A stretch of DNA of 64,000 bases from Emcibacter sp. (GTDB taxonomy: Bacteria; Pseudomonadota; Alphaproteobacteria; Sphingomonadales; Emcibacteraceae). Every line of letters starts with the position of its first letter. The first letter of the stretch is position 1. Below, in pieces: positions 1-64,000 of the stretch. The position numbers were made by a program, and so were the translations under genes. The stretch lies in assembly GCA_021774785.1 (NCBI GenBank), contig JAJFIQ010000019.1:930001-994000 (forward strand), given 5' to 3'. The notes below the pieces were generated by a model, which saw only the letters and a list, made by a program, of their open reading frames with translations, was not told the origin of the DNA and did not search any database.

Positions 1-410
1 TTGCTTTCAGTGAGGATAGCCTCCGTGGTTTTTTCACAGGTCGCCGCAGTAAGGTCATGATCCAGCCCCAGCAAACTGCTATGGCGGAACATCAGGGTAT
101 TATCTTCGGTCCAGATAGCAAAATGCCCAATGGCAAGCCGCTCATTGACCAAGTTTATGGTCTCCAGCATTCTGGATTTTTTAACGTCAGGAACCCGCAT
201 ATCCAGCATACCCGCCGCCTGTAGCAAGTTATCTTCTGCAACCCAGAAATAGCGGATATGGAAATCGCGCCATTCCCCGCTCACGGCAACGATGATTTCC
301 TCATCATTAGACCGCTCATATGGCCATTCATTATCGCCCGCTATCATTTCCAGAATATCTAACGGATTAGCCGCAAAAGCATCGAATCCGTCATAATTTA
401 CCGCTGTCAT
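1..410 (-). CDS. YbjN domain-containing protein, 3' part (cut by window start)
   Basis: The reverse strand reads MTAVNYDGFDAFAANP from an ATG at 410 and stays open to the window edge, so about 136 residues are visible and the C-terminus is missing. The visible part fits the YbjN family (bacterial sensory-transduction regulator fold, no enzymatic function known), with the typical pattern of a short acidic and aromatic N-terminus followed by a strand-rich section (WRDFHIRYFWVAEDNLL). Its ATG overlaps the stop of the upstream ubiK-like gene in an ATGA junction at 407-410, so the two are translationally coupled. YbjN-like and UbiK-like genes are neighbours in many alphaproteobacteria. The family is assigned by recognition of the pattern, not by a search. 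Confidence 0.75.
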   Translation of the reverse strand, partial: MTAVNYDGFDAFAANPLDILEMIAGDNEWPYERSNDEEIIVAVSGEWRDFHIRYFWVAEDNLLQAAGMLDMRVPDVKKSRMLETINLVNERLAIGHFAIWTEDNTLMFRHSSLLGLDHDLTAATCEKTTEAILTES

Positions 411-679
411 TTTTTACTACTTTTTGTTTTCTTCAGCTTCAGAGCTTTTTCTAATGCCGCTATTTTCTTTTCAAGCACCGCATTCTCTGTCCGCGCCTGC
501 TTGACCATATCACTGACCACATCAAATTCTTCACGGCTGACCAGATCCATATCCTTTAGGACATGTTCCAGACGTGCACGAATCATGGCCTCTACTTCGC
601 CCTTTACTCCGTGAAGAGTTCCAACGGCGCTTTGGCCCAATTTCGCTAGATCATCAAGAAATTTATTATCTGTCTGCAC
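407..679 (-). CDS. ubiK: UbiK/YqiC-family accessory factor (BMFP domain)
   Basis: A protein of 90 residues with an amphipathic N-terminal helix (about residues 5-30), a middle part with two short helices, and a C-terminal coiled coil (about 60-80, VLEKKIAALEKALKLKK) ending in a lysine-rich tail. This is the UbiK/YqiC/BMFP layout. In enterobacteria UbiK helps assemble the soluble ubiquinone biosynthesis complex and binds membranes through its N-terminal helix; a similar role here is inference. The start is a GTG at 679 preceded by AAGGTGATC, a strong ribosome binding site; there is no better ATG. It is divergent from lgt and coupled to the ybjN-like gene. Confidence 0.85.
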   Translation of the reverse strand: MQTDNKFLDDLAKLGQSAVGTLHGVKGEVEAMIRARLEHVLKDMDLVSREEFDVVSDMVKQARTENAVLEKKIAALEKALKLKKTKSSKK

Positions 680-828
680 GTGATCACCTTGTACATAAAA
701 ACCGTAATATGACCAAACTCACAATGAAAGCCAAGCGGATTTGGATTTCATGGCGCTTGACTTGAGCGAAAAGCCCTGCATGATGACCCCTAAACAACTG
801 TAAAACTGCAAGGAACGGCAACAAACAT

Positions 829-1647
829 ATGTTAGAAATTTTATTATCAACCGCCCTTACTTTCCCAAATATTTCACCGGATATAATCAGTTTTGGCCCC
901 TTTACGATTCGCTGGTATTCTCTGGCTTATCTTGGGGGGTGGGCCGTTGCCTGGTTTTACATGCTGCAACTGATCAAGAAAAAAGGCGCCCCCTGCACCG
1001 CCCAACAAGTGGGAGACTTCGCTTTCTGGGCCATGGTCGGTGTGATCCTTGGCGGCAGGCTGGGCTATGTAATCTTTTATAATTTCAGTTATTATTTAGG
1101 CCATCCGGGGGATATTCTCGCCCTGTGGGATGGGGGCATGTCATTTCACGGTGGTTTCATCGGTGTCGCTCTGGCAACCTTATTTTTTTGCAAAAAACGA
1201 AAAATCCCTTTTTTCCGATTCACAGATTTACTGGCCTGCATTACGCCCTTTGCCCTGTTCCTCGGGCGGTTGGCAAATTTCGTCAATGGTGAGCTGTTTG
1301 GCCGCCCAACAGAAGCGGCCGTTGGCATGGTCTTTCCTCATGGCGGCCCCCTGCCCCGACACCCAAGCCAGCTTTATGAAGCGGCACTTGAGGGTTTGGC
1401 ACTGTTTTTCCTGCTATGGTTCCTATTTCACTTTACCAGCCTTCGTAAAAAACCCGGTGTATTGACCGGCGTCTTTCTCATCGGTTATGCGTCTGTACGT
1501 ACCTTTGTGGAACAATTCCGCGAGCCGGATAATCATATTGGATTCCTATATGGCACCGAATTTCTTACTATGGGACAATTGTTGTCAATTCCCATGGTTC
1601 TGGTTGGATTGTACCTTATATTCCGTAAAGTCAACAAAGCCATATGA
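829..1647 (+). CDS. lgt: prolipoprotein diacylglyceryl transferase
   Basis: 272 residues, the usual length for Lgt. This inner-membrane enzyme moves the diacylglyceryl group of phosphatidylglycerol onto the lipobox cysteine of prolipoproteins. Several hydrophobic segments are visible (around 30-50, 65-85, 100-125, 185-205, 235-260). The conserved Lgt signature lies around residues 135-160 (FLGRLANFVNGELFGRPT), including the essential Arg and Asn-Gly-Glu residues, and the HGG loop is at about 107. Upstream AAGGAACGG is the likely ribosome binding site. The stop overlaps the next ATG (ATGA at 1644-1647), which begins a three-gene overlap operon with the MidA-like gene and pgeF, an order common in alphaproteobacteria. 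Confidence 0.95.
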   Translation: MLEILLSTALTFPNISPDIISFGPFTIRWYSLAYLGGWAVAWFYMLQLIKKKGAPCTAQQVGDFAFWAMVGVILGGRLGYVIFYNFSYYLGHPGDILALWDGGMSFHGGFIGVALATLFFCKKRKIPFFRFTDLLACITPFALFLGRLANFVNGELFGRPTEAAVGMVFPHGGPLPRHPSQLYEAALEGLALFFLLWFLFHFTSLRKKPGVLTGVFLIGYASVRTFVEQFREPDNHIGFLYGTEFLTMGQLLSIPMVLVGLYLIFRKVNKAI

Positions 1648-2738
1648 ACGCACTCGGATCATATTTAATCAAGCTTATTAAAGCCCAGGGTCCGATTACT
1701 ATCGCCACATTCATGGCTGAAGCTCTGGGCAATGCAAAATATGGCTATTACATGAAAAAGGATCCTTTCGGGCAAAAGGGAGACTTCACGACGGCACCGG
1801 AAATAAGCCAGATGTTTGGCGAGATGATCGGTCTGTGGCATGGTATCAACTGGCTTAATATGGGCAGCCCGGACAAAACCCACCTCATAGAAATAGGCCC
1901 CGGACGGGGAACCCTGATGCAGGATGTATTGCGGACCATGAAGGTTATCCCCGGCCTGATGGATGCCATAGAAGTTCATTTGGTTGAGATGTCCCCGGCA
2001 CTGAAAACCATTCAGGCGGAAAAGCTCAAAGGCTATAAAGCACCCATATGGCATAACAGGATAAGTGATGCGTTGGCTAATGCCCGAGGAGAGCCGGTTT
2101 TAATCATTGCCAACGAATTTTTTGATGCCCTGCCCGTGCGCCAATTCCAAAAAACGGATAACGGTTGGCATGAAAGACTGCTCTGTCTGAACAAAAAGGA
2201 TGAGTTCGTCATTCAACTTGCCCCTGCTCCGTCCCCTGAACAAATAATTCCATCTGCCCTTCATCGGGCTGATGAGGGCAGTATTGTAGGAATTTGCACA
2301 GTTGGTGAGAATATTCTTGCGGAAATTGCCGAACATATACAGCAATTTTGCGGGGCCGCACTGATCATTGATTATGGCCATGACACCCATGGCACCGGTG
2401 ACACGCTCCAAGCGGTACAAAACCATGACTATGCGGATATTCTCTCGAACCCCGGTGATGTTGATCTGACTACTCATGTGGACTTCTTACGCCTGAAGGA
2501 AATCGCGCTCGCTAGTGAAACACGAACATATGGCCCCAAAGGTCAGGGTGAATTTCTGAAATCACTGGGCATAGAAGAAAGAACAAAGGTTTTGCTGGCT
2601 AAAGCCTCTGAAAAACAAAGGACAGACATTCAGGCCGCTTTCCACCGGTTAACTGACGATAGTGAAATGGGCAGCTTGTTTAAAGTCCTTGCCCTGACAG
2701 ACAAGAGCCTGACAGACGTCATTGGTTTTGAGGAATGA
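1644..2738 (+). CDS. class I SAM-dependent methyltransferase, MidA/NDUFAF7 family
   Basis: 364 residues matching the DUF185/MidA family. The mitochondrial member NDUFAF7 dimethylates an arginine of complex I subunit NDUFS2 early in assembly. The SAM-binding motif is visible at about residues 70-80 (HLIEIGPGRGTLMQDVL), followed by a second acidic strand end (VHLVEMSPALK) and the family signature IANEFFDALPVRQF near 150. The gene overlaps lgt and pgeF by 4 bp at both ends, so all three are co-translated. Whether a bacterial member modifies NuoD is inference; the fold and family are clear. Confidence 0.9.
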   Translation: MNALGSYLIKLIKAQGPITIATFMAEALGNAKYGYYMKKDPFGQKGDFTTAPEISQMFGEMIGLWHGINWLNMGSPDKTHLIEIGPGRGTLMQDVLRTMKVIPGLMDAIEVHLVEMSPALKTIQAEKLKGYKAPIWHNRISDALANARGEPVLIIANEFFDALPVRQFQKTDNGWHERLLCLNKKDEFVIQLAPAPSPEQIIPSALHRADEGSIVGICTVGENILAEIAEHIQQFCGAALIIDYGHDTHGTGDTLQAVQNHDYADILSNPGDVDLTTHVDFLRLKEIALASETRTYGPKGQGEFLKSLGIEERTKVLLAKASEKQRTDIQAAFHRLTDDSEMGSLFKVLALTDKSLTDVIGFEE

Positions 2739-3484
2739 AACGCAGTTCACTTCTATCCCATTCAAATATTCGTCACGGGTTTTTCACTCGCAAGGGGGGG
2801 TGCTCAACGGGCATATACGCCTCATTAAATTGTGGCCCGGGATCAGATGACAAGCCGGAAAATATAAACAAGAACCGTCAAACTATTTTATCAAAATTTG
2901 CGCCGCATGCCACCAGACTTTGCGGACTATATCAAATTCACAGCAATATTGTTCATTCTCTGGATACGCCGTGGGATGATGACAGAATACCCAAGGGCGA
3001 TGCCATGGTAACCCGAAAAAAGAATATCGCCCTTGGCATCCTGACAGCAGACTGTGCGCCTGTACTATTCGCTGACCCGGCCAATGGGGTAATTGGTGCC
3101 GCCCATGCCGGATGGAAAGGCGCACTCAATGGCATATTAGAGAATACAGCCCACATGATGTGCCGTGAAGGCGCAGATATTTCCAAAATCACTGCCGTTG
3201 TTGGCCCCTGCATAGCACAGGAAAATTATGAGGTAGGTCCTGAGTTTCTGGAAAACTTTCCAGATTACAATCAATACTTCATCCCCAGTCGCGAGAAAGA
3301 TCATTATTTATTTGATTTAAAAGCATTCTGTTTAAACAAACTTGAAAAAACCGGAATTGGCTATATCGAAATGCTGCCCCATGACACTTATGGCGATTCA
3401 GATAATTTTTTTAGCTACCGTCGAACTACTCACCGCCATGAAAAAGATTATGGCCGACAAATTTCGACCATCATGCTTGTTTAA
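2735..3484 (+). CDS. pgeF: peptidoglycan editing factor / YfiH (laccase-domain) protein
   Basis: 249 residues of the YfiH/PgeF family (old name multicopper polyphenol oxidase). E. coli PgeF keeps L-Ser out of the second stem-peptide position; human LACC1 is a purine nucleoside phosphorylase and adenosine deaminase of the same fold. Diagnostic motifs are VHSLD after LYQIHSN (about 65-75), TADCAPVLFADP (about 103-115), AAHAGWKGAL (about 127) and a C-terminal FFSYRR. The His, Cys and His of the metal/catalytic site lie in these three motifs. It is the last gene of the lgt overlap operon. Confidence 0.9.
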   Translation: MKRSSLLSHSNIRHGFFTRKGGCSTGIYASLNCGPGSDDKPENINKNRQTILSKFAPHATRLCGLYQIHSNIVHSLDTPWDDDRIPKGDAMVTRKKNIALGILTADCAPVLFADPANGVIGAAHAGWKGALNGILENTAHMMCREGADISKITAVVGPCIAQENYEVGPEFLENFPDYNQYFIPSREKDHYLFDLKAFCLNKLEKTGIGYIEMLPHDTYGDSDNFFSYRRTTHRHEKDYGRQISTIMLV

Positions 3485-3558
3485 GTCGCTTTTTAAAAAT
3501 TTTCCCGCTATATATTCTACTTAAGATTCGATGTTCTTAGCTAAGAGGAAATAGCCCT

Positions 3559-4500
3559 ATGAAACTTCTGTCCGGTAACAGCAATCGGCCCCTCTCAGAA
3601 GCCATTGCAAGCTGCCTTGATTTGGAATTGACCAAAGCAGATGTAAAGCGATTTTTAGATGAAGAAGTCTGGATAGAAATACAGGAAAACGTCCGTGGTG
3701 AGGACGTTTTTGTGGTTCAGCCCACTTCTTATCCGGCAAATGACAATGTCATGGAACTATTGGTCAGCATAGATGCCCTGCGTCGTGCTTCTGCCCATCG
3801 GATTACAGCCGTTATTCCTTATTTCGGTTATGCCCGTCAGGACAGGAAACCCGGGCCCCGCACGCCTATTTCAGCAAAACTCATGGCCAACCTGATTACG
3901 CAGGCTGGTGCCGACCGCGTGCTTACAATGGACCTGCATGCGGGACAAATTCAGGGGTTTTTCGATATTCCAACCGATAATTTGTTTGCATCCCCGGTTC
4001 TTGTCCGCGATATCAGGGAAAATCTCATGAATAATGGCAAAAAAATCATGGTCGTATCGCCGGACGTTGGCGGCGTGGTTCGCGCCCGCGCCCATGCAAA
4101 ACGCCTGGATAATGCGCCACTGGGTATAATTGATAAACGCCGCGAAAAGGCTGGTGTATCAGAGGTTATGAATATCATTGGTGATGTAGAGGGTTATCAT
4201 TGCATTCTGGTGGATGACATTGTTGATTCTGCTGGAACCCTGTGCAATGCTGCAACGGCCCTGAAAGCCAATGGTGCAACAGGTGTGAGCGCCTATGTGG
4301 CCCATGGTGTTTTCTCCGGTCCGGCGGTTGAAAGAATTACCAATTCTGATCTGGAAACTGTTGTCACAACCGATAGCATATGCGCCACTGAAGCCGTTGC
4401 AAACTGCGATAAAATACGTCAGGTAAGCATAGCCCCACTATTTGCTGAGGCCATCAGACGAATCAATACAGCGGAGTCTGTTTCCGTCCTGTTCGATTAG
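3559..4500 (+). CDS. prs: ribose-phosphate pyrophosphokinase
   Basis: 313 residues, full length for class I PRPP synthetase. It makes PRPP from ribose-5-phosphate and ATP for nucleotide, His, Trp and NAD synthesis. The flexible catalytic loop region ([10 protein letters not shown]) is near residue 90-100, the metal-binding segment [14 protein letters not shown] near 128-141, and the PRPP-binding loop [11 protein letters not shown] near 215-225. The ATG at 3559 follows AAGAGGAAATAGCCC, a clear ribosome binding site. It stands between pgeF and rplY; the prs-rplY-pth-ychF order is the common one in proteobacteria. Confidence 0.97.
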
Positions 4501-4650
4501 GGGCTGGTGACAATTACGGTCAGGGCGTTGGTTTGGTCATAATGGTCAACAGACCCTAGTCATTAAAATATATAAATAATCATTGAGTTTTCATCCGTTA
4601 CACGTTAAAAGCTGCGAACTGTAAGGTCTGTGCTCTTATACAAGTGTGCG

Positions 4651-4692
4651 GGCCTTTGATAATTGGCACCCCTGGAGGCCAATATCTTTTTT
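4651..4692 (+). promoter_or_regulatory. terminator-like hairpin with alternative pairing in the rplY leader (candidate attenuator)
   Basis: ATTGGC at 4662-4667 pairs perfectly with GCCAAT at 4678-4683 and is followed by a T run (4687-4692), an intrinsic-terminator shape. It ends only 18 nt before the rplY start codon, so a promoter does not fit between them and rplY must be read through it. GGCCT at 4651-4655 can instead pair with AGGCC at 4676-4680, which uses part of the same strand and would break the terminator. This is the arrangement of an attenuator. It could also simply be the prs terminator with leaky read-through. Confidence 0.5.
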
Positions 4693-4710
4693 CAATCAAG
4701 GAGAATTAAA

Positions 4711-5364
4711 ATGGCAAAATCAGTTATGAAAGCTGAATTGCGCGAAAAAGCGGGTAAGGGGTCCTCTCGTGCGTTACGTAGAGAAGACAAAATACCGGCT
4801 GTTATATACGGCGACAAAAAAGAACCAACCCTAGTTACTCTGTCCAGGGTTGATCTGGTAAAGGAACTTAATAAAGGTGGGTTCATGAATACTTCTTATG
4901 AAGTACAGGTAGGCAAAGACAAGGAAACAGTACTTCCCCGTGACGTACAGTTCCACCCAGTGTCTGACTGGCCCTTACATGTTGACTTCCTGCGTCTTGC
5001 CAAAGGTGCAAGCCTGAATGTTATGATTCCTATTCACTTCACGGGTGATGAAGTATGTCTCGGTATCAAAGCGGGCGGCATACTTTCTGTTGTTCGTCAT
5101 GAAGTTGAATTCAATTGTCCGGCTGATGCGATCCCCGAATCCATCGTGATTGACATTTCCGAACTCGACATGAATGATAGCATCCATATTAGTGCTGTAT
5201 CATTGCCTGAGAATGTGACACCGGTTATTGATGACCGGGACTTCACCATTGCCACCATCGCCGCACCAAGCGGACTGAAGAGTTCCGATGAGGAAGATGA
5301 AGAAGGAGTAGCAGAAGGTGAAGAAGGCGAAGAAGAAACAACAGAAGAAGGTGGCGAAGAATAA
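4711..5364 (+). CDS. rplY: 50S ribosomal protein bL25/general stress protein Ctc
   Basis: 217 residues, the long CTC form: an N-terminal 5S-rRNA binding L25 domain (about 1-95, with GKGSSRALRREDKIPAVIYG), a second TL5-type beta domain (about 100-185), and a very acidic glutamate-rich tail (from about 190). The start is the ATG at 4711 directly after AAGGAGAATTAAA. A longer in-frame reading from a TTG at 4663 would run through the terminator-like hairpin and has no ribosome binding site. It is followed by pth after 23 bp. Confidence 0.96.
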   Translation: MAKSVMKAELREKAGKGSSRALRREDKIPAVIYGDKKEPTLVTLSRVDLVKELNKGGFMNTSYEVQVGKDKETVLPRDVQFHPVSDWPLHVDFLRLAKGASLNVMIPIHFTGDEVCLGIKAGGILSVVRHEVEFNCPADAIPESIVIDISELDMNDSIHISAVSLPENVTPVIDDRDFTIATIAAPSGLKSSDEEDEEGVAEGEEGEEETTEEGGEE

Positions 5365-5387
5365 TCTTCACCCTTTAAGGATTAGCC

Positions 5388-5978
5388 ATGTTGTTATTGG
5401 TCGGACTGGGTAACCCCGGTAGTAAATACAACGACAATCGGCATAATATAGGATTTATGGCGGTGGACGAGATTGTTCGCCGCCATAACTTTAGCTCCCC
5501 CAAGGCCCGCTTTCAGGGATTAACCTGTGAAGGACAGTTGGGGTCTGAAAAAGTCCTGATCCTGAAACCACAAACCTATATGAATCTGTCCGGTCAATCG
5601 GTAGGCGAAGCTGCCCGATTTTATAAAATACCACCGGAGGGCATATTCATATTTCACGACGAACTGGATATTCCTGCTACCAAAATCAAATTCAAGACTG
5701 GCGGTGGTCATGCGGGGCATAATGGACTACGCAGTATTGACCAACATATCGGTAAAGATTATCACCGTATTAGAATAGGTATTGGTCACCCGGGAAATAA
5801 AAACCGGGTACATGGTCATGTTCTTGGCGACTTTGCGAAATCTGATCAGGAATGGCTTGAGCCGCTTCTGGAAGGAATAGCCGATGCTGCCCCAGCCCTA
5901 ACAGATCACTCCGGTGAGACGACGGGGGCAAAATTTTTGAATGAATTGGGCCTTAGGCTCAAACCTAATAACAAATAA
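5388..5978 (+). CDS. pth: peptidyl-tRNA hydrolase
   Basis: 196 residues, normal for bacterial Pth, which recycles peptidyl-tRNA released from stalled ribosomes. The N-terminus LLVGLGNPGSKYNDNRHNIG holds the catalytic His and substrate Asn residues. The second signature is KPQTYMNLSGQSV, followed by HDELDIP (the catalytic Asp) and GGGHAGHNGLRSI. The ATG follows AAGGATTAGCC. It sits between rplY and ychF, the conserved order. Confidence 0.97.
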   Translation: MLLLVGLGNPGSKYNDNRHNIGFMAVDEIVRRHNFSSPKARFQGLTCEGQLGSEKVLILKPQTYMNLSGQSVGEAARFYKIPPEGIFIFHDELDIPATKIKFKTGGGHAGHNGLRSIDQHIGKDYHRIRIGIGHPGNKNRVHGHVLGDFAKSDQEWLEPLLEGIADAAPALTDHSGETTGAKFLNELGLRLKPNNK

Positions 5979-5990
5979 CGGATTAATATT

Positions 5991-7094
5991 ATGGGTTTTA
6001 AATGTGGTATTGTGGGGTTGCCCAACGTGGGTAAATCAACGCTTTTTAATGCGCTGACCAATACAGCGGCGGCAGCAGCAGCCAATTACCCCTTTTGCAC
6101 CATAGAGCCTAATGTTGGGCAGGTTCCCGTACCGGACCCTCGTCTGAATTTGTTGGCTGAGATAGCTGGGTCAAAAGAAATCATACCCACACAACTGTCT
6201 TTCGTAGATATAGCGGGTCTTGTGCGCGGTGCGTCACAGGGTGAAGGTCTGGGAAATCAGTTCCTCGCCAATATTCGCGAAGTGGATGCTATCATCCATG
6301 TACTACGCTGTTTTGAAGATGATGACATTACCCATGTGGAAGGTATCATCGACCCCATTGCCGATGCAGAAACCGTTGAGACAGAATTAATGCTCGCAGA
6401 TATTGACAGCCTGAGCAAACGGAAAGCCGGACTGGAAAGGCGCATCCGGGGGCAGGACAAGGAAGCCAAGCTTATCATGGATTTGGTCGAACGCATGCTG
6501 GAAGTTCTGGAACAGGGCGCTCCTGCCCGCACCGTTATCGCCGCTGATGCTGAAGAACAAAAATTAATCAATGAGTTGCAACTTCTGACCTCAAAGCCGG
6601 TATTATATGTCTGTAATGTCAGTGAAGATGATGCCGCAGGCGGCAACGACAAAAGCGCGCGTGTTGCAGGAAAAGCCGCTGCGGAAAATGCCGTTTCAGT
6701 TAATATTTCAGCGGCACTTGAGGCGGAAATCGCACAGCTTGACGACCCTGAGGAACAGAAAGCATTTCTGGAAGATTTAGGGTTAGGCGAAACTGGCCTT
6801 GGTCGTGTTATCCGAGCGGGATATGATCTATTACACCTGATCACTTATTTCACCGTTGGCCCAAAAGAGGCACGCGCATGGACGGTTGAGCAAAATACTA
6901 TGGCCCCCCAAGCCGCAGGCGTTATCCACACTGATTTTGAGAAAGGTTTTATTCGCAGCGAGACTATTTCTTACGATGATTATATCGAACATAACGGTGA
7001 AAGTGGTGCCAAAGATGTCGGGAAGATGCGTCTGGAAGGTAAAGAATATATAGTCGTTGATGGTGACGTCCTTCACTTCCGCTTTGCAAATTAA
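5991..7094 (+). CDS. ychF: redox-regulated ATPase/GTPase YchF (Obg family)
   Basis: 367 residues. The P-loop is [11 protein letters not shown] near residue 8-18. The switch region has [20 protein letters not shown]. In place of the guanine-specifying NKxD motif it has NVSE, as in YchF/OLA1, which prefer ATP. A coiled-coil insert (about 130-190) and the C-terminal TGS domain (about 280-360, [17 protein letters not shown]) complete the family layout. E. coli YchF binds ribosomes and affects translation starts and the oxidative stress response. It starts 12 bp after pth and converges with the histidine kinase gene. Confidence 0.96.
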
Positions 7095-7099
7095 ATATT

Positions 7100-9241
7100 T
7101 TAATTTTTAACCGTTCTTTCAGGCGGAAAGGTCACGGTAATGATGGTACCTTCCCCCAATTTACTTTCAATGGTAAATTGAGCATCATGATTTAATGATA
7201 GTTTATTGCTTATAGAAAGACCAAGTCCTGTACCCTGGTGTTGATTATCCCTTATTAGAGGGTCGTTTTGGACGAGCACAAAAGGTTCTGTTATTTGGGG
7301 TATATCTTCTTGTGGAATACCAATACCCGTGTCACATATGCTTAAACAGATACTATTATTCTCATTAAGATTAAGCTTTGTCGTAATTGTCCCGCCTTCG
7401 GGGGTGAACTTTATGGAATTAGATAATAGGTTTAAAAGAATTTGATTGATTTGAATTTTATCCGCTTTTAATTTCAGTTTCTCATCAGATATTTCTACCC
7501 GCATTTGAAGTTGTTTTTTTCCTAAGAGTACTGTTACCGTATCATAACAATCAGAAATAATTTTTTGCATATTCAGCATTTCTTCAAAAAACGGCGTTTC
7601 CCCGGATTCAATTTTGGAAAGATCAAGAATATCTGAAATAATACTTAAGAGGTGGTCTCCTGATTCCGTGATAATATTAGCATACTCAACGTATTTTTCT
7701 TCACCTACTGGCCCTAAAACCTGACTTTGTATCATTTGGGAATAACCAATAATAGCATTTAAAGGTGTTCTGAGCTCATGACTCATATTAGCCAAAAATT
7801 TTGTTTTTGCACGGTTTGCAAGCTCGGCTTTTTCTTTGGCCATTTCCAAATCTTGTCGGTATTTATTTTCTTGGGTCATATCCAACAGAATCGCTGTGAA
7901 TAAGGTTTCATCTTCCAATTCAACCTTTGCTACAGAAGCAAACATATCAAATTTTGTTCCATCTTTTCTAACACCAAAAATGGGTTTACGTTTGTCCATT
8001 TCCATGGATGGTGAATCTGATGCGAGAAAGCTCTTTATATGTGACTTATGGCGAGACTGAATATTTTTTGGAAGCAACAAATTAATGCTCTTTCCACTTA
8101 TTTCTTTTTCAGTATGACCAAAAATTCGCTCTGCCCCTCTACTGAAATGCAAAATTCTGCCGTAAATATCTGTAGTGATAAAACCTTCAGGTGCCAACCG
8201 CAAAATAGAGTATAATTTTTTCTCTGCACGTTGCAGGTTTCTCTCTCGTTCGTTCTGTTCGGTTATATCTTGTACCAAAGCTACAAACCCATGAACTTTA
8301 CCATTTTCATCCTTATGGGGCACATATTTAACAATAACAGTCATTATATTACCATCACTGTTCCTCACCTTATTAATAAAATTTATTACATTTCCTATCA
8401 GTGCGTATTTGATATTAGTTCTTGCTTTTTGATAGGCCTCTTTACCAATTACTTCATTTACTTTTTTACGCTTTAAATCTTTCTCGCTGATGTTTCTGCT
8501 TTTTAAATACCATTCATTGGCAAATTTATAATTTTCATTCTGGTCAACATAATTGATTCCAACAGAAACAGAATTAATGATCAATTTTAGCAAAGCCTCA
8601 TTTTCAGAAACGGCCTTCTCAGCTTCAAAAAGCCGTTTGTAATCACTTTTGATGCTCTTTGTCAGAAAAATGGAAAAAACCAGAATTCCAATTGAACCCG
8701 AAATAAGAGAGATAAAAACAAAATTAAGAATAAAATCTTGTGTTTTATCTACTAAGGGCTGGAACTGTTCCGAATTAGTTTGAAAACCCTCCTTGGCTTC
8801 GGAGAGAGCTAATGCTAATGCATCTTTGGAAAGTTGTCCCAATTCAAAAGCATTAATAGACACAATAGTTTTTTCGGCTAACGCAATATCATTGAAACAT
8901 AATGTCACCGCTTTATAAGTACCCAGCGATTTCATCAACACCCGTTCAAAAGTTCCCAGTGTTTTCAGGCAACCCGCAGGCTGCGCCATAATCAACAACA
9001 GATCTTGTCTAAAAGTATCAACGCTTACCGTGTTATTTTCATAATCTAGAACATGCTCAAAAAAAACTTGATTATATTTGAGATGTAGAAAATTCAACTT
9101 ATGTAATGTGGAAGATTTATTAATCTGATAAGTGCCAAAAACACCTAGGACACCCGATAGTAGTATCATAAAAATGATAATACCCAATTTGGTAGTAATG
9201 GAAAAATTCACTATGACGAACCTATATATTAAAAGGCACAC
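7100..9241 (-). CDS. membrane sensor histidine kinase with two PAS domains
   Basis: About 713 residues. Membrane helix at about 17-37, an extracytoplasmic helical sensor of about 130 residues, a second membrane helix at about 168-193, then PAS (about 205-325), PAS (about 345-460), a HisKA domain with the phospho-acceptor His in NMSHELRTPLNAI, and a HATPase domain with N (LLNLLSNSIKF), G1 (DTGIGIP) and G2 (GTGLGLS) boxes. The reading from a GTG at 9241 is the longest; a GTG at the VNFSITTK position is an alternative and would put the membrane helix nearer the N-terminus. No response regulator is adjacent, so it is an orphan kinase. The ligand is unknown. Confidence 0.9.
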   Translation of the reverse strand: MCLLIYRFVIVNFSITTKLGIIIFMILLSGVLGVFGTYQINKSSTLHKLNFLHLKYNQVFFEHVLDYENNTVSVDTFRQDLLLIMAQPAGCLKTLGTFERVLMKSLGTYKAVTLCFNDIALAEKTIVSINAFELGQLSKDALALALSEAKEGFQTNSEQFQPLVDKTQDFILNFVFISLISGSIGILVFSIFLTKSIKSDYKRLFEAEKAVSENEALLKLIINSVSVGINYVDQNENYKFANEWYLKSRNISEKDLKRKKVNEVIGKEAYQKARTNIKYALIGNVINFINKVRNSDGNIMTVIVKYVPHKDENGKVHGFVALVQDITEQNERERNLQRAEKKLYSILRLAPEGFITTDIYGRILHFSRGAERIFGHTEKEISGKSINLLLPKNIQSRHKSHIKSFLASDSPSMEMDKRKPIFGVRKDGTKFDMFASVAKVELEDETLFTAILLDMTQENKYRQDLEMAKEKAELANRAKTKFLANMSHELRTPLNAIIGYSQMIQSQVLGPVGEEKYVEYANIITESGDHLLSIISDILDLSKIESGETPFFEEMLNMQKIISDCYDTVTVLLGKKQLQMRVEISDEKLKLKADKIQINQILLNLLSNSIKFTPEGGTITTKLNLNENNSICLSICDTGIGIPQEDIPQITEPFVLVQNDPLIRDNQHQGTGLGLSISNKLSLNHDAQFTIESKLGEGTIITVTFPPERTVKN

Positions 9242-9474
9242 CCCATACAGTATAAAAGTACTATATACTTTAGCCTACTTACCTACCCAAACTATCTATT
9301 TTGATACTAACAAAATAGATATGTACTTTCAAGCGTATACAATTAACCAGAAGCACAATCCAAATTTTGTCAGTATAAATCATCTCTTACCTAAATTTCA
9401 AACTTAGATATTTATTTTGATTTTTTGGTAAAAATTAACTGGCGTCCATTGGGTTTATAGGGCAAAATATTGTC

Positions 9475-9942
9475 ATGATAACATTTGAACATTTTAAAAT
9501 TGGTGCTACTGACAGCTTTGGGGATTATTTGATCACCGAAGAAGAAATCATCGAATTCGCCACTAAATATGATCCCCAGCCATTTCATACCGATCCTGAA
9601 TTTGCCAAAAGAACTTTTCATGGTCAGTTAATAGCCAGTGGGTGGATGACATGCTCAGTAATGATGCGAATGCTTTGTGATAACCTCATGACGAATAGCA
9701 GTAGCATTGGTTCTCCGGGCGTTGAAAAACTATGCTGGATAAGACCCGTTTATGTGAATGACCGCCTCTCAGTATCCGTGACGGCTCTGGATGTAAGACT
9801 ATCCAAAAGCAAACCGGGCGTTGGTATTGTAAATTATAAGGTTGATGTTCTTAATCAGAAAGATGAACTTGTAATGACATTGACATCAACAGGAATGTTC
9901 CTGACCCTTGAAGCCGTTAAGCAACAGACTGCCAATGCCTAA
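9475..9942 (+). CDS. MaoC-like hotdog dehydratase
   Basis: 155 residues with the MaoC dehydratase/(R)-hydratase 2 motif: YDPQPFHTDPEFAKRTFHGQLIASGW contains the catalytic Asp and His in the D-x4-H pattern (about residues 33-38) and the FHG...SG segment. These proteins hydrate enoyl-CoA or act on related thioesters; the substrate cannot be told. It ends tail-to-tail with the methyltransferase gene on the other strand, the two stop codons overlapping at 9939-9942. Confidence 0.88.
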   Translation: MITFEHFKIGATDSFGDYLITEEEIIEFATKYDPQPFHTDPEFAKRTFHGQLIASGWMTCSVMMRMLCDNLMTNSSSIGSPGVEKLCWIRPVYVNDRLSVSVTALDVRLSKSKPGVGIVNYKVDVLNQKDELVMTLTSTGMFLTLEAVKQQTANA

Positions 9943-10697
9943 AGTTTGCCAACCCTGAAACTTAAAGGCCATTTAACCCGCTTCTCATCACTGGCTCCCC
10001 CCCAAACGGTACTAAGTTCCGCCTGTATTTTCTCCAATGGATCCTGACCTTTAGCCTGCCTGTAGCGCACGACAGAAGACCATGTACCCAAATAGCCCAA
10101 GAGGTCATCCAATGTCCAATATGTCTCCATATTGAATGCTGGCATCGCTATTACATCAAACGGGAAATCTATGGTCTTATATTCATCCCTGACCAGTTGC
10201 CTTTCCGGCGGCCAATATTCACCGACAATATTTTCATTGAACTCTTGAAGAATTAGGTCAATTTTATCTTCTATTTTTAATAGATTATAAGTCCACACAG
10301 CTAGAATACCGCCCGGTTTTAATACTCGCTCTACTTCTTTAAAAAAAGCATCATGATCAAACCAGTGCAAGGCCTGTGCGACGGTGATCAAATCCACACT
10401 GGATGTATCCAGCCCCGACCGTTCTGCTGTTGCCACACTGAAAGTCACATTATCAGACCCATGAGCACTGGCAATTTGTTTTTCGCTGCCGTCCGTTGCC
10501 ACAATATGTTCAAAATATTCGGATAACCCCCGTGCTGCCTGTCCGGTTCCGGTAGCACAGTCCCAGACCATTTTATGACCACAGCAAATATCCGATAAAT
10601 GCTGATATAATTCAGACGGGTACAAGGGTCTGAATTTGCTGTAGCCTTTAGATTGGTTGGAAAAGTGATCTTTGAAGTTTTTTATGGATTTAGGCAT
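9939..10697 (-). CDS. class I SAM-dependent methyltransferase (UbiE/type 11 fold)
   Basis: About 252 residues. The N-terminus has the DHFSNQSKGYSKFRPLYP pattern of cyclopropane/type 11 methyltransferases, motif I is VWDCATGTGQAARGL (about 43-57), and ITVAQALHWFDHDAFFKEV is the post-motif typical of this group. The substrate is unknown. I place the start at the ATG at 10697, because a longer reading from a TTG at 10742 would translate through the petC terminator. The terminator ends just 13 nt before this ATG, so expression needs read-through from petABC or an unusually close start point. Confidence 0.85.
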   Translation of the reverse strand: MPKSIKNFKDHFSNQSKGYSKFRPLYPSELYQHLSDICCGHKMVWDCATGTGQAARGLSEYFEHIVATDGSEKQIASAHGSDNVTFSVATAERSGLDTSSVDLITVAQALHWFDHDAFFKEVERVLKPGGILAVWTYNLLKIEDKIDLILQEFNENIVGEYWPPERQLVRDEYKTIDFPFDVIAMPAFNMETYWTLDDLLGYLGTWSSVVRYRQAKGQDPLEKIQAELSTVWGGASDEKRVKWPLSFRVGKL

Positions 10698-10710
10698 GTA
10701 ATTTCCCGAT

Positions 10711-10739
10711 AAAAAAGGGCCACCCACAGGCAGCCCTTT
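10711..10739 (-). terminator. intrinsic terminator of petABC
   Basis: On the minus strand AAAGGGC and GCCCTTT pair around a short loop and run into TTTTTT. It lies 27 bp after the petC stop. Confidence 0.8.
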
Positions 10740-10766
10740 CAATAATTCTAATTCTAGCGGCGATGG

Positions 10767-11591
10767 TCAATCAAATTCTTTACCGTTTTTGACATTTTTC
10801 CACACGCTCTTATTAACGAAATAAAGCATGATGGTCAGAATGGACATGAAAATAATAACTTTCAATCCCATCTTTTTTCGCGCTTCCATCTTTGGCTCAG
10901 CAGCCCAATACATGAAAGTAGCAACATCCTTTGCCATCTGTTCGACAGAAGCGGATGTTCCATCAGCATATTCCACAGAATCTTCAAACAGCGGTGCTGC
11001 CATGGCGATCTGATTGCCGACAAATGTTTCGTTGAAATACATACCTTCGGCCAACTCAACACCATGGGGGGCTTCCTCATGATATGTGGTTAGAATACCA
11101 ACGATGTAATCTTCACCATAGATACTGTTCCACGGCGTGAACATGGATAGATGCTCCCGTGACTTACCCAACAGTGAAAAATCGGGAGGTAACGCGCCAT
11201 TGTTGGAATCACGGGCTTCTTCTTCAGAGGCAAATGGAGCCGGGAAATAATCCTGTGGCAGGCCTTTACGAAATTTTTCTTCACCATCATCATCTAGGCC
11301 CGCGGCAAATTCATATTCCCCTGCAAAGGCTTTCACTTCATCTGTCGAATATCCAAGTGCCGTCAATTCACGAAATGCAACCATATCCAGGGAATGGCAT
11401 CCAGAACATACTTCCTTATAGACCTGTAGTCCCCGCTGCAAGGCAGCCTTGTCAAACATCCCAAAAGGCCCGTCATGGGGCCATTCGTGTTTTTTAAGAG
11501 TATAAGCACTATCACCGGATGCATTGGCAAAGGAAACTCCGCCCATGACTATCATAACCATCAGGCTAATATTTTTAATCATTTTCAACAT
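10767..11591 (-). CDS. petC: cytochrome c1 of the bc1 complex
   Basis: 274 residues from the ATG at 11591, which follows AAGGAT and lies 4 bp after the petB stop. The N-terminus (MLKMIKNISLMVMIVMGG) is a cleaved signal peptide. The haem c site is CSGCH near residue 52-56, the Met axial ligand is probably in NQIAMAAPLF, and a C-terminal membrane anchor (VIIFMSILTIMLYFV) ends with a short cytoplasmic tail. Cytochrome c1 passes electrons from the Rieske protein to soluble cytochrome c. A longer reading from 11684 overlaps petB and has no merit. Confidence 0.95.
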   Translation of the reverse strand: MLKMIKNISLMVMIVMGGVSFANASGDSAYTLKKHEWPHDGPFGMFDKAALQRGLQVYKEVCSGCHSLDMVAFRELTALGYSTDEVKAFAGEYEFAAGLDDDGEEKFRKGLPQDYFPAPFASEEEARDSNNGALPPDFSLLGKSREHLSMFTPWNSIYGEDYIVGILTTYHEEAPHGVELAEGMYFNETFVGNQIAMAAPLFEDSVEYADGTSASVEQMAKDVATFMYWAAEPKMEARKKMGLKVIIFMSILTIMLYFVNKSVWKNVKNGKEFD

Positions 11592-11595
11592 ATCC

Positions 11596-12864
11596 TTAAG
11601 CCCCCTTCTTTGCATCCAGTACGGCCTGAGCAATACTGGTTGGGACTGGTTTGGTTGTTTCAAAGCGACTGACCATAGGAACAATCACAATGAAGTATGC
11701 GAAATAAAAGACAGATGAAATACGACCAAGGGTCAGGGCATCAATGCCGCCCCCCATATTAATCATAATCTCATCGGGTAATTTCGTTCCCAGATAACCC
11801 AAAAAGATAGTATTTGCCAAAAACAGCCAGAAGAAAAAGGCTGTAGTCGGGCGAAATTTTGCCGACCTGATTTTTGATCCGTCCAACCACGGCAACACGA
11901 AGAAAATCAAGATAGACCCAAACATGGCAACAACACCAAGAAGCTTGTCGGGTACCGCCTTCAGAATTGTATAGAACGGCAGATAATACCATTCCGGCAC
12001 AATATGGGACGGCGTTACCATGGGGTTAGCCTCAATATAGTTATCGGGGTGACCCATTATATTTGGCAGATAAAAAATGAATACCGCAAATATCACGATG
12101 AAAAATGACAATCCAAAAGCATCCTTGGCTACATAATAAGGATGGAAAGGAATCTTGTCGCCCGGACCTTTGGCATCAATACCTAGCGGATTGTTTGATC
12201 CCGGAAGATGCAAAGCCCAGATATGCAGGATAACGACCCCAACGATTACAAACGGCAGCAGATAATGCAAACTGAAAAAGCGTTGCAATGTTGGATTATC
12301 TACGGAGAAACCACCCCATAACAGATGCAGGATGCTTTCCCCCATACCGTCATAAAAGTCAAAAGCCCCGAACAGGTTGGTAATAACCGTCGCACCCCAG
12401 AAGCTCATCTGTCCCCAAGGAAGCACATAGCCCATGAAGCCCGTAGCCATCATCAACAGATAGATGACCAAGCCTAAGAACCACAACACTTCACGTGGTG
12501 ATTTGTACGATCCAAAGTACATACCCCGCAAAATATGAATATATACAATAACAAAGAACATGGATGCACCATTGGAATGGGTATAACGCAATAGCCAGCC
12601 ATAATTCACATCTCGCATGATATGTTCAACAGCGCGGAAAGCCATATCCACATGTGGGGTATAATGCATAACCAATATGATGCCGGTAATGATCTGCACT
12701 ACCAGCATGAAACCGGCCAGTGAGCCAAAGTTCCACCAGTAATTAAGATTACGGGGTGCCTTATAACCGGCACCCAGTGTTCCATGAATAAGTCCCAGAA
12801 TCGGCAGTTGATCCTCAAACCATTTTACAGCCTTATTTTTAGGCTCGTAACCAGATGATCCCAT
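11596..12864 (-). CDS. petB: cytochrome b of the bc1 complex
   Basis: 422 residues with eight predicted membrane helices. The haem-ligand histidine pairs are in the second and fourth helices ([18 protein letters not shown] and [20 protein letters not shown]). The quinol-oxidation site motif PEWY is present ([13 protein letters not shown]). A length over 400 with fused N- and C-terminal parts is the proteobacterial and mitochondrial form, not the split b6/subunit IV form. It is the middle gene of petABC. Confidence 0.97.
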
Positions 12865-12874
12865 TTTATCCTCC

Positions 12875-13405
12875 CTAACCGATGCTGACCGTAGTGTCGT
12901 TCAAAAACGCATATTTCGGCACCTCAAGATTCCGCGGTGCCGGTCCCTTGCGAATACGACCGGAAATATCATAATGTGATCCATGGCAAGGACAGAACCA
13001 GCCATTGAAATCCCCCCGTTGATCCAAAGGCACACAGCCAAGATGCGTACATACCCCAACCATGATCAACCATTCCGGTCGTTCAGCGCGAAGCTGATCG
13101 TTCTCTGGGTCTTTCAAATCGGACGTATTATCGGCAACAGCAGTCGCAATTTCGTCCGCTGTTCTATGGCGGATGAAAACAGGTTTTCCGCGCCATAGGA
13201 TTTTTATGGTCTGTCCTGCAGGGATTGAAGATAAATCCACTTCTACGGAGGCAAGTGCCAAAACATCAGCGGACGGGTTCATTTGATCTACAAGGGGCCA
13301 GACAGTTGATGTGACACCAACTGCGCCAACTACACCCGATGCAACATAAAGAAAATTACGGCGTGTAACTTCCTCTTCATGTTCAACTTGGTCATTGGTG
13401 GTCAT
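12875..13405 (-). CDS. petA: Rieske iron-sulfur protein of the bc1 complex
   Basis: 176 residues. The N-terminal [17 protein letters not shown] is a twin-arginine signal anchor. The 2Fe-2S cluster motifs are CTHLGC and CPCHGSHYD near residues 128-133 and 147-155, giving two Cys and two His ligands plus the disulfide pair. The ATG at 13405 follows AAGAGG. It is the first gene of petABC; its promoter should lie in the 225 bp before it, where I recognise no specific regulator site. Confidence 0.96.
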
Positions 13406-13629
13406 TAAAGAAACCTCTTAAATGCTTAAATAGATGACTTAAATAATTCGGTCTGAAAGACGGGATAGGATATGTTTTCCCATAATAAATAAGAAAACAT
13501 AAATTCAGGATACCCCTCCCTTTCATATACACCGTTCTGATTTACTCAGTTTAATGAAAAGATGCAATCAAATATTGTCCATTTTTATAGAAGATTGGCT
13601 TCAATACATCATATTTATAAATTAATTCC

Positions 13630-14631
13630 CTAATAAAACCGCAAGACGTCATTAATTTTATTATGGATTTTCCTGCCAATAGCGTAATACGAAGGAATAT
13701 TCAACATCGGATCATCAGTATTACTGCTTGCTTTTACTGTGCTGGATAATTGGCTAAAGTCAGCAGAGATAAAATCCTGATCATGGTCGGAAATAAATTT
13801 GCATAACTTTTCCAGCCTATTCTGGTTAATTCTGTTACGGGTTAAACCATTATATTGGAAATCCGCCTTCTTTATAAACTCAAAAGGGTGTGTCAGGATA
13901 ACTATATTCTGAATTTTAAGTTTCCTTGCCTGCCATAAAATATATTTCATTTCCGGCCAGGAACAGCTTGTAATTTGCAATGATTTGATATGTTTTTTAC
14001 CGAAAATACTCATATCCTGATAGGAAAAAACGGGTAATTCAAGAACTCCATCAATTAATTTATGACCACTATATATCTGCAATTCCGGTTCATCAGGACG
14101 AAATACACCAAGGGCAATATTAGAAGCCAAAGGAATATTTAAATCATGCATTACCCGATATAAATTCATATCTGCAACCAGACTTCCGGTTCGGATAGCT
14201 TCGGGGCGTTTTCCACTCCAGCGTACAAAAACCTCTATGCAAAGTTCAAATATTCGTTTTAATTCTTCCATGTCACGTCCGGCGCAACTGTCATTTATGG
14301 AAAAATTGCCAATATCCGGGTCGGAATTAAAATTCAACCAGCAGGGATGAACATGAAGCTGTGGGTCCTGACCCGCTGTTTGAATTCGCTGAACGATGGA
14401 CCGCATCGGCTCATCACCAAAATAAAAATAATTGGCGCATTCAACAAAAAAACTGGCAGAGATATCGTATTTGTCAAAGGTTTCCAAAAGAAAACTCAAA
14501 CCATGCTCCTTGCCGTTCACCTCACATAATACTGCCGGCTCTGCTACGGGCTTATAGTGATCAGGATTTTCAAAAGCACCGGCAATAGTGAACTCGGTAT
14601 CAATTGTTATGCTGATTTCCGTCCGTTCCAA
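13630..14631 (-). CDS. polysaccharide deacetylase-like (NodB-fold, WalW-like) protein
   Basis: 333 residues with the carbohydrate esterase 4-like layout: SITIDTEF at the N-terminus gives the catalytic-site Asp pair region, and QLHVHPCWL (about 92-100) stands where the metal-binding His motif is expected. A barrel-like series of strands follows, with LTHPFEF near 238. There is no signal peptide, so it is likely cytoplasmic, unlike NodB or PgdA. The nearest described group I can name is the WalW-type polysaccharide deacetylase. The substrate is unknown. It is divergent from trmL. Confidence 0.65.
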   Translation of the reverse strand: MERTEISITIDTEFTIAGAFENPDHYKPVAEPAVLCEVNGKEHGLSFLLETFDKYDISASFFVECANYFYFGDEPMRSIVQRIQTAGQDPQLHVHPCWLNFNSDPDIGNFSINDSCAGRDMEELKRIFELCIEVFVRWSGKRPEAIRTGSLVADMNLYRVMHDLNIPLASNIALGVFRPDEPELQIYSGHKLIDGVLELPVFSYQDMSIFGKKHIKSLQITSCSWPEMKYILWQARKLKIQNIVILTHPFEFIKKADFQYNGLTRNRINQNRLEKLCKFISDHDQDFISADFSQLSSTVKASSNTDDPMLNIPSYYAIGRKIHNKINDVLRFY

Positions 14632-14721
14632 TATATCCCCTGCTCTTCATTGAAAGATGAATAAATAAACTCTATATCTTTTGTATGGCTACTATATACA
14701 ATTTTAAGAACGATTAACAAC

Positions 14722-15186
14722 ATGCAAATTGCCCTCTATCAACCCGATATTCCACCCAACACTGGGACGATCATTCGCATGGCGGCCTGCCTGAATGTTC
14801 ATGTCAATATTATCGAACCCTGTGGCTTTCCCTTTGGCGACAAATCTTTCCGCCGAGCCGGTATGGATTATATTGATCTAAGCATGATCAGCCGCCATAA
14901 ATCATGGGATTATTTTCTGGATAATATCGGCTCGTCACGTATCATCCTCATGACCACAAAGGGATCCCAAGCCTATACGGATGTATCCTACCAGCCCGAT
15001 GATATTATATTGATGGGCAGAGAAAGTGCCGGGGTGCCCGATGATGTCCATCAACGCGCCGACAAGCGGGTAATCATCCCCATGACCCCCGAAACACGGT
15101 CATTGAATGTTGCCCTTTCTGCCTCTATGGTACTGGGCGAAGCCTTGCGGCAAACGAACATGTTTCCACCCCTCTCAGGAATATAA
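14722..15186 (+). CDS. trmL: tRNA (cytidine(34)-2'-O)-methyltransferase
   Basis: 154 residues, the size of TrmL (YibK), a SPOUT-class enzyme that 2'-O-methylates the wobble base of tRNA-Leu. Motifs: the N-terminal LYQPDIPPNTGTIIRMAACL, the knot segment ILMGRESAGVPDDVH and IPMTPETRSLNVALSASMVLGEALRQ at the C-terminus. hemF follows after 3 bp, so they form an operon. Confidence 0.95.
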   Translation: MQIALYQPDIPPNTGTIIRMAACLNVHVNIIEPCGFPFGDKSFRRAGMDYIDLSMISRHKSWDYFLDNIGSSRIILMTTKGSQAYTDVSYQPDDIILMGRESAGVPDDVHQRADKRVIIPMTPETRSLNVALSASMVLGEALRQTNMFPPLSGI

Positions 15187-15189
15187 TTT

Positions 15190-16062
15190 ATGAAACTTCT
15201 GGATCAAGACACCACCAAAGATCATCAAAAGCAAGCCAGCACATGGTTTGAAGATTTAAGAAATCAGATATGTGGCGCATTTGAAAAGCTGGAAGACGAC
15301 CTTAGCGGCACCAATTCAGGTCAGGTACCCGGCAGATTTGAGCGCACCTCATGGCATCGCAATGATGACCCGGAAAATGGCGGTGGCGTGATGTCGGTGA
15401 TGAAGGGTCGGGTGTTCGAGAAGGTCGGGGTTAATATTTCCACCGTTTACGGTGAATTTGCCCCGGAATTTGCTAAATCCATGCCCGGCGCGGACAAAGA
15501 CCCGCGCTTCTGGGCCAGCGGCATTTCCCTTGTTGCCCATATGCACAACCCGCTGGTGCCAGCGGTTCATATGAATACCCGTCATATTATTACAACCAAG
15601 GACTGGTTCGGCGGCGGCGGCGACCTTAATGCAGCCCACCCCAATGCAACCGATACAGCAGACTTCCATGCCAGCTATAAGGCGGCTTGTGACAAGCACG
15701 ATGCGGAATATTATCCCAAATATAAAAAATGGTGTGATGAATATTTCTATATCAAACACCGCAATACGGCACGGGGCGAAGGCGGTATATTTTATGATCA
15801 GCTAAACTCAGGTAATTGGGAGGATGACTTCGCGTTTACACAGGATGTGGGCCGGGCATTTCTAAATATTTACCCTGAACTGGTTGGCCGCCATATGAAC
15901 GAAGAATGGACAGCAGAACAGCGGGAAGAGCTGCTCTATTACCGGGGCTATTATGCGGAATTTAATCTGGTTTATGATCGGGGAACCGCGTTTGGCCTTA
16001 AGACCGGCGGCAATGTGGATGCTATCCTCATGTCCCTGCCTCCTGAGGCCAAATGGCGATAA
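15190..16062 (+). CDS. hemF: oxygen-dependent coproporphyrinogen III oxidase
   Basis: 290 residues. HemF uses O2 to decarboxylate two propionates of coproporphyrinogen III in haem synthesis. Conserved segments are HMNTRHIITTKDWFGGGGDLN (about 122-142), FHASYKAACDKHDAEYYPKYKKWCDEYFYIKHR and the C-terminal YDRGTAFGLKTGG followed by SLPPEAKW. The ATG follows TCAGGAATATAATTT. A second, anaerobic route (HemN) is not in this window. Confidence 0.96.
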   Translation: MKLLDQDTTKDHQKQASTWFEDLRNQICGAFEKLEDDLSGTNSGQVPGRFERTSWHRNDDPENGGGVMSVMKGRVFEKVGVNISTVYGEFAPEFAKSMPGADKDPRFWASGISLVAHMHNPLVPAVHMNTRHIITTKDWFGGGGDLNAAHPNATDTADFHASYKAACDKHDAEYYPKYKKWCDEYFYIKHRNTARGEGGIFYDQLNSGNWEDDFAFTQDVGRAFLNIYPELVGRHMNEEWTAEQREELLYYRGYYAEFNLVYDRGTAFGLKTGGNVDAILMSLPPEAKWR

Positions 16063-16258
16063 TATCTAAAGTCCCGACGCTGGGTGGGAAATTTATTTGA
16101 GCGCACATATATATATGCTGGCATACTGGTAAATTCAAAAGAATATCCTGCCCGACCATTCCCGTCTTTTGGACGAGCGGAATTTGCGGCGGCACCACCA
16201 CCATGGACTTCATTGAATGAGAAAAATCAGGGTTTAATAATTTCCTCGTATTTTCTCG

Positions 16259-16666
16259 TTAGGCAATCGGTCTCTGTAATTTTTTTGATTTTATTAAAAG
16301 CATTACCCCTACAGCCACTTCAATGAGTTCTACTATAATATAGGATAGCTGTATATTTGTAACGGTACCCAGCAGCATTGAACCAATAAGTCTGAAACAA
16401 ACAAAAGAAGCGATTATCACGATCGCAAGTACTGTCGAATAAATCCAGCTTTTACTTAGATAAAAAATAACCGCAATGGCAATGCCTATACCAGTCATTA
16501 AACTGCAATAAATAAGAATAAAGGCAACTTTACCATCTATATCAACTGCACTAAGTCCAATTCTGGCGAGCTTTGAATCAATATCCATCAAAGCATTTAA
16601 TCCTGAAAACATAAAATATACCGACATCACGCCCGTATATATTTTTCCTACTAAATCAATATTCAT
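16259..16666 (-). CDS. small integral membrane protein (DUF4345-like)
   Basis: About 135 residues from the ATG at 16666 (MNIDLVGKIYTGVMSVYFMFSGL) with four hydrophobic segments. This resembles the DUF4345 group, of unknown function. A reading from a TTG at 16705 would overlap the end of the cca gene by 17 bp; the ribosome binding site is weak for both. It follows cca on the same strand and may be the last gene of that operon. About 190 bp between hemF and this gene hold nothing I recognise. Confidence 0.6.
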   Translation of the reverse strand: MNIDLVGKIYTGVMSVYFMFSGLNALMDIDSKLARIGLSAVDIDGKVAFILIYCSLMTGIGIAIAVIFYLSKSWIYSTVLAIVIIASFVCFRLIGSMLLGTVTNIQLSYIIVELIEVAVGVMLLIKSKKLQRPIA

Positions 16667-16688
16667 AAAATCATACTTTATTATTTTA

Positions 16689-17885
16689 TTACCCAAGTGT
16701 GTCAAAAGTTCCGGCTATTTCAATCAGTTCTTCCCGCGTGAGCTTGAAATCACTGTCTATCCAGATGCCTTCAAGCCTTTTAAGTTTGGTCCCAATTTCC
16801 GGCCCCGCAATAAAACCTATATTAATCAAATCCCGCCCTTTTACAGGCATTGTTGGGATAATAAAGCTATTTGCATAGCTTAATGCTTCATCGCCAACCC
16901 AGTTCTTTAACAAAGCAAAAATAAAGACATCTCGTCCATATCCGTATATATATTTGCGAATATCTTTTTCAGACATATGAGAGTTTATGCTGATATTATG
17001 TTCGGCATATTGTCTCAATATTTTTGCCTGATTATTGGATAATTTCAAATGACGGCTAATGTCTTTGGGACAAAGGCATGAAAGTCTCGCTAATAGATCA
17101 CATCGACCAAACTCATTTTCCAGTTCTACAAAAGCATTGAATTTTTCCAGCCCGCCATGACCCGGCAGAATTTTTTCCAAAATACCGCTATCTGCCATAA
17201 CTTTTATGATAGGAAGCAAGTTTTCGGCCTTTAAAATCTTGAATATCTCCTGCGCCAGACGTTCACCGGAAAGATTATCAATCAAGTTTTTATTCCGTAT
17301 ACAGGCTTCCAATCCGGTTGGGTCTAACTTGCCTTCGCCAACCTGGGCCGCAAAACGGAAAAACCGTAATATACGCAGAGCGTCCTCACCGATACGCAGA
17401 TCCGCATCACCAATGAAACGCACCCTTCTGGCTTCCAGGTCACCCAAGCCAGCACAGGGGTCATAAAGACAACCGTCAATATCAAGATAAAGCGCATTAA
17501 TGGTGAAATCCCGCCGTTCCGCATCCGCAAGCCAATCATCAGTGAAGGCTACTTTGGCATGACGGCCATATGTTTCCACATCCCTTCGCAACGCTGTGAT
17601 CTCGAAATGACGTTTATCAATGACAGCTGTGATTGTGCCATGTTTTAACCCGGTTGGAATAACTTTAACCCCTTCGGATTCTAGCCGTCTTATGGTTTTT
17701 TCAGGTCCCAGGCTACAGGCTATGTCAATATCAATAATTTCCCGTCCCAGCAGAGCATCCCGCACGCATCCACCGACCATTCTGGCTTTTATGCCATCAA
17801 AGTTTAGGATATGCAAAAGCCGGATTAGCGGCTTTGACTTTAGCCACGGAAAATCTTCCAGAACTAATGTTCTGATCACCTTCAT
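16689..17885 (-). CDS. cca: CCA tRNA nucleotidyltransferase / poly(A) polymerase family
   Basis: 398 residues of the class II nucleotidyltransferase fold. The nucleotide-binding motif GGCVRDALLG and the catalytic DIDIAC pair (about 40-57) are present, followed by RRDFTINALYLD and the flexible-loop RFIGDADLRIGEDALRILR, the amino-acid template helices and a tail. It adds or repairs the 3' CCA of tRNA. It overlaps the Nudix gene by 4 bp (17882-17885); the CCA enzyme and CoA-Nudix genes are often together in alphaproteobacteria. Confidence 0.93.
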   Translation of the reverse strand: MKVIRTLVLEDFPWLKSKPLIRLLHILNFDGIKARMVGGCVRDALLGREIIDIDIACSLGPEKTIRRLESEGVKVIPTGLKHGTITAVIDKRHFEITALRRDVETYGRHAKVAFTDDWLADAERRDFTINALYLDIDGCLYDPCAGLGDLEARRVRFIGDADLRIGEDALRILRFFRFAAQVGEGKLDPTGLEACIRNKNLIDNLSGERLAQEIFKILKAENLLPIIKVMADSGILEKILPGHGGLEKFNAFVELENEFGRCDLLARLSCLCPKDISRHLKLSNNQAKILRQYAEHNISINSHMSEKDIRKYIYGYGRDVFIFALLKNWVGDEALSYANSFIIPTMPVKGRDLINIGFIAGPEIGTKLKRLEGIWIDSDFKLTREELIEIAGTFDTLG

Positions 17886-18535
17886 CTCAAACTTCCATTG
17901 ATCAGCCTGGCAAAGCGAACAAGCATAGCCGCCGTCGCCCCCCAGACATTGTGCTTCTCATTCATCAATACGTAAAAATAGCGTTTCTTCTCATCCCATA
18001 CCCGGCTTTGTAATTCATGATTACTTTCATCAAGAATATAGTCGAGAGGCAATTCAAAGGCTTCCTCCACTTCTCCTTCGTCCACGTTCAGAATAAATTC
18101 CGGCTGTAGGATGGCGACAACAGGCGTGATCACATATCCGGTAACCGTTTCATAATCTTCCATAGCCCCCAAAACTTTCATATGGGATCGGTCAATGCCC
18201 ACTTCCTCTTCCGTTTCCCGAAGAGCCGTTGTCATGGCATCGGCATCTTCCGGCTCACAACGGCCACCGGGGAAGCTCACTTGCCCCGAATGGGTTTTCA
18301 AATGTTGTGCACGCTTGGTGAGCAGCACTGTCATACCGTCTCTATGATCAACTAACGGTATGAGTACCGCCGCAGGTTTGAGGGGCAGTTCAGAGGCATG
18401 ATAATCCTCATCCGGGCGATAGATATTGAGATCACCATCAACAGGTCGCCGCATACTTCGAAACTCAGCCGGTTGACGGGCGCGTAAGAGATCCGGATCA
18501 TAATTTTTAAATATCTCAGTTATTCTCTGCCTCAT
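17882..18535 (-). CDS. CoA pyrophosphatase, Nudix hydrolase
   Basis: 217 residues. The extended CoA-Nudix pattern is visible: LLTKRAQHLKTHSGQVSFPGG directly before the Nudix box, with the Nudix residues G-x5-E-x7-REtEEEvG at about 92-114. Such enzymes cut CoA to 4'-phosphopantetheine and 3',5'-ADP. It overlaps cca downstream and DUF1285 upstream by 4 bp each, so the three genes are co-translated. Confidence 0.9.
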   Translation of the reverse strand: MRQRITEIFKNYDPDLLRARQPAEFRSMRRPVDGDLNIYRPDEDYHASELPLKPAAVLIPLVDHRDGMTVLLTKRAQHLKTHSGQVSFPGGRCEPEDADAMTTALRETEEEVGIDRSHMKVLGAMEDYETVTGYVITPVVAILQPEFILNVDEGEVEEAFELPLDYILDESNHELQSRVWDEKKRYFYVLMNEKHNVWGATAAMLVRFARLINGSLR

Positions 18536-19113
18536 TGGGCATCCTCCAATGCAAAGAAAAATCCACTACTCCACAGGCCATACTGACCGTCTATTTCCTC
18601 TACCATTTCGGCCAATTCATAATAGACGGAACGCGTGATGAGGGCTTCCAGCCTGTCACGAACCAGAATATAGGGTGATGGCTCACCGTCAGCCGCAAAC
18701 TCTATTCGCAGGGGATGGTCCTTGCCCATGATTACCACATCATCCACATTTGTCCTGAAATGCAGAATTTGGTCACGGCCTTCACCTTCAATACGCAACT
18801 CAACCGCGACAAAGGGGGCATCATCTACCCGGATACCAACCTTTTCCACAGGCGTTACCAGATAATATTTTCCATCATCATCATGACGCAATATGGTTGA
18901 AAACAACTTTACCATGGGGGCACGGGAAATGGCAGACCCCATATAATCCCAGCTTCCATCACGCTTGATATGCATATCAATATCGCCACAGAACTCTGGA
19001 TTCCACAAATGAACCGGCGGCAATCCTTTCTTGCCGGATGCTTTTTTCGCTTCCTTCATAATTTCATGGGCAAAAAGATCAGGGCGGAATGAAGATGTTT
19101 TGTTTTTTGTCAT
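18532..19113 (-). CDS. DUF1285 domain-containing protein
   Basis: 193 residues. It shows the DUF1285 pattern: PPVHLWNPEFCGDIDMHI, a strand-rich centre and WDYMGSAISRAPMVKLFSTI (about 55-74), with a later FRTNVDDVVIMG. The function is unknown. It heads the operon with the CoA Nudix and cca genes through ATGA-type overlaps. The association with cca and Nudix is conserved in the class, which suggests a shared but undefined role. Confidence 0.85.
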   Translation of the reverse strand: MTKNKTSSFRPDLFAHEIMKEAKKASGKKGLPPVHLWNPEFCGDIDMHIKRDGSWDYMGSAISRAPMVKLFSTILRHDDDGKYYLVTPVEKVGIRVDDAPFVAVELRIEGEGRDQILHFRTNVDDVVIMGKDHPLRIEFAADGEPSPYILVRDRLEALITRSVYYELAEMVEEIDGQYGLWSSGFFFALEDAQ

Positions 19114-19159
19114 AAACTTACTATAGGAAGTTCAGATGACAATTTGAAGACTATCTAAA

Positions 19160-19660
19160 TTATTTTATTTTTGAAATCATGCCTTTTATGCCATTCAGAG
19201 CATCAGGAACCAGTTCTTGTGCCAGCAAACGATTTTTATCCACTGGACCCGGCATTTCTAGCCCCTCGCCCAATGCACGGGAAAAACCAACCTTCTGATA
19301 ATAATCTTCATCGCCAACTAGAACCACTCTCTGATGACCTAATTTTTTTGCAGTTTCCAGACCATGCTCCATAAGTCTGAGCCCGTATCCCTGCCCACGA
19401 CATTCCTCATCAACGGCAATCGGACCAAGCAATAGTGCCGGCACGGCCTTGTCACCATTATTTATCAGGATGGGCCAGAATTGCAGGCAGGCCTTTAGAA
19501 CCCCGTCAATGCGGACGACGAACGATAATTCCGACACCGCAGATACCCCATCACGCAGTCGGTATGCCGTCTTTCCCTGTCGGTCAACCCCAAAGGACTG
19601 ATCGAGCAGGGCATCAATAAACAAAATATCATTCTCTTTAATGGCATCAATACAAAACAT
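19160..19660 (-). CDS. GNAT family N-acetyltransferase
   Basis: 166 residues, YhbS-like. The acetyl-CoA pyrophosphate loop is RGQGYGLRLM (about 89-98), after the strand LLLGPIAVDEE. The following VVLVGDEDYYQKVGFSRALG is the typical fourth motif. The acceptor substrate is unknown. It stands alone between the DUF1285 operon and the porin gene, both on the same strand. Confidence 0.85.
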   Translation of the reverse strand: MFCIDAIKENDILFIDALLDQSFGVDRQGKTAYRLRDGVSAVSELSFVVRIDGVLKACLQFWPILINNGDKAVPALLLGPIAVDEECRGQGYGLRLMEHGLETAKKLGHQRVVLVGDEDYYQKVGFSRALGEGLEMPGPVDKNRLLAQELVPDALNGIKGMISKIK

Positions 19661-19745
19661 TATTCGGTTATCTCTAGTATTTTCAATTATTATGCGTTTA
19701 ACATGATTTTATACTTGAAACAAGTAATATGATTTAATTGATACA

Positions 19746-19772
19746 GAAAAAAAGCGGAACCTAAAGTCCCGC
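19746..19772 (-). terminator. intrinsic terminator of the OprP-like porin gene
   Basis: On the minus strand GCGGGAC pairs with GTTCCGC (one G-T pair) and is followed by a run of seven or eight T. It lies about 40 bp after the porin stop. Confidence 0.75.
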
Positions 19773-19811
19773 CTTTATACTTGGAAAGTTAGTATCTGAA
19801 AATATCAACTT

Positions 19812-21113
19812 CTACCAGTCAACCTGAAAACGTAAACCATAAGTATTCACGTCGGTAACATCTTCCGGGCTTCCTTCAATATCAGAATGGGAATAGTTCG
19901 CCATGAAGCGTGTGTAATCATTCAAGTGCCAGTTCACACCCAGAACAATGGTATCCTGCTCACCACCCATAATCAGGGCGTCTTTATCATGCAGATCGAT
20001 GGTATCATACCGCACGGCAACCTGCCACGCCCCCATACCGCCGTCAAAAACCGGGTTTTTCACTTTCGCACGATCCATGGCACCCTTTTTATAGCCACGT
20101 GATTCACCCGTGATGAAATAACTCAGATCAACATAGCCACCCTTGAAGGAAGCATCTTCTACCGAAGCATCTAGCGTATCGGCTTGAACCCAGGCATATT
20201 CAGCCTGTGCGGAAAATGGCCCCATTATACCAGCTAGCTCAAGACCAAAGAAAGTATCTTTGTCGGCGGCAAAGCTGCCCGTATTCACATAACGGTTTGC
20301 GGCAAGATGAGCATGGGGACGTTGACGATATCGAATTATATTATCTCCATTGTCATTTTCACGACTAAACCACGATACACCAACATGGACACGGGCATCA
20401 CCCATTTTGGGCCCATAGGTAACGCGGGCACCATATGTACGGCCTTCCTCAGCAACGTCTTTACCATTACTACCCTGAAAAATTCCGGCTTTGAAAGTGA
20501 TATCATTTTTTGCATACCCAAGTGCAATGCCGATGTTGCGGCTCAAACCGAAGGCATCTGTAAAGGCTGCCCTCTCCATGAAAGTAATATAGCGGGAAGA
20601 TGTTTGTTCTTCTAATGAGGCCGGAACCTTGAACTGTCCAAATATTAGGGAGATAGGTTTTATTTTCCATTGCAAATAAGCATCTTTCACAGTGACTTCA
20701 TTGCCAGCAAAATCGGCTTCAAATTTATATTTAATGTCCTTGAACAAAATACCTTCGACACCGAGACGGGCGGTACGGAATTCTGTAGCATCAACTTTTT
20801 CACCGGAAATGACTACGCCATTATTTTTAACAGAAACATTTCCGTAGTCTGTGAATATACGACCCCGTATTTTCATTTTAAATTTACCGTCCGCGCTGGA
20901 AAGCTCGGGAGCCCCTTTCCATTTCACTTTTAAATCGGGTATTTTCTTCGCAGCGGCGGTTTGTTTTTTCTCAAGCTCATCAATTTTTTTGCTTAAGAGA
21001 TTGATCTGTTCTTTTAATTCCTGAATCGTTTGTGCTGATGCAACCGGTGTGAATGCCACACCACATAGTGCTGTTGCAGCCAGCAACCCAAGAAATGGTT
21101 TCCTCATCATCAT
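19812..21113 (-). CDS. phosphate-selective porin, OprP/OprO family
   Basis: 433 residues: a signal peptide (cut near VASAQ), a short coiled coil for trimerisation (IQELKEQINLLSKKIDELEKK, about 28-49) and a beta barrel ending in Trp (FQVDW), as outer-membrane barrels do. The barrel resembles OprP/OprO, with a lysine-rich, strand-alternating N-half (KFKMKIRGRIFTDYG). It imports phosphate, polyphosphate or other anions; the selectivity cannot be read. The start is the first of three ATGs, after AAAGGAAATATC. It is divergent from the cytochrome-porin operon. A possible PhoB site lies upstream. Confidence 0.85.
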   Translation of the reverse strand: MMMRKPFLGLLAATALCGVAFTPVASAQTIQELKEQINLLSKKIDELEKKQTAAAKKIPDLKVKWKGAPELSSADGKFKMKIRGRIFTDYGNVSVKNNGVVISGEKVDATEFRTARLGVEGILFKDIKYKFEADFAGNEVTVKDAYLQWKIKPISLIFGQFKVPASLEEQTSSRYITFMERAAFTDAFGLSRNIGIALGYAKNDITFKAGIFQGSNGKDVAEEGRTYGARVTYGPKMGDARVHVGVSWFSRENDNGDNIIRYRQRPHAHLAANRYVNTGSFAADKDTFFGLELAGIMGPFSAQAEYAWVQADTLDASVEDASFKGGYVDLSYFITGESRGYKKGAMDRAKVKNPVFDGGMGAWQVAVRYDTIDLHDKDALIMGGEQDTIVLGVNWHLNDYTRFMANYSHSDIEGSPEDVTDVNTYGLRFQVDW

Positions 21114-21230
21114 GATATTTCCTTTATCATCAAATCATTTTTACAAATCGTTATAGGCCAAGAACTATTAAAAAGCACTAGCCTCAAAATGGAACTTATC
21201 CAATAATAATGTCATCTGCGTGTAAGATTT

Positions 21231-21248
21231 ATGACACTCTTGTTACAC
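21231..21248 (-). promoter_or_regulatory. possible PhoB-like box of the porin gene
   Basis: The minus strand reads GTGTAAC-AAGA-GTGTCAT, a 7-4-7 direct repeat. The second half matches six of seven bases of the Pho half-site CTGTCAT, the first only four. It lies about 120 bp upstream of a gene for an OprP-type porin, which makes phosphate control sensible. The distance to a TATTAT at 21207-21212 is longer than usual. Confidence 0.35.
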
Positions 21249-21324
21249 TGAAAATATTTAAAATTTCGTCTTTAGAAAAACCTTCCATATTCTAAAACCT
21301 CACAATATCACATTCACCAAATGC

Positions 21325-21366
21325 TTGACCCACGTCAAAGTTGTATGAACTCTTTAGCATTATAAT
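21325..21366 (+). promoter_or_regulatory. FNR/CRP-type class II promoter of the cytochrome-porin operon
   Basis: TTGACCCACGTCAA at 21325-21338 is a perfect 5-4-5 dyad of the FNR/Anr/FixK/Dnr type. TATAAT at 21361-21366 predicts a start near 21373, which places the centre of the dyad at -41.5, the class II activator position. The leader would be about 93 nt long. The geometry is seen directly; which family member binds (FNR, FixK, Dnr) is not known. Confidence 0.8.
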
Positions 21367-21465
21367 ACTCATCAGTAACCAAAAGGATGTTTTATTTATA
21401 TTTTGCTAACTGTTTGATTCTTTAAATTATTTACCATGTAACTTAATGAAAGAGGAGACGTTCTA

Positions 21466-22599
21466 ATGAGAATAAAATACTGGATTACATTAATGGCAGC
21501 CTTTGGATTCCTGCTGGTTAGCAGCAATGCAAATGCCATCCCCGCATTGGCCACGAAGACTGACAAGAATTGTTCTTATTGTCACAATGCCTGGCCTCAA
21601 CTCAACGATAAAGGGCGTGCTTATAAGGAAGCCGGGTATCGGCTACCTGCTGAAATAGGCAAAAAAGGTGAAAGCTTCCTTGAATCAGGAGAATTCCCCT
21701 TCTCAGCTGTATTGGTTGCACGCCCTTATGACAAAAAAGGCAGTGGCACTAAGAAAATTCGTGCTCTACACGAAGTAGAAGTCATCGCCGCCATATCTTT
21801 TGGCGAACATCTGTCAGGTTTCTTTGAACTAGAAGCCGAGGATGAAACAGACTTCAACATTGAAGTACCACAAGCTTCCATCACTTATACCGTCAACCCT
21901 GAGTTCAATATTCAGGTAAGCTGGGGCGATATGTTCTTTGCTGATCCCTATGGCTTACTTGCTGATCATTTCCGCTTAACTCGTGGACATGTCGGCGTTA
22001 TTGATCAGTCATTTGGTGGGGCAGATGGAAAATTAAGGTCTGCTCGCCAGAATATTACTGCCTATGGCCGTGTTGCTGAACGTGTATTCTATATGGTAGG
22101 CTACAGTGGCGATGCTGGTGATACAGAAGGTGTTGACGGTCAGAATATACTGGGACGTATCGCAGTTGATATTACCCCCAATATTATGGTCGGTGGTTTC
22201 TGGCTTGAAGGTGAGAATGCGGCCAGCAACCGTGATTATCGTCGTGCCGGTGTTGACTTTCTTGCTGATATAAAGAATTTCCGCATAGCGGGTGCTTATG
22301 TCAATACCAAGGATGACACACCTGACCTTCTGGGCGAAGTAGATAACGATGCTTGGTCTGTTCAAGCCAACTACTTCTTCAAATCTGAAAGCGGTGCACC
22401 AACTTTTGTACCAACTGTACGCTTTGATCGTTACCAGAAGAACGATGGTATGGACCAATATTCTGAATTCACCTTAAACCTGGGTTATTATGCAACACAA
22501 TATGCAAAAATATACCTTGAATATTGGAACCGGTTTGACGTTCCGGCAGACCAAGAAGAGGATACTCGCATTACTCTACAAGCGGTATTCTCCTTCTAA
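21466..22599 (+). CDS. outer-membrane monohaem cytochrome-porin fusion (Cyc2-like architecture)
   Basis: 377 residues. A signal peptide ends near NANA (residue 24). Directly after it lies a haem c site, CSYCH (about 37-41), inside IPALATKTDKNCSYCHNAWP followed by QLNDKGRAYKEAGY. This is the N-terminal layout of Cyc2 (A-x-P-x-x-A-x-x-T, CxxCH, xxFPxLxxxGRxFKxxGY). The remaining 310 residues alternate polar and hydrophobic strands, rich in Tyr, Phe and Trp, and end in Phe (LQAVFSF), the outer-membrane barrel signature. Cyc2 is the Fe(II) oxidase of iron-oxidising bacteria; relatives of unknown role exist widely. Here the neighbours are a cytochrome c, an FCSD-like flavoprotein and a NapC-like protein. 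The ATG follows AAAGAGGAGACG. Confidence 0.75.
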   Translation: MRIKYWITLMAAFGFLLVSSNANAIPALATKTDKNCSYCHNAWPQLNDKGRAYKEAGYRLPAEIGKKGESFLESGEFPFSAVLVARPYDKKGSGTKKIRALHEVEVIAAISFGEHLSGFFELEAEDETDFNIEVPQASITYTVNPEFNIQVSWGDMFFADPYGLLADHFRLTRGHVGVIDQSFGGADGKLRSARQNITAYGRVAERVFYMVGYSGDAGDTEGVDGQNILGRIAVDITPNIMVGGFWLEGENAASNRDYRRAGVDFLADIKNFRIAGAYVNTKDDTPDLLGEVDNDAWSVQANYFFKSESGAPTFVPTVRFDRYQKNDGMDQYSEFTLNLGYYATQYAKIYLEYWNRFDVPADQEEDTRITLQAVFSF

Positions 22600-22617
22600 T
22601 CCTTCATTGGATAATCA

Positions 22618-22654
22618 GAAAGGGCCGACTAAAATTTCTTAAATCGGCCCTTTC
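22618..22654 (+). terminator. strong 11-bp hairpin between the cytochrome-porin and cytochrome c genes
   Basis: GAAAGGGCCGA (22618-22628) pairs perfectly with TCGGCCCTTTC (22644-22654) around a 15-nt loop. Only three T follow, so full termination is doubtful. It may partly stop or protect the mRNA, giving more of the first gene than of the three genes behind it. Confidence 0.6.
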
Positions 22655-22706
22655 GTCTGATCCTTTAGAGGTTAAAATGTTCTTTTAATACACATTGGGA
22701 GAAAAT

Positions 22707-23018
22707 ATGATGAATCGAATAGCAATAAGTATACTGCCCCTGCTAACAATGCTGATCTGGTCAACAAATAGTATGGCACAAGGCCCAAGCAGGGCGGAAT
22801 TCATGGCTAGTAGCTGTCTTGTCTGTCACGGGCAGGAAGCCAAAGGCGCCCTCAAAATCCCCCCTTTAAACGATCTGAAGGTCTCCGATATTAAAGAATC
22901 CATGATTGGTTTTAAGACCGGAGAAGAGCGTTCCACCATTATGGGTATAATAGCCAAAGATTATAGCAAAGAGGACATTATTCTTCTGGCTGAATATATT
23001 GCCGCATTACCGGATTGA
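22707..23018 (+). CDS. small periplasmic monohaem cytochrome c (FccA-like)
   Basis: About 103 residues: a signal peptide (to about residue 24, SMAQ), haem c site CLVCH, and a probable Met ligand in STIMGIIAKDYS. The C-terminal ILLAEYIAALPD helix is typical of class I cytochromes c and of the cytochrome subunit of flavocytochrome c. Because an FCSD-type flavoprotein gene follows after 10 bp, it is most likely its electron acceptor. The ATG at 22707 (or the next one) follows GGGAGA; a TTG at 22695 lies on the ribosome binding site and is not the start. Confidence 0.88.
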   Translation: MMNRIAISILPLLTMLIWSTNSMAQGPSRAEFMASSCLVCHGQEAKGALKIPPLNDLKVSDIKESMIGFKTGEERSTIMGIIAKDYSKEDIILLAEYIAALPD

Positions 23019-23028
23019 GGAAAAAATC

Positions 23029-24309
23029 ATGACCATAGAAAGAAGACAATTCATTCAGACACTTGGAGCTACTGGGCTTCTTGCATCTATGAGCAGTACA
23101 TTGGGGTTTAGTTTATCACATGCCGCATCCGGTGCCCGTGTCATCGTAATCGGCGGTGGCTTTGGCGGCACTATCTGCGCCAAATATATCCGAAAATTCA
23201 GCCCCTCTACGGCTGTAACCTTGATTGAGCCAAAAAAAAATTATTTCACCTGTCCAGGAAGCAATAGTGTTATCGCTAACCTGCGTCCTATGACACATAT
23301 TAGCCATAACTATAATAAACTCGGTGCTGAATATGGCATCTCTGTTCTGCATGACAAGGTAAGCTCAATTGATAGCACCACCAAAATAGTTACTCTTAAA
23401 GGGGGAGGAATTCATAACTATGATTTCCTTGTCCTCTCTCCGGGCATAGATTTCAAATCAGATACTATTGAAGGCTATAATCCCAATGACGAAACATTTC
23501 CTCATGCATGGAAGGCAGGAGAACAAACACGCTTGCTCCGAGATCAAATCCTATCCATGGACGATGGCGGCACAGTTATCATTGCGCCACCAACCAGGCC
23601 TTTTCGCGCCCCACCAGCGCCTTACGAGCGGGCCAGCCTGATCGCCCATTATCTATCTGAGAATAAGCCGCGTTCCAAAATAATCATTCTCGATGGCAAT
23701 AATGATTTTTCCAAACAGGCATTGTTCATACAAGCCTGGAAGAAACTATACCCCGGCATGATCGATTGGGTCGGCATCAAGGATCACGGGGGTTTTTCTG
23801 CCGTTCACACACCCTACCGGGAAATAGTAACTAATTCTGGAAATCACTTTAAAGGACAGGTGGTCAATATCATTCCACCACAAGAAGCAGGCCTAATAGC
23901 CATACAAAGTGGTCTAGCGGATGATTCAGGTTGGTGTCCTGTTAAGCCTGATACATTTGAATCTACTATACAAAAAAATATTCATGTTATCGGCGATAGC
24001 TGTCAGGCCGGAGATATGCCCAAGACAGGTCATGCCGCCAATGCCGAAGGTAAAATTTGTGCGGCTGCTATCGTAGCCAGCATCACCGGAAGACCGATAA
24101 TGGATATTACCTATAACATGAGCATCTATAGCCTTATCAGCCCTAAATACGGCATATCCATGTCCGAGAACTATCAAATGATAGACAGCAGGATAACAAA
24201 GGTGAGTAGTGCTAGCAGTAGTCTTAAGGCCAAAAAGAAAACCCGGCGCAAGGAAGCCCAATATGCCGCTGGCTGGTATAAATCCATCACCAGCGACATG
24301 TTTAAATGA
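23029..24309 (+). CDS. FAD-dependent sulfide dehydrogenase flavoprotein (FCSD/FccB family)
   Basis: 426 residues. A twin-arginine signal (IERRQFIQTLGATGLLASM) exports the folded flavoprotein. The FAD dinucleotide motif is VIVIGGGFGGTICAKYI. The two redox-active cysteines of FccB are in place: YFTCPGSNSVI (about 85-95) and GWCPVKPDTFES (about 302-313), followed by HVIGDSCQAGDMPKTGHAAN. FCSD oxidises sulfide and passes electrons to a cytochrome c, here probably the product of the gene before it. A basic tail (KAKKKTRRKE) precedes the end. The start at 23029 follows GAGG. Confidence 0.88.
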   Translation: MTIERRQFIQTLGATGLLASMSSTLGFSLSHAASGARVIVIGGGFGGTICAKYIRKFSPSTAVTLIEPKKNYFTCPGSNSVIANLRPMTHISHNYNKLGAEYGISVLHDKVSSIDSTTKIVTLKGGGIHNYDFLVLSPGIDFKSDTIEGYNPNDETFPHAWKAGEQTRLLRDQILSMDDGGTVIIAPPTRPFRAPPAPYERASLIAHYLSENKPRSKIIILDGNNDFSKQALFIQAWKKLYPGMIDWVGIKDHGGFSAVHTPYREIVTNSGNHFKGQVVNIIPPQEAGLIAIQSGLADDSGWCPVKPDTFESTIQKNIHVIGDSCQAGDMPKTGHAANAEGKICAAAIVASITGRPIMDITYNMSIYSLISPKYGISMSENYQMIDSRITKVSSASSSLKAKKKTRRKEAQYAAGWYKSITSDMFK

Positions 24310-24338
24310 CCTGATTAATAAAAAGGAAGGGTACGAAA

Positions 24339-24917
24339 ATGATATTATCTGGAAAAATGAAAGCTTACTGGAGAGCTTTCTGGCAACCCAGCACACGTTT
24401 CTCCTTTGGCCTGATAGCCATCACCTTTATGGCAGCAGGTATAATTTTCTGGGGCGGCTTCAACTGGGCTATGGAAATGACCAATACGGAAACATTCTGT
24501 GTTACCTGTCATGAGATGCGAGATAACCCCTTCCCGGAATATAAGGACACCATACATTATACCAACCGAACCGGCGTTCGAGCCACCTGCCCCGACTGTC
24601 ATGTTCCCAAACCCTGGCATTTAAAAGTCCTACGCAAAATAAAAGCTACCGGAGAACTTTACGGGAAAATGACTGGGAAAATTGACACCAAGGAAAAATT
24701 TCAAGCCCATAAACTTGAGATGGCTCAGAATGTATGGCGGGCCATGGAAGCATCGGATTCAAGGGAGTGCCGTAACTGCCATGCCTTTGATTTTATGGAT
24801 ACAGAAGAACAAACAGGCCGCGCCGCACGGAAACACGAAAACCCAGAGGGAAAAACCTGTATCACATGTCACAAAGGCATCGCCCATGAACTACCTGAAG
24901 ATTACGAGCAAGAATAG
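24339..24917 (+). CDS. NapC/NirT-family tetrahaem cytochrome c
   Basis: 192 residues with one N-terminal membrane anchor (about 20-42) and four haem c sites: CVTCH, CPDCH, CRNCH and CITCH. This is the NapC/NirT/NrfH/CymA/TorC pattern, membrane-bound quinol dehydrogenases that hand electrons to periplasmic partners. No nitrate, nitrite or TMAO reductase gene is near; the neighbours are an FCSD flavoprotein and an outer-membrane cytochrome-porin, so the partner is probably one of these. The ATG follows AAAAGGAAGGG. Its stop lies 7 bp from that of the converging DUF934 gene. Confidence 0.92.
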   Translation: MILSGKMKAYWRAFWQPSTRFSFGLIAITFMAAGIIFWGGFNWAMEMTNTETFCVTCHEMRDNPFPEYKDTIHYTNRTGVRATCPDCHVPKPWHLKVLRKIKATGELYGKMTGKIDTKEKFQAHKLEMAQNVWRAMEASDSRECRNCHAFDFMDTEEQTGRAARKHENPEGKTCITCHKGIAHELPEDYEQE

Positions 24918-24924
24918 AGGTCAT

Positions 24925-25389
24925 TCAGCGACGATAGAGGGGTAAATCCTCATCTGTTGAAACCTGATATTTGACGGAAAAATCTTCAAATGCTTCTAGG
25001 GCTACGTTAATATCCCTGCCCACCTTGACTTCATAAGCATTGAAGCCACAACGCTGCATGTAAAATATCTGGTCACGCATCACATCACCCACAGCGCGGA
25101 TTTCTTTAGTATAGCCGAACCGGTCCCGTAAAATCTTGGCGTAGGAATAACCGCGCCCATCATTAAAGGTGGGAAAGTTTATGGCGATCAGCTCTAATTT
25201 GTCCAAATCATTACGGATATCTTTCGGATGCTGATCAGGTTCAAGCTGTAAACCGACGGTACGACCAGAAAAATCAGTTCCCTGCCATACTTCTAGCGAC
25301 ACTATGATTTTGCCTCCCGGCAGGTCGCCTTCGCCAGAATAATGAACCCAAGTGTCTTCAATTATGGCTTTATCTTTGATGATTTTCAT
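24925..25389 (-). CDS. DUF934 domain-containing protein (sulfite reductase partner)
   Basis: 154 residues of the DUF934 family, which is almost always next to cysI/cysH in alphaproteobacteria and lacks a known enzymatic activity. Typical parts are GGKIIVSLEVWQG, VGLQLEPDQHPKDIRNDLD, LELIAINFPTFNDGRGYSYA and FYMQRCGFNAYEV. It overlaps cysI by 4 bp and is translated with it. The cysH and siroheme synthase genes that often accompany the pair are not here. Confidence 0.88.
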   Translation of the reverse strand: MKIIKDKAIIEDTWVHYSGEGDLPGGKIIVSLEVWQGTDFSGRTVGLQLEPDQHPKDIRNDLDKLELIAINFPTFNDGRGYSYAKILRDRFGYTKEIRAVGDVMRDQIFYMQRCGFNAYEVKVGRDINVALEAFEDFSVKYQVSTDEDLPLYRR

Positions 25390-27062
25390 AGTTCAGCTCC
25401 CTTTAGGGAAAATTCTTCGTAAATAATTTTAAAAGGTTCTGCTCCGACGCGACGATAGGTATCAATGAAACGTTCACCCTGGTCCCTGATATCGATATAT
25501 ATCTTTAAAATATCTTCCAGTGCCTGAACTATCTCATCCTCAGGAAAACCACGGCCCAAAATTTTGCCAATAGCAGCATCATCGGTCGCATCACCACCCA
25601 AAGTTATCTGATAGAATTCAACACCCTTTTTATTCACACCCAGAATACCAATATGACCTACATGGTGATGACCACAGGCATTAATACAGCCCGACATTTT
25701 CAATTTCAATTCACCCAGATCATAAAGATAATCCATATCATCAAAGCGGTTGGTAATCTGATCAGCAATGGGTATGGACCGTGCATTGGCCAACGTACAG
25801 AAATCAAGCCCCGGACAACATATCATATCCTGTATTGTTCCGATATTTGGTTCAGCAAAGCCAAGGTCTTTTAAGGACTGCCACAAGTCGAACAGGTCAG
25901 CCTTTCTCACATCAGCAAAAACAAGATTTTGTTCGTGTGTGGAGCGCAGTTCGCCGAAACTATATTGGTCAGCAAGGTTTGCCACCATGAGCATCTGCAC
26001 ATCAGTAATATCACCCGGTGGTACCCCCGGTTTTTTCAGGGACAGATTTACGATGGCATAGCCCAGTCTTTTATGATCCAGAACATTCTGTTTATACCAG
26101 TATGAAAAGTCCTTATTGTCTAGCAATTGCTGCTCAAAGGCCACATTGTTTTCCGGAAGGTTTTCATACGCAGGATCTGTGAAATGATCCGATACACGCG
26201 CTATCTCTGAACTATCCAGAGGTACGGCACCTTCCCTGCCTAATTCTTTAAATTCTTCTTCAACACGACGGGTAAATTCCTCAACCTTCAATTCATGGAC
26301 CAGAATTTTGATCCGGGCCTTATATTTATTATCCCGGCGACCAAACTGATTATAGACCCGCATTATGGCTTCGGTATAGACCAGTAGGTCTGCTTCCGGT
26401 ACGAATTCATTGATCAGCTTGCCAATCATCGGCGTCCGGCCCATGCCACCACCCACATAGATTTCAAACCCAATCTCACCGGCAGCATTCTTGACAGCAC
26501 GAAAACCAATGTCGTGAAACTTGATCGCGGCACGATCTTCCTTTGCGCCGGTAAAGGCAAATTTAAATTTACGGGGAAGATAGGCAAATTCCGGATGGAA
26601 GGTGGACCATTGGCGCATAATTTCGGCATAGGGCCGTGGGTCAACAACCTCATCCCGTGCCACACCGGCAAACTGATCGGCACTGATATTACGGATACAG
26701 TTGCCGCTTGTCTGGATGGCATGCATCTGTACCGACGCCAGGTCATCAAGAATATTCGGCACATCTTCCAGCTTGGGCCAGTTAAATTGCATATTCTGCC
26801 GCGTGGTCATATGACCATAGCTACGATCATATTTATTGGCGATATGGGCAAGCATACGAAACTGTTCGGAAGACATTAAACCATAAGGCACCGCCACACG
26901 CAGCATATAGGCATGAATTTGTAGATACAGCCCATTTTGCAGGCGCAATATACGGAATTCATCCTCCTTCAAGTCACCTGAAAGCCGCCTTTTTACCTGA
27001 CCTCTGAACTGAGCAGCACGCTCTTCGATAATACGCTGATCATTTTCATTATATTTATACAT
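25386..27062 (-). CDS. cysI: nitrite/sulfite reductase haemoprotein (ferredoxin or NADPH type, CysI-like)
   Basis: 558 residues in the two-repeat sulfite/nitrite reductase fold. The siroheme-4Fe4S ligands are CCPGLDFC and GCINAC, followed by GHHHVGHIGILG. The substrate-side basic residues occur in the first half (MTTRQNMQFNW). Six-electron reduction of sulfite to sulfide is the likely job because DUF934 follows; reduction of nitrite cannot be excluded. It is divergent from rnhB, with about 360 bp of control DNA between. Confidence 0.88.
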   Translation of the reverse strand: MYKYNENDQRIIEERAAQFRGQVKRRLSGDLKEDEFRILRLQNGLYLQIHAYMLRVAVPYGLMSSEQFRMLAHIANKYDRSYGHMTTRQNMQFNWPKLEDVPNILDDLASVQMHAIQTSGNCIRNISADQFAGVARDEVVDPRPYAEIMRQWSTFHPEFAYLPRKFKFAFTGAKEDRAAIKFHDIGFRAVKNAAGEIGFEIYVGGGMGRTPMIGKLINEFVPEADLLVYTEAIMRVYNQFGRRDNKYKARIKILVHELKVEEFTRRVEEEFKELGREGAVPLDSSEIARVSDHFTDPAYENLPENNVAFEQQLLDNKDFSYWYKQNVLDHKRLGYAIVNLSLKKPGVPPGDITDVQMLMVANLADQYSFGELRSTHEQNLVFADVRKADLFDLWQSLKDLGFAEPNIGTIQDMICCPGLDFCTLANARSIPIADQITNRFDDMDYLYDLGELKLKMSGCINACGHHHVGHIGILGVNKKGVEFYQITLGGDATDDAAIGKILGRGFPEDEIVQALEDILKIYIDIRDQGERFIDTYRRVGAEPFKIIYEEFSLKGAEL

Positions 27063-27423
27063 TTAACCTGATCCATTAACCTCAAATTTTGAAGTATCTA
27101 CACTATAAAATTGTGTAATAATATATTCTACATATATATACGCTATTTTTTGTGGAATACAATAAGCTGACAAGATTTTTTTGTGATTCTAAGCTCTCAT
27201 ACCAGATAGCCATATTAAAAACAAAAAGAATTGGATATTATATAAGTATTGACTAATTTAAATGGTAGAGATTAACGATTTGTAAAGGATTAGGCACTAC
27301 ACTTTAGGTTGTTAGACATTTTCCTCCCCAGACTTGGGCGGTTCCACACAGATGAGCCGCCCTTTCTTTTGCCTTTTAAAAACTTATCGCTACGTTATGA
27401 TGGCCAAAACATTAAGGCTTTTC
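27063..27423. other. 361-bp intergenic region between cysI and rnhB, with an orphan terminator
   Basis: AT-rich upstream part likely holds the cysI promoter on the minus strand. The plus strand ends in a terminator-like hairpin (27336-27370), although no plus-strand gene precedes it. No open reading frame of note. Confidence 0.6.
27250..27370 (+). ncRNA. candidate small RNA ending in an orphan intrinsic terminator
   Basis: GGGCGG (27336-27341) pairs with CCGCCC (27357-27362), followed by TTTCTTTT. Just before the stem is TTTTCCTCCCCAG, a C-rich stretch able to bind Shine-Dalgarno sequences, as in the CuckooS/alpha-r14 type of alphaproteobacterial small RNAs. The 5' end given is only a guess, as I see no clear promoter. 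It could also be an rnhB leader attenuator. Confidence 0.3.
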
Positions 27424-28066
27424 ATGACCAGACCCCCTATTACATCACAAAAATCAGGCCCCACATACCAGCATGAACAAAAGCACAGCGGTATTGTTTG
27501 CGGGGTGGATGAAGTGGGTCGTGGCCCTTGGGCAGGCCCGGTACTTACCGCAGCCGTTATTCTGGACCCGGACAACATTCCCGACGGACTGAATGACAGT
27601 AAGAAATTGACCAAAAAAAAACGTGAAGCCCTTTATCCTCTTATCATGGCAACGGCTACCGTTGGCTTTGGTGAGGCAACCGTGGAAGAAATAGACCACC
27701 ATAATATTTTGCAGGCCACGCTCATTGCCATGGAACGTGCGGTTGTAAACCTAAGGATAAAACCCGACCATGCGTTGGTGGATGGCAACCAGCTTCCAAA
27801 ACTGATTTGCCCCGCGTCGTGCATCAAAAAAGGTGACAGTATTTCACTTTCCATCGCCGCAGCGTCCATTATCGCCAAAGTAAAGCGAGATTTTTTGATG
27901 AAAAAATTGGGCGAATCTTACCCAGAATATGGCTGGAAGGACAACGCAGGATATGGTACGTCCCACCATGCCCAAGCACTAAGGCTTGTAGGTCCGAGTC
28001 GTTTTCACCGAAAGTCATTTGCCCCAATCCACAACCTGATTTCTCAAGGAATTGCTATAAGAGATT

Positions 28067-28068
<2 letters not shown>
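27424..28068 (+). CDS. rnhB: ribonuclease HII
   Basis: 214 residues from the ATG at 27424 (MTRPPITSQKSG), preceded by AAGG. RNase HII cuts RNA in RNA/DNA hybrids and at single ribonucleotides. Catalytic acidic residues: GVDEVGRGPWAGPV (Asp and Glu), ALVDGNQLP (Asp), and the last Asp in VKRDFLM. The tail PIHNLI is normal. Readings from 27334 add a stretch without family similarity. The rnhB-ccrM pair is common in alphaproteobacteria. Confidence 0.95.
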
Positions 28069-29276
<1,208 letters not shown>

Positions 29277-29310
29277 AGAATAAAAACAATAATAAACTCC
29301 GGCAAGACTG

Positions 29311-29340
29311 GCCCGCCTTCTTTTTGAGGGCGGGTTTTTC
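29311..29340 (+). terminator. intrinsic terminator of ccrM
   Basis: CCCGCC (29312-29317) pairs with GGCGGG (29329-29334), followed by TTTTTC, 35 bp after the ccrM stop. Confidence 0.85.
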
Positions 29341-29383
29341 ATTTACATGAAAAACTTTGATTTCACCGGAAACACAATCTACC

Positions 29384-30316
29384 ATGCACGCCATGACCAT
29401 ATTAATTTTACTGCCCGAAAGGGACGCCACTGATTTTTCACTCCTGCTGGCAGCGCGTAACCCCAATCTGGATATCCGGACTTGGCCGGACGTTGGCGAC
29501 ATAAATGACATTGAATATGTTATTGTCTGGAACCATCCGGCTGGTGAGCTGAAAAAATATCCCAATTTAAAAGTGATTGCTTCATTTGGCGCAGGCGTCG
29601 ATCATATTTTTAAAGACCCCGATTTACCCGCGAATGTCACCATTACCCGCCTTGTGGACGATAGCCTAACTCAGCAGATGTCTGAATATGTTGCGGGCGT
29701 GATCCTGAATCATAGGCTGCACCTGACAACATATCGCGAATTTCAGGCCGCAGCCTTATGGTCACCCAAACACGCCCGATCAGGTAACACCGTTTGCCTT
29801 CTGGGCTTAGGCAAGATCGGACTGTCAGTTGCGGCGTATCTAAACCGACTGGGTTTTACCATCCGCGGCTGGAGCCAGAGCCCCAAAGATATCGAAAATG
29901 TAAAAACTTTTCATGGTGAACAATCCTTGAGCGATGCCGTAGGCAATGCAGATTATATAGTCTGTCTGTTACCGCTCACAACGGAAACAGAAAATATTCT
30001 GGATAAAGACCTGTTCAGGAAAGTAAAAAAAGGGGCTTACCTGATCAATGTAGGTCGAGGGGGACACCTGAATGAAGAAGACTTGATGGATTCACTATAC
30101 CACGGGCAACTTGACGGGGCCTGCCTTGATGTCTTTAAAACAGAGCCATTGCCCGATGATCATGCCTTCTGGCGACATCCGAACATTCACCTGACCCCTC
30201 ATACTGCAAGCGTCACTAACTTAGAAAAAGCCGCATCACAGATATATGAAAACTATCAAAATATGAATAATAACAAACCCCTGTTAAACCGGGTTGACCC
30301 TTCCAAAGGATATTAG
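29384..30316 (+). CDS. D-2-hydroxyacid dehydrogenase, glyoxylate/hydroxypyruvate reductase A-like
   Basis: About 310 residues. The NAD(P) motif is LLGLGKIGLSVAAYLNRLG (about 138-156). Catalytic Arg lies in NVGRGGHLNEEDLM, Glu in DVFKTEPLP and His in LTPHTASVT, the normal triad. The sequence is closest in pattern to GhrA, which reduces glyoxylate and hydroxypyruvate; the substrate is inference. The start is uncertain: ATGs at 29384 and 29393 are likely, and a TTG at 29357 is possible but lies too close to the ccrM terminator. Confidence 0.85.
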   Translation: MHAMTILILLPERDATDFSLLLAARNPNLDIRTWPDVGDINDIEYVIVWNHPAGELKKYPNLKVIASFGAGVDHIFKDPDLPANVTITRLVDDSLTQQMSEYVAGVILNHRLHLTTYREFQAAALWSPKHARSGNTVCLLGLGKIGLSVAAYLNRLGFTIRGWSQSPKDIENVKTFHGEQSLSDAVGNADYIVCLLPLTTETENILDKDLFRKVKKGAYLINVGRGGHLNEEDLMDSLYHGQLDGACLDVFKTEPLPDDHAFWRHPNIHLTPHTASVTNLEKAASQIYENYQNMNNNKPLLNRVDPSKGY

Positions 30317-30382
30317 TTGCATAGATTATATCAAACTGTTAGTTTGCGCGCGAAATAGATCGTTCTTTTAAAAGGTTTGAAA

Positions 30383-30946
30383 ATGAAAATTGATGGTAAC
30401 AACATTCGTCCCGGTAATGTCATCGAACATCAAGGTGGACTTTGGGTCGCTGTTAAAACGGCTCATACACAGCCAGGCAAAGGTGGTGCCTACCTACAGG
30501 TGGAGCTAAAAAACCTGCGCGATGGCCGCAAACTGAATGAACGATTTCGGGCTGCTGAAAAAGTGGAACAAGTTCGACTGGAGCAGAAAAACCATTCTTA
30601 CCTGTTTGAAAATGCCGGAATGTACACTTTCATGGACCTTGAAACATACGAACAGATTGAACTGACCGATGAACTCATTGGTGAGCAGACCATATTTCTG
30701 CAGGACGGCATGGAAGTGATCATTGAATCATATGAAGATAGTCCTCTTGGTGTGAAACTACCGACAAATGCGACCCTTGAGGTGGTTGAGAGCGAACCGG
30801 TTGTTAAAGGTCAGACGGCAACCTCCTCCCCCAAACCGGCAATATTGGAAAATGGTAGCCGTGTCATGGTGCCTCCCTTCGTTGGTGTTGGCGACAAAAT
30901 TGTCGTCAATATCGCAGAATGCACTTATGTTGAGCGCGCCAAATAA
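30383..30946 (+). CDS. efp: translation elongation factor P
   Basis: 187 residues, full length for EF-P, which relieves ribosome stalling at proline runs. Three beta-barrel domains are expected: KOW-like N-domain with the modifiable loop Lys in [11 protein letters not shown] (about residue 35), and the C-terminal OB domain with [19 protein letters not shown]. The Lys suggests EpmA-type lysylation, not rhamnosylation of Arg. The ATG at 30383 follows AAAAGG. It is followed by the inositol monophosphatase gene, a common pairing. Confidence 0.95.
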
Positions 30947-30978
30947 ACTAGTAGAATTTATTTTAAAGGAATTATCCT

Positions 30979-31797
30979 ATGGCTTTGAAGTCAGCCGTAA
31001 TTAATGTCATGGAAATGGCCGCACAAAAAGCGGGCCGTAAACTGAACCGCGATTTTGGTGAAGTAGAACATCTTCAGGTATCCCGCAAGGGCCCTGCAGA
31101 TTTCGTATCATCCGCCGACCTGAAAGCGGAAAAAATCATCAAGGAAGAACTCTTCAAAGCCAGACCTAATATTGCTTTCCTTCTTGAGGAAGAAGGTGAA
31201 ATTAATTTAGGGGATGGCAGTGGCCGCTGGATCGTTGACCCGTTAGACGGCACCACAAACTTCCTACACGGCATTCCCCATTTTTGCATTTCCATTGCCC
31301 TTGAACAGAATGGCGAGATCACCGCCGGACTCATATACAACCCCATAACGGATGAAACCTATTGGGCGGAAAAAGGCCGTGGCGCTTATCTTAATGACAT
31401 GAAAATAAGAGTCTCTGCCCGGCGGGATATGAAATACAGCCTTCTCGCCACCGGCATCCCCTTTCACGGTACAAAGGGACATAAAACTTTCATTCATAGC
31501 CTGGATACCATTATGGGCGAAGTCTCCGGTGTGCGCCGGTTTGGTTCCACTGCTCTTGATCTTGCCTATGTGGCTGCAGGAAAATATGAAGGATTTTGGG
31601 AAGCCCATCTTAACAAGTGGGATATTGCCGCAGGTATTCTGCTCGTCCGTGAAGCTGGTGGTAGTGTGACCACATTTCAGGGAAAGAACAAAGCCTATGA
31701 AACAGGAGAAATCCTCGCCACCAACAGCATCATTCATGGCCCCCTGACCCGTCTACTGGCGACAGCACGTAAAGCAGCTAAAGAGGCTGAAAAATAA
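30979..31797 (+). CDS. suhB: inositol monophosphatase family protein (SuhB-like)
   Basis: 272 residues. The metal-binding motifs are LLEEEGE (about 67), WIVDPLDGTTNFLHG (about 81-95) and the C-terminal WDIAAGILLVREAGG. They coordinate Mg2+ for hydrolysis of inositol-1-phosphate or similar sugar phosphates. In E. coli SuhB also acts in rRNA antitermination; whether this one does is unknown. The ATG follows AAAGGAATTATCC. It is likely co-transcribed with efp. Confidence 0.92.
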   Translation: MALKSAVINVMEMAAQKAGRKLNRDFGEVEHLQVSRKGPADFVSSADLKAEKIIKEELFKARPNIAFLLEEEGEINLGDGSGRWIVDPLDGTTNFLHGIPHFCISIALEQNGEITAGLIYNPITDETYWAEKGRGAYLNDMKIRVSARRDMKYSLLATGIPFHGTKGHKTFIHSLDTIMGEVSGVRRFGSTALDLAYVAAGKYEGFWEAHLNKWDIAAGILLVREAGGSVTTFQGKNKAYETGEILATNSIIHGPLTRLLATARKAAKEAEK

Positions 31798-31816
31798 ATT
31801 AACAAAAACTTAAACT

Positions 31817-31831
31817 TTAATAAAATCTTAA
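31817..31831 (+). promoter_or_regulatory. CtrA-type box TTAA-N7-TTAA upstream of the OmpA-like gene
   Basis: TTAA-TAAAATC-TTAA matches the CtrA consensus exactly, 34 bp before the first possible start of the OmpA-like gene. The surrounding DNA is very AT-rich, so a chance match is possible. Confidence 0.45.
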
Positions 31832-31864
31832 TAAAGAATAGTTAACTTTAAATATTAAACGAAG

Positions 31865-32341
31865 TTGTTTTTTGGAGTTGTGGGTATCTTTTCTATCATA
31901 TTTGTAGCGTGGTTGGGGTTCAGCGAGCCCTTTATTGCGTATGCTCTGACTACGCCAGCAAAAGATGAAACATCAATACAAATTCCCCAAATAACCAAAA
32001 TCAGTCCTCTCAAATTGCAATTCCTCAAGGGTGAGGTTCATTTGAGTAATAATAATCTGGAAATGATCCACCATTGGACCAGACAAGTTATGAAAAATAA
32101 TACCCCGATTTTTATCCATAGCTTTGCTTCTGCTCCTACTGATATACGGAATCTTACTGATGAAGCGGGGCAACATGAAGCAATACGCATTGCCTTTAAT
32201 AGAGGACTAATAGCAAAAAGTTTTCTGAAACAATGCGGAATTAATGAAAAGCGCCTCATTCTGAAGGCTATTGAATCCAACCCGTCTAAAATTGATAACA
32301 GCATAACCATTACAACCCGCAATGATTATGACGGTCCCTAA
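31865..32341 (+). CDS. OmpA-like (MotB-type) peptidoglycan-binding protein
   Basis: About 158 residues. An N-terminal hydrophobic segment (FFGVVGIFSIIFVAWLGF) acts as signal or anchor. The rest resembles the OmpA C-terminal domain: LQFLKGEVHLSNNNLEMI, then IFIHSFASAP, and AIRIAFNRGLIAKSFLKQCGIN, with the Asp/Arg positions of the peptidoglycan site only partly kept. The start is uncertain: a TTG at 31865 or a GTG at 31880 fit after an in-frame stop at 31856. The function is unknown; an envelope anchor is likely. Confidence 0.6.
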   Translation: MFFGVVGIFSIIFVAWLGFSEPFIAYALTTPAKDETSIQIPQITKISPLKLQFLKGEVHLSNNNLEMIHHWTRQVMKNNTPIFIHSFASAPTDIRNLTDEAGQHEAIRIAFNRGLIAKSFLKQCGINEKRLILKAIESNPSKIDNSITITTRNDYDGP

Positions 32342-32539
32342 ATAATGCTTAAGGCATAAAGTAAAAAATAAATATTCCCAAATATCAGTGATTTTCCGCA
32401 TATACTGTTACATATGAAAGTATTAGCATTCTCTTAAACTTATCCTTTTCTTATAATTGATTATAACCAATGCCATTTGAGCTATACCTTTTGGCTGAAC
32501 TATAGCTCTACTAGGCCAAATTGATTAATATATAACTTA

Positions 32540-32553
32540 TTGATTTGGGTCAA
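32540..32553 (+). promoter_or_regulatory. FNR-type box upstream of chemoreceptor gene
   Basis: TTGATTTGGGTCAA is a 5-4-5 dyad of the FNR/FixK/Dnr type (nine or ten of ten half-site bases), ending 80 bp before the ATG at 32634. No good -10 lies at the class II distance. Confidence 0.55.
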
Positions 32554-32560
32554 TTGCCAC

Positions 32561-32575
32561 TTAACATACTGTTAA
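32561..32575 (+). promoter_or_regulatory. CtrA-type box upstream of chemoreceptor gene
   Basis: TTAA-CATACTG-TTAA matches TTAA-N7-TTAA exactly; a third TTAA follows after 6 bp (32582-32585). It lies 58 bp before the start codon. CtrA activates chemotaxis and flagellar genes in many alphaproteobacteria. Confidence 0.6.
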
Positions 32576-32633
32576 TACTCATTAAATACGGTATTGAACT
32601 GGGATTTACATTTAACATTATGTGGTGAAAAAT

Positions 32634-34835
32634 ATGAGCATCAATTTTAATATTTTTAATACTATAGGGAACATGAATATCAGAAACCGTCTGTTTATGG
32701 GTTTTGGTGCCGTGTGTGTAATATTAACATTGGTAATTGGCGTAACCATTTATCAATTGAAATATATCGATGGACAAATAAACCGAATTGATAACCTGCG
32801 GGTGCCAACTTCGGCGGCAAGTTCATCATTAGTTAAAGACATCTATGCCTCCCTTGCCAGCTTGCGAGGGTATATGCTCACCGGAAATGACAAGTTTAAA
32901 ACCGATCGTGCTAATGTCTGGGCGGACATTGATCAGGAAAAATCCAGCATGGATATTTTATCCAAAAAATGGACCAATCCCGCAAATGTGAAAAAGTGGG
33001 CTGACTTTAAAATCACGCTGGAAGAATTCCGCACCGCACAGGCATCTGTTGAGAAAATTGCCAATAGTCCGGAACAATATCCCGCTAATATTATTTTGGT
33101 CAATGAAGCCATGCCACGAGTGGCTACTCAATTCTCTAAAATCACAGCCTTGATTGATATGGAAGCAGATATGCCGGCAACTGCCGAGCGGAAAAACCTT
33201 TTGGGCATAATGGCTGATGTTCGCGGTACCTTGGGTCTTGGTCTTGCCAATATCCGGGCATTCCTGCTGACCGGCGATGTTGCATTCAAAGACAAATTTG
33301 ACAAATTATGGGCCAAGAACTCACGGCGTTTTAAAGACTTGCAAAAGGCTTCAGGTCTGCTAGGTCCCAAACAGTTTGCAGCTTTTAAGGCTTTCTCAAA
33401 AGCGCGGACAGTATTCAACCCTATCCCTCCACGGATGTTTGAAGTACGGGGTTCAAACAAATGGAATATGGCTAACTACACCTTGGTAAACGAAGCCGCT
33501 CCCCGTGCCGGAAATCTTCTCACAACACTGGTCGGAGCCGATGGCAAAGGCGGTATGGTCACCAGCCAGCGTAACCTGTTATCCGCTGATGTGGCAAACA
33601 GTCTATCCAGTTCTGCCGGCCTTATGACCCTATTATGGGTGCTGTTGGTAGTTGGTCTGGGCATGGCCGTTGGCATTGTTCTTATGGTTGCGGGTTCTAT
33701 TACTAAGCCAGTTGCTGCCATGACGAATGCCATGGCAAACCTGGCTGAGGGCGATACAACCGTTGATGTTCCCGGACTAGACCGAAAGGATGAGATTGGC
33801 ACGATGGCAACATCGGTCAACGTATTCAAAGTCAACGCTATTGAACGGGTGCGACTTGAAAAAGAAGCCAATGATGCCCGTATTGTCCGAGAAGAAGACG
33901 AAAAACGCCGTGCAAAAGAGAAGAAAGCCGCAGAGGAAATTCAGCTTGAAGAAGAGAAAAGACTTGAAAAAGAAGCCGAAGTACAACGCACGGCAGACCG
34001 TCTTGACATGGCTCAGAGATTTGAGGACCGCGTAGGGGGTGTTCTGGAAACGGTTTCCAGTGCTGCCACTGAATTAACTGCCACTTCTGAATCCATGAAT
34101 GGGTCTGCAGACAGCATGAAGCAGGAGTCTTTATCTGCCGCGGCTGCAACAACCCAGGCTGGACAGAATGTACAGCTGGTGGCCAGTGCTTCTGAAGAGA
34201 TGACTGTTTCAGTTCAGGAAATCTCAAGCCAGATTAACAATGCTTCCAGTGCGTCCAAAAATGCGTTGAATTCTGTTAACAATGCCTCAGCGAAGGTTAC
34301 TGAAATGGCTGATAGTTCAGATAAAATTAGTGAAGTCATACTGTTAATCAATGATATTGCTGAACAAACTAATCTTCTGGCACTCAACGCCACCATTGAA
34401 GCCGCCCGCGCGGGTGAAGCCGGCAGAGGATTTGCGGTTGTGGCATCAGAGGTGAAAAATCTGGCCAGTCAAACAGCAACGGCTACCGATGAAATCAGAG
34501 CACAGATCAACTCAATGCAGGAAACCACCAATGAAACGGTATCTGCCGTTCAGGAGATTTCCGTAACCATTGGGGAACTGGATGAAATATCATCATCAAT
34601 AGCTGCCGCCGTTGAACAGCAGGCATGTGCCATGCAGGAGATCAGCCGTAACTCGCTGGAAGCGGCAACAGGAACAGATACTGCTGGTGAAAATGCCAAA
34701 AATGTTAGTAATATGGCAGAAGAAACAGGCAATGCAGCCAATGATGTGCTAAGCGCATCCAACGAATTGTCGGGTCAGGCCTCTAACTTAAAAGGTGCAG
34801 TAGACGAGTTCTTATCTGAAATCCGTACTGGATAA
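32634..34835 (+). CDS. methyl-accepting chemotaxis protein with a helical (HBM-like) sensor domain
   Basis: 733 residues. Membrane helices at about 20-40 and 325-350 enclose a 280-residue helical periplasmic region with two similar halves ([13 protein letters not shown] and [13 protein letters not shown]), as in helical bimodular HBM domains, whose known members bind TCA-cycle acids or similar ligands. HAMP follows ([20 protein letters not shown]), then a coiled linker rich in Glu/Lys/Arg and a signalling domain whose hairpin tip is [19 protein letters not shown]. There is no C-terminal CheR tether. No cheA or cheW gene is in the window. The ATG at 32634 follows GGTGA; a GTG at 32622 is also possible. 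Confidence 0.9.
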
Positions 34836-34890
34836 AAAATAACCCTTTAAACCAAGCCGCAAGCTAATGAATATGTTAGCTTGCGGCTTG
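34010..34890 (+). repeat. copy 1 of the duplicated chemoreceptor 3' end plus hairpin
   Basis: The DNA for the last 275 residues and the following hairpin is nearly the same as 38647-39527, with long stretches of identity (for example 36 bp in the tip region). The likeness goes on beyond the stop codon. Confidence 0.8.
34853..34890 (+). terminator. perfect 15-bp hairpin after the first chemoreceptor gene
   Basis: CAAGCCGCAAGCTAA pairs completely with its complement at 34876-34890 around an 8-nt loop. No T run follows, so it may stabilise or process the mRNA end rather than end transcription by itself. Confidence 0.65.
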
Positions 34891-35229
34891 ATACGTTTAA
34901 TCTGCTAACGCATTAATATTCTCTTCATACATCATTGACCACTGTCATGATTAATATTTTATACAAGTCATTAAATACCTCTTTATAGCTATGATTATTT
35001 CTCAAAATAATTTCGAAACAAATCTATACCCAAAGCATTAGTTATTCCCAATATGGCCTAACCCCCACAATATTAAAGGCTATTTTATGGCCTAACCCCC
35101 GTGATATTTAAGATTTTATAAACTTATGAAGGAATAATCTTCTCGTGCAACACTCGTATATCTAGTGGCACAAATAAATATTAAAAAAATATAACAAGAT
35201 ATTAAGGGCTAAAGAAAAGGGGTATAACA
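34891..35229. other. intergenic region before the NIT kinase gene, with 15-bp direct repeats
   Basis: 339 bp without a gene. It holds two perfect 15-bp direct repeats (35052-35100) and otherwise AT-rich DNA. No classical promoter is clear to me. Confidence 0.6.
35052..35100 (+). repeat. two 15-bp direct repeats, 34 bp apart, upstream of the NIT kinase
   Basis: TATGGCCTAACCCCC occurs at 35052-35066 and 35086-35100, each followed by a similar RTATT-rich stretch. The spacing of 34 bp is about three helix turns, so two protein molecules could bind on the same DNA face. Confidence 0.7.
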
Positions 35230-37260
35230 ATGTATGAAAAACTTTGTGATCTAAAAATCCAAACACGGCTTTTCCTGATGGTTTCCATTGCCGTTGCTGG
35301 ATTTCTGTTTATGGCCTCCATAGTGTCTTTGAGGGATAATTCAACGGCTACTAATGCCAAAAATTTCCACGAACTGGCTTGGCTGGCACCAATAATCGGG
35401 CAGATGATCCATGAGCTGCAAAAAGAGCGTGGGGCCTCTACAATGTATGTTAAGGAGACCGCCTCAGAAGGCTCCAAAAAAATTCTATGGCAACAAAAAA
35501 GCAATACGGATATTGCTATTAAAAATTTCACGGCCACATCATCTCATATAAATAATAATTCCAGCACTGAAAATTTACGGGCGAAATTAAGAACTGCAAC
35601 ATTATTACTGGACAAACTGGAAGACACTCGTCAGGAGATATCCAGCCTCACAATAACAAAAACGCAAATGACTTTCTACTATACTGATACTATCCGGCAG
35701 TTGCTGGCCGTTATTCATGAGATGAGGAAATTCAGTGTCAATATGCAGCTAACCGAACATTTACTAGCCTACGAAAGCTATATGGAAGCCAAAGAGCGGG
35801 CCGGACAGGAACGGGCATTAGGTACCATAATTTTTAATACAGACACGCCTAGCCCGAGAATGATCAATAAATTTCTAGCACTGATAGCGCAACAAGAATC
35901 ATACTTGCATATTTTTGCCAAAAATGCTTCACCTGATAGTACCAACTACGCAGACCAATCCGTATCCGGCCCTACGTTTCATGAGTATTTCCGGTTACGT
36001 GACATTGCCATCAATAGCATCATTACCGGGACAATGGCAAACCCTACAGCCGCTTATTGGTTCGAAGCCATCACAGGCAAAATTGACCAGATGAAACTGG
36101 TTGAAGATTATCTTGCAAAGGAACTTGTCACACATTCCCAAGATGTAGAAAATACGGCCTCCACCAGATTTTTCATTATTTTAATCGCAAGCCTTGCCGC
36201 TACTCTCATAATCATAAGCATAGCATTCGTCATTGCCCACAGCATTATCCATCCCCTTGGCAACATAACAAAAGCCATGCACGTCATTTCTTCGGGCGAT
36301 ATGGAATATGTTGTGCCGCATAAGGAAATGCATAATGCTATTGGTGCAATTGCCAGGGCACTTTGTATTTTCAGGTTAAAAGTCATAGAAAATATAGCTC
36401 TGGAAAAAGAAGCACAACAGCAACAAAAGAAAGATGAAGAACGCAAGCGGTTAGTGTTGGAAATTGAAAAGAGCGAAAAGGCCAGAAAAGAGCTTGAACT
36501 CTTAAAGGACAGGGCAGAAACAGCCAACCGGGCAAAAAATGAATTTCTGGCAAATATTAGCCACGAACTCAGAACTCCCCTCAATGCAATTATCGGTTTT
36601 TCCGATGTCATGAGACTTAAGATGCTCGGGAATTATAAAATTGATCGCTATAGGGAATATGCCACCGACATCAATGATTCCGCAATTCATCTTTTGCAGA
36701 TTATCAATGATATTATTGATCTATCAAATGTCGAAAGCAAAAAAATTCAGCTTTCCTTCAATGAGGTATCTTTAGAAGAGATAATCCCCCCCGTAATTTC
36801 ATCTCTAACCCAACGTATGCAGGATAAAGGACTAAATTTTCGGGTAAATAACAATAATCTGGAGAACATCATTCTAAAGGTAGATAAAAGACGCTTTAAA
36901 AAAATATTCCTCAATCTTCTGTCAAATGCAATCAAATTTACTTTATCCGGCAGTGACATAGAAATCAGAGTGAATGCCTGTGAGAAAAAGGGGCTTTCCC
37001 TTGTCATAAGGGATACTGGAATTGGTATGAACCCAGATGATATTCCAAAGGCATTATCACCATTTTCACAACTCGACAGTTCATTTAACCGACAATATGA
37101 CGGCACAGGCGTTGGGTTGCCGCTTGCAAAAAAATTAATTGAATTACACGACGGTTCATTCAGGTTGACAAGCCAGTTTGGTGTAGGGACGACAGCTATA
37201 ATCCAGTTACCACCCTCACGTCTGTTATTGAATGAAACTCAGCAAAGCGTAACTGGATAA
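35230..37260 (+). CDS. NIT-domain sensor histidine kinase
   Basis: 676 residues. Membrane helix at about 12-35, a periplasmic NIT (nitrate/nitrite-sensing) domain with its two signatures, [14 protein letters not shown] (about 60-73) and MEAKERAGQERALG (about 185-198), a second membrane helix at about 310-335, HAMP, a short coiled coil, a HisKA domain with NISHELRTPLNAI and a HATPase domain (LLNLLSNAIKF, DTGIGM, GTGVGLPLA). The ligand is probably nitrate or nitrite, as for NasR-type NIT domains. No response regulator is near. It lies between two chemoreceptor genes. Confidence 0.9.
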   Translation: MYEKLCDLKIQTRLFLMVSIAVAGFLFMASIVSLRDNSTATNAKNFHELAWLAPIIGQMIHELQKERGASTMYVKETASEGSKKILWQQKSNTDIAIKNFTATSSHINNNSSTENLRAKLRTATLLLDKLEDTRQEISSLTITKTQMTFYYTDTIRQLLAVIHEMRKFSVNMQLTEHLLAYESYMEAKERAGQERALGTIIFNTDTPSPRMINKFLALIAQQESYLHIFAKNASPDSTNYADQSVSGPTFHEYFRLRDIAINSIITGTMANPTAAYWFEAITGKIDQMKLVEDYLAKELVTHSQDVENTASTRFFIILIASLAATLIIISIAFVIAHSIIHPLGNITKAMHVISSGDMEYVVPHKEMHNAIGAIARALCIFRLKVIENIALEKEAQQQQKKDEERKRLVLEIEKSEKARKELELLKDRAETANRAKNEFLANISHELRTPLNAIIGFSDVMRLKMLGNYKIDRYREYATDINDSAIHLLQIINDIIDLSNVESKKIQLSFNEVSLEEIIPPVISSLTQRMQDKGLNFRVNNNNLENIILKVDKRRFKKIFLNLLSNAIKFTLSGSDIEIRVNACEKKGLSLVIRDTGIGMNPDDIPKALSPFSQLDSSFNRQYDGTGVGLPLAKKLIELHDGSFRLTSQFGVGTTAIIQLPPSRLLLNETQQSVTG

Positions 37261-37320
37261 ACGGTGGTTTAAAATATCACAATCAGGCAATTTTTCAGGG
37301 TTTAATATAAAGGAAATAAA

Positions 37321-39474
37321 ATGGAACAGTTACTAAATAAATATGGCATCAGAAACCGCATTCTATTCGTTGTTTGTGTTCTTCTAATCGCAATGGCAGG
37401 TTTTGCTAGCGCAACACTAAATAGTTACTGGACAGAAAAATTAGCACTGGAAAAAGTTCAGAGTCTAGCCACATTTTCACCCTTTGTCAGTAATGTCGTC
37501 CATGAATTGCAGAAAGAACGTGGTGCGTCAGCAGGCTTCATAACTTCAAAAGGAGCGAGTCAGCATCGCCAGTCGCTGGATGTTCAGAAAATATCCAGTG
37601 ATAAAATTATTGAAAAGTTCAAATCTGAACTAGATGTCTTTCCAGAAGAAGACTATAGCAAAGAACTTGCCGCCAAAATTCAGTCTGCCCAATCACAATT
37701 GAAAGAACTTGATAGTGAAAGAGATAAAATACAGAATTTATCCCTGTCCGTTGCAGAAATGGCGACATATTATACCAGGACAATCACTTACCTGTTGTCC
37801 GTTATAAAAGAGTCAACGGCATTAACCAGCGACGCTGACCTTCTACAGATTACAACAAGTTACATTGCCTTGCTTGAGGCAAAAGAGAGAGCCGGACTGG
37901 AAAGGGCTATGGGGGCCGGCAGTTATGTGGCCGGTGCCTTTAAAGACAAAATATTCCAACGATTTCTCTCTCTGATAGCAGAGCAAAAAGCCTTCATGTC
38001 TACCTTCAATGCTTATGCTTCTGATGACACTAAAACAATGTATGACAACACGGTTCAAGGCTCTGATGTCAATCGGGTGAATGAATTGCGGGCCTATGCC
38101 ATAAAGTCGCCAAAAGATTTATCCGGCAGTGGTGCCGCAGGAACCTCAGAGTGGTTTTCGGTCATTACCGGAAAAATCAATCTTCTCAAGAAAGTTGAAG
38201 ACAGGATAGCGACAAATCTGGGGGAGACAGCATCATCTTTTGCAACTTCTGCATCCGGTACTTTTTGGGTCATTCTAACTGTTGTTATGGTTCTGATCAT
38301 ATTTATCGCGTTGCTGGCCATTAAGATAGCACAGTCCATAGTTAATCCCTTGACAAAGATAAAGACCAGCATGACAGAGCTATCCGCTGGTAATCTTGAT
38401 ACTGATGTACCCCATACCAATTATGAAAGTGAAATCGGTGAGATGGCAACATCGGTCAATGTCTTCAAGGTAAACGCCATAGAGCGGGTACGACTTGAAA
38501 AAGATGCCGATGATGCCCGTATTGCTCGGGAAAAAGAGGAAGAACGCCGTGCAGATGAACTAAAAACGGCTGAAGAAACCAAACTCCTGGAAGAACAAAA
38601 GCTGGAAAAAGAAGTCATGGAAAAACGCAAGGCTGACCGAATTGAGATGGCCCAGAGGTTTGAGGATAGTGTCGGTGGAGTTCTGGAAACCGTATCCAGT
38701 GCCGCTACTGAATTAAACGCTACCTCGGAATCCATGAGTGGCTCGGCCAATAGTATGAAGCAGGAGTCCGTTTCGGCTTCGGCGGCAACAACCCAGGCCG
38801 GACAGAATGTTCAACTGGTAGCCAGTGCCTCTGAAGAAATGACCGTCTCGGTTCAGGAAATCTCGAGCCAGATAAACAGTGCCTCCAATGCTTCGAAAAA
38901 TGCGTTGAATTCTGTGAATAATGCCTCAGAGCAGGTTAGCCAGATGGCTAATAGTTCCGATAAAATCAGTGAAGTTATTCTGCTGATCAATGATATTGCC
39001 GAACAGACAAATCTGCTGGCTCTTAATGCCACCATTGAAGCCGCCCGCGCGGGTGAAGCCGGCAGGGGGTTTGCGGTTGTAGCATCAGAGGTGAAGAACC
39101 TTGCCAGTCAAACGGCAACGGCGACCGATGAAATCCGAGCGCAAATCAATGAAATGCAAAAAACGACCAGTGATACAGTAACCGCCGTTCAGGAAATTTC
39201 CGTGACCATTGGTGAACTGGATGAAATTTCATCTTCCATTGCCACTGCCGTGGAGCAACAGGCCGCAGCCATGCAGGAAATCAGCCGTAATTCACTTGAT
39301 GCAGCGCATGGTACTGAAACAGCCGGTGAAAATGTCAAAAATGTCAGCAATATGGCAGAAGAAACCGGCAATGCGGCTAATGATGTGCTCAGTGCATCCA
39401 ACGAATTATCGGGACAGGCCTCTACCCTAAAATCTGCCGTAGACGACTTCTTATCTGAAATCCGTACAGGGTAA
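37321..39474 (+). CDS. NIT-domain methyl-accepting chemotaxis protein
   Basis: 717 residues. Membrane helix at about 15-33, NIT domain with [14 protein letters not shown] (about 61-74) and [14 protein letters not shown] (about 180-193), second membrane helix at about 315-340, HAMP ([19 protein letters not shown]), linker and a chemotaxis signalling domain almost identical to that of the receptor at 32634 (last 275 residues). It may steer movement according to nitrate or nitrite. The ATG follows AAAGGAAATAAA, 60 bp after the NIT kinase, so the two are probably one operon. Confidence 0.92.
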
Positions 39475-39527
39475 TAGATTAAGGTTTAATTTCTGGCCGC
39501 AAGCTGATAAATATATTGGCTTGCGGC
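38647..39527 (+). repeat. copy 2 of the duplicated chemoreceptor 3' end plus hairpin
   Basis: Paralogous to 34010-34890, including the downstream hairpin and the sequence ATCTGCTAACGC after it. Confidence 0.8.
39496..39527 (+). terminator. hairpin after the second chemoreceptor gene
   Basis: GCCGCAAGC (39496-39504) pairs with GCTTGCGGC (39519-39527). It is the shorter relative of the hairpin at 34853; it has no T run. Confidence 0.6.
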
Positions 39528-39648
39528 TTGACGCATATAATCTGCTAACGCCTTAATATAGCCCAACTAAGTCTTAGACTCTTGAGAACTGTCCTGATAC
39601 TATCAGCACAGTTTTAGGGAAGAAAAATAATATAAGGACTTGTTCGGC

Positions 39649-40938
39649 ATGACCCGACCTCAGAAATATCTGACAAGAATTACACTTTTTCTCATACCCG
39701 TTATTATCCTGTGTGTCTTTTTATACCCAAGGTTAGAAGACGCTTTTGTCACTAATCCGGGATTAAACGGATTAATAGCCAGTGTACTTTTGATAGGTAT
39801 TATCTTCTCGATCAGACAGGTTACTATGCTGAATCCTGCCGTCAACTGGATTGAGAAGTTTATCAAAAGCGAATCTTCTGAGATTCCGGGCAATGCCCCC
39901 AAGATCATTGCCCCCATGGCCGCCATGATGGGAGAAAATGACCGCAAACTGTCTTTGTCTGCCCTGTCCTTGCGCACCATATTGGATGGAATTGCCGCCC
40001 GCATGGACGAAGGCCGTGAAATTACCCGTTATTTTATCGGGCTTTTGATTTTTCTGGGACTGTTAGGAACATTCTGGGGATTATTGGGAACCATAGGGTC
40101 CATCAAAGATACCATTAATAATCTGACCGTTGGTTCAAACGATATTTCTATCCTGTTTGAGGATTTGAAAGAAGGCCTCGCCGCCCCCCTTGGCGGCATG
40201 GGAACGGCCTTTAGTTCCTCGCTCTTCGGGCTTGCGGGTTCTGTTATACTTGGCTTCATTGATCTTCAGGCAGGACAAGCCCAAGGTCGCTTTTTCAATG
40301 ACCTCGAAGACTGGCTTTCCACAGTCACAAAGCTATCCCGCGGCAGCAGCCTTGCCGTTGATGGCGGGGATGCCAGTGTGCCAGCCTATGTGGGCGCATT
40401 ACTGGAACAATCCGCCGATAGTCTGGAAAATCTGCATAATGTCATTGCTCGCAGTGAAGAAAGACGTAACGATGTTAATACCGCCATGCTGAACTTGTCA
40501 GAACAGCTTTCCACCCTGTCCGACAGCCAATCGGAAATGGGAAGTGTCCTGAAAAAAATGCTCGAGTTATTCTCCAAACAAATTTCCGGTGAAGATGAAA
40601 AAATTCAGATCAAGCATCTGCGTAATGTTGATGTACAGCTTAAATATCTTACTGAGGAGACCGTAAAAGGCCAAAATCAATTCAATGACACGCTGAAATC
40701 CGAATTCAAACTTTTGGCCCGGACATTAGGCGCCATGGTTGACCGAAATTCACAACCCGCAAATACAGCCGCACCTATAGTTGAGGAAGAAAAGCCAGTA
40801 GAGGAACCAATAGCACCAAAGGTAAAACCACCAACAGATGACGCCTTGGATTACGACATGCCGACACCCAAGCCAAAAGGGAATAAGAAACCACTTTTCA
40901 CGACAAATAAAAAACTGACCGCCAGAAAGGACGACTGA
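39649..40938 (+). CDS. MotA/TolQ/ExbB-family proton-channel protein
   Basis: 429 residues. Four membrane helices: about 12-28, 42-60, 123-143 and 185-205; the third and fourth (LLIFLGLLGTFWGLLGTIGS and SLFGLAGSVILGFIDLQA) form the MotA/ExbB domain. A long cytoplasmic coiled part and a Pro/Glu/Lys-rich tail follow. It overlaps the MotB-like gene by one base (TGATG), so they form a two-protein ion-driven unit. The pair is common in alphaproteobacteria without flagellar genes beside it; its job is not known. The ATG at 39649 follows AAGGA. Confidence 0.85.
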   Translation: MTRPQKYLTRITLFLIPVIILCVFLYPRLEDAFVTNPGLNGLIASVLLIGIIFSIRQVTMLNPAVNWIEKFIKSESSEIPGNAPKIIAPMAAMMGENDRKLSLSALSLRTILDGIAARMDEGREITRYFIGLLIFLGLLGTFWGLLGTIGSIKDTINNLTVGSNDISILFEDLKEGLAAPLGGMGTAFSSSLFGLAGSVILGFIDLQAGQAQGRFFNDLEDWLSTVTKLSRGSSLAVDGGDASVPAYVGALLEQSADSLENLHNVIARSEERRNDVNTAMLNLSEQLSTLSDSQSEMGSVLKKMLELFSKQISGEDEKIQIKHLRNVDVQLKYLTEETVKGQNQFNDTLKSEFKLLARTLGAMVDRNSQPANTAAPIVEEEKPVEEPIAPKVKPPTDDALDYDMPTPKPKGNKKPLFTTNKKLTARKDD

Positions 40939-42035
40939 TGGCCCTTTTGCGTTCTGGCAGGCGGCCTAGTTCATCTATGGACAACAGCTGGCCCGGATTT
41001 GTTGATGCCCTCAGCACCATGCTGCTGGTTATTATCTTCCTACTGTCGATTTTCATGTTGGCACAATTCTTTCTGGGGCAGGCTCTATCCAGCAAAGAAG
41101 ACATACTGGACAAACTTCGCGCCGAAATTTTTGATCTTCAGGACAGCTTGTCTATTCAGGAGCAAATCACAAATGATCTGAATATTGAATTTAACCGCAT
41201 TTCTTCCAATTTGCAGGAATCCAACATTTCCAAAGAAGAACTCGCCGCCCGCATATTGGAATTAGAATCCGATCTTGCCGATGCCCAAGGACGATCAACA
41301 CAGGTTAAAAGAAGCAGTGAGCAGCAAACGCAGGCCATTCGGGATCTGGAAAAAAGATATCGGGAGTCAACGGCAACCCTCGCCCGTGAGAAAGAACTCA
41401 CCTTTGCCGCCAATCGAAAGGTTGATCTGCTTAATCATCAGCTAACCACTTTGCGCAAACAGCTTTCTGTCCTTAATGCCGCCCTCGAAGCCTCTGAACA
41501 ACGGGACAAGGACCAACGGGTATCCATTGAGAACCTCAGCCAGCGGTTAAATGCCGCCCTCGCCTCCAAGGTTCAGGAACTGAGCCAATTTCGGTCCGAA
41601 TTCTTTGGACGTTTGAAAAAAGTTCTCGGCAGCCGTTCAGATATTCGTATTCACGGTGACCGGTTTGTGTTCCAGTCTGAAGTGCTGTTCTCTTCAGGGT
41701 CAGCCACCCTCGGGCCGGAAGGGCAGGTTGAGATGACCAAGCTTGCCAGTGCGTTAACGGAAATATCGGTAAATATACCAAAAGGTATTGATTGGGTCTT
41801 GCGAGTGGATGGTCATACGGATGTCCTGCCCATCAGAACCCAGCAATTTCCGTCCAACTGGGACTTATCAACGGCACGTGCCTTATCGGTTGTTAAATTT
41901 TTAATCTCAAAAGGCATAGAGCCAAAAAGACTTGCCGCAACCGGGTTTGGACAGTTTCACCCACTTGATAAATCCAATAGCCCGCAAGCGCTTAAAAGAA
42001 ATCGCCGCATAGAAATGCGCCTGACCCAGAGATAG
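40938..42035 (+). CDS. MotB-like protein with OmpA peptidoglycan-binding domain
   Basis: 365 residues. One membrane helix at about 18-45, with an Asp at its start (PGFVDALSTMLLVIIFLLS) where MotB and ExbD carry the proton-binding Asp. A long coiled coil follows (about 50-210), then an OmpA-like domain with VLFSSGSATLG, LRVDGHTDVLPI and LSTARALSVVKFLISKGI. It probably anchors the ion-channel complex with its ExbB-like partner to the cell wall. The extended coiled coil is longer than in flagellar MotB, suggesting a different machine. Confidence 0.88.
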   Translation: MALLRSGRRPSSSMDNSWPGFVDALSTMLLVIIFLLSIFMLAQFFLGQALSSKEDILDKLRAEIFDLQDSLSIQEQITNDLNIEFNRISSNLQESNISKEELAARILELESDLADAQGRSTQVKRSSEQQTQAIRDLEKRYRESTATLAREKELTFAANRKVDLLNHQLTTLRKQLSVLNAALEASEQRDKDQRVSIENLSQRLNAALASKVQELSQFRSEFFGRLKKVLGSRSDIRIHGDRFVFQSEVLFSSGSATLGPEGQVEMTKLASALTEISVNIPKGIDWVLRVDGHTDVLPIRTQQFPSNWDLSTARALSVVKFLISKGIEPKRLAATGFGQFHPLDKSNSPQALKRNRRIEMRLTQR

Positions 42036-42038
42036 AAA

Positions 42039-43838
42039 TTATTTATCATCCCCAAACTGAAGTTTCGCAAGGCGGGCATATAGTCCGCCTTTATCCATCA
42101 GTTCATCATGAGTGCCGATATTAACGATGCGGCCCGCATCCATAACCACAATCCGATCAGCCTTAAGCACGGTGGCAAGGCGGTGAGCCACAACGAGTGT
42201 GGTTCTGTCCTGCATAAGTTTTTCCAAGGCTTCCTGCACCTTCTTCTCACTTTCCGCATCCAGAGACGATGTGGCCTCATCCAACAGCAGGATTGGCGCA
42301 TCCCGCAAAATAGCACGGGCGATGGCAATCCGTTGACGCTGGCCTCCGGAAAGGCGGCTTCCCCTTTCCCCCAGATAAGTCTGCATGCCATCCGGCAACC
42401 TGACTATAAATTCGTCGGCACGAGCGGCAACAGCGGCGGCCCAAACCATTTTATCGGTTGCTTCAGGATTTCCGTAACGAATATTCTCTTCAACACTGGT
42501 CGCAAAAACAACGCTTTCCTGTGGCACTATTGATAGCCGCCTGCGGACTTCTTCAGGGTCCGCATCCTTAATATTCACACCATCAATGAGGATTTCACCA
42601 TCACTGGGATCATAAAACCGCTGAATCAACTGAAATACAGTTGATTTTCCCGCACCTGATGGCCCAACAACCGCCAGATTCTCTCCCTTTTCCACGGAAA
42701 GGTTTAATTGATTGAGTACCTTCTCATCCGGTCGTGAAGGATAAGTGAAGGTTACATTGCGAAATTCTATTCGGCCTTCTTTCTGTTCTGGTAATGACAC
42801 CGGGTTTTCCGGGGCTTTAATATCGGCCTCGGTGGAGATAATGGCTACACAACGGCTTATAGCCCCTGCGGCACGCTGAAGCTCGCCGTAAACCTCGCTC
42901 AATGCACCCACGGCCCCCGCGACCAATGCCGCATACATAACAAAAGAAGCCAGTTCACCGCCGGTCATATCACCGGCAATCACATCGGACGCCCCAACCC
43001 ATAGGACCAGATCCATTGCCCCAAAAATCAGCAAAATCACAATTCCTGTTAGCCATGCCCGTACTCTGATCCGGTGAATGGATGTATCAAAAGCTTTTTC
43101 AACAAATCTGCCAAAACTTGTCGTTTCCCGCTGCTCCTGTGTGAAAGCCTGAATGACTTGAACGGCACCTATGGTTTCATTAGCTTTGGCACTGGAGGCC
43201 GCTATTCTTTCCTGCGTCATGGTGGAAAGTTTACGTACCTTTCTTCCCAAGAAAATAATCGGAATGACAACAACAGGCACCACCAGCAACACCAGTCCCA
43301 ACATCTTAGCACTGGTCACCGCCATAAGAATCAAGCCCCCAATCAACGTCAAGACGTTGCGCAAGGCAACCGATACGGTTGAGCCAACAACAGATTGAAT
43401 AACCGTAGTGTCAGTGGTCAGGCGAGAGATAATATCGCCAGAAAGATTTTTTTCGAAAAATGTCGGACTTAAGCGAATGACATTACTGAATACGGCGCGC
43501 CTGATGTCTGTTACGACTCGCTCACCCAACCACGACACAAAATAAAATCGGGCAAAGGTAGCCACAGCAAGCAAAAAGGCAACCGCCATAAGTACCGCGA
43601 AGTAAACATTGATTAAATCTGCTTTTTCACCTGAAAAACCCACATCAATCATACGACGAAAAGCCATCGGAATCATCAAAGTGGCCCCAGAGGCGAATAA
43701 CAATGCAATCAAAGCCCCAACCATAGTTTTCTTATATTGTGACAGAAAACGCCATAACAGATTGATTTCACTTACTTTTTTACGGGGAGCTAGATCATTA
43801 TCCGATCCTGAAACATTGTCACGCTTTGGTCTTTGCAT
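42039..43838 (-). CDS. ABC exporter, fused membrane and ATPase domains (MsbA-like)
   Basis: 599 residues. Six-helix exporter membrane domain (about 25-325), then the ATPase: Walker A GPSGAGKSTVFQL, Q-loop SIVPQE, signature LSGGQRQRIAIARAI, Walker B ILLLDEATSSLD and switch His in VVAHRL. Such half-transporters work as homodimers and export lipids, drugs or peptides; the substrate is unknown. It ends tail-to-tail with the MotB-like gene (4 bp apart). Confidence 0.92.
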   Translation of the reverse strand: MQRPKRDNVSGSDNDLAPRKKVSEINLLWRFLSQYKKTMVGALIALLFASGATLMIPMAFRRMIDVGFSGEKADLINVYFAVLMAVAFLLAVATFARFYFVSWLGERVVTDIRRAVFSNVIRLSPTFFEKNLSGDIISRLTTDTTVIQSVVGSTVSVALRNVLTLIGGLILMAVTSAKMLGLVLLVVPVVVIPIIFLGRKVRKLSTMTQERIAASSAKANETIGAVQVIQAFTQEQRETTSFGRFVEKAFDTSIHRIRVRAWLTGIVILLIFGAMDLVLWVGASDVIAGDMTGGELASFVMYAALVAGAVGALSEVYGELQRAAGAISRCVAIISTEADIKAPENPVSLPEQKEGRIEFRNVTFTYPSRPDEKVLNQLNLSVEKGENLAVVGPSGAGKSTVFQLIQRFYDPSDGEILIDGVNIKDADPEEVRRRLSIVPQESVVFATSVEENIRYGNPEATDKMVWAAAVAARADEFIVRLPDGMQTYLGERGSRLSGGQRQRIAIARAILRDAPILLLDEATSSLDAESEKKVQEALEKLMQDRTTLVVAHRLATVLKADRIVVMDAGRIVNIGTHDELMDKGGLYARLAKLQFGDDK

Positions 43839-43995
43839 TAATTCCCTGAACCTTTTTAATTTTTAGAGATAAAGCATATAGCAGGCATCGCAGTCCGCCA
43901 CAACGGCCTAAACCAAGAAAGTATAAACTCCCCCTTGCTTTCATAAATTGAGTTCGGTATATAAGCCCAACAAATTTTCGCGGAGAGAAATAGCG

Positions 43996-44220
43996 ATGAA
44001 ACAAGATATTCACCCAGATTATCATGAAATTAACGTGGTAATGACGGACGGCAGCAGTTACAAAACCTTTTCTACATGGGGTAAAGAAGGTGATACAATG
44101 ACTTTGGAAGTTGATCCAAAATCCCATCCTGCATGGACTGGCGGATCTAAGAAAGTTGCTGATAAAGGACGCGTTGCACAGTTCAACAAGCGTTTTGGCA
44201 ATTTCAAACTGTCTAAGTAA
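43996..44220 (+). CDS. rpmE: 50S ribosomal protein bL31
   Basis: 74 residues starting [19 protein letters not shown]. It lacks the four zinc cysteines, as usual for the alphaproteobacterial form. The ATG at 43996 follows GGAGAGAAATAGCG. An in-frame reading from 43948 has no support. Confidence 0.95.
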
Positions 44221-44243
44221 CCTACAGTCAGTATATTTCTAAT

Positions 44244-44280
44244 CAGAGGCATCTATTTCCATAGGTGCCTCTGGTTTTTT
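44244..44280 (+). terminator. intrinsic terminator of rpmE
   Basis: CAGAGGCA (44244-44251) pairs with TGCCTCTG (44266-44273), followed by TTTTTT. Confidence 0.85.
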
Positions 44281-44291
44281 GTATCTGCTGT

Positions 44292-44780
44292 TTATTTAGG
44301 CTGATCTTTATTCTGAATGCGATCAAATAATTCATGAACCGGGTTTACGGTTTTATCTTTCCCATAAACCATTTGATCCATACGGGCCACCTGCCGATAA
44401 AGGCCTTGAGACTTTTCCAGAAATGTAATGAACTGCTTGGGTAATTTCCCTTTATTCATATCAACCCGGGCCAAACATATTTCCCCGGCTCCCAGACGGA
44501 ATTTTATGGCCCCGGCTTGTTCTTTAGTGATTTCACCGGCAGCCACACCCTTTTGAACCAGAAACCATGACATGACCTGCATAAGGCATGTGGATACCCG
44601 CATACTTTCGCTGGCATAAAAAACCTCTGCTTCAGCTCCTAAATTGAAATCCTTGAGCTGTTCATTTTCCACTTCAAGATAACTAGCGACAGCCTGAGTA
44701 AGCTCCATCGCTTCCTGATAAGATTTTTCCAGAAAACGAGGGTCCAACAACCCATCTTCATTAAGATTTTTCTGTGTCAT
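44292..44780 (-). CDS. DUF1465 family protein
   Basis: 162 residues, mostly helical. The DUF1465 pattern is visible: an ALTQAVASYLEVE-like helix, ESMRVSTCLMQVMSWFLVQKG (about 75-95) and GEICLARVD. The function is unknown; a role in the cell cycle has been suggested for relatives (ZapA-like control in Caulobacter is not shown for this one). It is beside rpmE, its usual place. Confidence 0.75.
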   Translation of the reverse strand: MTQKNLNEDGLLDPRFLEKSYQEAMELTQAVASYLEVENEQLKDFNLGAEAEVFYASESMRVSTCLMQVMSWFLVQKGVAAGEITKEQAGAIKFRLGAGEICLARVDMNKGKLPKQFITFLEKSQGLYRQVARMDQMVYGKDKTVNPVHELFDRIQNKDQPK

Positions 44781-44859
44781 GTATTCATACTCATTTTAAC
44801 CTTAATATACATGCTAAAGTTAATTCCTTAAAGGGGAGTTACTTTTTCCATACAGTTAT

Positions 44860-44890
44860 CTTGAAATATTAATATTCAGAATTATCTATG
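44860..44890 (+). promoter_or_regulatory. sigma-32 (RpoH) heat-shock promoter of hsp20
   Basis: CTTGAAA at 44860 and ATTATCTATG at 44881-44890 fit the alphaproteobacterial RpoH consensus CTTG-N17-CYTATNTNNG in all but one base, with the exact 17-bp spacer. The start would be near 44896, giving a leader of about 93 nt. Confidence 0.75.
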
Positions 44891-44913
44891 ATGTATATCC
44901 AGTGCCACATTTG

Positions 44914-44988
44914 GGCTGGATTGTGACTGGAAAATGTTCCAGCCATTTGGTGGAACCCTATAAATTATCGCTTATGAAAGGATATATC
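44914..44988 (+). ncRNA. ROSE-type RNA thermometer in the hsp20 leader
   Basis: UCGCU (44968-44972) pairs with the Shine-Dalgarno AGGA (44979-44982) leaving the middle G unpaired, the fixed feature U[U/C]GCU of ROSE elements. The stem runs on with U66-A84, A67-U83 and U73-A78 around the loop AUGA. Upstream stems include GGCTGGA/TCCAGCC (44914-44920/44938-44944) and the competing CTGGAA/TTCCAG. Heat melts the last stem and frees the ribosome binding site. Confidence 0.75.
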
Positions 44989-45453
44989 ATGCGTACCATG
45001 GATTTAACCCCCCTCCTAAGAACATCCGTCGGATTTGACCATATTAACCGCCTGCTTGATAATGCATTGAGCAACAATGAGGCAACTTATCCGCCCTATA
45101 ACATAGAGAAAGTCAGCGAAGATGATTACAGGATCACTATTGCGCTGGCCGGTTTTTCTGAAGACGATCTAGATGTCACCATTAATGAAGGTGTGCTGAT
45201 CATTTCAGCAAATAACGCTTCAGACAAAGAAGAAGATAATGAAGACAGATTCCTGCATCGCGGCATTGCAAAACGTTCATTTGAACGTCGATTCCGTTTG
45301 GCAGAAACCATCCGTGTTATGAGTGCAGAATTTAAAAATGGCCTGCTAACCGTTGACCTGCAAAGGGAAGTACCGGAACATCTAAAACCCCGCAAGATCA
45401 ATATAAGCGGCGGACAGAAAGAACCAAAGGCAATTAACAACGAAGCTGCCTGA
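44989..45453 (+). CDS. small heat-shock protein, Hsp20/IbpA family
   Basis: 154 residues: N-terminal MRTMDLTPLLRTSVGFDHIN, an alpha-crystallin domain (about 40-135) with FSEDDLDVTINEGVLII, LHRGIAKRSFERRFRLAE and the diagnostic NGLLTVDL, then a short tail. It holds unfolded proteins during stress. The ATG at 44989 has the AAGGA six bases before; the in-frame ATG at 44974 lies in the thermometer loop and has no ribosome binding site. Control by RpoH and a ROSE element is described separately. Confidence 0.95.
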   Translation: MRTMDLTPLLRTSVGFDHINRLLDNALSNNEATYPPYNIEKVSEDDYRITIALAGFSEDDLDVTINEGVLIISANNASDKEEDNEDRFLHRGIAKRSFERRFRLAETIRVMSAEFKNGLLTVDLQREVPEHLKPRKINISGGQKEPKAINNEAA

Positions 45454-45474
45454 AATAAATAATTTTACAACATA

Positions 45475-45504
45475 AAAACCCTGTCATAACAGACAGGGTT
45501 TTTT
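45475..45504. terminator. bidirectional intrinsic terminator between hsp20 and the EF-hand gene
   Basis: CCCTGTC (45479-45485) pairs with GACAGGG (45492-45498), with AAAA before and TTTTTT after, so it can serve both converging genes. Confidence 0.85.
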
Positions 45505-45525
45505 AATATAAAAGCACTAATCGCT

Positions 45526-46056
45526 CTAGTCTTTTTCTGCTGACCTGAACTTGCCACGTTGGGTACCATTCCCCTTCTTACCACCTCGCATTACTCCCTT
45601 GTCTCTTCCTTCTGCTAACATAATAGCGATTTCACGGTCTGAAAGAACACAGTTCTGATCTCTATCCATGCTTGTAAATTCAGTGTTAGGTTTATTTTCA
45701 AATTCTTGAACTGATACTATTGTGTCATGGTCCTGGTCAAATAAAGATAAATGCTCTTCTGCAAATGCCACATTGCTCCATGGCGCCTGTTTGAATTCCT
45801 TAATATCCAGAATGCCATCATTATTCAGGTCTGCCTTGACAAATTTTCGGTTTTGCATCTGGACCGCATCAAGGCATGTAATTTTCCCATCCCGATTTAA
45901 ATCCCATTGCGTCATGAGCTGACTTTTGCCCATTTCCAGACGATCAGCACTGACAATACCCGAATGGCCCGTACAGGAAGACAAAACAGAAGCCGTTGCA
46001 ATAACGAAAAATGTCGAAATTTTTCCTATAAGAAGGTTTTTAATCTGTTGTTCCAT
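45526..46056 (-). CDS. EF-hand lipoprotein
   Basis: 176 residues. A signal peptide with a lipobox (SVLSSC, Cys at about 28) marks a lipoprotein. Four EF-hand-like loops follow: DLNRDGKITCLD, DLNNDGILDIKE, DQDHDTIVSVQE and DRDQNCVLSDRE. The first two are complete Ca2+ loops; the third lacks the Gly and the fourth lacks the Gly and has Cys. The basic tail (KKGNGTQRGKFR) is unusual. The role is unknown, perhaps Ca2+ binding at the envelope. Confidence 0.8.
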   Translation of the reverse strand: MEQQIKNLLIGKISTFFVIATASVLSSCTGHSGIVSADRLEMGKSQLMTQWDLNRDGKITCLDAVQMQNRKFVKADLNNDGILDIKEFKQAPWSNVAFAEEHLSLFDQDHDTIVSVQEFENKPNTEFTSMDRDQNCVLSDREIAIMLAEGRDKGVMRGGKKGNGTQRGKFRSAEKD

Positions 46057-46137
46057 ATTTATGTTTCTCTCAAAAAACGTTATTTCCCCTACCTATGCTA
46101 CGGTGAAAGGAAAATAAACATGCTATAAAAATTTAAT

Positions 46138-46335
46138 TTATTTAAAAAAACTTTCCGCTGAGTTTTTGGCATCCCCCTTATCCGCTATGGCCTGATCAAT
46201 ACGGACTATTTCCTCTCTTAACGCTTCCAGACGGGCTTTTAATACTTCTACGGAATGTACGCTTAAATCTTCCTTCATCATTACCGCAAGGGGAGAATCT
46301 TTTAACAGGGGAGCGTCATCATCACAGTCAGTCAT
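46138..46335 (-). CDS. DUF1192 domain-containing protein
   Basis: 65 residues from the ATG at 46335, which follows AAGGGAATAAA. It is a short acidic start then a coiled coil (LKARLEALREEIVRIDQAIADK), the DUF1192 pattern, unknown in function. It is divergent from the quinone oxidoreductase gene, the usual arrangement in this class. A longer reading from 46359 has a weaker start. Confidence 0.8.
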   Translation of the reverse strand: MTDCDDDAPLLKDSPLAVMMKEDLSVHSVEVLKARLEALREEIVRIDQAIADKGDAKNSAESFFK

Positions 46336-46414
46336 TTTATTCCCTTGATATTTTGTCATTAATGTACATTTTCTATATCATAACCGAACCGGTAACCAAA
46401 CAGAAAGACATCCT

Positions 46415-47422
46415 ATGACTAAATTAAAGCCAGAGTACATGACGGCCATTGAGATTACAAAATTTGGCGATCCGGATGTCCTAAAACCCAGACAGCTTCC
46501 CCTGCCCCAACCAAAAAATGATGAATTGCTGATCAAGGTTGCGGCGGCTGGTGTCAACCGTCCCGATATCATGCAACGAACCGGCATGTATCCAGCCCCA
46601 AAAGGGGCTTCTGAAATTCCGGGTCTGGAAATTTCCGGCGAAATCGTTGAAATGGGCGCGAATGTTTCCGGCTGGGCTATTGGTGATAAAATATGTGGTC
46701 TTGTGGCTGGTGGTGGCTACGCAGAATATTGCACGGTACCGGCAACCCAATGCTTACCTATCCCAGACGGGCTTACGATGGAAGAAGCCGCCGCATTACC
46801 GGAGACTTTCTTCACGGTCTGGTCCAATGTATTTGACCGTGGTGCCTTGAAAGAGGGTGAAATATTCATGGTTCACGGCGGCACTTCGGGCATTGGTACC
46901 GTGGCCATACAAATGGCAAAAGCATTTGGGGCTACCGTCATCACCACATCCGGCTCCCCTGAAAAGGTCGATTTCTGCACTGATCTTGGAGCTGATCTGT
47001 CCATAAATTACAAGTCTCAGGATTTTGCGGAGGAAGTAAAATCATTTACCAAAGGCAAAGGTGTCAATGTCCTGCTGGATATGGTCGCCGGTGACTATAT
47101 GAAACGCAATTTCATGGTTATGGCGGTTGAAGGGCGAATTGTCATGATAGCCGTTCTGCGCGGCCCTAAAGTCAAGGCCAATGTCCTACCCATCATGTTA
47201 AAACGTCTGACTTTTACAGGCTCTACTTTAAGAGCGCGGGAAACTAGTTTTAAAGCAGCCATTGCAAAAAATCTGCAGACAAAAGTCTGGCCGCTCATTG
47301 AACAGGGGAAAATAAAGCCGGTCATGAGCAAAATATTTACCCTAAAAGATGCCGCCCATGCCCATAAATTTCTTGAAAGCGGTAGTAATATAGGGAAAAT
47401 TGTTCTTAAAATAGCAGAATAA
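46415..47422 (+). CDS. NAD(P)H-quinone oxidoreductase, PIG3-like MDR family
   Basis: 335 residues of the medium-chain dehydrogenase/reductase family without the catalytic zinc ligands. The nucleotide-binding motif is VHGGTSGIGTVAIQMAKAFG (about 151-170); ALPETFFTVWSNVF is typical for the PIG3/TP53I3 group. It reduces quinones with NADPH, possibly in oxidative stress. The promoter region is shared with DUF1192. Confidence 0.9.
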   Translation: MTKLKPEYMTAIEITKFGDPDVLKPRQLPLPQPKNDELLIKVAAAGVNRPDIMQRTGMYPAPKGASEIPGLEISGEIVEMGANVSGWAIGDKICGLVAGGGYAEYCTVPATQCLPIPDGLTMEEAAALPETFFTVWSNVFDRGALKEGEIFMVHGGTSGIGTVAIQMAKAFGATVITTSGSPEKVDFCTDLGADLSINYKSQDFAEEVKSFTKGKGVNVLLDMVAGDYMKRNFMVMAVEGRIVMIAVLRGPKVKANVLPIMLKRLTFTGSTLRARETSFKAAIAKNLQTKVWPLIEQGKIKPVMSKIFTLKDAAHAHKFLESGSNIGKIVLKIAE

Positions 47423-47500
47423 CTCTAATACACTTGAAACTTCAACTATATTAGATTAAAAATTTGATTAAATATAAACAGTATTGCGGTAAATTTTAAT

Positions 47501-50500
47501 ATGCGCCTTTTTTCCTATAAAGACCGCCCTTTTCACCTCGGCCCTTATCCTCTGGAAAATTTAAAGCGCACAAGTGAACCTGCGAACCTGTCTAACATTC
47601 CTGAAATGACATCTGTTTCTTTTGTGCGACCTGATAACCCCACAAGTCTGATCAATGCCATGCAGGATTATCAGACTATACTAGATTCCATTCGGGATGG
47701 TATGGTCAAGACTGAAAAGGCCGAAATTCCCGATGACCTAGGCGAAAGATCCAATAACTTGAAGTCCTTTGGCTATTATTGTGATGCCAGCCAGGTTGGT
47801 GTTTGTGAATTACCAAAGATATCAATCCTGAAATCCCCTATTGTAAACCCGGATATCGATCGACTGGGAGAAATTCTGAAAAATAAACAAACAAGCACAC
47901 TGGCATCGGGTGTTGATTTGATCATGGCGGAACTTAAAGAAAGTATGGAAGCCCCGCCCAGCCGTATAGATCATCATACCCATGCCATTGTCTATCTCTA
48001 TGAATTTCCCCGCGACCCGGGTGAGCAGGAAGCCGGAACGGAATGGATACAGAACAGCCAGATACAGCGGGCCGCCATACGTGCCGCCGAAACCGTTGCG
48101 ACCCTAGCCAACTATATCCGCCTTCTGGGCCATGAGGCCCGCGCCCATACCCATAGCTCCTCAGACGTAAATCTTTATACTCTTGCCGTAGCGGCGGGTC
48201 TTGGGACTATTGAGCAGGACGAGAACGGCCCCTATATCACAACCCCCTATATGGGTCGACGTTTTGGCATTGGGGCCATCACAACCACATTGGAAATGCA
48301 ACCGGATATGCCATTGGCCAAAGGAGGGGTATTTGACATCAAATGGTGGCTTGGCAAGGGTCTGGCGAAAAATGGCTTTAACCAACAGCTATTCAAAAAA
48401 CGCCTATTCAAGGATGGGGCATTTCCTTTTGAGCGCACGAAAAGGCAAAACGAACCAACAACCTTCATTGATGAAGAACGTGTCGCCCGCGTACCCAAAA
48501 GAGCCGACATGTTCGCGCGCGCCTTGTTTGGTGATATGGGGAAAGCCAATCAGGAAGCAGCAAAGAACGGCAACTACGTACGGAAAAATCCAACATCATA
48601 TGCCGCACGTCAACCCCTCGGCGCCTTCATCGTAATACAAAAAGGTGAAGTAGCCCCGGACATTCACGAAACCACCCTTGATCCTGACAGAAATAGTGAA
48701 AATATCAAAGCGGCTCTTTATTTCCTCGGCTCCGATGCGGTAGGCATCAGCCATTGCCCCGACTGGGCTTATTATTCCCATGGTGCCACGGGGAACGAGA
48801 TTACCCCTTATCACAAGAATGCCATTTCAGTGATCGTTGATCAGGGTCATGAGACCATGGACGGGGCCAGTGGTGATGACTGGATCGCCTGCGCCCAATC
48901 CATGCGGGCTTACCTGCGGTTTTCTTTGCTGGGCGGTATTATCGCCAATCATATTCGTAACCTCGGCTATAGCGCCCGCGCCCACACTGTTATGGACGGG
49001 GAAGTGCTGCAACCACCGCTGCTGCTGTTATCAGGCCTAGGTGAGGTCAGCCGAATAGGGGAAGTTATCCTGAATCCTTATCTGGGGCCGCGTCTAAAGT
49101 CGGGGGTAATAACAACTGACATGCCGCTCACCCATGACAGACCCATCAATTTCGGGCTTCAGAATTTCTGCAATAATTGCAACAAATGTGCGCGGGAATG
49201 TCCGTCAGGTGCCATAACCGCTGGACCGAAACTGATGTTTAACGGCTATGAAACCTGGAAATCCGACAGCCAGAAATGTGTCACTTACCGCATTGGACAA
49301 ACCGCCGGAGCCATGTGTGGCCGCTGTATGAAAACCTGCCCTTGGAATTTAGAGGGACTATTTGCAGAAGCCCCCTTCCGCTGGCTGGCAACAAAGGCGC
49401 CTTGGGCTGCAAAGTCCCTGGCGAAATTTGATGATTGGCTTGGCAATGGCCGGCTGAACCCAGTCAAAAAATGGTGGTGGGATCTGGTGATGGAAAATGA
49501 CGGCCCCTACAAACAAGCCAAACAAACAAACATGCGGGAACTGCAATGTGATCTGGATTTGAAATATGAAAATCAGACATTGGCGGTATATCCGGCTAAT
49601 CTTGCACCACCGCCCTATCCGTCCCCCTTTCCCATGGACCGGGAAGCAGGCATTGCTGCTTATACGGATTTAATCACGCCGGAAGCCTATAAAAACCGTC
49701 TGAAAATGGGCGACACAATAGGGTTGGCCCATAAATTCACTATACCCAAAGGCCCACCACCAGTTTTTCAAGTGGAAATATCCAAAGTAAATCACATGAC
49801 CGACGATGTGACAAAATACGAGTTTTCCAGAACAGATGGTAAAGATTTACCCAAATTTGATGCGGGAGCGCATATTGATGTTGTGGTGGCACCGGAATAT
49901 TTACGCCAATATAGCCTATCCGGCAATCCGGCTGATGTATCCCACTATCAGATTGCTGTATTGAGGGAAGACAATGGGCGTGGCGGATCGAAATTATTAA
50001 GTCGTATTTTTAATGAAGGACGCAAGGTCTTTATATCCCCGCCACGCAATCACTTCCCCCTTGATGAAATGGCAGAGAAATCCTATCTCATGGGTGGCGG
50101 TATCGGCATTACTCCCATGATTGCCATGGCTCACAGACTCCATACATTAGGCAAGAATTTTGAACTGCATTATTCTGCTAAATCCAGAAGCGTTTCTGGT
50201 TTTCTTGATGATTTCACTCATGTTCCCTGGGCGGATAAAATACATTTGCATTTTTCCGATGAAGGGTCACGGGTCAAGCTGGACACTATCTTCTCAAAGG
50301 TTGATTTGGCACATCATGTCTACGTCTGTGGTCCTGATCGGTTCATGAACGCGGTATTAGAAGCCGGAGAAAAAGCGGGATACTCGCAAGAAAACCTACA
50401 CCGTGAATATTTCTCAGTCCCCGAAACACCAGACTATATTAATCATGAATTCACACTTAAACTCGCCAAATCAGGAATGGAAGTCATTGTTCCAGCAGAT

Positions 50501-50710
50501 AAAACAGCGACGGAAGCCTTGAGCGATGCGGGTATACATGTTGATGTTAAATGTTCCGATGGCCTGTGCGGAGTCTGTTCTTGCGGGCTATTGGATGGTG
50601 AGGTGGACCATCGGGATTTTGTTCTCAGCAAAAAAGCACGGAAAGAAAAGATTATTCTCTGTTCTTCCCGTGCCCTTAAAGAAAATGGTGTTGTAACGAT
50701 CGACCTATAG
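47501..50710 (+). CDS. self-sufficient reductive dehalogenase-like protein (RDase + NAD(P)H reductase + ferredoxin)
   Basis: 1069 residues, three units. Residues about 1-550: reductive dehalogenase with a pseudo-repeat (NYIRLLGHEARAHTHSSSDV near 207 and NHIRNLGYSARAHTVMDGE near 485) binding cobalamin. Residues about 557-620: two 4Fe-4S clusters, CNNCNKCARECPSG and CGRCMKTCPWN. Residues about 750-985: FMN/FAD-binding reductase (RQYSLSGNP, GGGIGITPMIAM, YVCGPDRFM). Residues about 985-1069: 2Fe-2S ferredoxin, CSDGLCGVCSCG and later C at the end. This is the layout of NAD(P)H-driven catabolic enzymes such as BhbA and RdhA of Nitratireductor. There is no Tat signal and no rdhB anchor, so it is cytoplasmic. 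The likely substrate is a halogenated phenol or benzoate. Confidence 0.9.
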   Translation: MRLFSYKDRPFHLGPYPLENLKRTSEPANLSNIPEMTSVSFVRPDNPTSLINAMQDYQTILDSIRDGMVKTEKAEIPDDLGERSNNLKSFGYYCDASQVGVCELPKISILKSPIVNPDIDRLGEILKNKQTSTLASGVDLIMAELKESMEAPPSRIDHHTHAIVYLYEFPRDPGEQEAGTEWIQNSQIQRAAIRAAETVATLANYIRLLGHEARAHTHSSSDVNLYTLAVAAGLGTIEQDENGPYITTPYMGRRFGIGAITTTLEMQPDMPLAKGGVFDIKWWLGKGLAKNGFNQQLFKKRLFKDGAFPFERTKRQNEPTTFIDEERVARVPKRADMFARALFGDMGKANQEAAKNGNYVRKNPTSYAARQPLGAFIVIQKGEVAPDIHETTLDPDRNSENIKAALYFLGSDAVGISHCPDWAYYSHGATGNEITPYHKNAISVIVDQGHETMDGASGDDWIACAQSMRAYLRFSLLGGIIANHIRNLGYSARAHTVMDGEVLQPPLLLLSGLGEVSRIGEVILNPYLGPRLKSGVITTDMPLTHDRPINFGLQNFCNNCNKCARECPSGAITAGPKLMFNGYETWKSDSQKCVTYRIGQTAGAMCGRCMKTCPWNLEGLFAEAPFRWLATKAPWAAKSLAKFDDWLGNGRLNPVKKWWWDLVMENDGPYKQAKQTNMRELQCDLDLKYENQTLAVYPANLAPPPYPSPFPMDREAGIAAYTDLITPEAYKNRLKMGDTIGLAHKFTIPKGPPPVFQVEISKVNHMTDDVTKYEFSRTDGKDLPKFDAGAHIDVVVAPEYLRQYSLSGNPADVSHYQIAVLREDNGRGGSKLLSRIFNEGRKVFISPPRNHFPLDEMAEKSYLMGGGIGITPMIAMAHRLHTLGKNFELHYSAKSRSVSGFLDDFTHVPWADKIHLHFSDEGSRVKLDTIFSKVDLAHHVYVCGPDRFMNAVLEAGEKAGYSQENLHREYFSVPETPDYINHEFTLKLAKSGMEVIVPADKTATEALSDAGIHVDVKCSDGLCGVCSCGLLDGEVDHRDFVLSKKARKEKIILCSSRALKENGVVTIDL

Positions 50711-51340
50711 GGCGACCTTGAAATTTGCTTCTGTCCGCTCTTGCACTTCTTCCACTGTCACATCAGGGGCCAGTTCCACAAGCGTCGCGCCCTCATCATC
50801 AATGGTGAATACACCAACGTCCGAGATAATCATGTCAACAACCCGTACGCCTGTCAGCGGCAATGTGCATTCCTTCAAGAATTTGGCACTGCCGTCACGG
50901 GCATTATGATCCATGATAATGACGACTTTTTTAACACCAGCCACCAAATCCATAGCACCGCCCATACCCTTGACCATCTTACCCGGTATCATCCAGTTGG
51001 CCAGATCACCATTCTCCGCAACCTGCATGGCACCAAGGATACTAAGCGCAATATGCCCGCCCCGGATCATGCCAAAACTGTCGGCAGATGAAAAATAACT
51101 GGTGCTGTCAAGTTCGGTAATGGTTTGTTTGCCCGCATTGATCAGATCGGGGTCAATATCTTCCTCATAAGGAAATGGCCCCATGCCCAGCATACCATTT
51201 TCGCTTTGCAGGGTGACGCTTATGCCGTCGGGAATGAAGTTCGCCACTAATGTTGGAATACCAATGCCTAAATTAACATAAAAGCCATCTTGCAATTCCA
51301 GTGCCGCACGACGGGCCATATCTTCTCTTGTCCAGGCCAT
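50705..51340 (-). CDS. scoB: 3-oxoacid CoA-transferase subunit B
   Basis: 211 residues. The catalytic Glu lies in SENGMLGMGPFP (about 47), and GGHIALSILGAMQVAENGDLA near 110 is typical. With subunit A it moves CoA from succinyl-CoA to acetoacetate or another 3-oxoacid. The stop overlaps the end of the dehalogenase gene by 6 bp on the other strand. It lies 2 bp after scoA. Confidence 0.93.
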   Translation of the reverse strand: MAWTREDMARRAALELQDGFYVNLGIGIPTLVANFIPDGISVTLQSENGMLGMGPFPYEEDIDPDLINAGKQTITELDSTSYFSSADSFGMIRGGHIALSILGAMQVAENGDLANWMIPGKMVKGMGGAMDLVAGVKKVVIIMDHNARDGSAKFLKECTLPLTGVRVVDMIISDVGVFTIDDEGATLVELAPDVTVEEVQERTEANFKVAL

Positions 51341-51342
51341 GA

Positions 51343-52047
51343 TTATTCTCCTCTGGTCCGAATGGTGCGTTGCTCAATGCGTTTTTCCAAGTCTTTGGAC
51401 TGGATTATACGCTGAACAAAAATTCCGGGGGTATGAATCTGATCCGGGTCCAGTTCACCAACCTCCACTAGCTCCTCAACCTCAGCCACCGTAAATTTAC
51501 CGGCCGTCGCCATCATGGGATTGAAATTTCGGGCTGTTTTACGATAGATTAGATTGCCTTCCCTGTCGCCCTTCCACGCCTTAACCAGAGAGACATCAGC
51601 AACAAGTCCAGTTTCCAAGACATAGGTGTCACCGTCAAAATCTTTGTGCTCCTTGCCCTCAGCAATCAGGGTTCCAACGCCGGTTTTGGTGTAAAACCCT
51701 GGGATACCTGCTCCACCTGCGCGAATGCGTTCAGCCATGGTTCCCTGCGGGTTGAATTCAAGCTCCAACTCCTGTGCCAGATACTGACGTTCAAATTCCT
51801 TATTCTCACCCACGTAGGATGAGATCATTTTTTTGATCTGCCGGGTTTGTAGCAACAGCCCGAGACCAAAGTCATCGACCCCTGCGTTATTGCTGATGGC
51901 GGTAATATTCTGGGTACCGCTGCCGCGCAAGGCCGTGATCAGATTTTCCGGGATACCACAAAGGCCGAAACCGCCTGCCATAATAGTCATGCCATCAAAT
52001 AAAACACCGTCGAGGGCCGATACAGCGTCTGGATATGGTTTTTTCAT
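51343..52047 (-). CDS. scoA: 3-oxoacid CoA-transferase subunit A
   Basis: 234 residues with the CoA-binding motif MAGGFGLCGIPENLI (about 22-36) and GAGIPGFYTKTGVGT near 110. It pairs with scoB. Such genes serve ketone-body or short-chain fatty acid use, or the last step of the beta-ketoadipate path; the latter would fit breakdown of dehalogenated aromatics, but this is inference. Confidence 0.93.
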   Translation of the reverse strand: MKKPYPDAVSALDGVLFDGMTIMAGGFGLCGIPENLITALRGSGTQNITAISNNAGVDDFGLGLLLQTRQIKKMISSYVGENKEFERQYLAQELELEFNPQGTMAERIRAGGAGIPGFYTKTGVGTLIAEGKEHKDFDGDTYVLETGLVADVSLVKAWKGDREGNLIYRKTARNFNPMMATAGKFTVAEVEELVEVGELDPDQIHTPGIFVQRIIQSKDLEKRIEQRTIRTRGE

Positions 52048-52186
52048 GTTGCTCTCGCTTATAAAAAGAAAATTATTTGGTTACAAATGAAACTAATTGA
52101 AAAATATCTATACTAATTTTTTAAATTTTGAAAGCTTTATCTTATATGACAGTTATAAATCAACCAAGACTTTGGTGTCGGTTGAC

Positions 52187-52756
52187 TCAATTTTCTTGAG
52201 CTAAACGTTCCGTATCCCGATCAATGATAGACCTTAGGCCTTTTGTCAGTTGATCAAAATTTGTATATTTTTTGCCGTAATCAAGATTGAACCCATAGTC
52301 AAAATCCGGGGGGTTCTTTCCCTGAGTATGTTGAAGAATAGTTTCCAGCTTATCGAGAGCCTTGGCAAATCGTGCCTCACTTGATTCTGCTGTATCATAT
52401 TCATCCCAAAGATTCAGTATTTTATCCTTCAGGTTATCCGGCAAAAGTGAGGTTAGCGTTTCAAGGTCTTTTCTCTCCTGATCATTCTTACTTTCCCCGG
52501 GCACTTGATCCACGGCGGCTATATCACCGCCTATGGTTTCACCAAGATCATGAATGATGCATATTTTCATGAGTTTCAAAATATCAAGTTCCGGATATTG
52601 ATCCTCAAACAACAAAGCCATCAGGCACAGCCGCCATGTATGTTCTGCCGTACTTTCCTTGCGCCCCGTAGAGGTATGCGCACTTCTGAGCGTATCCTTC
52701 AGCGGCTCGGTTGCCCGCAAAAAATCCAATATAGAAATCAAGTCATTATCGTTCAT
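52187..52756 (-). CDS. HD-domain phosphohydrolase (HDDC2/YfbR-like)
   Basis: 189 residues. Metal residues: AEHTWRLCLMALL (about His 37), IIHDLGETIGGDI (HD pair near 70, and Glu) and a later Asp. The pattern is that of 5'-deoxynucleotidases such as YfbR and HDDC2. It is followed on the same strand after 31 bp by gnd upstream, with which it may share a transcript. Confidence 0.85.
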   Translation of the reverse strand: MNDNDLISILDFLRATEPLKDTLRSAHTSTGRKESTAEHTWRLCLMALLFEDQYPELDILKLMKICIIHDLGETIGGDIAAVDQVPGESKNDQERKDLETLTSLLPDNLKDKILNLWDEYDTAESSEARFAKALDKLETILQHTQGKNPPDFDYGFNLDYGKKYTNFDQLTKGLRSIIDRDTERLAQEN

Positions 52757-52787
52757 GTTATTCCCTGAATATTCAAATAATTAGTAC

Positions 52788-53705
52788 TTATTTCTTGACA
52801 ATATGACCGCCAAATTGATTGCGGAGGGCTGAAACTACCTGACCTGTATAGCTTGGGTTTCCCGTTGAATCGATACGAAACTGTAGCGATGCTTCAATAA
52901 CCGGTACTGGAATAACCTTGCTCATCGTCTCACTCACACGACAATCTTTTGCTTCCTCTACCGTCCATTGCCCCTCACCACTATGGGATACTTCCCCAGA
53001 GATAGTGTTTAAATCCACGCCTTCCTCTTTGTACGCATTTTGAAGCCAGCCAACCAGACGGGATTCTATGACACTGCCATTATTGTAAATCCGCGTGACT
53101 TCGTTGAGGTCCAGATTAAAGGCACTCTCCTTCAGTATCTCAAAACCCTCGCCGATGGCCTGCATCATGCCATATTCAATGCCGTTATGGATCATTTTCA
53201 CATAATGCCCCGCACCAGTCTCACCCATATAGGCATATCCGTCACTCACGCTCAGGTCTTTAAATAACTGCTCATATTTATCAAATTTATCACGGGCGCC
53301 CCCGATCATCATGCAGGCACCATTACGCGCACCGCTTGGCCCCCCGCTTACGCCGACATCCATAAAGACAAGCCCTTTATCCTTTAGTTCGGCCCCTCTT
53401 CGCACGGTTTCTTTATAATTGGAATTGCCCCCATCCATAATCACATCGCCTACATTCATAATGGAAGCCAGGTCAGATAGAACCGTATCGACTATCTGAT
53501 GCGGTACCATAATCCAGATAAATTTTTCACCGGGAAGTTTATCTTTAAACTCTTCCAGACTCACGACCGTTTCCGCCCCTGCCGCTTCAGCTTCTTTGCG
53601 CGCTTCTTCATTAGGGTCTGTCGCAACCACTTCATGGCCTTTTTCAAGCAAAAGCTTCACCATGCCCATACCCATTTTCCCCAAACCGACATATCCAATC
53701 TTCAT
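52788..53705 (-). CDS. gnd: 6-phosphogluconate dehydrogenase, decarboxylating (short, NAD-type)
   Basis: 305 residues, shorter than the about 470 of the classical NADP enzyme, as in the GndA/YqeC group. The cofactor motif is GYVGLGKMGMGMVKLL; the substrate motif is GVSGGPSGARNGACMMIGG (about 123-141) and the catalytic Lys lies in YVKMIHNGIEYGMMQ. The basic residue that would follow for NADP is Asp (ATDPNEE), which suggests NAD+. It makes ribulose-5-phosphate in the pentose phosphate route. Confidence 0.9.
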   Translation of the reverse strand: MKIGYVGLGKMGMGMVKLLLEKGHEVVATDPNEEARKEAEAAGAETVVSLEEFKDKLPGEKFIWIMVPHQIVDTVLSDLASIMNVGDVIMDGGNSNYKETVRRGAELKDKGLVFMDVGVSGGPSGARNGACMMIGGARDKFDKYEQLFKDLSVSDGYAYMGETGAGHYVKMIHNGIEYGMMQAIGEGFEILKESAFNLDLNEVTRIYNNGSVIESRLVGWLQNAYKEEGVDLNTISGEVSHSGEGQWTVEEAKDCRVSETMSKVIPVPVIEASLQFRIDSTGNPSYTGQVVSALRNQFGGHIVKK

Positions 53706-53832
53706 AACTCTACTTATCCTTATATATTCATAGTTATTTCACTCATATTTATATAACCATATTGGGCTATCCTTGACTAATTATATCTTTCAATTAAATA
53801 TTAATGACAACTTTCTGAGGAAGATAACACTT

Positions 53833-54381
53833 ATGAAATCACATCACTTTATCTCTAGCATGGTTGCCTTTGCCGTTTTAATCACCGCTGCCTGGGCGGA
53901 AGACAGGTCTTTCCATCAAGGGTCGGTTTTTAAAAATTTTGGTAACATTGCAAACATTGATTCTGATATGCAGATACCGGAACAAGCAAAATTTCACGTT
54001 ACTTTTGACGTGAGCAAACAAAGTGATATTGGAAAAATCAACAGAAGCTTTAACAGTGCCGCCCGTTTTGTTAATATGCATGTAGAGGCTGGCGTGCCAC
54101 AGGAAAACATCAAGGTTGCCATCGTCGTTCATGGAACGGCGTCCATAGATGTCACTCAAAATAAACGCTATGGGGAAAAAAGAGCCGATGCTCTGAACGC
54201 CAATATGAGCGCGATCAAGGAACTTACTGCGAATGGGGTTGAAATTTACCTTTGCGGTCAGTCAGCGGTTTATCATGGCATACAAAAGATAGACCTGTTG
54301 CCGAATGTTAAAATGGCACTGTCAGCCATGACGGCTCATTCTTTATTGCAACAACAGGGATATACACTTAACCCGTTTTGA
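53833..54381 (+). CDS. periplasmic DsrE/DsrF-like protein
   Basis: 182 residues from the ATG at 53833: signal peptide to about residue 22 (ITAAWAED), then the DsrE-like fold with KVAIVVHGTASIDV and VEIYLCGQSAVYHGI, in which the single conserved Cys could carry sulfur. The ribosome binding site is GAGGAAG. The related cytoplasmic DsrE/TusD proteins relay sulfur; exported relatives are of unknown function. It lies far from the FCSD cluster, so no operon link is seen. Confidence 0.85.
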   Translation: MKSHHFISSMVAFAVLITAAWAEDRSFHQGSVFKNFGNIANIDSDMQIPEQAKFHVTFDVSKQSDIGKINRSFNSAARFVNMHVEAGVPQENIKVAIVVHGTASIDVTQNKRYGEKRADALNANMSAIKELTANGVEIYLCGQSAVYHGIQKIDLLPNVKMALSAMTAHSLLQQQGYTLNPF

Positions 54382-54458
54382 GATAGTTTCTATGGCTAAG
54401 ACAGTGCTGAGTTTCGGATAATCAGGCATGCTATGATGACTGTAGCTGCGTATCAAGT

Positions 54459-54486
54459 GTGTCCGCTTCCGACCCAAAGCGGACAC
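54459..54486 (+). repeat. hairpin repeat, copy 1 (TGTCCGCTT type)
   Basis: GTGTCCGCTT pairs perfectly with AAGCGGACAC around CCGACCCA. A close copy lies at 54944-54967. Confidence 0.8.
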
Positions 54487-54538
54487 TGGGTTAGCACAAA
54501 TTTCTTCTACCTAATTGATTTTTGAGGGGTTTGATTCA

Positions 54539-54910
54539 ATGAACATAAAAAAAATAGGTAATAAAATAGCAACAGGCTGGAAGCTTGTAGGACTTGGAAT
54601 ATTTGTGGGAATTTGGTGTTTCTTGGTTGATGATAATCGGCCCCCGTTTCTTTCTGTTGCAATAGAAGGTACTGAAACAGCTATACAATATCAAATTTCT
54701 GTTTGCAATGAGGTTAGCCCGATTAAGCAGGGTGAGATTCTTAGTTTTTACGATCATTGTGAAGGTACCGTTTTTTTAATGGATAATTTGAGTACAAGGC
54801 TATCGGAGGGAGTTTATATTAGCGGTTCATTCCGATCTGTGGTGATCTTTCGAAATATGAAAAATAAGTCATTTTCTGCGCTAGCTGTCTATGATCACAA
54901 GTACAACTGA
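54539..54910 (+). CDS. hypothetical single-pass membrane protein in a repeat-bounded cassette
   Basis: 123 residues from the ATG at 54539 (after TTGAGGGG). It has an N-terminal membrane helix (WKLVGLGIFVGIWCFLV, about 13-29) and a beta-rich outer part with two Cys (about 55 and 74) that could form a disulfide. I recognise no family. Codon choice and base composition differ from the neighbours, and the gene lies exactly between two copies of a hairpin repeat, which suggests insertion by transfer. Confidence 0.55.
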   Translation: MNIKKIGNKIATGWKLVGLGIFVGIWCFLVDDNRPPFLSVAIEGTETAIQYQISVCNEVSPIKQGEILSFYDHCEGTVFLMDNLSTRLSEGVYISGSFRSVVIFRNMKNKSFSALAVYDHKYN

Positions 54911-54943
54911 AACATGAAGTTGAATAATTGACCATTATCCAAC

Positions 54944-54967
54944 GTCCGCTTCTGGCCGAAAGCGGAC
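54944..54967 (+). repeat. hairpin repeat, copy 2
   Basis: GTCCGCTT pairs with AAGCGGAC around CTGGCCGA. It shares stem sequence and orientation with copy 1. Confidence 0.8.
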
Positions 54968-55095
54968 ATTCATTTTATATAAACATTTGATATCAACCCA
55001 CGGCTTATAAATTATTCTCCTGCCTGCCTTGATGATGCCATGTGATTTTGCTAGTGTGCTGCTTGTTATATTTAATGGTTTTTTGAGGTAATGAA

Positions 55096-55614
55096 TTGAA
55101 AAGAATTATTTGTGCGTTTGCTTGTTCTCTCCTGGCGATTATTTTTATGGCTGACCTTGCCTTGGCGGACAGCCGCCAGCTGCTCGGCACATATCGGGAC
55201 TGGGATGCCTTCATGCTAAAAAAAAGCAATGGCGAAAAAGTCTGTTATATGATTTCTATTCCAAAATCATCCAAACCCGCCACATTGCGCCACGGTAATC
55301 CATTCATCACAGTGTCCCACAAACCCACGCGTAAGGTTCAAAATGAAGTCAATTTCGTCGTCGGCTATAATTTCAAAAAAAATTCCCGCGTATCCATGAA
55401 AATTGATAAGAAAAGAGCGTTTCGCCTCTTCACAGAGGGTGACGGTGCGTGGGGTGATGATGTGAAATCTGACAATGCCATGACACAGGCCATGAAGCGG
55501 GGCAGCAGCCTAGTCATGACCGGCCAGAGCGGACGTGGGAACAACACCAGTTACCGTTTTTCACTTTCGGGCTTTACGGCGGCCCATAACGCCATTACAA
55601 AGGCCTGTCGCTAG
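55096..55614 (+). CDS. invasion-associated locus B (IalB) family protein
   Basis: 172 residues: signal peptide to about residue 24 (LALADS), then the IalB domain (YRDWDAFML, KVCYMISIPKSS, and later GFTAAHNAITKAC, with two Cys likely bridged). It stands upstream of rlmN, where alphaproteobacteria often carry an IalB-like gene. The start is a TTG at 55096 with GAGG seven bases before; the ATG five bases upstream opens only a two-codon frame (ATG AAT TGA). Confidence 0.85.
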   Translation: MKRIICAFACSLLAIIFMADLALADSRQLLGTYRDWDAFMLKKSNGEKVCYMISIPKSSKPATLRHGNPFITVSHKPTRKVQNEVNFVVGYNFKKNSRVSMKIDKKRAFRLFTEGDGAWGDDVKSDNAMTQAMKRGSSLVMTGQSGRGNNTSYRFSLSGFTAAHNAITKACR

Positions 55615-55630
55615 AGTTTAGGCTAAGAAA

Positions 55631-56812
55631 ATGCAGACTTTACCACTTGGAACAGAGCCAACAGTTGTAAGCCGTCCCACACTTGATGTGGACAGAACGA
55701 TGGTCGGTCTTGACCGCGCAGAGATTAGTGCGCGCCTTCGGGACGTTGGCATACCGGAAAAACAACTCAAAATGAGGACTTCTCAGGTCTGGCATTGGTT
55801 ATATTATCGAGGTGTAAAAAGCTTTGATAATATGCTTAATGTGTCAAAAGACATGCGAGAGAAGCTGGCAGAGTATTTTACCATTGGTCGCCCGGAAATA
55901 ATCGAGGCGATGGTATCCAAGGACGGCACCCGCAAATGGCTGATGAAATTCCCCGACGGCAATGAGGTTGAAACCGTCTTTATCCCCGATGAAGCCAAGG
56001 ATCGCGGAACCCTGTGCATTTCATCACAGGTGGGCTGCACCTTGACCTGCAAATTCTGTCATACAGGAACCCAAAGACTGGTGCGGAATCTGACTCCGGC
56101 GGAAATTGTCATGCAGTTTCTGGTCGCGCGGGACCATCTTGGCGAATGGCCTACACCGACGGGTGGCCGCATATTATCCAGCGTGGTTATGATGGGCATG
56201 GGGGAGCCGCTTTATAATTTTGATAATATAAAAAAGGCCCTGAAAATTATCATGGATGATCAGGGTATCGCCCTGTCCCGCAGACGTATTACCCTGTCCA
56301 CATCCGGCGTGGTACCGGAAATGAAGCGGTGTGGGGAAGAAATCAATGTTAATCTGGCCATATCACTCCACGCTGTAAATAACGCGGTTCGGGATGAGAT
56401 CATGCCGATCAACAAGAAATACCCGCTGGAAGACCTGCTTGCGGCCTGTCGCGATTATCCGGGGGCCAAGACATCCCGGCGGATAACATTTGAATATATC
56501 ATGCTCAAAGATATTAATGACAGCGATGAGGATGCCCGGAATCTGGTTCGTCTTCTCAAACAATATGATATACCTGCCAAGGTTAATCTTATCCCCTTCA
56601 ACCCGTGGCCGGGGTCAAATTATCAACGCTCTGACGATAAACAAATAAAAAGATTTTCCGAATATATTTTTGGGGCAGGCATTTCAGCCCCTATTCGCAG
56701 CCCCCGAGGGGAAGATATTCTTGCCGCTTGCGGACAATTAAAATCTGAATCAGAGAAAATGCGTAAAAGTGAACTTTTAAAACAACAAAAGTCCGATGGA
56801 GTAATTTCATGA
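55631..56812 (+). CDS. rlmN: 23S rRNA (adenine2503-C2)-methyltransferase / tRNA A37 methyltransferase
   Basis: 393 residues of the radical SAM RlmN family. The cluster motif is [11 protein letters not shown] (C-x3-C-x2-C, about 135-144). The second catalytic Cys is in [14 protein letters not shown] near 370. It methylates C2 of A2503 in 23S rRNA and of A37 in some tRNAs. It overlaps the NsrR-like gene by 4 bp. Confidence 0.97.
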
Positions 56813-57258
56813 AACTGACATCTTTTACAGACTATGCACTGCGTCTATTGATGTATGTAGCGGTAAATGATGATCGGCTTGTATCCATACGAGAAGTATC
56901 AGAAGTTTTTGATATTTCCCGAAATCATTTGATGAAGATCGTTCATGAACTTGGTAAGGGCGGTTACCTGAAAACGGTAAGGGGGAAGAATGGCGGCTTC
57001 CGTCTGGGCATGGCTGCAAAAGATATCAATCTTGGTCGGTTGGTCCGTTATACTGAAGATGACCTGAATGTTGTTGAATGCTTTGATGAAAGCAATCCCA
57101 ATTGTAAAATTATTTCACAATGCATGTTGGCGGGTGTATTGCAATTGGCATTAAGTTCATTTTTTGAAGTTCTGGACGGACATAATCTTGATGATCTGAT
57201 AGGTGGCCTGTGTTTCCCGGAATATAAACAAATAAAGTTAGAAGATAAGTCAGTCTAA
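56809..57258 (+). CDS. nsrR: Rrf2-family [Fe-S] regulator, NsrR-like
   Basis: 149 residues. Winged helix with [20 protein letters not shown] and the wing [13 protein letters not shown]. Cluster ligands C-x7-C-x5-C in [16 protein letters not shown] (about 91-106) have the NsrR spacing. NsrR binds NO through its cluster and releases target promoters for NO detoxification genes. The target genes are not evident in the window. It is translationally coupled to rlmN. Confidence 0.85.
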
Positions 57259-57259
57259 A

Positions 57260-58966
57260 TTATTCGTGAAGTTTAAAGGTTACAGTAAATTCCGAACCTT
57301 CATTGACGATGCTCTTCACCGTAATATTGCCCCCCATTTGATGAGCCAGATGTTGAGAAATATGTAACCCAAGACCCGTACCTTCTTCCTTTCGGGAATA
57401 GATATTATCTGTCGCCTGATGGAATTTTTCAAATATCAGTTTCTGCTGATCATCGGGAATACCAATTCCCGTATCCCAAACCGTAATGGCAACAGTCTTG
57501 GCATCTTGTCGGACCACCCTAATGCCTACTTTTCCGCCTTCTGGGGTAAATTTTACTGCATTACTTAGCAAATTGACGAATATCTGAATGGCCCGTCTTT
57601 CATCGGCCTGGATAATAAAGTTTTCCGATATCGTAACATCACTAATATCCAAGAATTTTTGATTTGCCCGCAAAACAACAAGATTCATTGCTTTCTGGAT
57701 TGTTTCCTTTAACGAGACTTCATCACTATCAAGTTTGATCTTGCCACTTTCCAGCACCGCAACATCAAGAACATCATTGATCAATTCCAATAGATGTTCA
57801 CCTGCTGACATAATATCTTTGCTATAAGAAACATATTGTTGGTTCAGGTCACCAAATACTTCCAGCTTCATGGCTTCTGCAAAACCAATAATTGCATTTA
57901 GCGGCGTGCGTAATTCATGGCTCATCGCCGCGAGAAATTCGCTCTTGGCCCCAAGTGCGGCTTCTGACTGAGCTGATGCCATATCAAGCTGCATATTTTT
58001 ATTGGTGAGTTCTTCGAGGGTATGTTCCAAATCTTTTTGAGCCGCTAAAGTTTCCAGCCGCGCCTTGTAATTAAGCGTTACGTCCATTCCGGCACCACGG
58101 TAGCCCATGAATTCACCGGTTGAGGATTCAAAAATCGGTACCCCGCTCAAATGAGTGTAAACCAATTCCTCTTCGGAATTCCTGATCAGAAAAAGCTGAT
58201 CCCGGAAAGGTTTTCTGTTATCAAGAAAATGACCACTATTAATAGGTTTACCTTCGGCATCAGATTTCAGCTCACCAAAATCTTCAAAATTTTTGCCCCG
58301 CATTAATATTGCAGGTTTACTGGTTATGGCCATCAACCTATCCGAGACAAAAGTAATATTATAGTCACGGTCAATTTCCCAATACCAGTCAGATGTCGCC
58401 CGTGCAAAATCCCGGAATCTTTGTTGCATCAGGCTTTCCTGCCCCAATATCTGAATTTTATCTGTGCAGTCCACATAGGTACCACCAACAGCTATTACCT
58501 TGCCGTCATCATCACACACCGGGAAATGACGGGAACGATATTGCCGCATAGACCCCTGTACTTTTATAGCTTCTTCAACGGAAACATTTTGCCGGGTTAA
58601 CTGAACTTCATTCAATATCGCCGTCAGACTTGCCGGTAAGTGGTTATCATCGGCATGGCTCGTGCTTTCCTTACCCGTATATTCACAGGTTGAAACAAGA
58701 TTTCTGTATCCCTCATTAACATAGGCCAGTTCACCGGAAATAGTGGAAATATATAACGGCACTTTTTCATCAAAGCTCATATGTGAAATAAGCTCATGAA
58801 TTTTATCGATAACAGTTACAGGTTTCTTTTTTAATTTTTTATTGGCATTGGCCGAGACGCGCTGAACCAGTTCCAGAGGAATAATCGTTTGATTTTTCAA
58901 CTTTGGCACCAGCCTTTTACCCGTGGCTTTAATCCCTGCCATATTATGATCAGATCCGCCAAACAT
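57260..58966 (-). CDS. soluble PAS-domain sensor histidine kinase
   Basis: 568 residues without a membrane helix. An N-terminal basic segment, then two PAS domains (about 60-170 and 180-300), a short coiled coil, a HisKA domain (LAAMSHELRTPLNAIIGFAEAM) and a HATPase domain with LLSNAVKF, DTGIGIP and GTGLGLHIS. It lies 2 bp after the DUF2336 gene, so both are one unit. No receiver gene is next to it. Confidence 0.9.
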   Translation of the reverse strand: MFGGSDHNMAGIKATGKRLVPKLKNQTIIPLELVQRVSANANKKLKKKPVTVIDKIHELISHMSFDEKVPLYISTISGELAYVNEGYRNLVSTCEYTGKESTSHADDNHLPASLTAILNEVQLTRQNVSVEEAIKVQGSMRQYRSRHFPVCDDDGKVIAVGGTYVDCTDKIQILGQESLMQQRFRDFARATSDWYWEIDRDYNITFVSDRLMAITSKPAILMRGKNFEDFGELKSDAEGKPINSGHFLDNRKPFRDQLFLIRNSEEELVYTHLSGVPIFESSTGEFMGYRGAGMDVTLNYKARLETLAAQKDLEHTLEELTNKNMQLDMASAQSEAALGAKSEFLAAMSHELRTPLNAIIGFAEAMKLEVFGDLNQQYVSYSKDIMSAGEHLLELINDVLDVAVLESGKIKLDSDEVSLKETIQKAMNLVVLRANQKFLDISDVTISENFIIQADERRAIQIFVNLLSNAVKFTPEGGKVGIRVVRQDAKTVAITVWDTGIGIPDDQQKLIFEKFHQATDNIYSRKEEGTGLGLHISQHLAHQMGGNITVKSIVNEGSEFTVTFKLHE

Positions 58967-58968
58967 AA

Positions 58969-60099
58969 TTATACTGCATCCCTCATATCCAAAATTGCAT
59001 TTTGATAACCAAAGTCACGTTGCCAGTGCCTTACGGCTGTCTTTGCATTTTTTACTTTAATATCATCATACAATGATAAAATGGAATTTACCAGCCCAGT
59101 CGTCCTAGCCCTTCCCCCGGTCCGGGATTGTACGATTAATAAAAAGAGCGATGCAAAACTATCGCGGTCAAATTCCAGTGATTTTGCGATAATAGCCAGA
59201 CTTTCACCCGTCCGTTCTCTTACCGCCCGCCATATAATCTTCACATCCAGACCGGTCATCTCTGACAAACTGGCCACGAATAAGTTAATTTTTTCCTGCC
59301 GCAGACAGCGCTGCAGAAAAACAAGATTCAATTCGCCTTTGCTGGCCAATTCTCTGGCAAGCGCGAGGGCCGTTCTCATAATACCGTCAAGCGAATCATG
59401 TTTCTGTAGTGTTGTTTTCGTAGCCATTTCAATAGCATCGTCAATCTGAACACTATCCACATCAAATTCCAGAACAATTTTTCTGCGTAATGCAGCCGAT
59501 ACCCACCAGTACATGCGGTATGCTAAATCTATGGGAAGGTCCTGACGGTTTAACAAGGGTTCCTGAAACCGATCTACATTCTTCGATTCTGCAACCAGAT
59601 ATTGAACAGACAGGTCTGAAATCTTCGCATTTTCATTTTGAATAAGGGCTTCAACGACGTCTTCTCCGCTATTCTCAATCAACTCGCTGCTGACGTCTTC
59701 ACTGACATACTCACGTATGGCAATGGCCATACGGTGGGCCTCTGTCCGGTTACGAATAACTTCAATTAACTGCTCATCCTTAAGCACCCCGCTTTTAGTT
59801 AGCATGGGTTCCGCAATATCAATCGTATCGTTAGCCAACTTAGCGGCCAGTTCAGGGGATACATCATCAATACCGGCTAGCCGTTTACTCAATTCCTTTT
59901 TGACAGATTTTTCCACTGACTTGATAAGCTTGAGCAAAACATCATTCATCAAGGCCCGTTCATGCTCATTTAATCGCCCCTCAGATGACAGGAATAAATC
60001 AGAGATATTTTCCACCAACTCATTTCTGGAAGAAAAGGACTTCTCCTGAGCCAGTAACAACAAGTCTTTGGAAGCTATTTTATTGCTTAGCATTCCCAT
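58969..60099 (-). CDS. DUF2336 domain-containing protein
   Basis: 376 residues, all helical, of the DUF2336 family, alphaproteobacterial proteins of unknown function that often lie next to signalling genes. Repeated helices (DVVEALIQNENAKISDLSVQYL) recall HEAT-like repeats. It is followed by the PAS kinase gene after only 2 bp. The start is the ATG at 60099 or that at 60093. Confidence 0.85.
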   Translation of the reverse strand: MGMLSNKIASKDLLLLAQEKSFSSRNELVENISDLFLSSEGRLNEHERALMNDVLLKLIKSVEKSVKKELSKRLAGIDDVSPELAAKLANDTIDIAEPMLTKSGVLKDEQLIEVIRNRTEAHRMAIAIREYVSEDVSSELIENSGEDVVEALIQNENAKISDLSVQYLVAESKNVDRFQEPLLNRQDLPIDLAYRMYWWVSAALRRKIVLEFDVDSVQIDDAIEMATKTTLQKHDSLDGIMRTALALARELASKGELNLVFLQRCLRQEKINLFVASLSEMTGLDVKIIWRAVRERTGESLAIIAKSLEFDRDSFASLFLLIVQSRTGGRARTTGLVNSILSLYDDIKVKNAKTAVRHWQRDFGYQNAILDMRDAV

Positions 60100-60377
60100 A
60101 TTTGTCCAATCTACCCTTGGTTTTTATTGTTTTTACCCACGAAGGCCGGGCTTCCTCTCATAATTAACGTCTCTCTTATAAACTTAGTTTATTAACAAAG
60201 ACTAAAAATATACCTTAAATTGTTGGCATAACTCCTTGTACATATTGCATTACTAATATCTTAAATATCTTTATTTTTCTTTGGAAATAACCAAAAAATA
60301 AAAAACATTAGAGTCCGAAAATGGCGCGTATTCTTTCGATACTTCTGTTATCGTCATTTCTAAATGATTAGGAATTT

Positions 60378-61862
60378 ATGGTGGATACTGAAACCTGCTA
60401 CAAGGCCGTACTAGCCCGTGACAAACGCTATGACGGAAGTTTTTTTACGGCTGTCCTGACCACGGGTATATTCTGTCGTCCAATTTGCCCTGCCAATACA
60501 CCTAAACAGAAAAATTGCCGTTTCATGCCTTCTGCTGCTGCGGCCCAGGCGGCGGGTTTCAGACCCTGCCTTAGGTGCCGCCCAGAATTATCGCCCAACT
60601 TCCCCGGTTGGCATGGTACATCAGCAACCGTTACCAAGGCCCTGAAATATATTTCAGACGGTTTTCTTAATAGTAATGATGTGCCGGGGCTGGCTGAAAA
60701 ACTGGGTCTTGGAGAACGCCATTTTCGCAGACTGTTTCAGAAACATATGGGAACATCGCCAACGAATGTTGCCATGAGCCGACGGTTATTAATGGCAAAA
60801 CAGCTGTTATGCGAGAGCAGATTACCTGTGACCCAAATTGCTCATGCTGCCGGATTTCAAAGTGTCCGCCGGTTTAATGATGCCCTGAAACGTAACTTTA
60901 AGTTAAGCCCATCGGATATAAGGAAAAGAAATGGTTCCACAGCCGGAAATTCCGCCGAATTAACGTTGAAGCTAGGCTATAGCCCACCGTATAATTGGGA
61001 AAATATTATTAATTATCTCAGGCCCCGTGCCATTCCCGGTGTTGAAACCATTTGCGACAACAGCTATTCACGCACATTTCAGTTGCAAGACAGAATTGGT
61101 AGCTTCACAGTCGCCCCACTGACCAAGGTAAATATGTTATCCGTAACCATCCGCAATTGCGAAGTCACTTCAATTCCACTGATATTATCACGGGTCAGGT
61201 CTATATTTGACCTTGATACCAATATTAACGTCATTAACCATCATTTATCAGATTTTCCGGATTTAGCAGGTCGTATTTTAAACAATCCCGGAATCCGGGT
61301 GATTGGTGCCTGGGACCCATTTGAACTGACTATTCGTGCCATTCTGGGTCAACAGGTAACTGTCGCAGCAGCAACAACGTTAAGTGGACGGATCGTCGCT
61401 CGGCATGGCATACCCTGCGTGACACCTTGCGCGACATTAAGTCATATATTTCCTACGCCTGAAATTCTGGCAAAGGCGGACCTATCAGGTTTGGGAATCA
61501 CCGGAAACAGAATAAAGGCCATTCAAAATCTGGCACAGGTCCTTACGGATGATCCCGATTTTTTTAACCGATCAACCGACCTATCCGATATTATAGATAA
61601 TTTATGCAAACTGCCGGGCATAGGTGCCTGGACAGCAAATTATGTAGCCATGCGGGCCTTGGGGGAGGTAGATGCCTTTCCCAGTGCTGATTTGATATTG
61701 CAAAAGCGTATGCAAGAAAATGACATGCCGCGACCAACGGCGAAAGAACTTGAAAAAATATCCCAAAACTGGCGTCCGTGGCGAGCCTATGCCGCCATGT
61801 ATTTATGGAATAGTGACGAAAAGAAAGCGGAAAGCAAAAATGACAAAACAGCTGGTTATTGA
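60378..61862 (+). CDS. Ada-AlkA fusion: methyl-sensor regulator plus 3-methyladenine DNA glycosylase
   Basis: 494 residues, three parts. About 1-80: Ada metal domain with the four zinc Cys (GIFCRPICP and RPCLRCRPE), of which the first would take the methyl group from phosphotriesters. About 85-185: AraC-type double HTH. About 195-480: AlkA glycosylase with the HhH-GPD motif LPGIGAWTANYVAMRAL and the catalytic Asp in DAFPSADLIL. It both senses and repairs alkylation damage. The Ogt gene overlaps its end by 23 bp. About 278 bp upstream hold the shared control region with DUF2336; no clear site recognised. Confidence 0.92.
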   Translation: MVDTETCYKAVLARDKRYDGSFFTAVLTTGIFCRPICPANTPKQKNCRFMPSAAAAQAAGFRPCLRCRPELSPNFPGWHGTSATVTKALKYISDGFLNSNDVPGLAEKLGLGERHFRRLFQKHMGTSPTNVAMSRRLLMAKQLLCESRLPVTQIAHAAGFQSVRRFNDALKRNFKLSPSDIRKRNGSTAGNSAELTLKLGYSPPYNWENIINYLRPRAIPGVETICDNSYSRTFQLQDRIGSFTVAPLTKVNMLSVTIRNCEVTSIPLILSRVRSIFDLDTNINVINHHLSDFPDLAGRILNNPGIRVIGAWDPFELTIRAILGQQVTVAAATTLSGRIVARHGIPCVTPCATLSHIFPTPEILAKADLSGLGITGNRIKAIQNLAQVLTDDPDFFNRSTDLSDIIDNLCKLPGIGAWTANYVAMRALGEVDAFPSADLILQKRMQENDMPRPTAKELEKISQNWRPWRAYAAMYLWNSDEKKAESKNDKTAGY

Positions 61863-62343
61863 TTATTATGACTGTAAAATTGGTACCATTATCATGGTAT
61901 TTGATGATGGTATTCTATGTGCGCTGGACTTTAGCGAATATGAGCAGCGGTTCTTATATCTGTTAGCTAAAAGTTACCCAAAATACCACCTGACACAGAA
62001 ACATGACCCCTTTGGTTTCCGTGATCTATTGCGGCGTTATCTATCCGGGAATATTTCAGCCTTTGACAATGTAAATGTTACCTTGAGGGGTACTGAATTT
62101 CAACAACAGGTATGGAGCGCCTTACGCAATATTCCGGCGGGCCACACCATCAGCTATGGTAATCTTGCCCGTAAAATCGGTCGACCAAATGCCGCACGTG
62201 CCCTTGGGCATGCCAATTCGCTCAATCCTATCGCGCTGGTCCTCCCCTGTCATAGGGTTATTGGTAAAAATGGCTCACTTACGGGTTATGCGGGGGGATT
62301 GGATCGCAAAGAATGGCTCCTGAAACACGAAGAGGCCTTATGA
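61840..62343 (+). CDS. ogt: methylated-DNA-[protein]-cysteine S-methyltransferase
   Basis: 167 residues from the ATG at 61840 (GCGGAAAG before). The acceptor Cys is in LVLPCHRVIG, and the Asn hinge and HTH motif ISYGNLARKIGRPNAARALGHANSLNPI precede it. It removes O6-methyl groups from guanine. It overlaps the Ada-AlkA gene, so both are one operon. A reading from 61720 would overlap 143 bp and has no ribosome binding site. Confidence 0.95.
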   Translation: MTKQLVIDYYDCKIGTIIMVFDDGILCALDFSEYEQRFLYLLAKSYPKYHLTQKHDPFGFRDLLRRYLSGNISAFDNVNVTLRGTEFQQQVWSALRNIPAGHTISYGNLARKIGRPNAARALGHANSLNPIALVLPCHRVIGKNGSLTGYAGGLDRKEWLLKHEEAL

Positions 62344-62355
62344 TACAGAATGCTC

Positions 62356-64000
62356 TTACTGTACAAGGTATGATACCATGCTGCGGAGTTTTGCCGGTTG
62401 AACGGGCTTCTGTAATACGGAAAATCCATTGGACCGGACTTCATCAATAACAGCACCACTTCCTTCTCCCGTTAATATGATACCGGGTATCTTCTGTGCA
62501 ATTTGCATCTGGATAGCATCAATAGCCACGATACCAGAGGCATCACTTAATTTAATATCTGATATAACCAAATCAGGGATAAAATCTTCTGATGCAAGAA
62601 ATTCAAGTGCCTCATCACAGGTATTGAAATCTGCCACAACATGCCCCCAATGCCGCATTATTCCACTTATACTTTCAAGGGCTGCGACCTCATTATTTAA
62701 TATTATTGTCTTGGCAATTACATCACCCGGAAGAATATCCAGTTCTGGTGTTTCCAATATAATTCTGTTTAAATTTCCCTGCGGAATCTTTATGGAAAAG
62801 GTAGAGCCTAGCCCCACTTCAGATGTAAAGCTAATTTCGTGATCAAGCAGACGACATAACCCATCAACGATGGATAAGCCAAGCCCAAGTCCATGCGTCG
62901 GCTTATTATCCCCGTCAGATATCTGGAAGAATTCCCGGAAAATATCCTTTTTATTACTCTCTGGAATTCCAATACCACTGTCGGCAACACGGATAATGAC
63001 ATATCCATTTTCTTCTTCACAGGATATATTAACATACCCCTGATCCGTATAATGAATAGCATTGCTTATAAGGTTACGAAATACCCTGCCAAGCATTTCC
63101 TTGTCACTATATACCGCCCTCTCACAAGGGTGGTAACTAATATCCAGACCTTTTTCCTGTGCCAGGTCGGTAAATTCCTGAATTACTTCATTCAACATTT
63201 CACTCAACTTGAAATGTGACTTGCTAGGCTCCATACCACCCGCTTCAATTTTTGAAATATCAAGAAGTGACCCAAGTAGATTTCTCAAGGCCTCAGATGT
63301 TTGGGAAACTTTCTGAATCAGAGTTTTAATCTTGGCCGGGTTCTTCTCATGCTGCAACGCCTCAACAAAAAGAACCATGGCATGAAGCGGCTGGCGCAAA
63401 TCGTGGCTGGCGGTTGCTAAAAATCGTGATTTGGCGACATTATTGTGATCTGCGATATTGCGCGCCTCATCTGCTTTGGTTTTTTCATGCTTAAGCTTCT
63501 CAATTAACTCCCTGTTTTCCTGTACCAGATTGATACTCCGCAGGACATTTTTCTGTGCCATATGACTGATAAACATATTCACGGCCAAAAACAAAAACAT
63601 CAATAACCCGACCGCAATATACATATCATGTTGTGACAAAATACAACGAATGGCAAAGGGTGAAATACAAGGAATAGCATAAGCAAAAAATGCCGCATTA
63701 TATGTGGACAGATATGACACGGATCCTGCAACCAGGCCACATATTAGTGCTGCGGTAAGAACCAAAAGAAACGGATCATCCGGTAACATGGGGGGTATTA
63801 ATCCCAGAGAACCCCAAATAGCCCCCCCCATAAAGGAAAATATGACAAAGACTGCTCCATGAAAACTTACGTTTTCAGCAGTAATATCCTTATTTTTCAA
63901 TTTATTATAATGCCAGAATCTACTGCCATTCAATATGACCATTGCACCGATCAAAGACAGCGGAATCCAATTTTCCACATTACCCAGCAATGCCAGAGAA
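62356..64000 (-). CDS. hybrid histidine kinase with degenerate receiver domain (cut by window end)
   Basis: At least 548 residues; the frame stays open to the window end, so the N-terminus is probably missing (the first start visible is a weak TTG at 63990). Several membrane helices (about 55-160), coiled coil, a HisKA domain with TASHDLRQPLHAMVLFVEAL, HATPase (LISNAIHYT, DSGIGIPESN, GLGLSIVDGL) and a C-terminal receiver. The receiver keeps the phospho-Asp (LVISDIKLSD), Thr and Lys but has Asn-Asn (ILNNEVAAL) where the acidic pair should be. Confidence 0.88.
   Translation of the reverse strand, partial: SLALLGNVENWIPLSLIGAMVILNGSRFWHYNKLKNKDITAENVSFHGAVFVIFSFMGGAIWGSLGLIPPMLPDDPFLLVLTAALICGLVAGSVSYLSTYNAAFFAYAIPCISPFAIRCILSQHDMYIAVGLLMFLFLAVNMFISHMAQKNVLRSINLVQENRELIEKLKHEKTKADEARNIADHNNVAKSRFLATASHDLRQPLHAMVLFVEALQHEKNPAKIKTLIQKVSQTSEALRNLLGSLLDISKIEAGGMEPSKSHFKLSEMLNEVIQEFTDLAQEKGLDISYHPCERAVYSDKEMLGRVFRNLISNAIHYTDQGYVNISCEEENGYVIIRVADSGIGIPESNKKDIFREFFQISDGDNKPTHGLGLGLSIVDGLCRLLDHEISFTSEVGLGSTFSIKIPQGNLNRIILETPELDILPGDVIAKTIILNNEVAALESISGIMRHWGHVVADFNTCDEALEFLASEDFIPDLVISDIKLSDASGIVAIDAIQMQIAQKIPGIILTGEGSGAVIDEVRSNGFSVLQKPVQPAKLRSMVSYLVQ

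Follow-up and report, generated by a model that had tools for sequence, protein, structure and literature searches.

Four consecutive plus-strand genes in a 64,000-base stretch of Emcibacter DNA (the window) occur in an order that is conserved beyond chance, and their carriers are distantly related marine bacteria. In our view the module may form a conserved path across the cell envelope, by which electrons from an extracellular iron or sulfur donor would reach the quinone pool; judged from the sequences, this reading seems to us evenly balanced between right and wrong. The features concerned are as follows.

21325..21338, + strand: FNR-like box TTGACCCACGTCAA, 141 bp upstream of the gene 1 start
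21466..22599, + strand: gene 1, cytochrome-porin fusion of 377 residues with a signal peptide, one haem c motif and a predicted 16-strand barrel
21571-21585, + strand: CSYCH haem c motif of gene 1 (residues 36-40)
22618..22654, + strand: strong RNA hairpin, terminator- or attenuator-like, between genes 1 and 2
22707..23018, + strand: gene 2, FccA-like monohaem cytochrome c of 103 residues with CLVCH and a presumed Met-ligand motif, TIMG
23029..24309, + strand: gene 3, FccB-like FAD protein of 426 residues with a Tat signal
23608-23610, + strand: codon for Ala194 of gene 3, at the A. vinosum Cys161 site
24339..24917, + strand: gene 4, tetrahaem NapC/NirT-type membrane-anchored cytochrome c of 192 residues

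Organization and conservation of the module

ORF analysis of the window places the four genes in the order given in the preliminary description, which is borne out by the coordinates, haem motifs and domain matches. The start of gene 2 was taken as the ATG; the ORF list begins at TTG 22695. The gaps between successive genes are 107, 10 and 29 bp, and all four genes are under purifying selection (dN/dS 0.05-0.10 against the copy in an Emcibacter MAG).

The genes are also neighbours in relatives. Of ten loci of sufficient length, nine carry all four in the same order; three of these are alphaproteobacterial (window included) and six gammaproteobacterial, and this synteny across two classes rules out chance neighbours. 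One locus, L021, has no NapC adjoining the module. Outside the module the alpha- and gammaproteobacterial loci have a single generic gene family in common, differently placed; since no additional gene is conserved in both classes, no SoxY or SoxZ is tied to the module. No description of the four-gene set was found in the open-access literature, among the matches listed, in keeping with the earlier statement that no described system holds these four together.

Among 385 genomes of the class and 398 of the phylum, a full-length match to the window porin was found in its own genome only, the other matches covering at most the first ~160 positions. A tblastn search of PLSDB gave no match to the porin, and plasmid carriage was ruled out on that ground. 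Extra copies were absent from 48 genomes sampled in the class of G419 (E 1e-30), a class that is small and thus ill suited as a centre for sampling.

The cytochrome-porin

Gene 1 matches no Pfam or NCBIfam family over cut-off. Its signal peptide was assigned by eye. CSYCH is present in all 12 aligned copies, once in the window protein, and in each copy a PXL motif (PQL) lies four residues past CXXCH. The published Cyc2 signature just upstream of CXXCH, AXPXFAR[Q/K][T/Y] according to the passages cited from PMC8406198, is matched in full by none of the 12 copies, in which five or six of the seven specified positions fit; the window version is AIPALATKT.

AlphaFold2 models of the window protein and of the relative from L022 each have 16 strands, at a confidence that is low to modest (mean pLDDT values of 59 and 54). 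The pLDDT of the N-terminal haem part is below 50, so that the placement of the haem is predicted only. The modelled fold superposes on the OprO/OprP structures 4rjw and 2o4v with a Z score of 21, although other 16-strand porins score similarly; the structure search returned porins, and other families could still match the model. The same two structures are cited for Cyc2 by Keffer et al. in the part of PMC8406198 consulted. By hhalign, the haem domain is homologous to Cyc2-like proteins (98-99%), whereas the barrel reaches 72% against one Cyc2-like set and 14% and 4% against two others, with reversed controls at 0.5% and 0.3%.

In the tree, which holds no named Cyc2 sequence and for which the program warned of long branches, gene 1 falls in its own clade with the protein of L053 (SH-aLRT 100; 92 for the 12 copies alone). 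L053 is the nearest outside relative of the porin, and the 10 kb read there contains no FccA, FccB or NapC match. Nor were these three found near the Cyc2-like relatives of family f188 (perhaps Mariprofundaceae), within flanks of at most 1.5 kb.

Gene 1 thus resembles Cyc2 in its signal peptide, single CXXCH, PXL motif, predicted 16-strand barrel, OprO/OprP-like fold and homologous haem domain, and differs from it in having its own clade in this tree, a partial signature, modest barrel similarity and adjoining FccAB and NapC genes. By these sequence comparisons it is a distinct Cyc2-like, predicted cytochrome-porin. The term 'Cyc2-like' in the preliminary description therefore holds for the haem domain and the predicted barrel but not for the full signature, and by these comparisons the protein does not fall in a family without haem or barrel.

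The FccA-like cytochrome and the FccB-like flavoprotein

Gene 2 has one CLVCH and its best PDB match is 5n1t_B (3.3e-11). Gene 3 carries an RR signal and matches the Pfam domains FCSD_central (9.6e-43) and FCSD-flav_bind (2.8e-15), both over their cut-offs. With these FCSD domains, the Tat signal, the FAD-linkage cysteine and the adjoining class I cytochrome, the pair resembles FccAB, and the closest solved FccAB, 5n1t, also has a short cytochrome chain (102 residues). The module cytochrome is monohaem, in contrast to the dihaem cytochrome of A. vinosum.

The second difference from FccAB, besides the adjoining porin, is found at the redox-active cysteines. The region of Cys161 reads PFRCPPGPYER in PDB entries 5n1t, 3vrd and 1fcd, but PFRAPPAPYER in the window. 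The preliminary description credited the flavoprotein with both FccB cysteines; Cys75 (A. vinosum Cys42, the FAD linkage) and Cys303 (Cys337) are retained, but the redox pair is incomplete, as the Cys161 equivalent is Ala194. This residue is alanine in 10/10 porin-linked FccBs and cysteine in all 103 readable others, while the FAD-linkage cysteine and the Cys337 equivalent are retained in all ten. The change was a single evolutionary event, so the association of alanine with the porin counts as one observation. A decaying FccB is ruled out by the open frames and by dN/dS values of 0.10 in the comparison with L012 and 0.04 in that with L013, where silent sites are saturated.

With one redox-active cysteine missing, the statement that FCSD oxidises sulfide is not transferable to the module, and the loss of this catalytic residue suggests a role other than ordinary sulfide oxidation. 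SQR lost its activity when either cysteine was replaced by serine, according to Griesbeck 2002, a study cited in the part of PMC3504083 consulted. We considered an ordinary sulfide dehydrogenase which tolerates Ala194, with the porin and NapC as loosely associated neighbours. The window FccB is indeed close to that of PDB entry 5n1t (7e-127), and single-cysteine FCSD homologues occur, 17 of 98 in the survey being without cysteine at the 337 position. The invariance of the 161 position in the others, however, together with synteny that spans two classes and the presence in G790 of a Cys-type FccB located apart from the porin-linked Ala-type, makes this explanation very improbable.

The NapC-type cytochrome and comparison with known systems

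Gene 4 has four CxxCH motifs and matches Cytochrom_NNT in Pfam (2.2e-70); its score against the NCBIfam model napC_nirT (276.5 bits) is below the curated cut-off of 310.6. The alpha- and gammaproteobacterial module NapCs are split in the tree. We therefore set aside the idea that NapC was inherited with the module as one unit, though their forced grouping was not rejected (AU p 0.06). The ungrouped NapCs, L021 without NapC and L053 without FccA, FccB or NapC all count against the proposed electron-transfer module.

Like the CymA/MtoAB and PioAB/MtrCAB conduits, described in part in the cited passages of PMC8406198 and PMC10654088, the module combines an inner-membrane NapC-family cytochrome with an outer-membrane haem barrel; unlike them, its barrel has one fused haem and is accompanied by a flavoprotein, with no decahaem cytochrome nearby. 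The CxxCH counts of the module are one, one and four, and no other CxxCH was found among the ORFs called at 12001-36000, which rules out a decahaem conduit of the MtrCAB/PioAB type over that range.

Of 97 ordinary FCSDs, 24 have a NapC gene nearby (20 of the 24 from one small class), and SoxY and SoxZ then follow in three of the eight such loci opened, where both were checked against Pfam. These FccAB-NapC-SoxYZ sets of other Pseudomonadota, at which electrons are expected to enter, share with the module an FccA, an FccB and a tetrahaem NapC near each other; their own features are an FccA with two CxxCH (where called), a Cys-type FccB and no cytochrome-porin match. The likeness suggests a sulfur module, in which the barrel would admit polysulfide or sulfur chains, the FccAB-like pair would oxidise persulfide or polysulfide by single-cysteine chemistry, NapC would accept the electrons and the porin haem would oxidise sulfur within the barrel, with no surface wire. 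Retention of Cys303 and the FAD cysteine would fit, as would the gammaproteobacterial hosts, which are sulfur oxidisers. We nevertheless regard it as unlikely, because no additional gene accompanies the module in both classes and because the haem domain is of the Cyc2 type, so far associated with Fe(II) or electrodes in the cited parts of PMC8406198 and PMC5371394.

Regulatory features

FNR-type sites are a class of site associated with low oxygen. The FNR-like box of the window is non-significant alone (shuffle p 0.06), and the window contains two matches to TTGA-N6-TCAA in all. In the 400 bp that precede gene 1, the pattern is present in L012, L013, L014 (two) and L015 (two) and absent from L016-L022; 5/12 loci thus have it and 7/12 do not, which rules it out as a general feature of the module. 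The 11 loci L012-L022 together comprise 142,126 bases and contain 12 matches, six of which are those upstream of gene 1. No Crp/Fnr gene was found in the window by a two-pattern regex, a weak test. The label 'FNR-linked' is thus supported for the window and four relatives and not for the remaining loci; where boxes are present, low oxygen would be the operating condition.

Folding of 22600-22706 gives a z score of -4.85. All nine of the regions separating gene 1 from gene 2 that were folded form a hairpin, whose sequence varies by lineage, and this conservation suggests that the two genes need not share one even transcript. The consensus scan did not list the window hairpin among the terminators.

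Direction of electron flow

The preliminary description proposed a complete path between quinone pool and cell surface and left its direction open. Synteny, the haem domain, the modelled barrel and the FccA, FccB and NapC homologues support a conserved path of this kind; the incomplete FccB redox pair and the partial Cyc2 signature set the parts apart from FCSD and Cyc2 proper. Inward flow is favoured over outward. The barrel haem would accept electrons from outside or from an outer-membrane donor, such as Fe(II), iron sulfide or solid or polymeric sulfur, and pass them to the FccA-like haem, from which they would reach the quinone pool through NapC, or an oxidase through a soluble cytochrome c. 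The FccB flavin would be retained as the redox partner of FccA. As no Cys161-Cys337 disulfide is possible, the FccB-like protein may relay electrons or oxidise the donor by single-cysteine chemistry, rather than carry out the canonical sulfide-to-polysulfide reaction.

Inward flow is supported by the occurrence of NapC near ordinary FCSDs, by the response of A. vinosum to pyrite described below and by the gammaproteobacterial hosts: of nine carriers, eight were tested, and SoxB is present in 8/8, RuBisCO in 6/8 and DsrA in 5/8. Counting against it, the alphaproteobacterial carriers (G000, G785 and G792) gave no match over cut-off for any of the three.

The main rival is an outward path, in which quinol at low oxygen would pass electrons through NapC, the FccA-like cytochrome and the porin haem to Mn(IV), Fe(III) complexes or humics. 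The alphaproteobacterial carriers and the FNR-type boxes of five loci favour it, and NapC/CymA cytochromes usually act as quinol oxidisers. The potential of ubiquinone is about +100 mV. CymA is given as a case of a quinol-oxidising NapC-type cytochrome in the cited part of PMC10654088, and a potential of +208 mV is reported for the Cyc2 of PV-1 in that of PMC8406198, which would make the quinol-to-porin step downhill. If the module haem were near +208 mV, transfer to ubiquinone would be uphill, and the outward path or the cytochrome c route would fit better. The SoxB and RuBisCO of the gammaproteobacterial carriers, the function of FccAB homologues in donor oxidation and the seven loci without a box argue against outward flow, which also leaves the flavoprotein without a role, and we consider it doubtful.

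Implications

In A. vinosum, according to the parts of PMC11267869 consulted, fccA is upregulated ~175-fold and fccB ~75-fold on pyrite compared with dissolved sulfide, Alvin_1095 is up to 41-fold higher (linked in the text to a four-haem cytochrome and listed in the table as epoxyqueuosine reductase), fccAB mutants retain sulfide oxidation, and a role of flavocytochrome c in mineral oxidation has already been raised. The module offers a natural test of flavocytochrome c in mineral rather than sulfide oxidation. On a bolder reading, which we consider doubtful, the module would be a new type of extracellular conduit: a sulfide dehydrogenase that has lost its disulfide chemistry would link the Cyc2-type surface haem to the quinone pool by relaying electrons through its flavin. 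The cells could then oxidise solid iron-sulfur minerals, which in heterotrophic alphaproteobacteria would provide accessory energy.

Marker genes in use include fccB for sulfide oxidation and cyc2 homologues for iron oxidation, as in the cited part of PMC9769843. The module unites relatives of both in one conserved unit with an FccB that lacks a residue otherwise invariant in the survey, so annotation could wrongly call its carriers sulfide or iron oxidisers, or call them so rightly but on the wrong grounds. The alanine residue and the gene order together provide a simple mark by which the group may be recognized.

Composition of the cluster

The plus-strand set of four genes that the preliminary description placed at 21466–24917 is present there when the open reading frames are re-read.

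21466–22599, +, gene 1, cytochrome-porin, 377 aa
22707–23018, +, gene 2, FccA-like monohaem cytochrome; closest solved structure, the cytochrome chain of PDB 5n1t (3.3e-11)
23029–24309, +, gene 3, FccB-like protein; match to PDB 5n1t (7e-127)
24339–24917, +, gene 4, tetrahaem NapC/NirT protein (profile match)

Gene 1 matched no Pfam or NCBIfam family over the cut-off. Purifying selection acts on each of the four, with dN/dS of 0.05–0.10 between the window and L012, the corresponding locus in the Emcibacter sp. OFTM146 MAG. The porins of these two loci are 92% identical and thirteen flanking gene families are in common, which places the window's genome near Emcibacter. We note a divergent Porin_O_P gene at 19812–21113 (−), which has its upstream region in common with gene 1; it adjoins the cluster in L012 too, with no match beside the remaining copies.

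Conservation and regulation

A pattern-based scan of 84,980 species genomes returned at least 11 loci, a lower bound. Conservation of gene order, which the preliminary description had proposed to check, was found in nine of the ten loci of sufficient reach (the window, L012, L013, L016–L020 and L022). The tenth, L021, has genes 1–3 and no NapC downstream of FccB; L014 and L015, which stop just past the porin or inside gene 2, were left out of this count. Outside the module, the alphaproteobacterial and gammaproteobacterial loci have a single generic gene family in common (window 30979–31797 and L021), at unmatched positions. Within the window's taxonomic order, the porin occurs in three of 60 genomes (its own, G785 and G754), and two more genomes of its own genus gave no porin match. 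The G754 porin (L053/L063) is a lone relative, 43% identical, with no match to FccA, FccB or NapC in the 10 kb around it; DsrA is present in that genome. In genomes elsewhere, porin matches were confined to the haem domain, within the first ~160 positions at most.

The proposed FNR link has sequence support in part of the family: the window and four relatives (L012–L015) carry TTGA-N6-TCAA in the 400 bp before gene 1, but it was not found within that distance in the other seven of the 12 loci. Across the loci of the 11 relatives (142,126 bases) the motif matches 12 times, and six of these matches are such sites upstream of gene 1. Such boxes would suit outward flow through the module, from quinol to an external acceptor. 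A strong hairpin lies between genes 1 and 2 in all nine intergenic regions folded (the window, at 22618–22654, L012, L015–L017 and L019–L022). It is terminator- or attenuator-like and varies in sequence by lineage, with z of −2.9 to −7.9 in eight regions and −0.4 in L015, which has a GC stem with a U run after it. Gene 1 may be produced in excess or on a separate transcript.

The FccB cysteines

In A. vinosum FccB, FAD is carried on Cys42 and the redox disulfide is Cys161–Cys337 (PMC3504083). Gene 3 had been credited with both FccB cysteines; the redox pair is in fact broken. Cys75 and Cys303, the equivalents of Cys42 and Cys337, are kept, but the Cys161 position is Ala194, a difference from A. 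vinosum flavocytochrome c sulfide dehydrogenase (FCSD). All ten module FccBs have alanine here and keep both other cysteines. A search with the window FccB (E 1e-30) of 398 Pseudomonadota genomes, spread evenly over groups so that small classes are over-represented, gave 104 matches in 95 genomes; 103 could be read at this column, 102 with cysteine and one, the window's own, with alanine. Cysteine occupies the position in 103 of 103 non-module FccBs, including a separate copy in G790, a genome that also carries an Ala-type FccB adjoining the porin. The Cys337 position is variable (81 Cys, 11 Ala, 5 Val and 1 Thr among 98 survey sequences); 17 of these 98 homologues keep Cys161 and have lost Cys337 (for example L119, L135–L138, L155 and L160–L162). 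Ala-type sequences form one clade in the phylogeny of 113 FccBs (SH-aLRT 99), for which one change suffices; alanine and the porin go together without exception, but this counts as one evolutionary event.

By analogy, canonical sulfide oxidation by the module FccB would be unlikely, since SQR is inactive once either cysteine is changed to serine (Griesbeck 2002, as cited in PMC3504083). Because the FAD-linkage cysteine is kept in all ten module copies, though absent from 16 of the 98 survey sequences, a redox role is likely retained.

Comparison of gene 1 with Cyc2

The haem domain of gene 1 is homologous to Cyc2-like proteins (hhalign 98–99%). The barrel alone gave 72% with one Cyc2-like set and 14% and 4% with two others (reversed controls, 0.5% and 0.3%). 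AlphaFold2 models of the window protein and its L022 relative, of modest confidence (pLDDT 59 and 54), both have 16 strands, and the former aligns with 16-strand porins at Z ~20–21, among them OprO (4rjw) and OprP (2o4v), the structures named for Cyc2 by Keffer et al. (PMC8406198). However, five to six of the seven positions of the Cyc2 signature (motif from PMC8406198) are matched, and it is complete in none of the 12 module porins. In a tree of 71 cytochrome-porins, which carries a long-branch warning, these 12 group with L053 in a single clade (SH-aLRT 100, against 92 for the 12 alone). The Cyc2-like character proposed earlier is supported by the haem domain and the modelled barrel; gene 1 may well work like Cyc2, but is not classed as Cyc2.

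A second type of cytochrome-porin (family f188, L067–L070; FARKYGM.CNSCH and variants) lies downstream of two ORFs that resemble sensor and response-regulator genes, and these loci gave no FccB match.

NapC and its neighbours

Among 97 Cys-type FCSDs surveyed with flanks of ~1.5–3 kb, less at contig ends, 24 have a NapC-type gene close by, as in the module, but none has a cytochrome-porin match (tblastn, E 1e-5). There are few independent cases, because a single small class of Pseudomonadota supplies 20 of the 24. Of eight such loci opened, three (L101, L103 and L114) have SoxY and SoxZ after NapC, giving FccA-FccB-NapC-SoxY-SoxZ sets, and one (L131) has SoxZ only, before NapC. The module NapCs of the two classes separate in the tree, although the AU test does not reject their grouping in one clade (p 0.06). 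At L187 (own genome, C4), L186 and L184, in the own genome, a congener and G790, the NapC domain is joined to another long domain (~600 aa, five CxxCH).

Hosts and direction of electron flow

Eight of the nine gammaproteobacterial carriers were tested (L018's genome was left out), and SoxB exceeds the cut-off in all eight, RuBisCO in six and DsrA in five; SoxB does so in none of 14 control genomes. None of these three markers exceeds the cut-off in the three alphaproteobacterial carriers (G000, G785 and G792), a weak absence, the carriers being mostly MAGs; ccoN exceeds it in G000 and G792. These alphaproteobacterial hosts also speak for outward flow. Ubiquinone lies at about +100 mV. For PV-1 Cyc2, +208 mV is given (PMC8406198), so that delivery to ubiquinone would run uphill, again in favour of the outward direction, which we nevertheless consider rather unlikely.

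In our view, inward flow, in which electrons from an external Fe/S donor would enter through the module towards the quinone pool, is to be favoured, at about an even chance. Where carriers have known genes for lithotrophy, they are sulfur oxidisers, and FccAB-NapC neighbours in other genomes probably serve donor oxidation. Furthermore, A. vinosum raises fccA ~175-fold and fccB ~75-fold on pyrite, while its fccAB mutants still oxidise sulfide (PMC11267869). Alvin_1095, also raised up to 41-fold on pyrite, is linked to a 4-haem cytochrome in the text of that paper and is named epoxyqueuosine reductase in its table. The parts of the module, their order, their conservation and the loss of Cys161 are read directly from the sequences; along with the direction of flow, we infer the location of the module and the exchange between its partners.

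Among the papers listed from the open-access literature (subscription papers fall mostly outside this scope), none describes the four genes together; PMC9769843, PMC13322032, PMC5371394, PMC7329443 and PMC10305379, in the portions available, discuss Cyc2, Fcc or porin-cytochrome genes on their own, or different conduits. The families of the parts are known; their combination is conserved, and the change in its key enzyme is lineage-specific.
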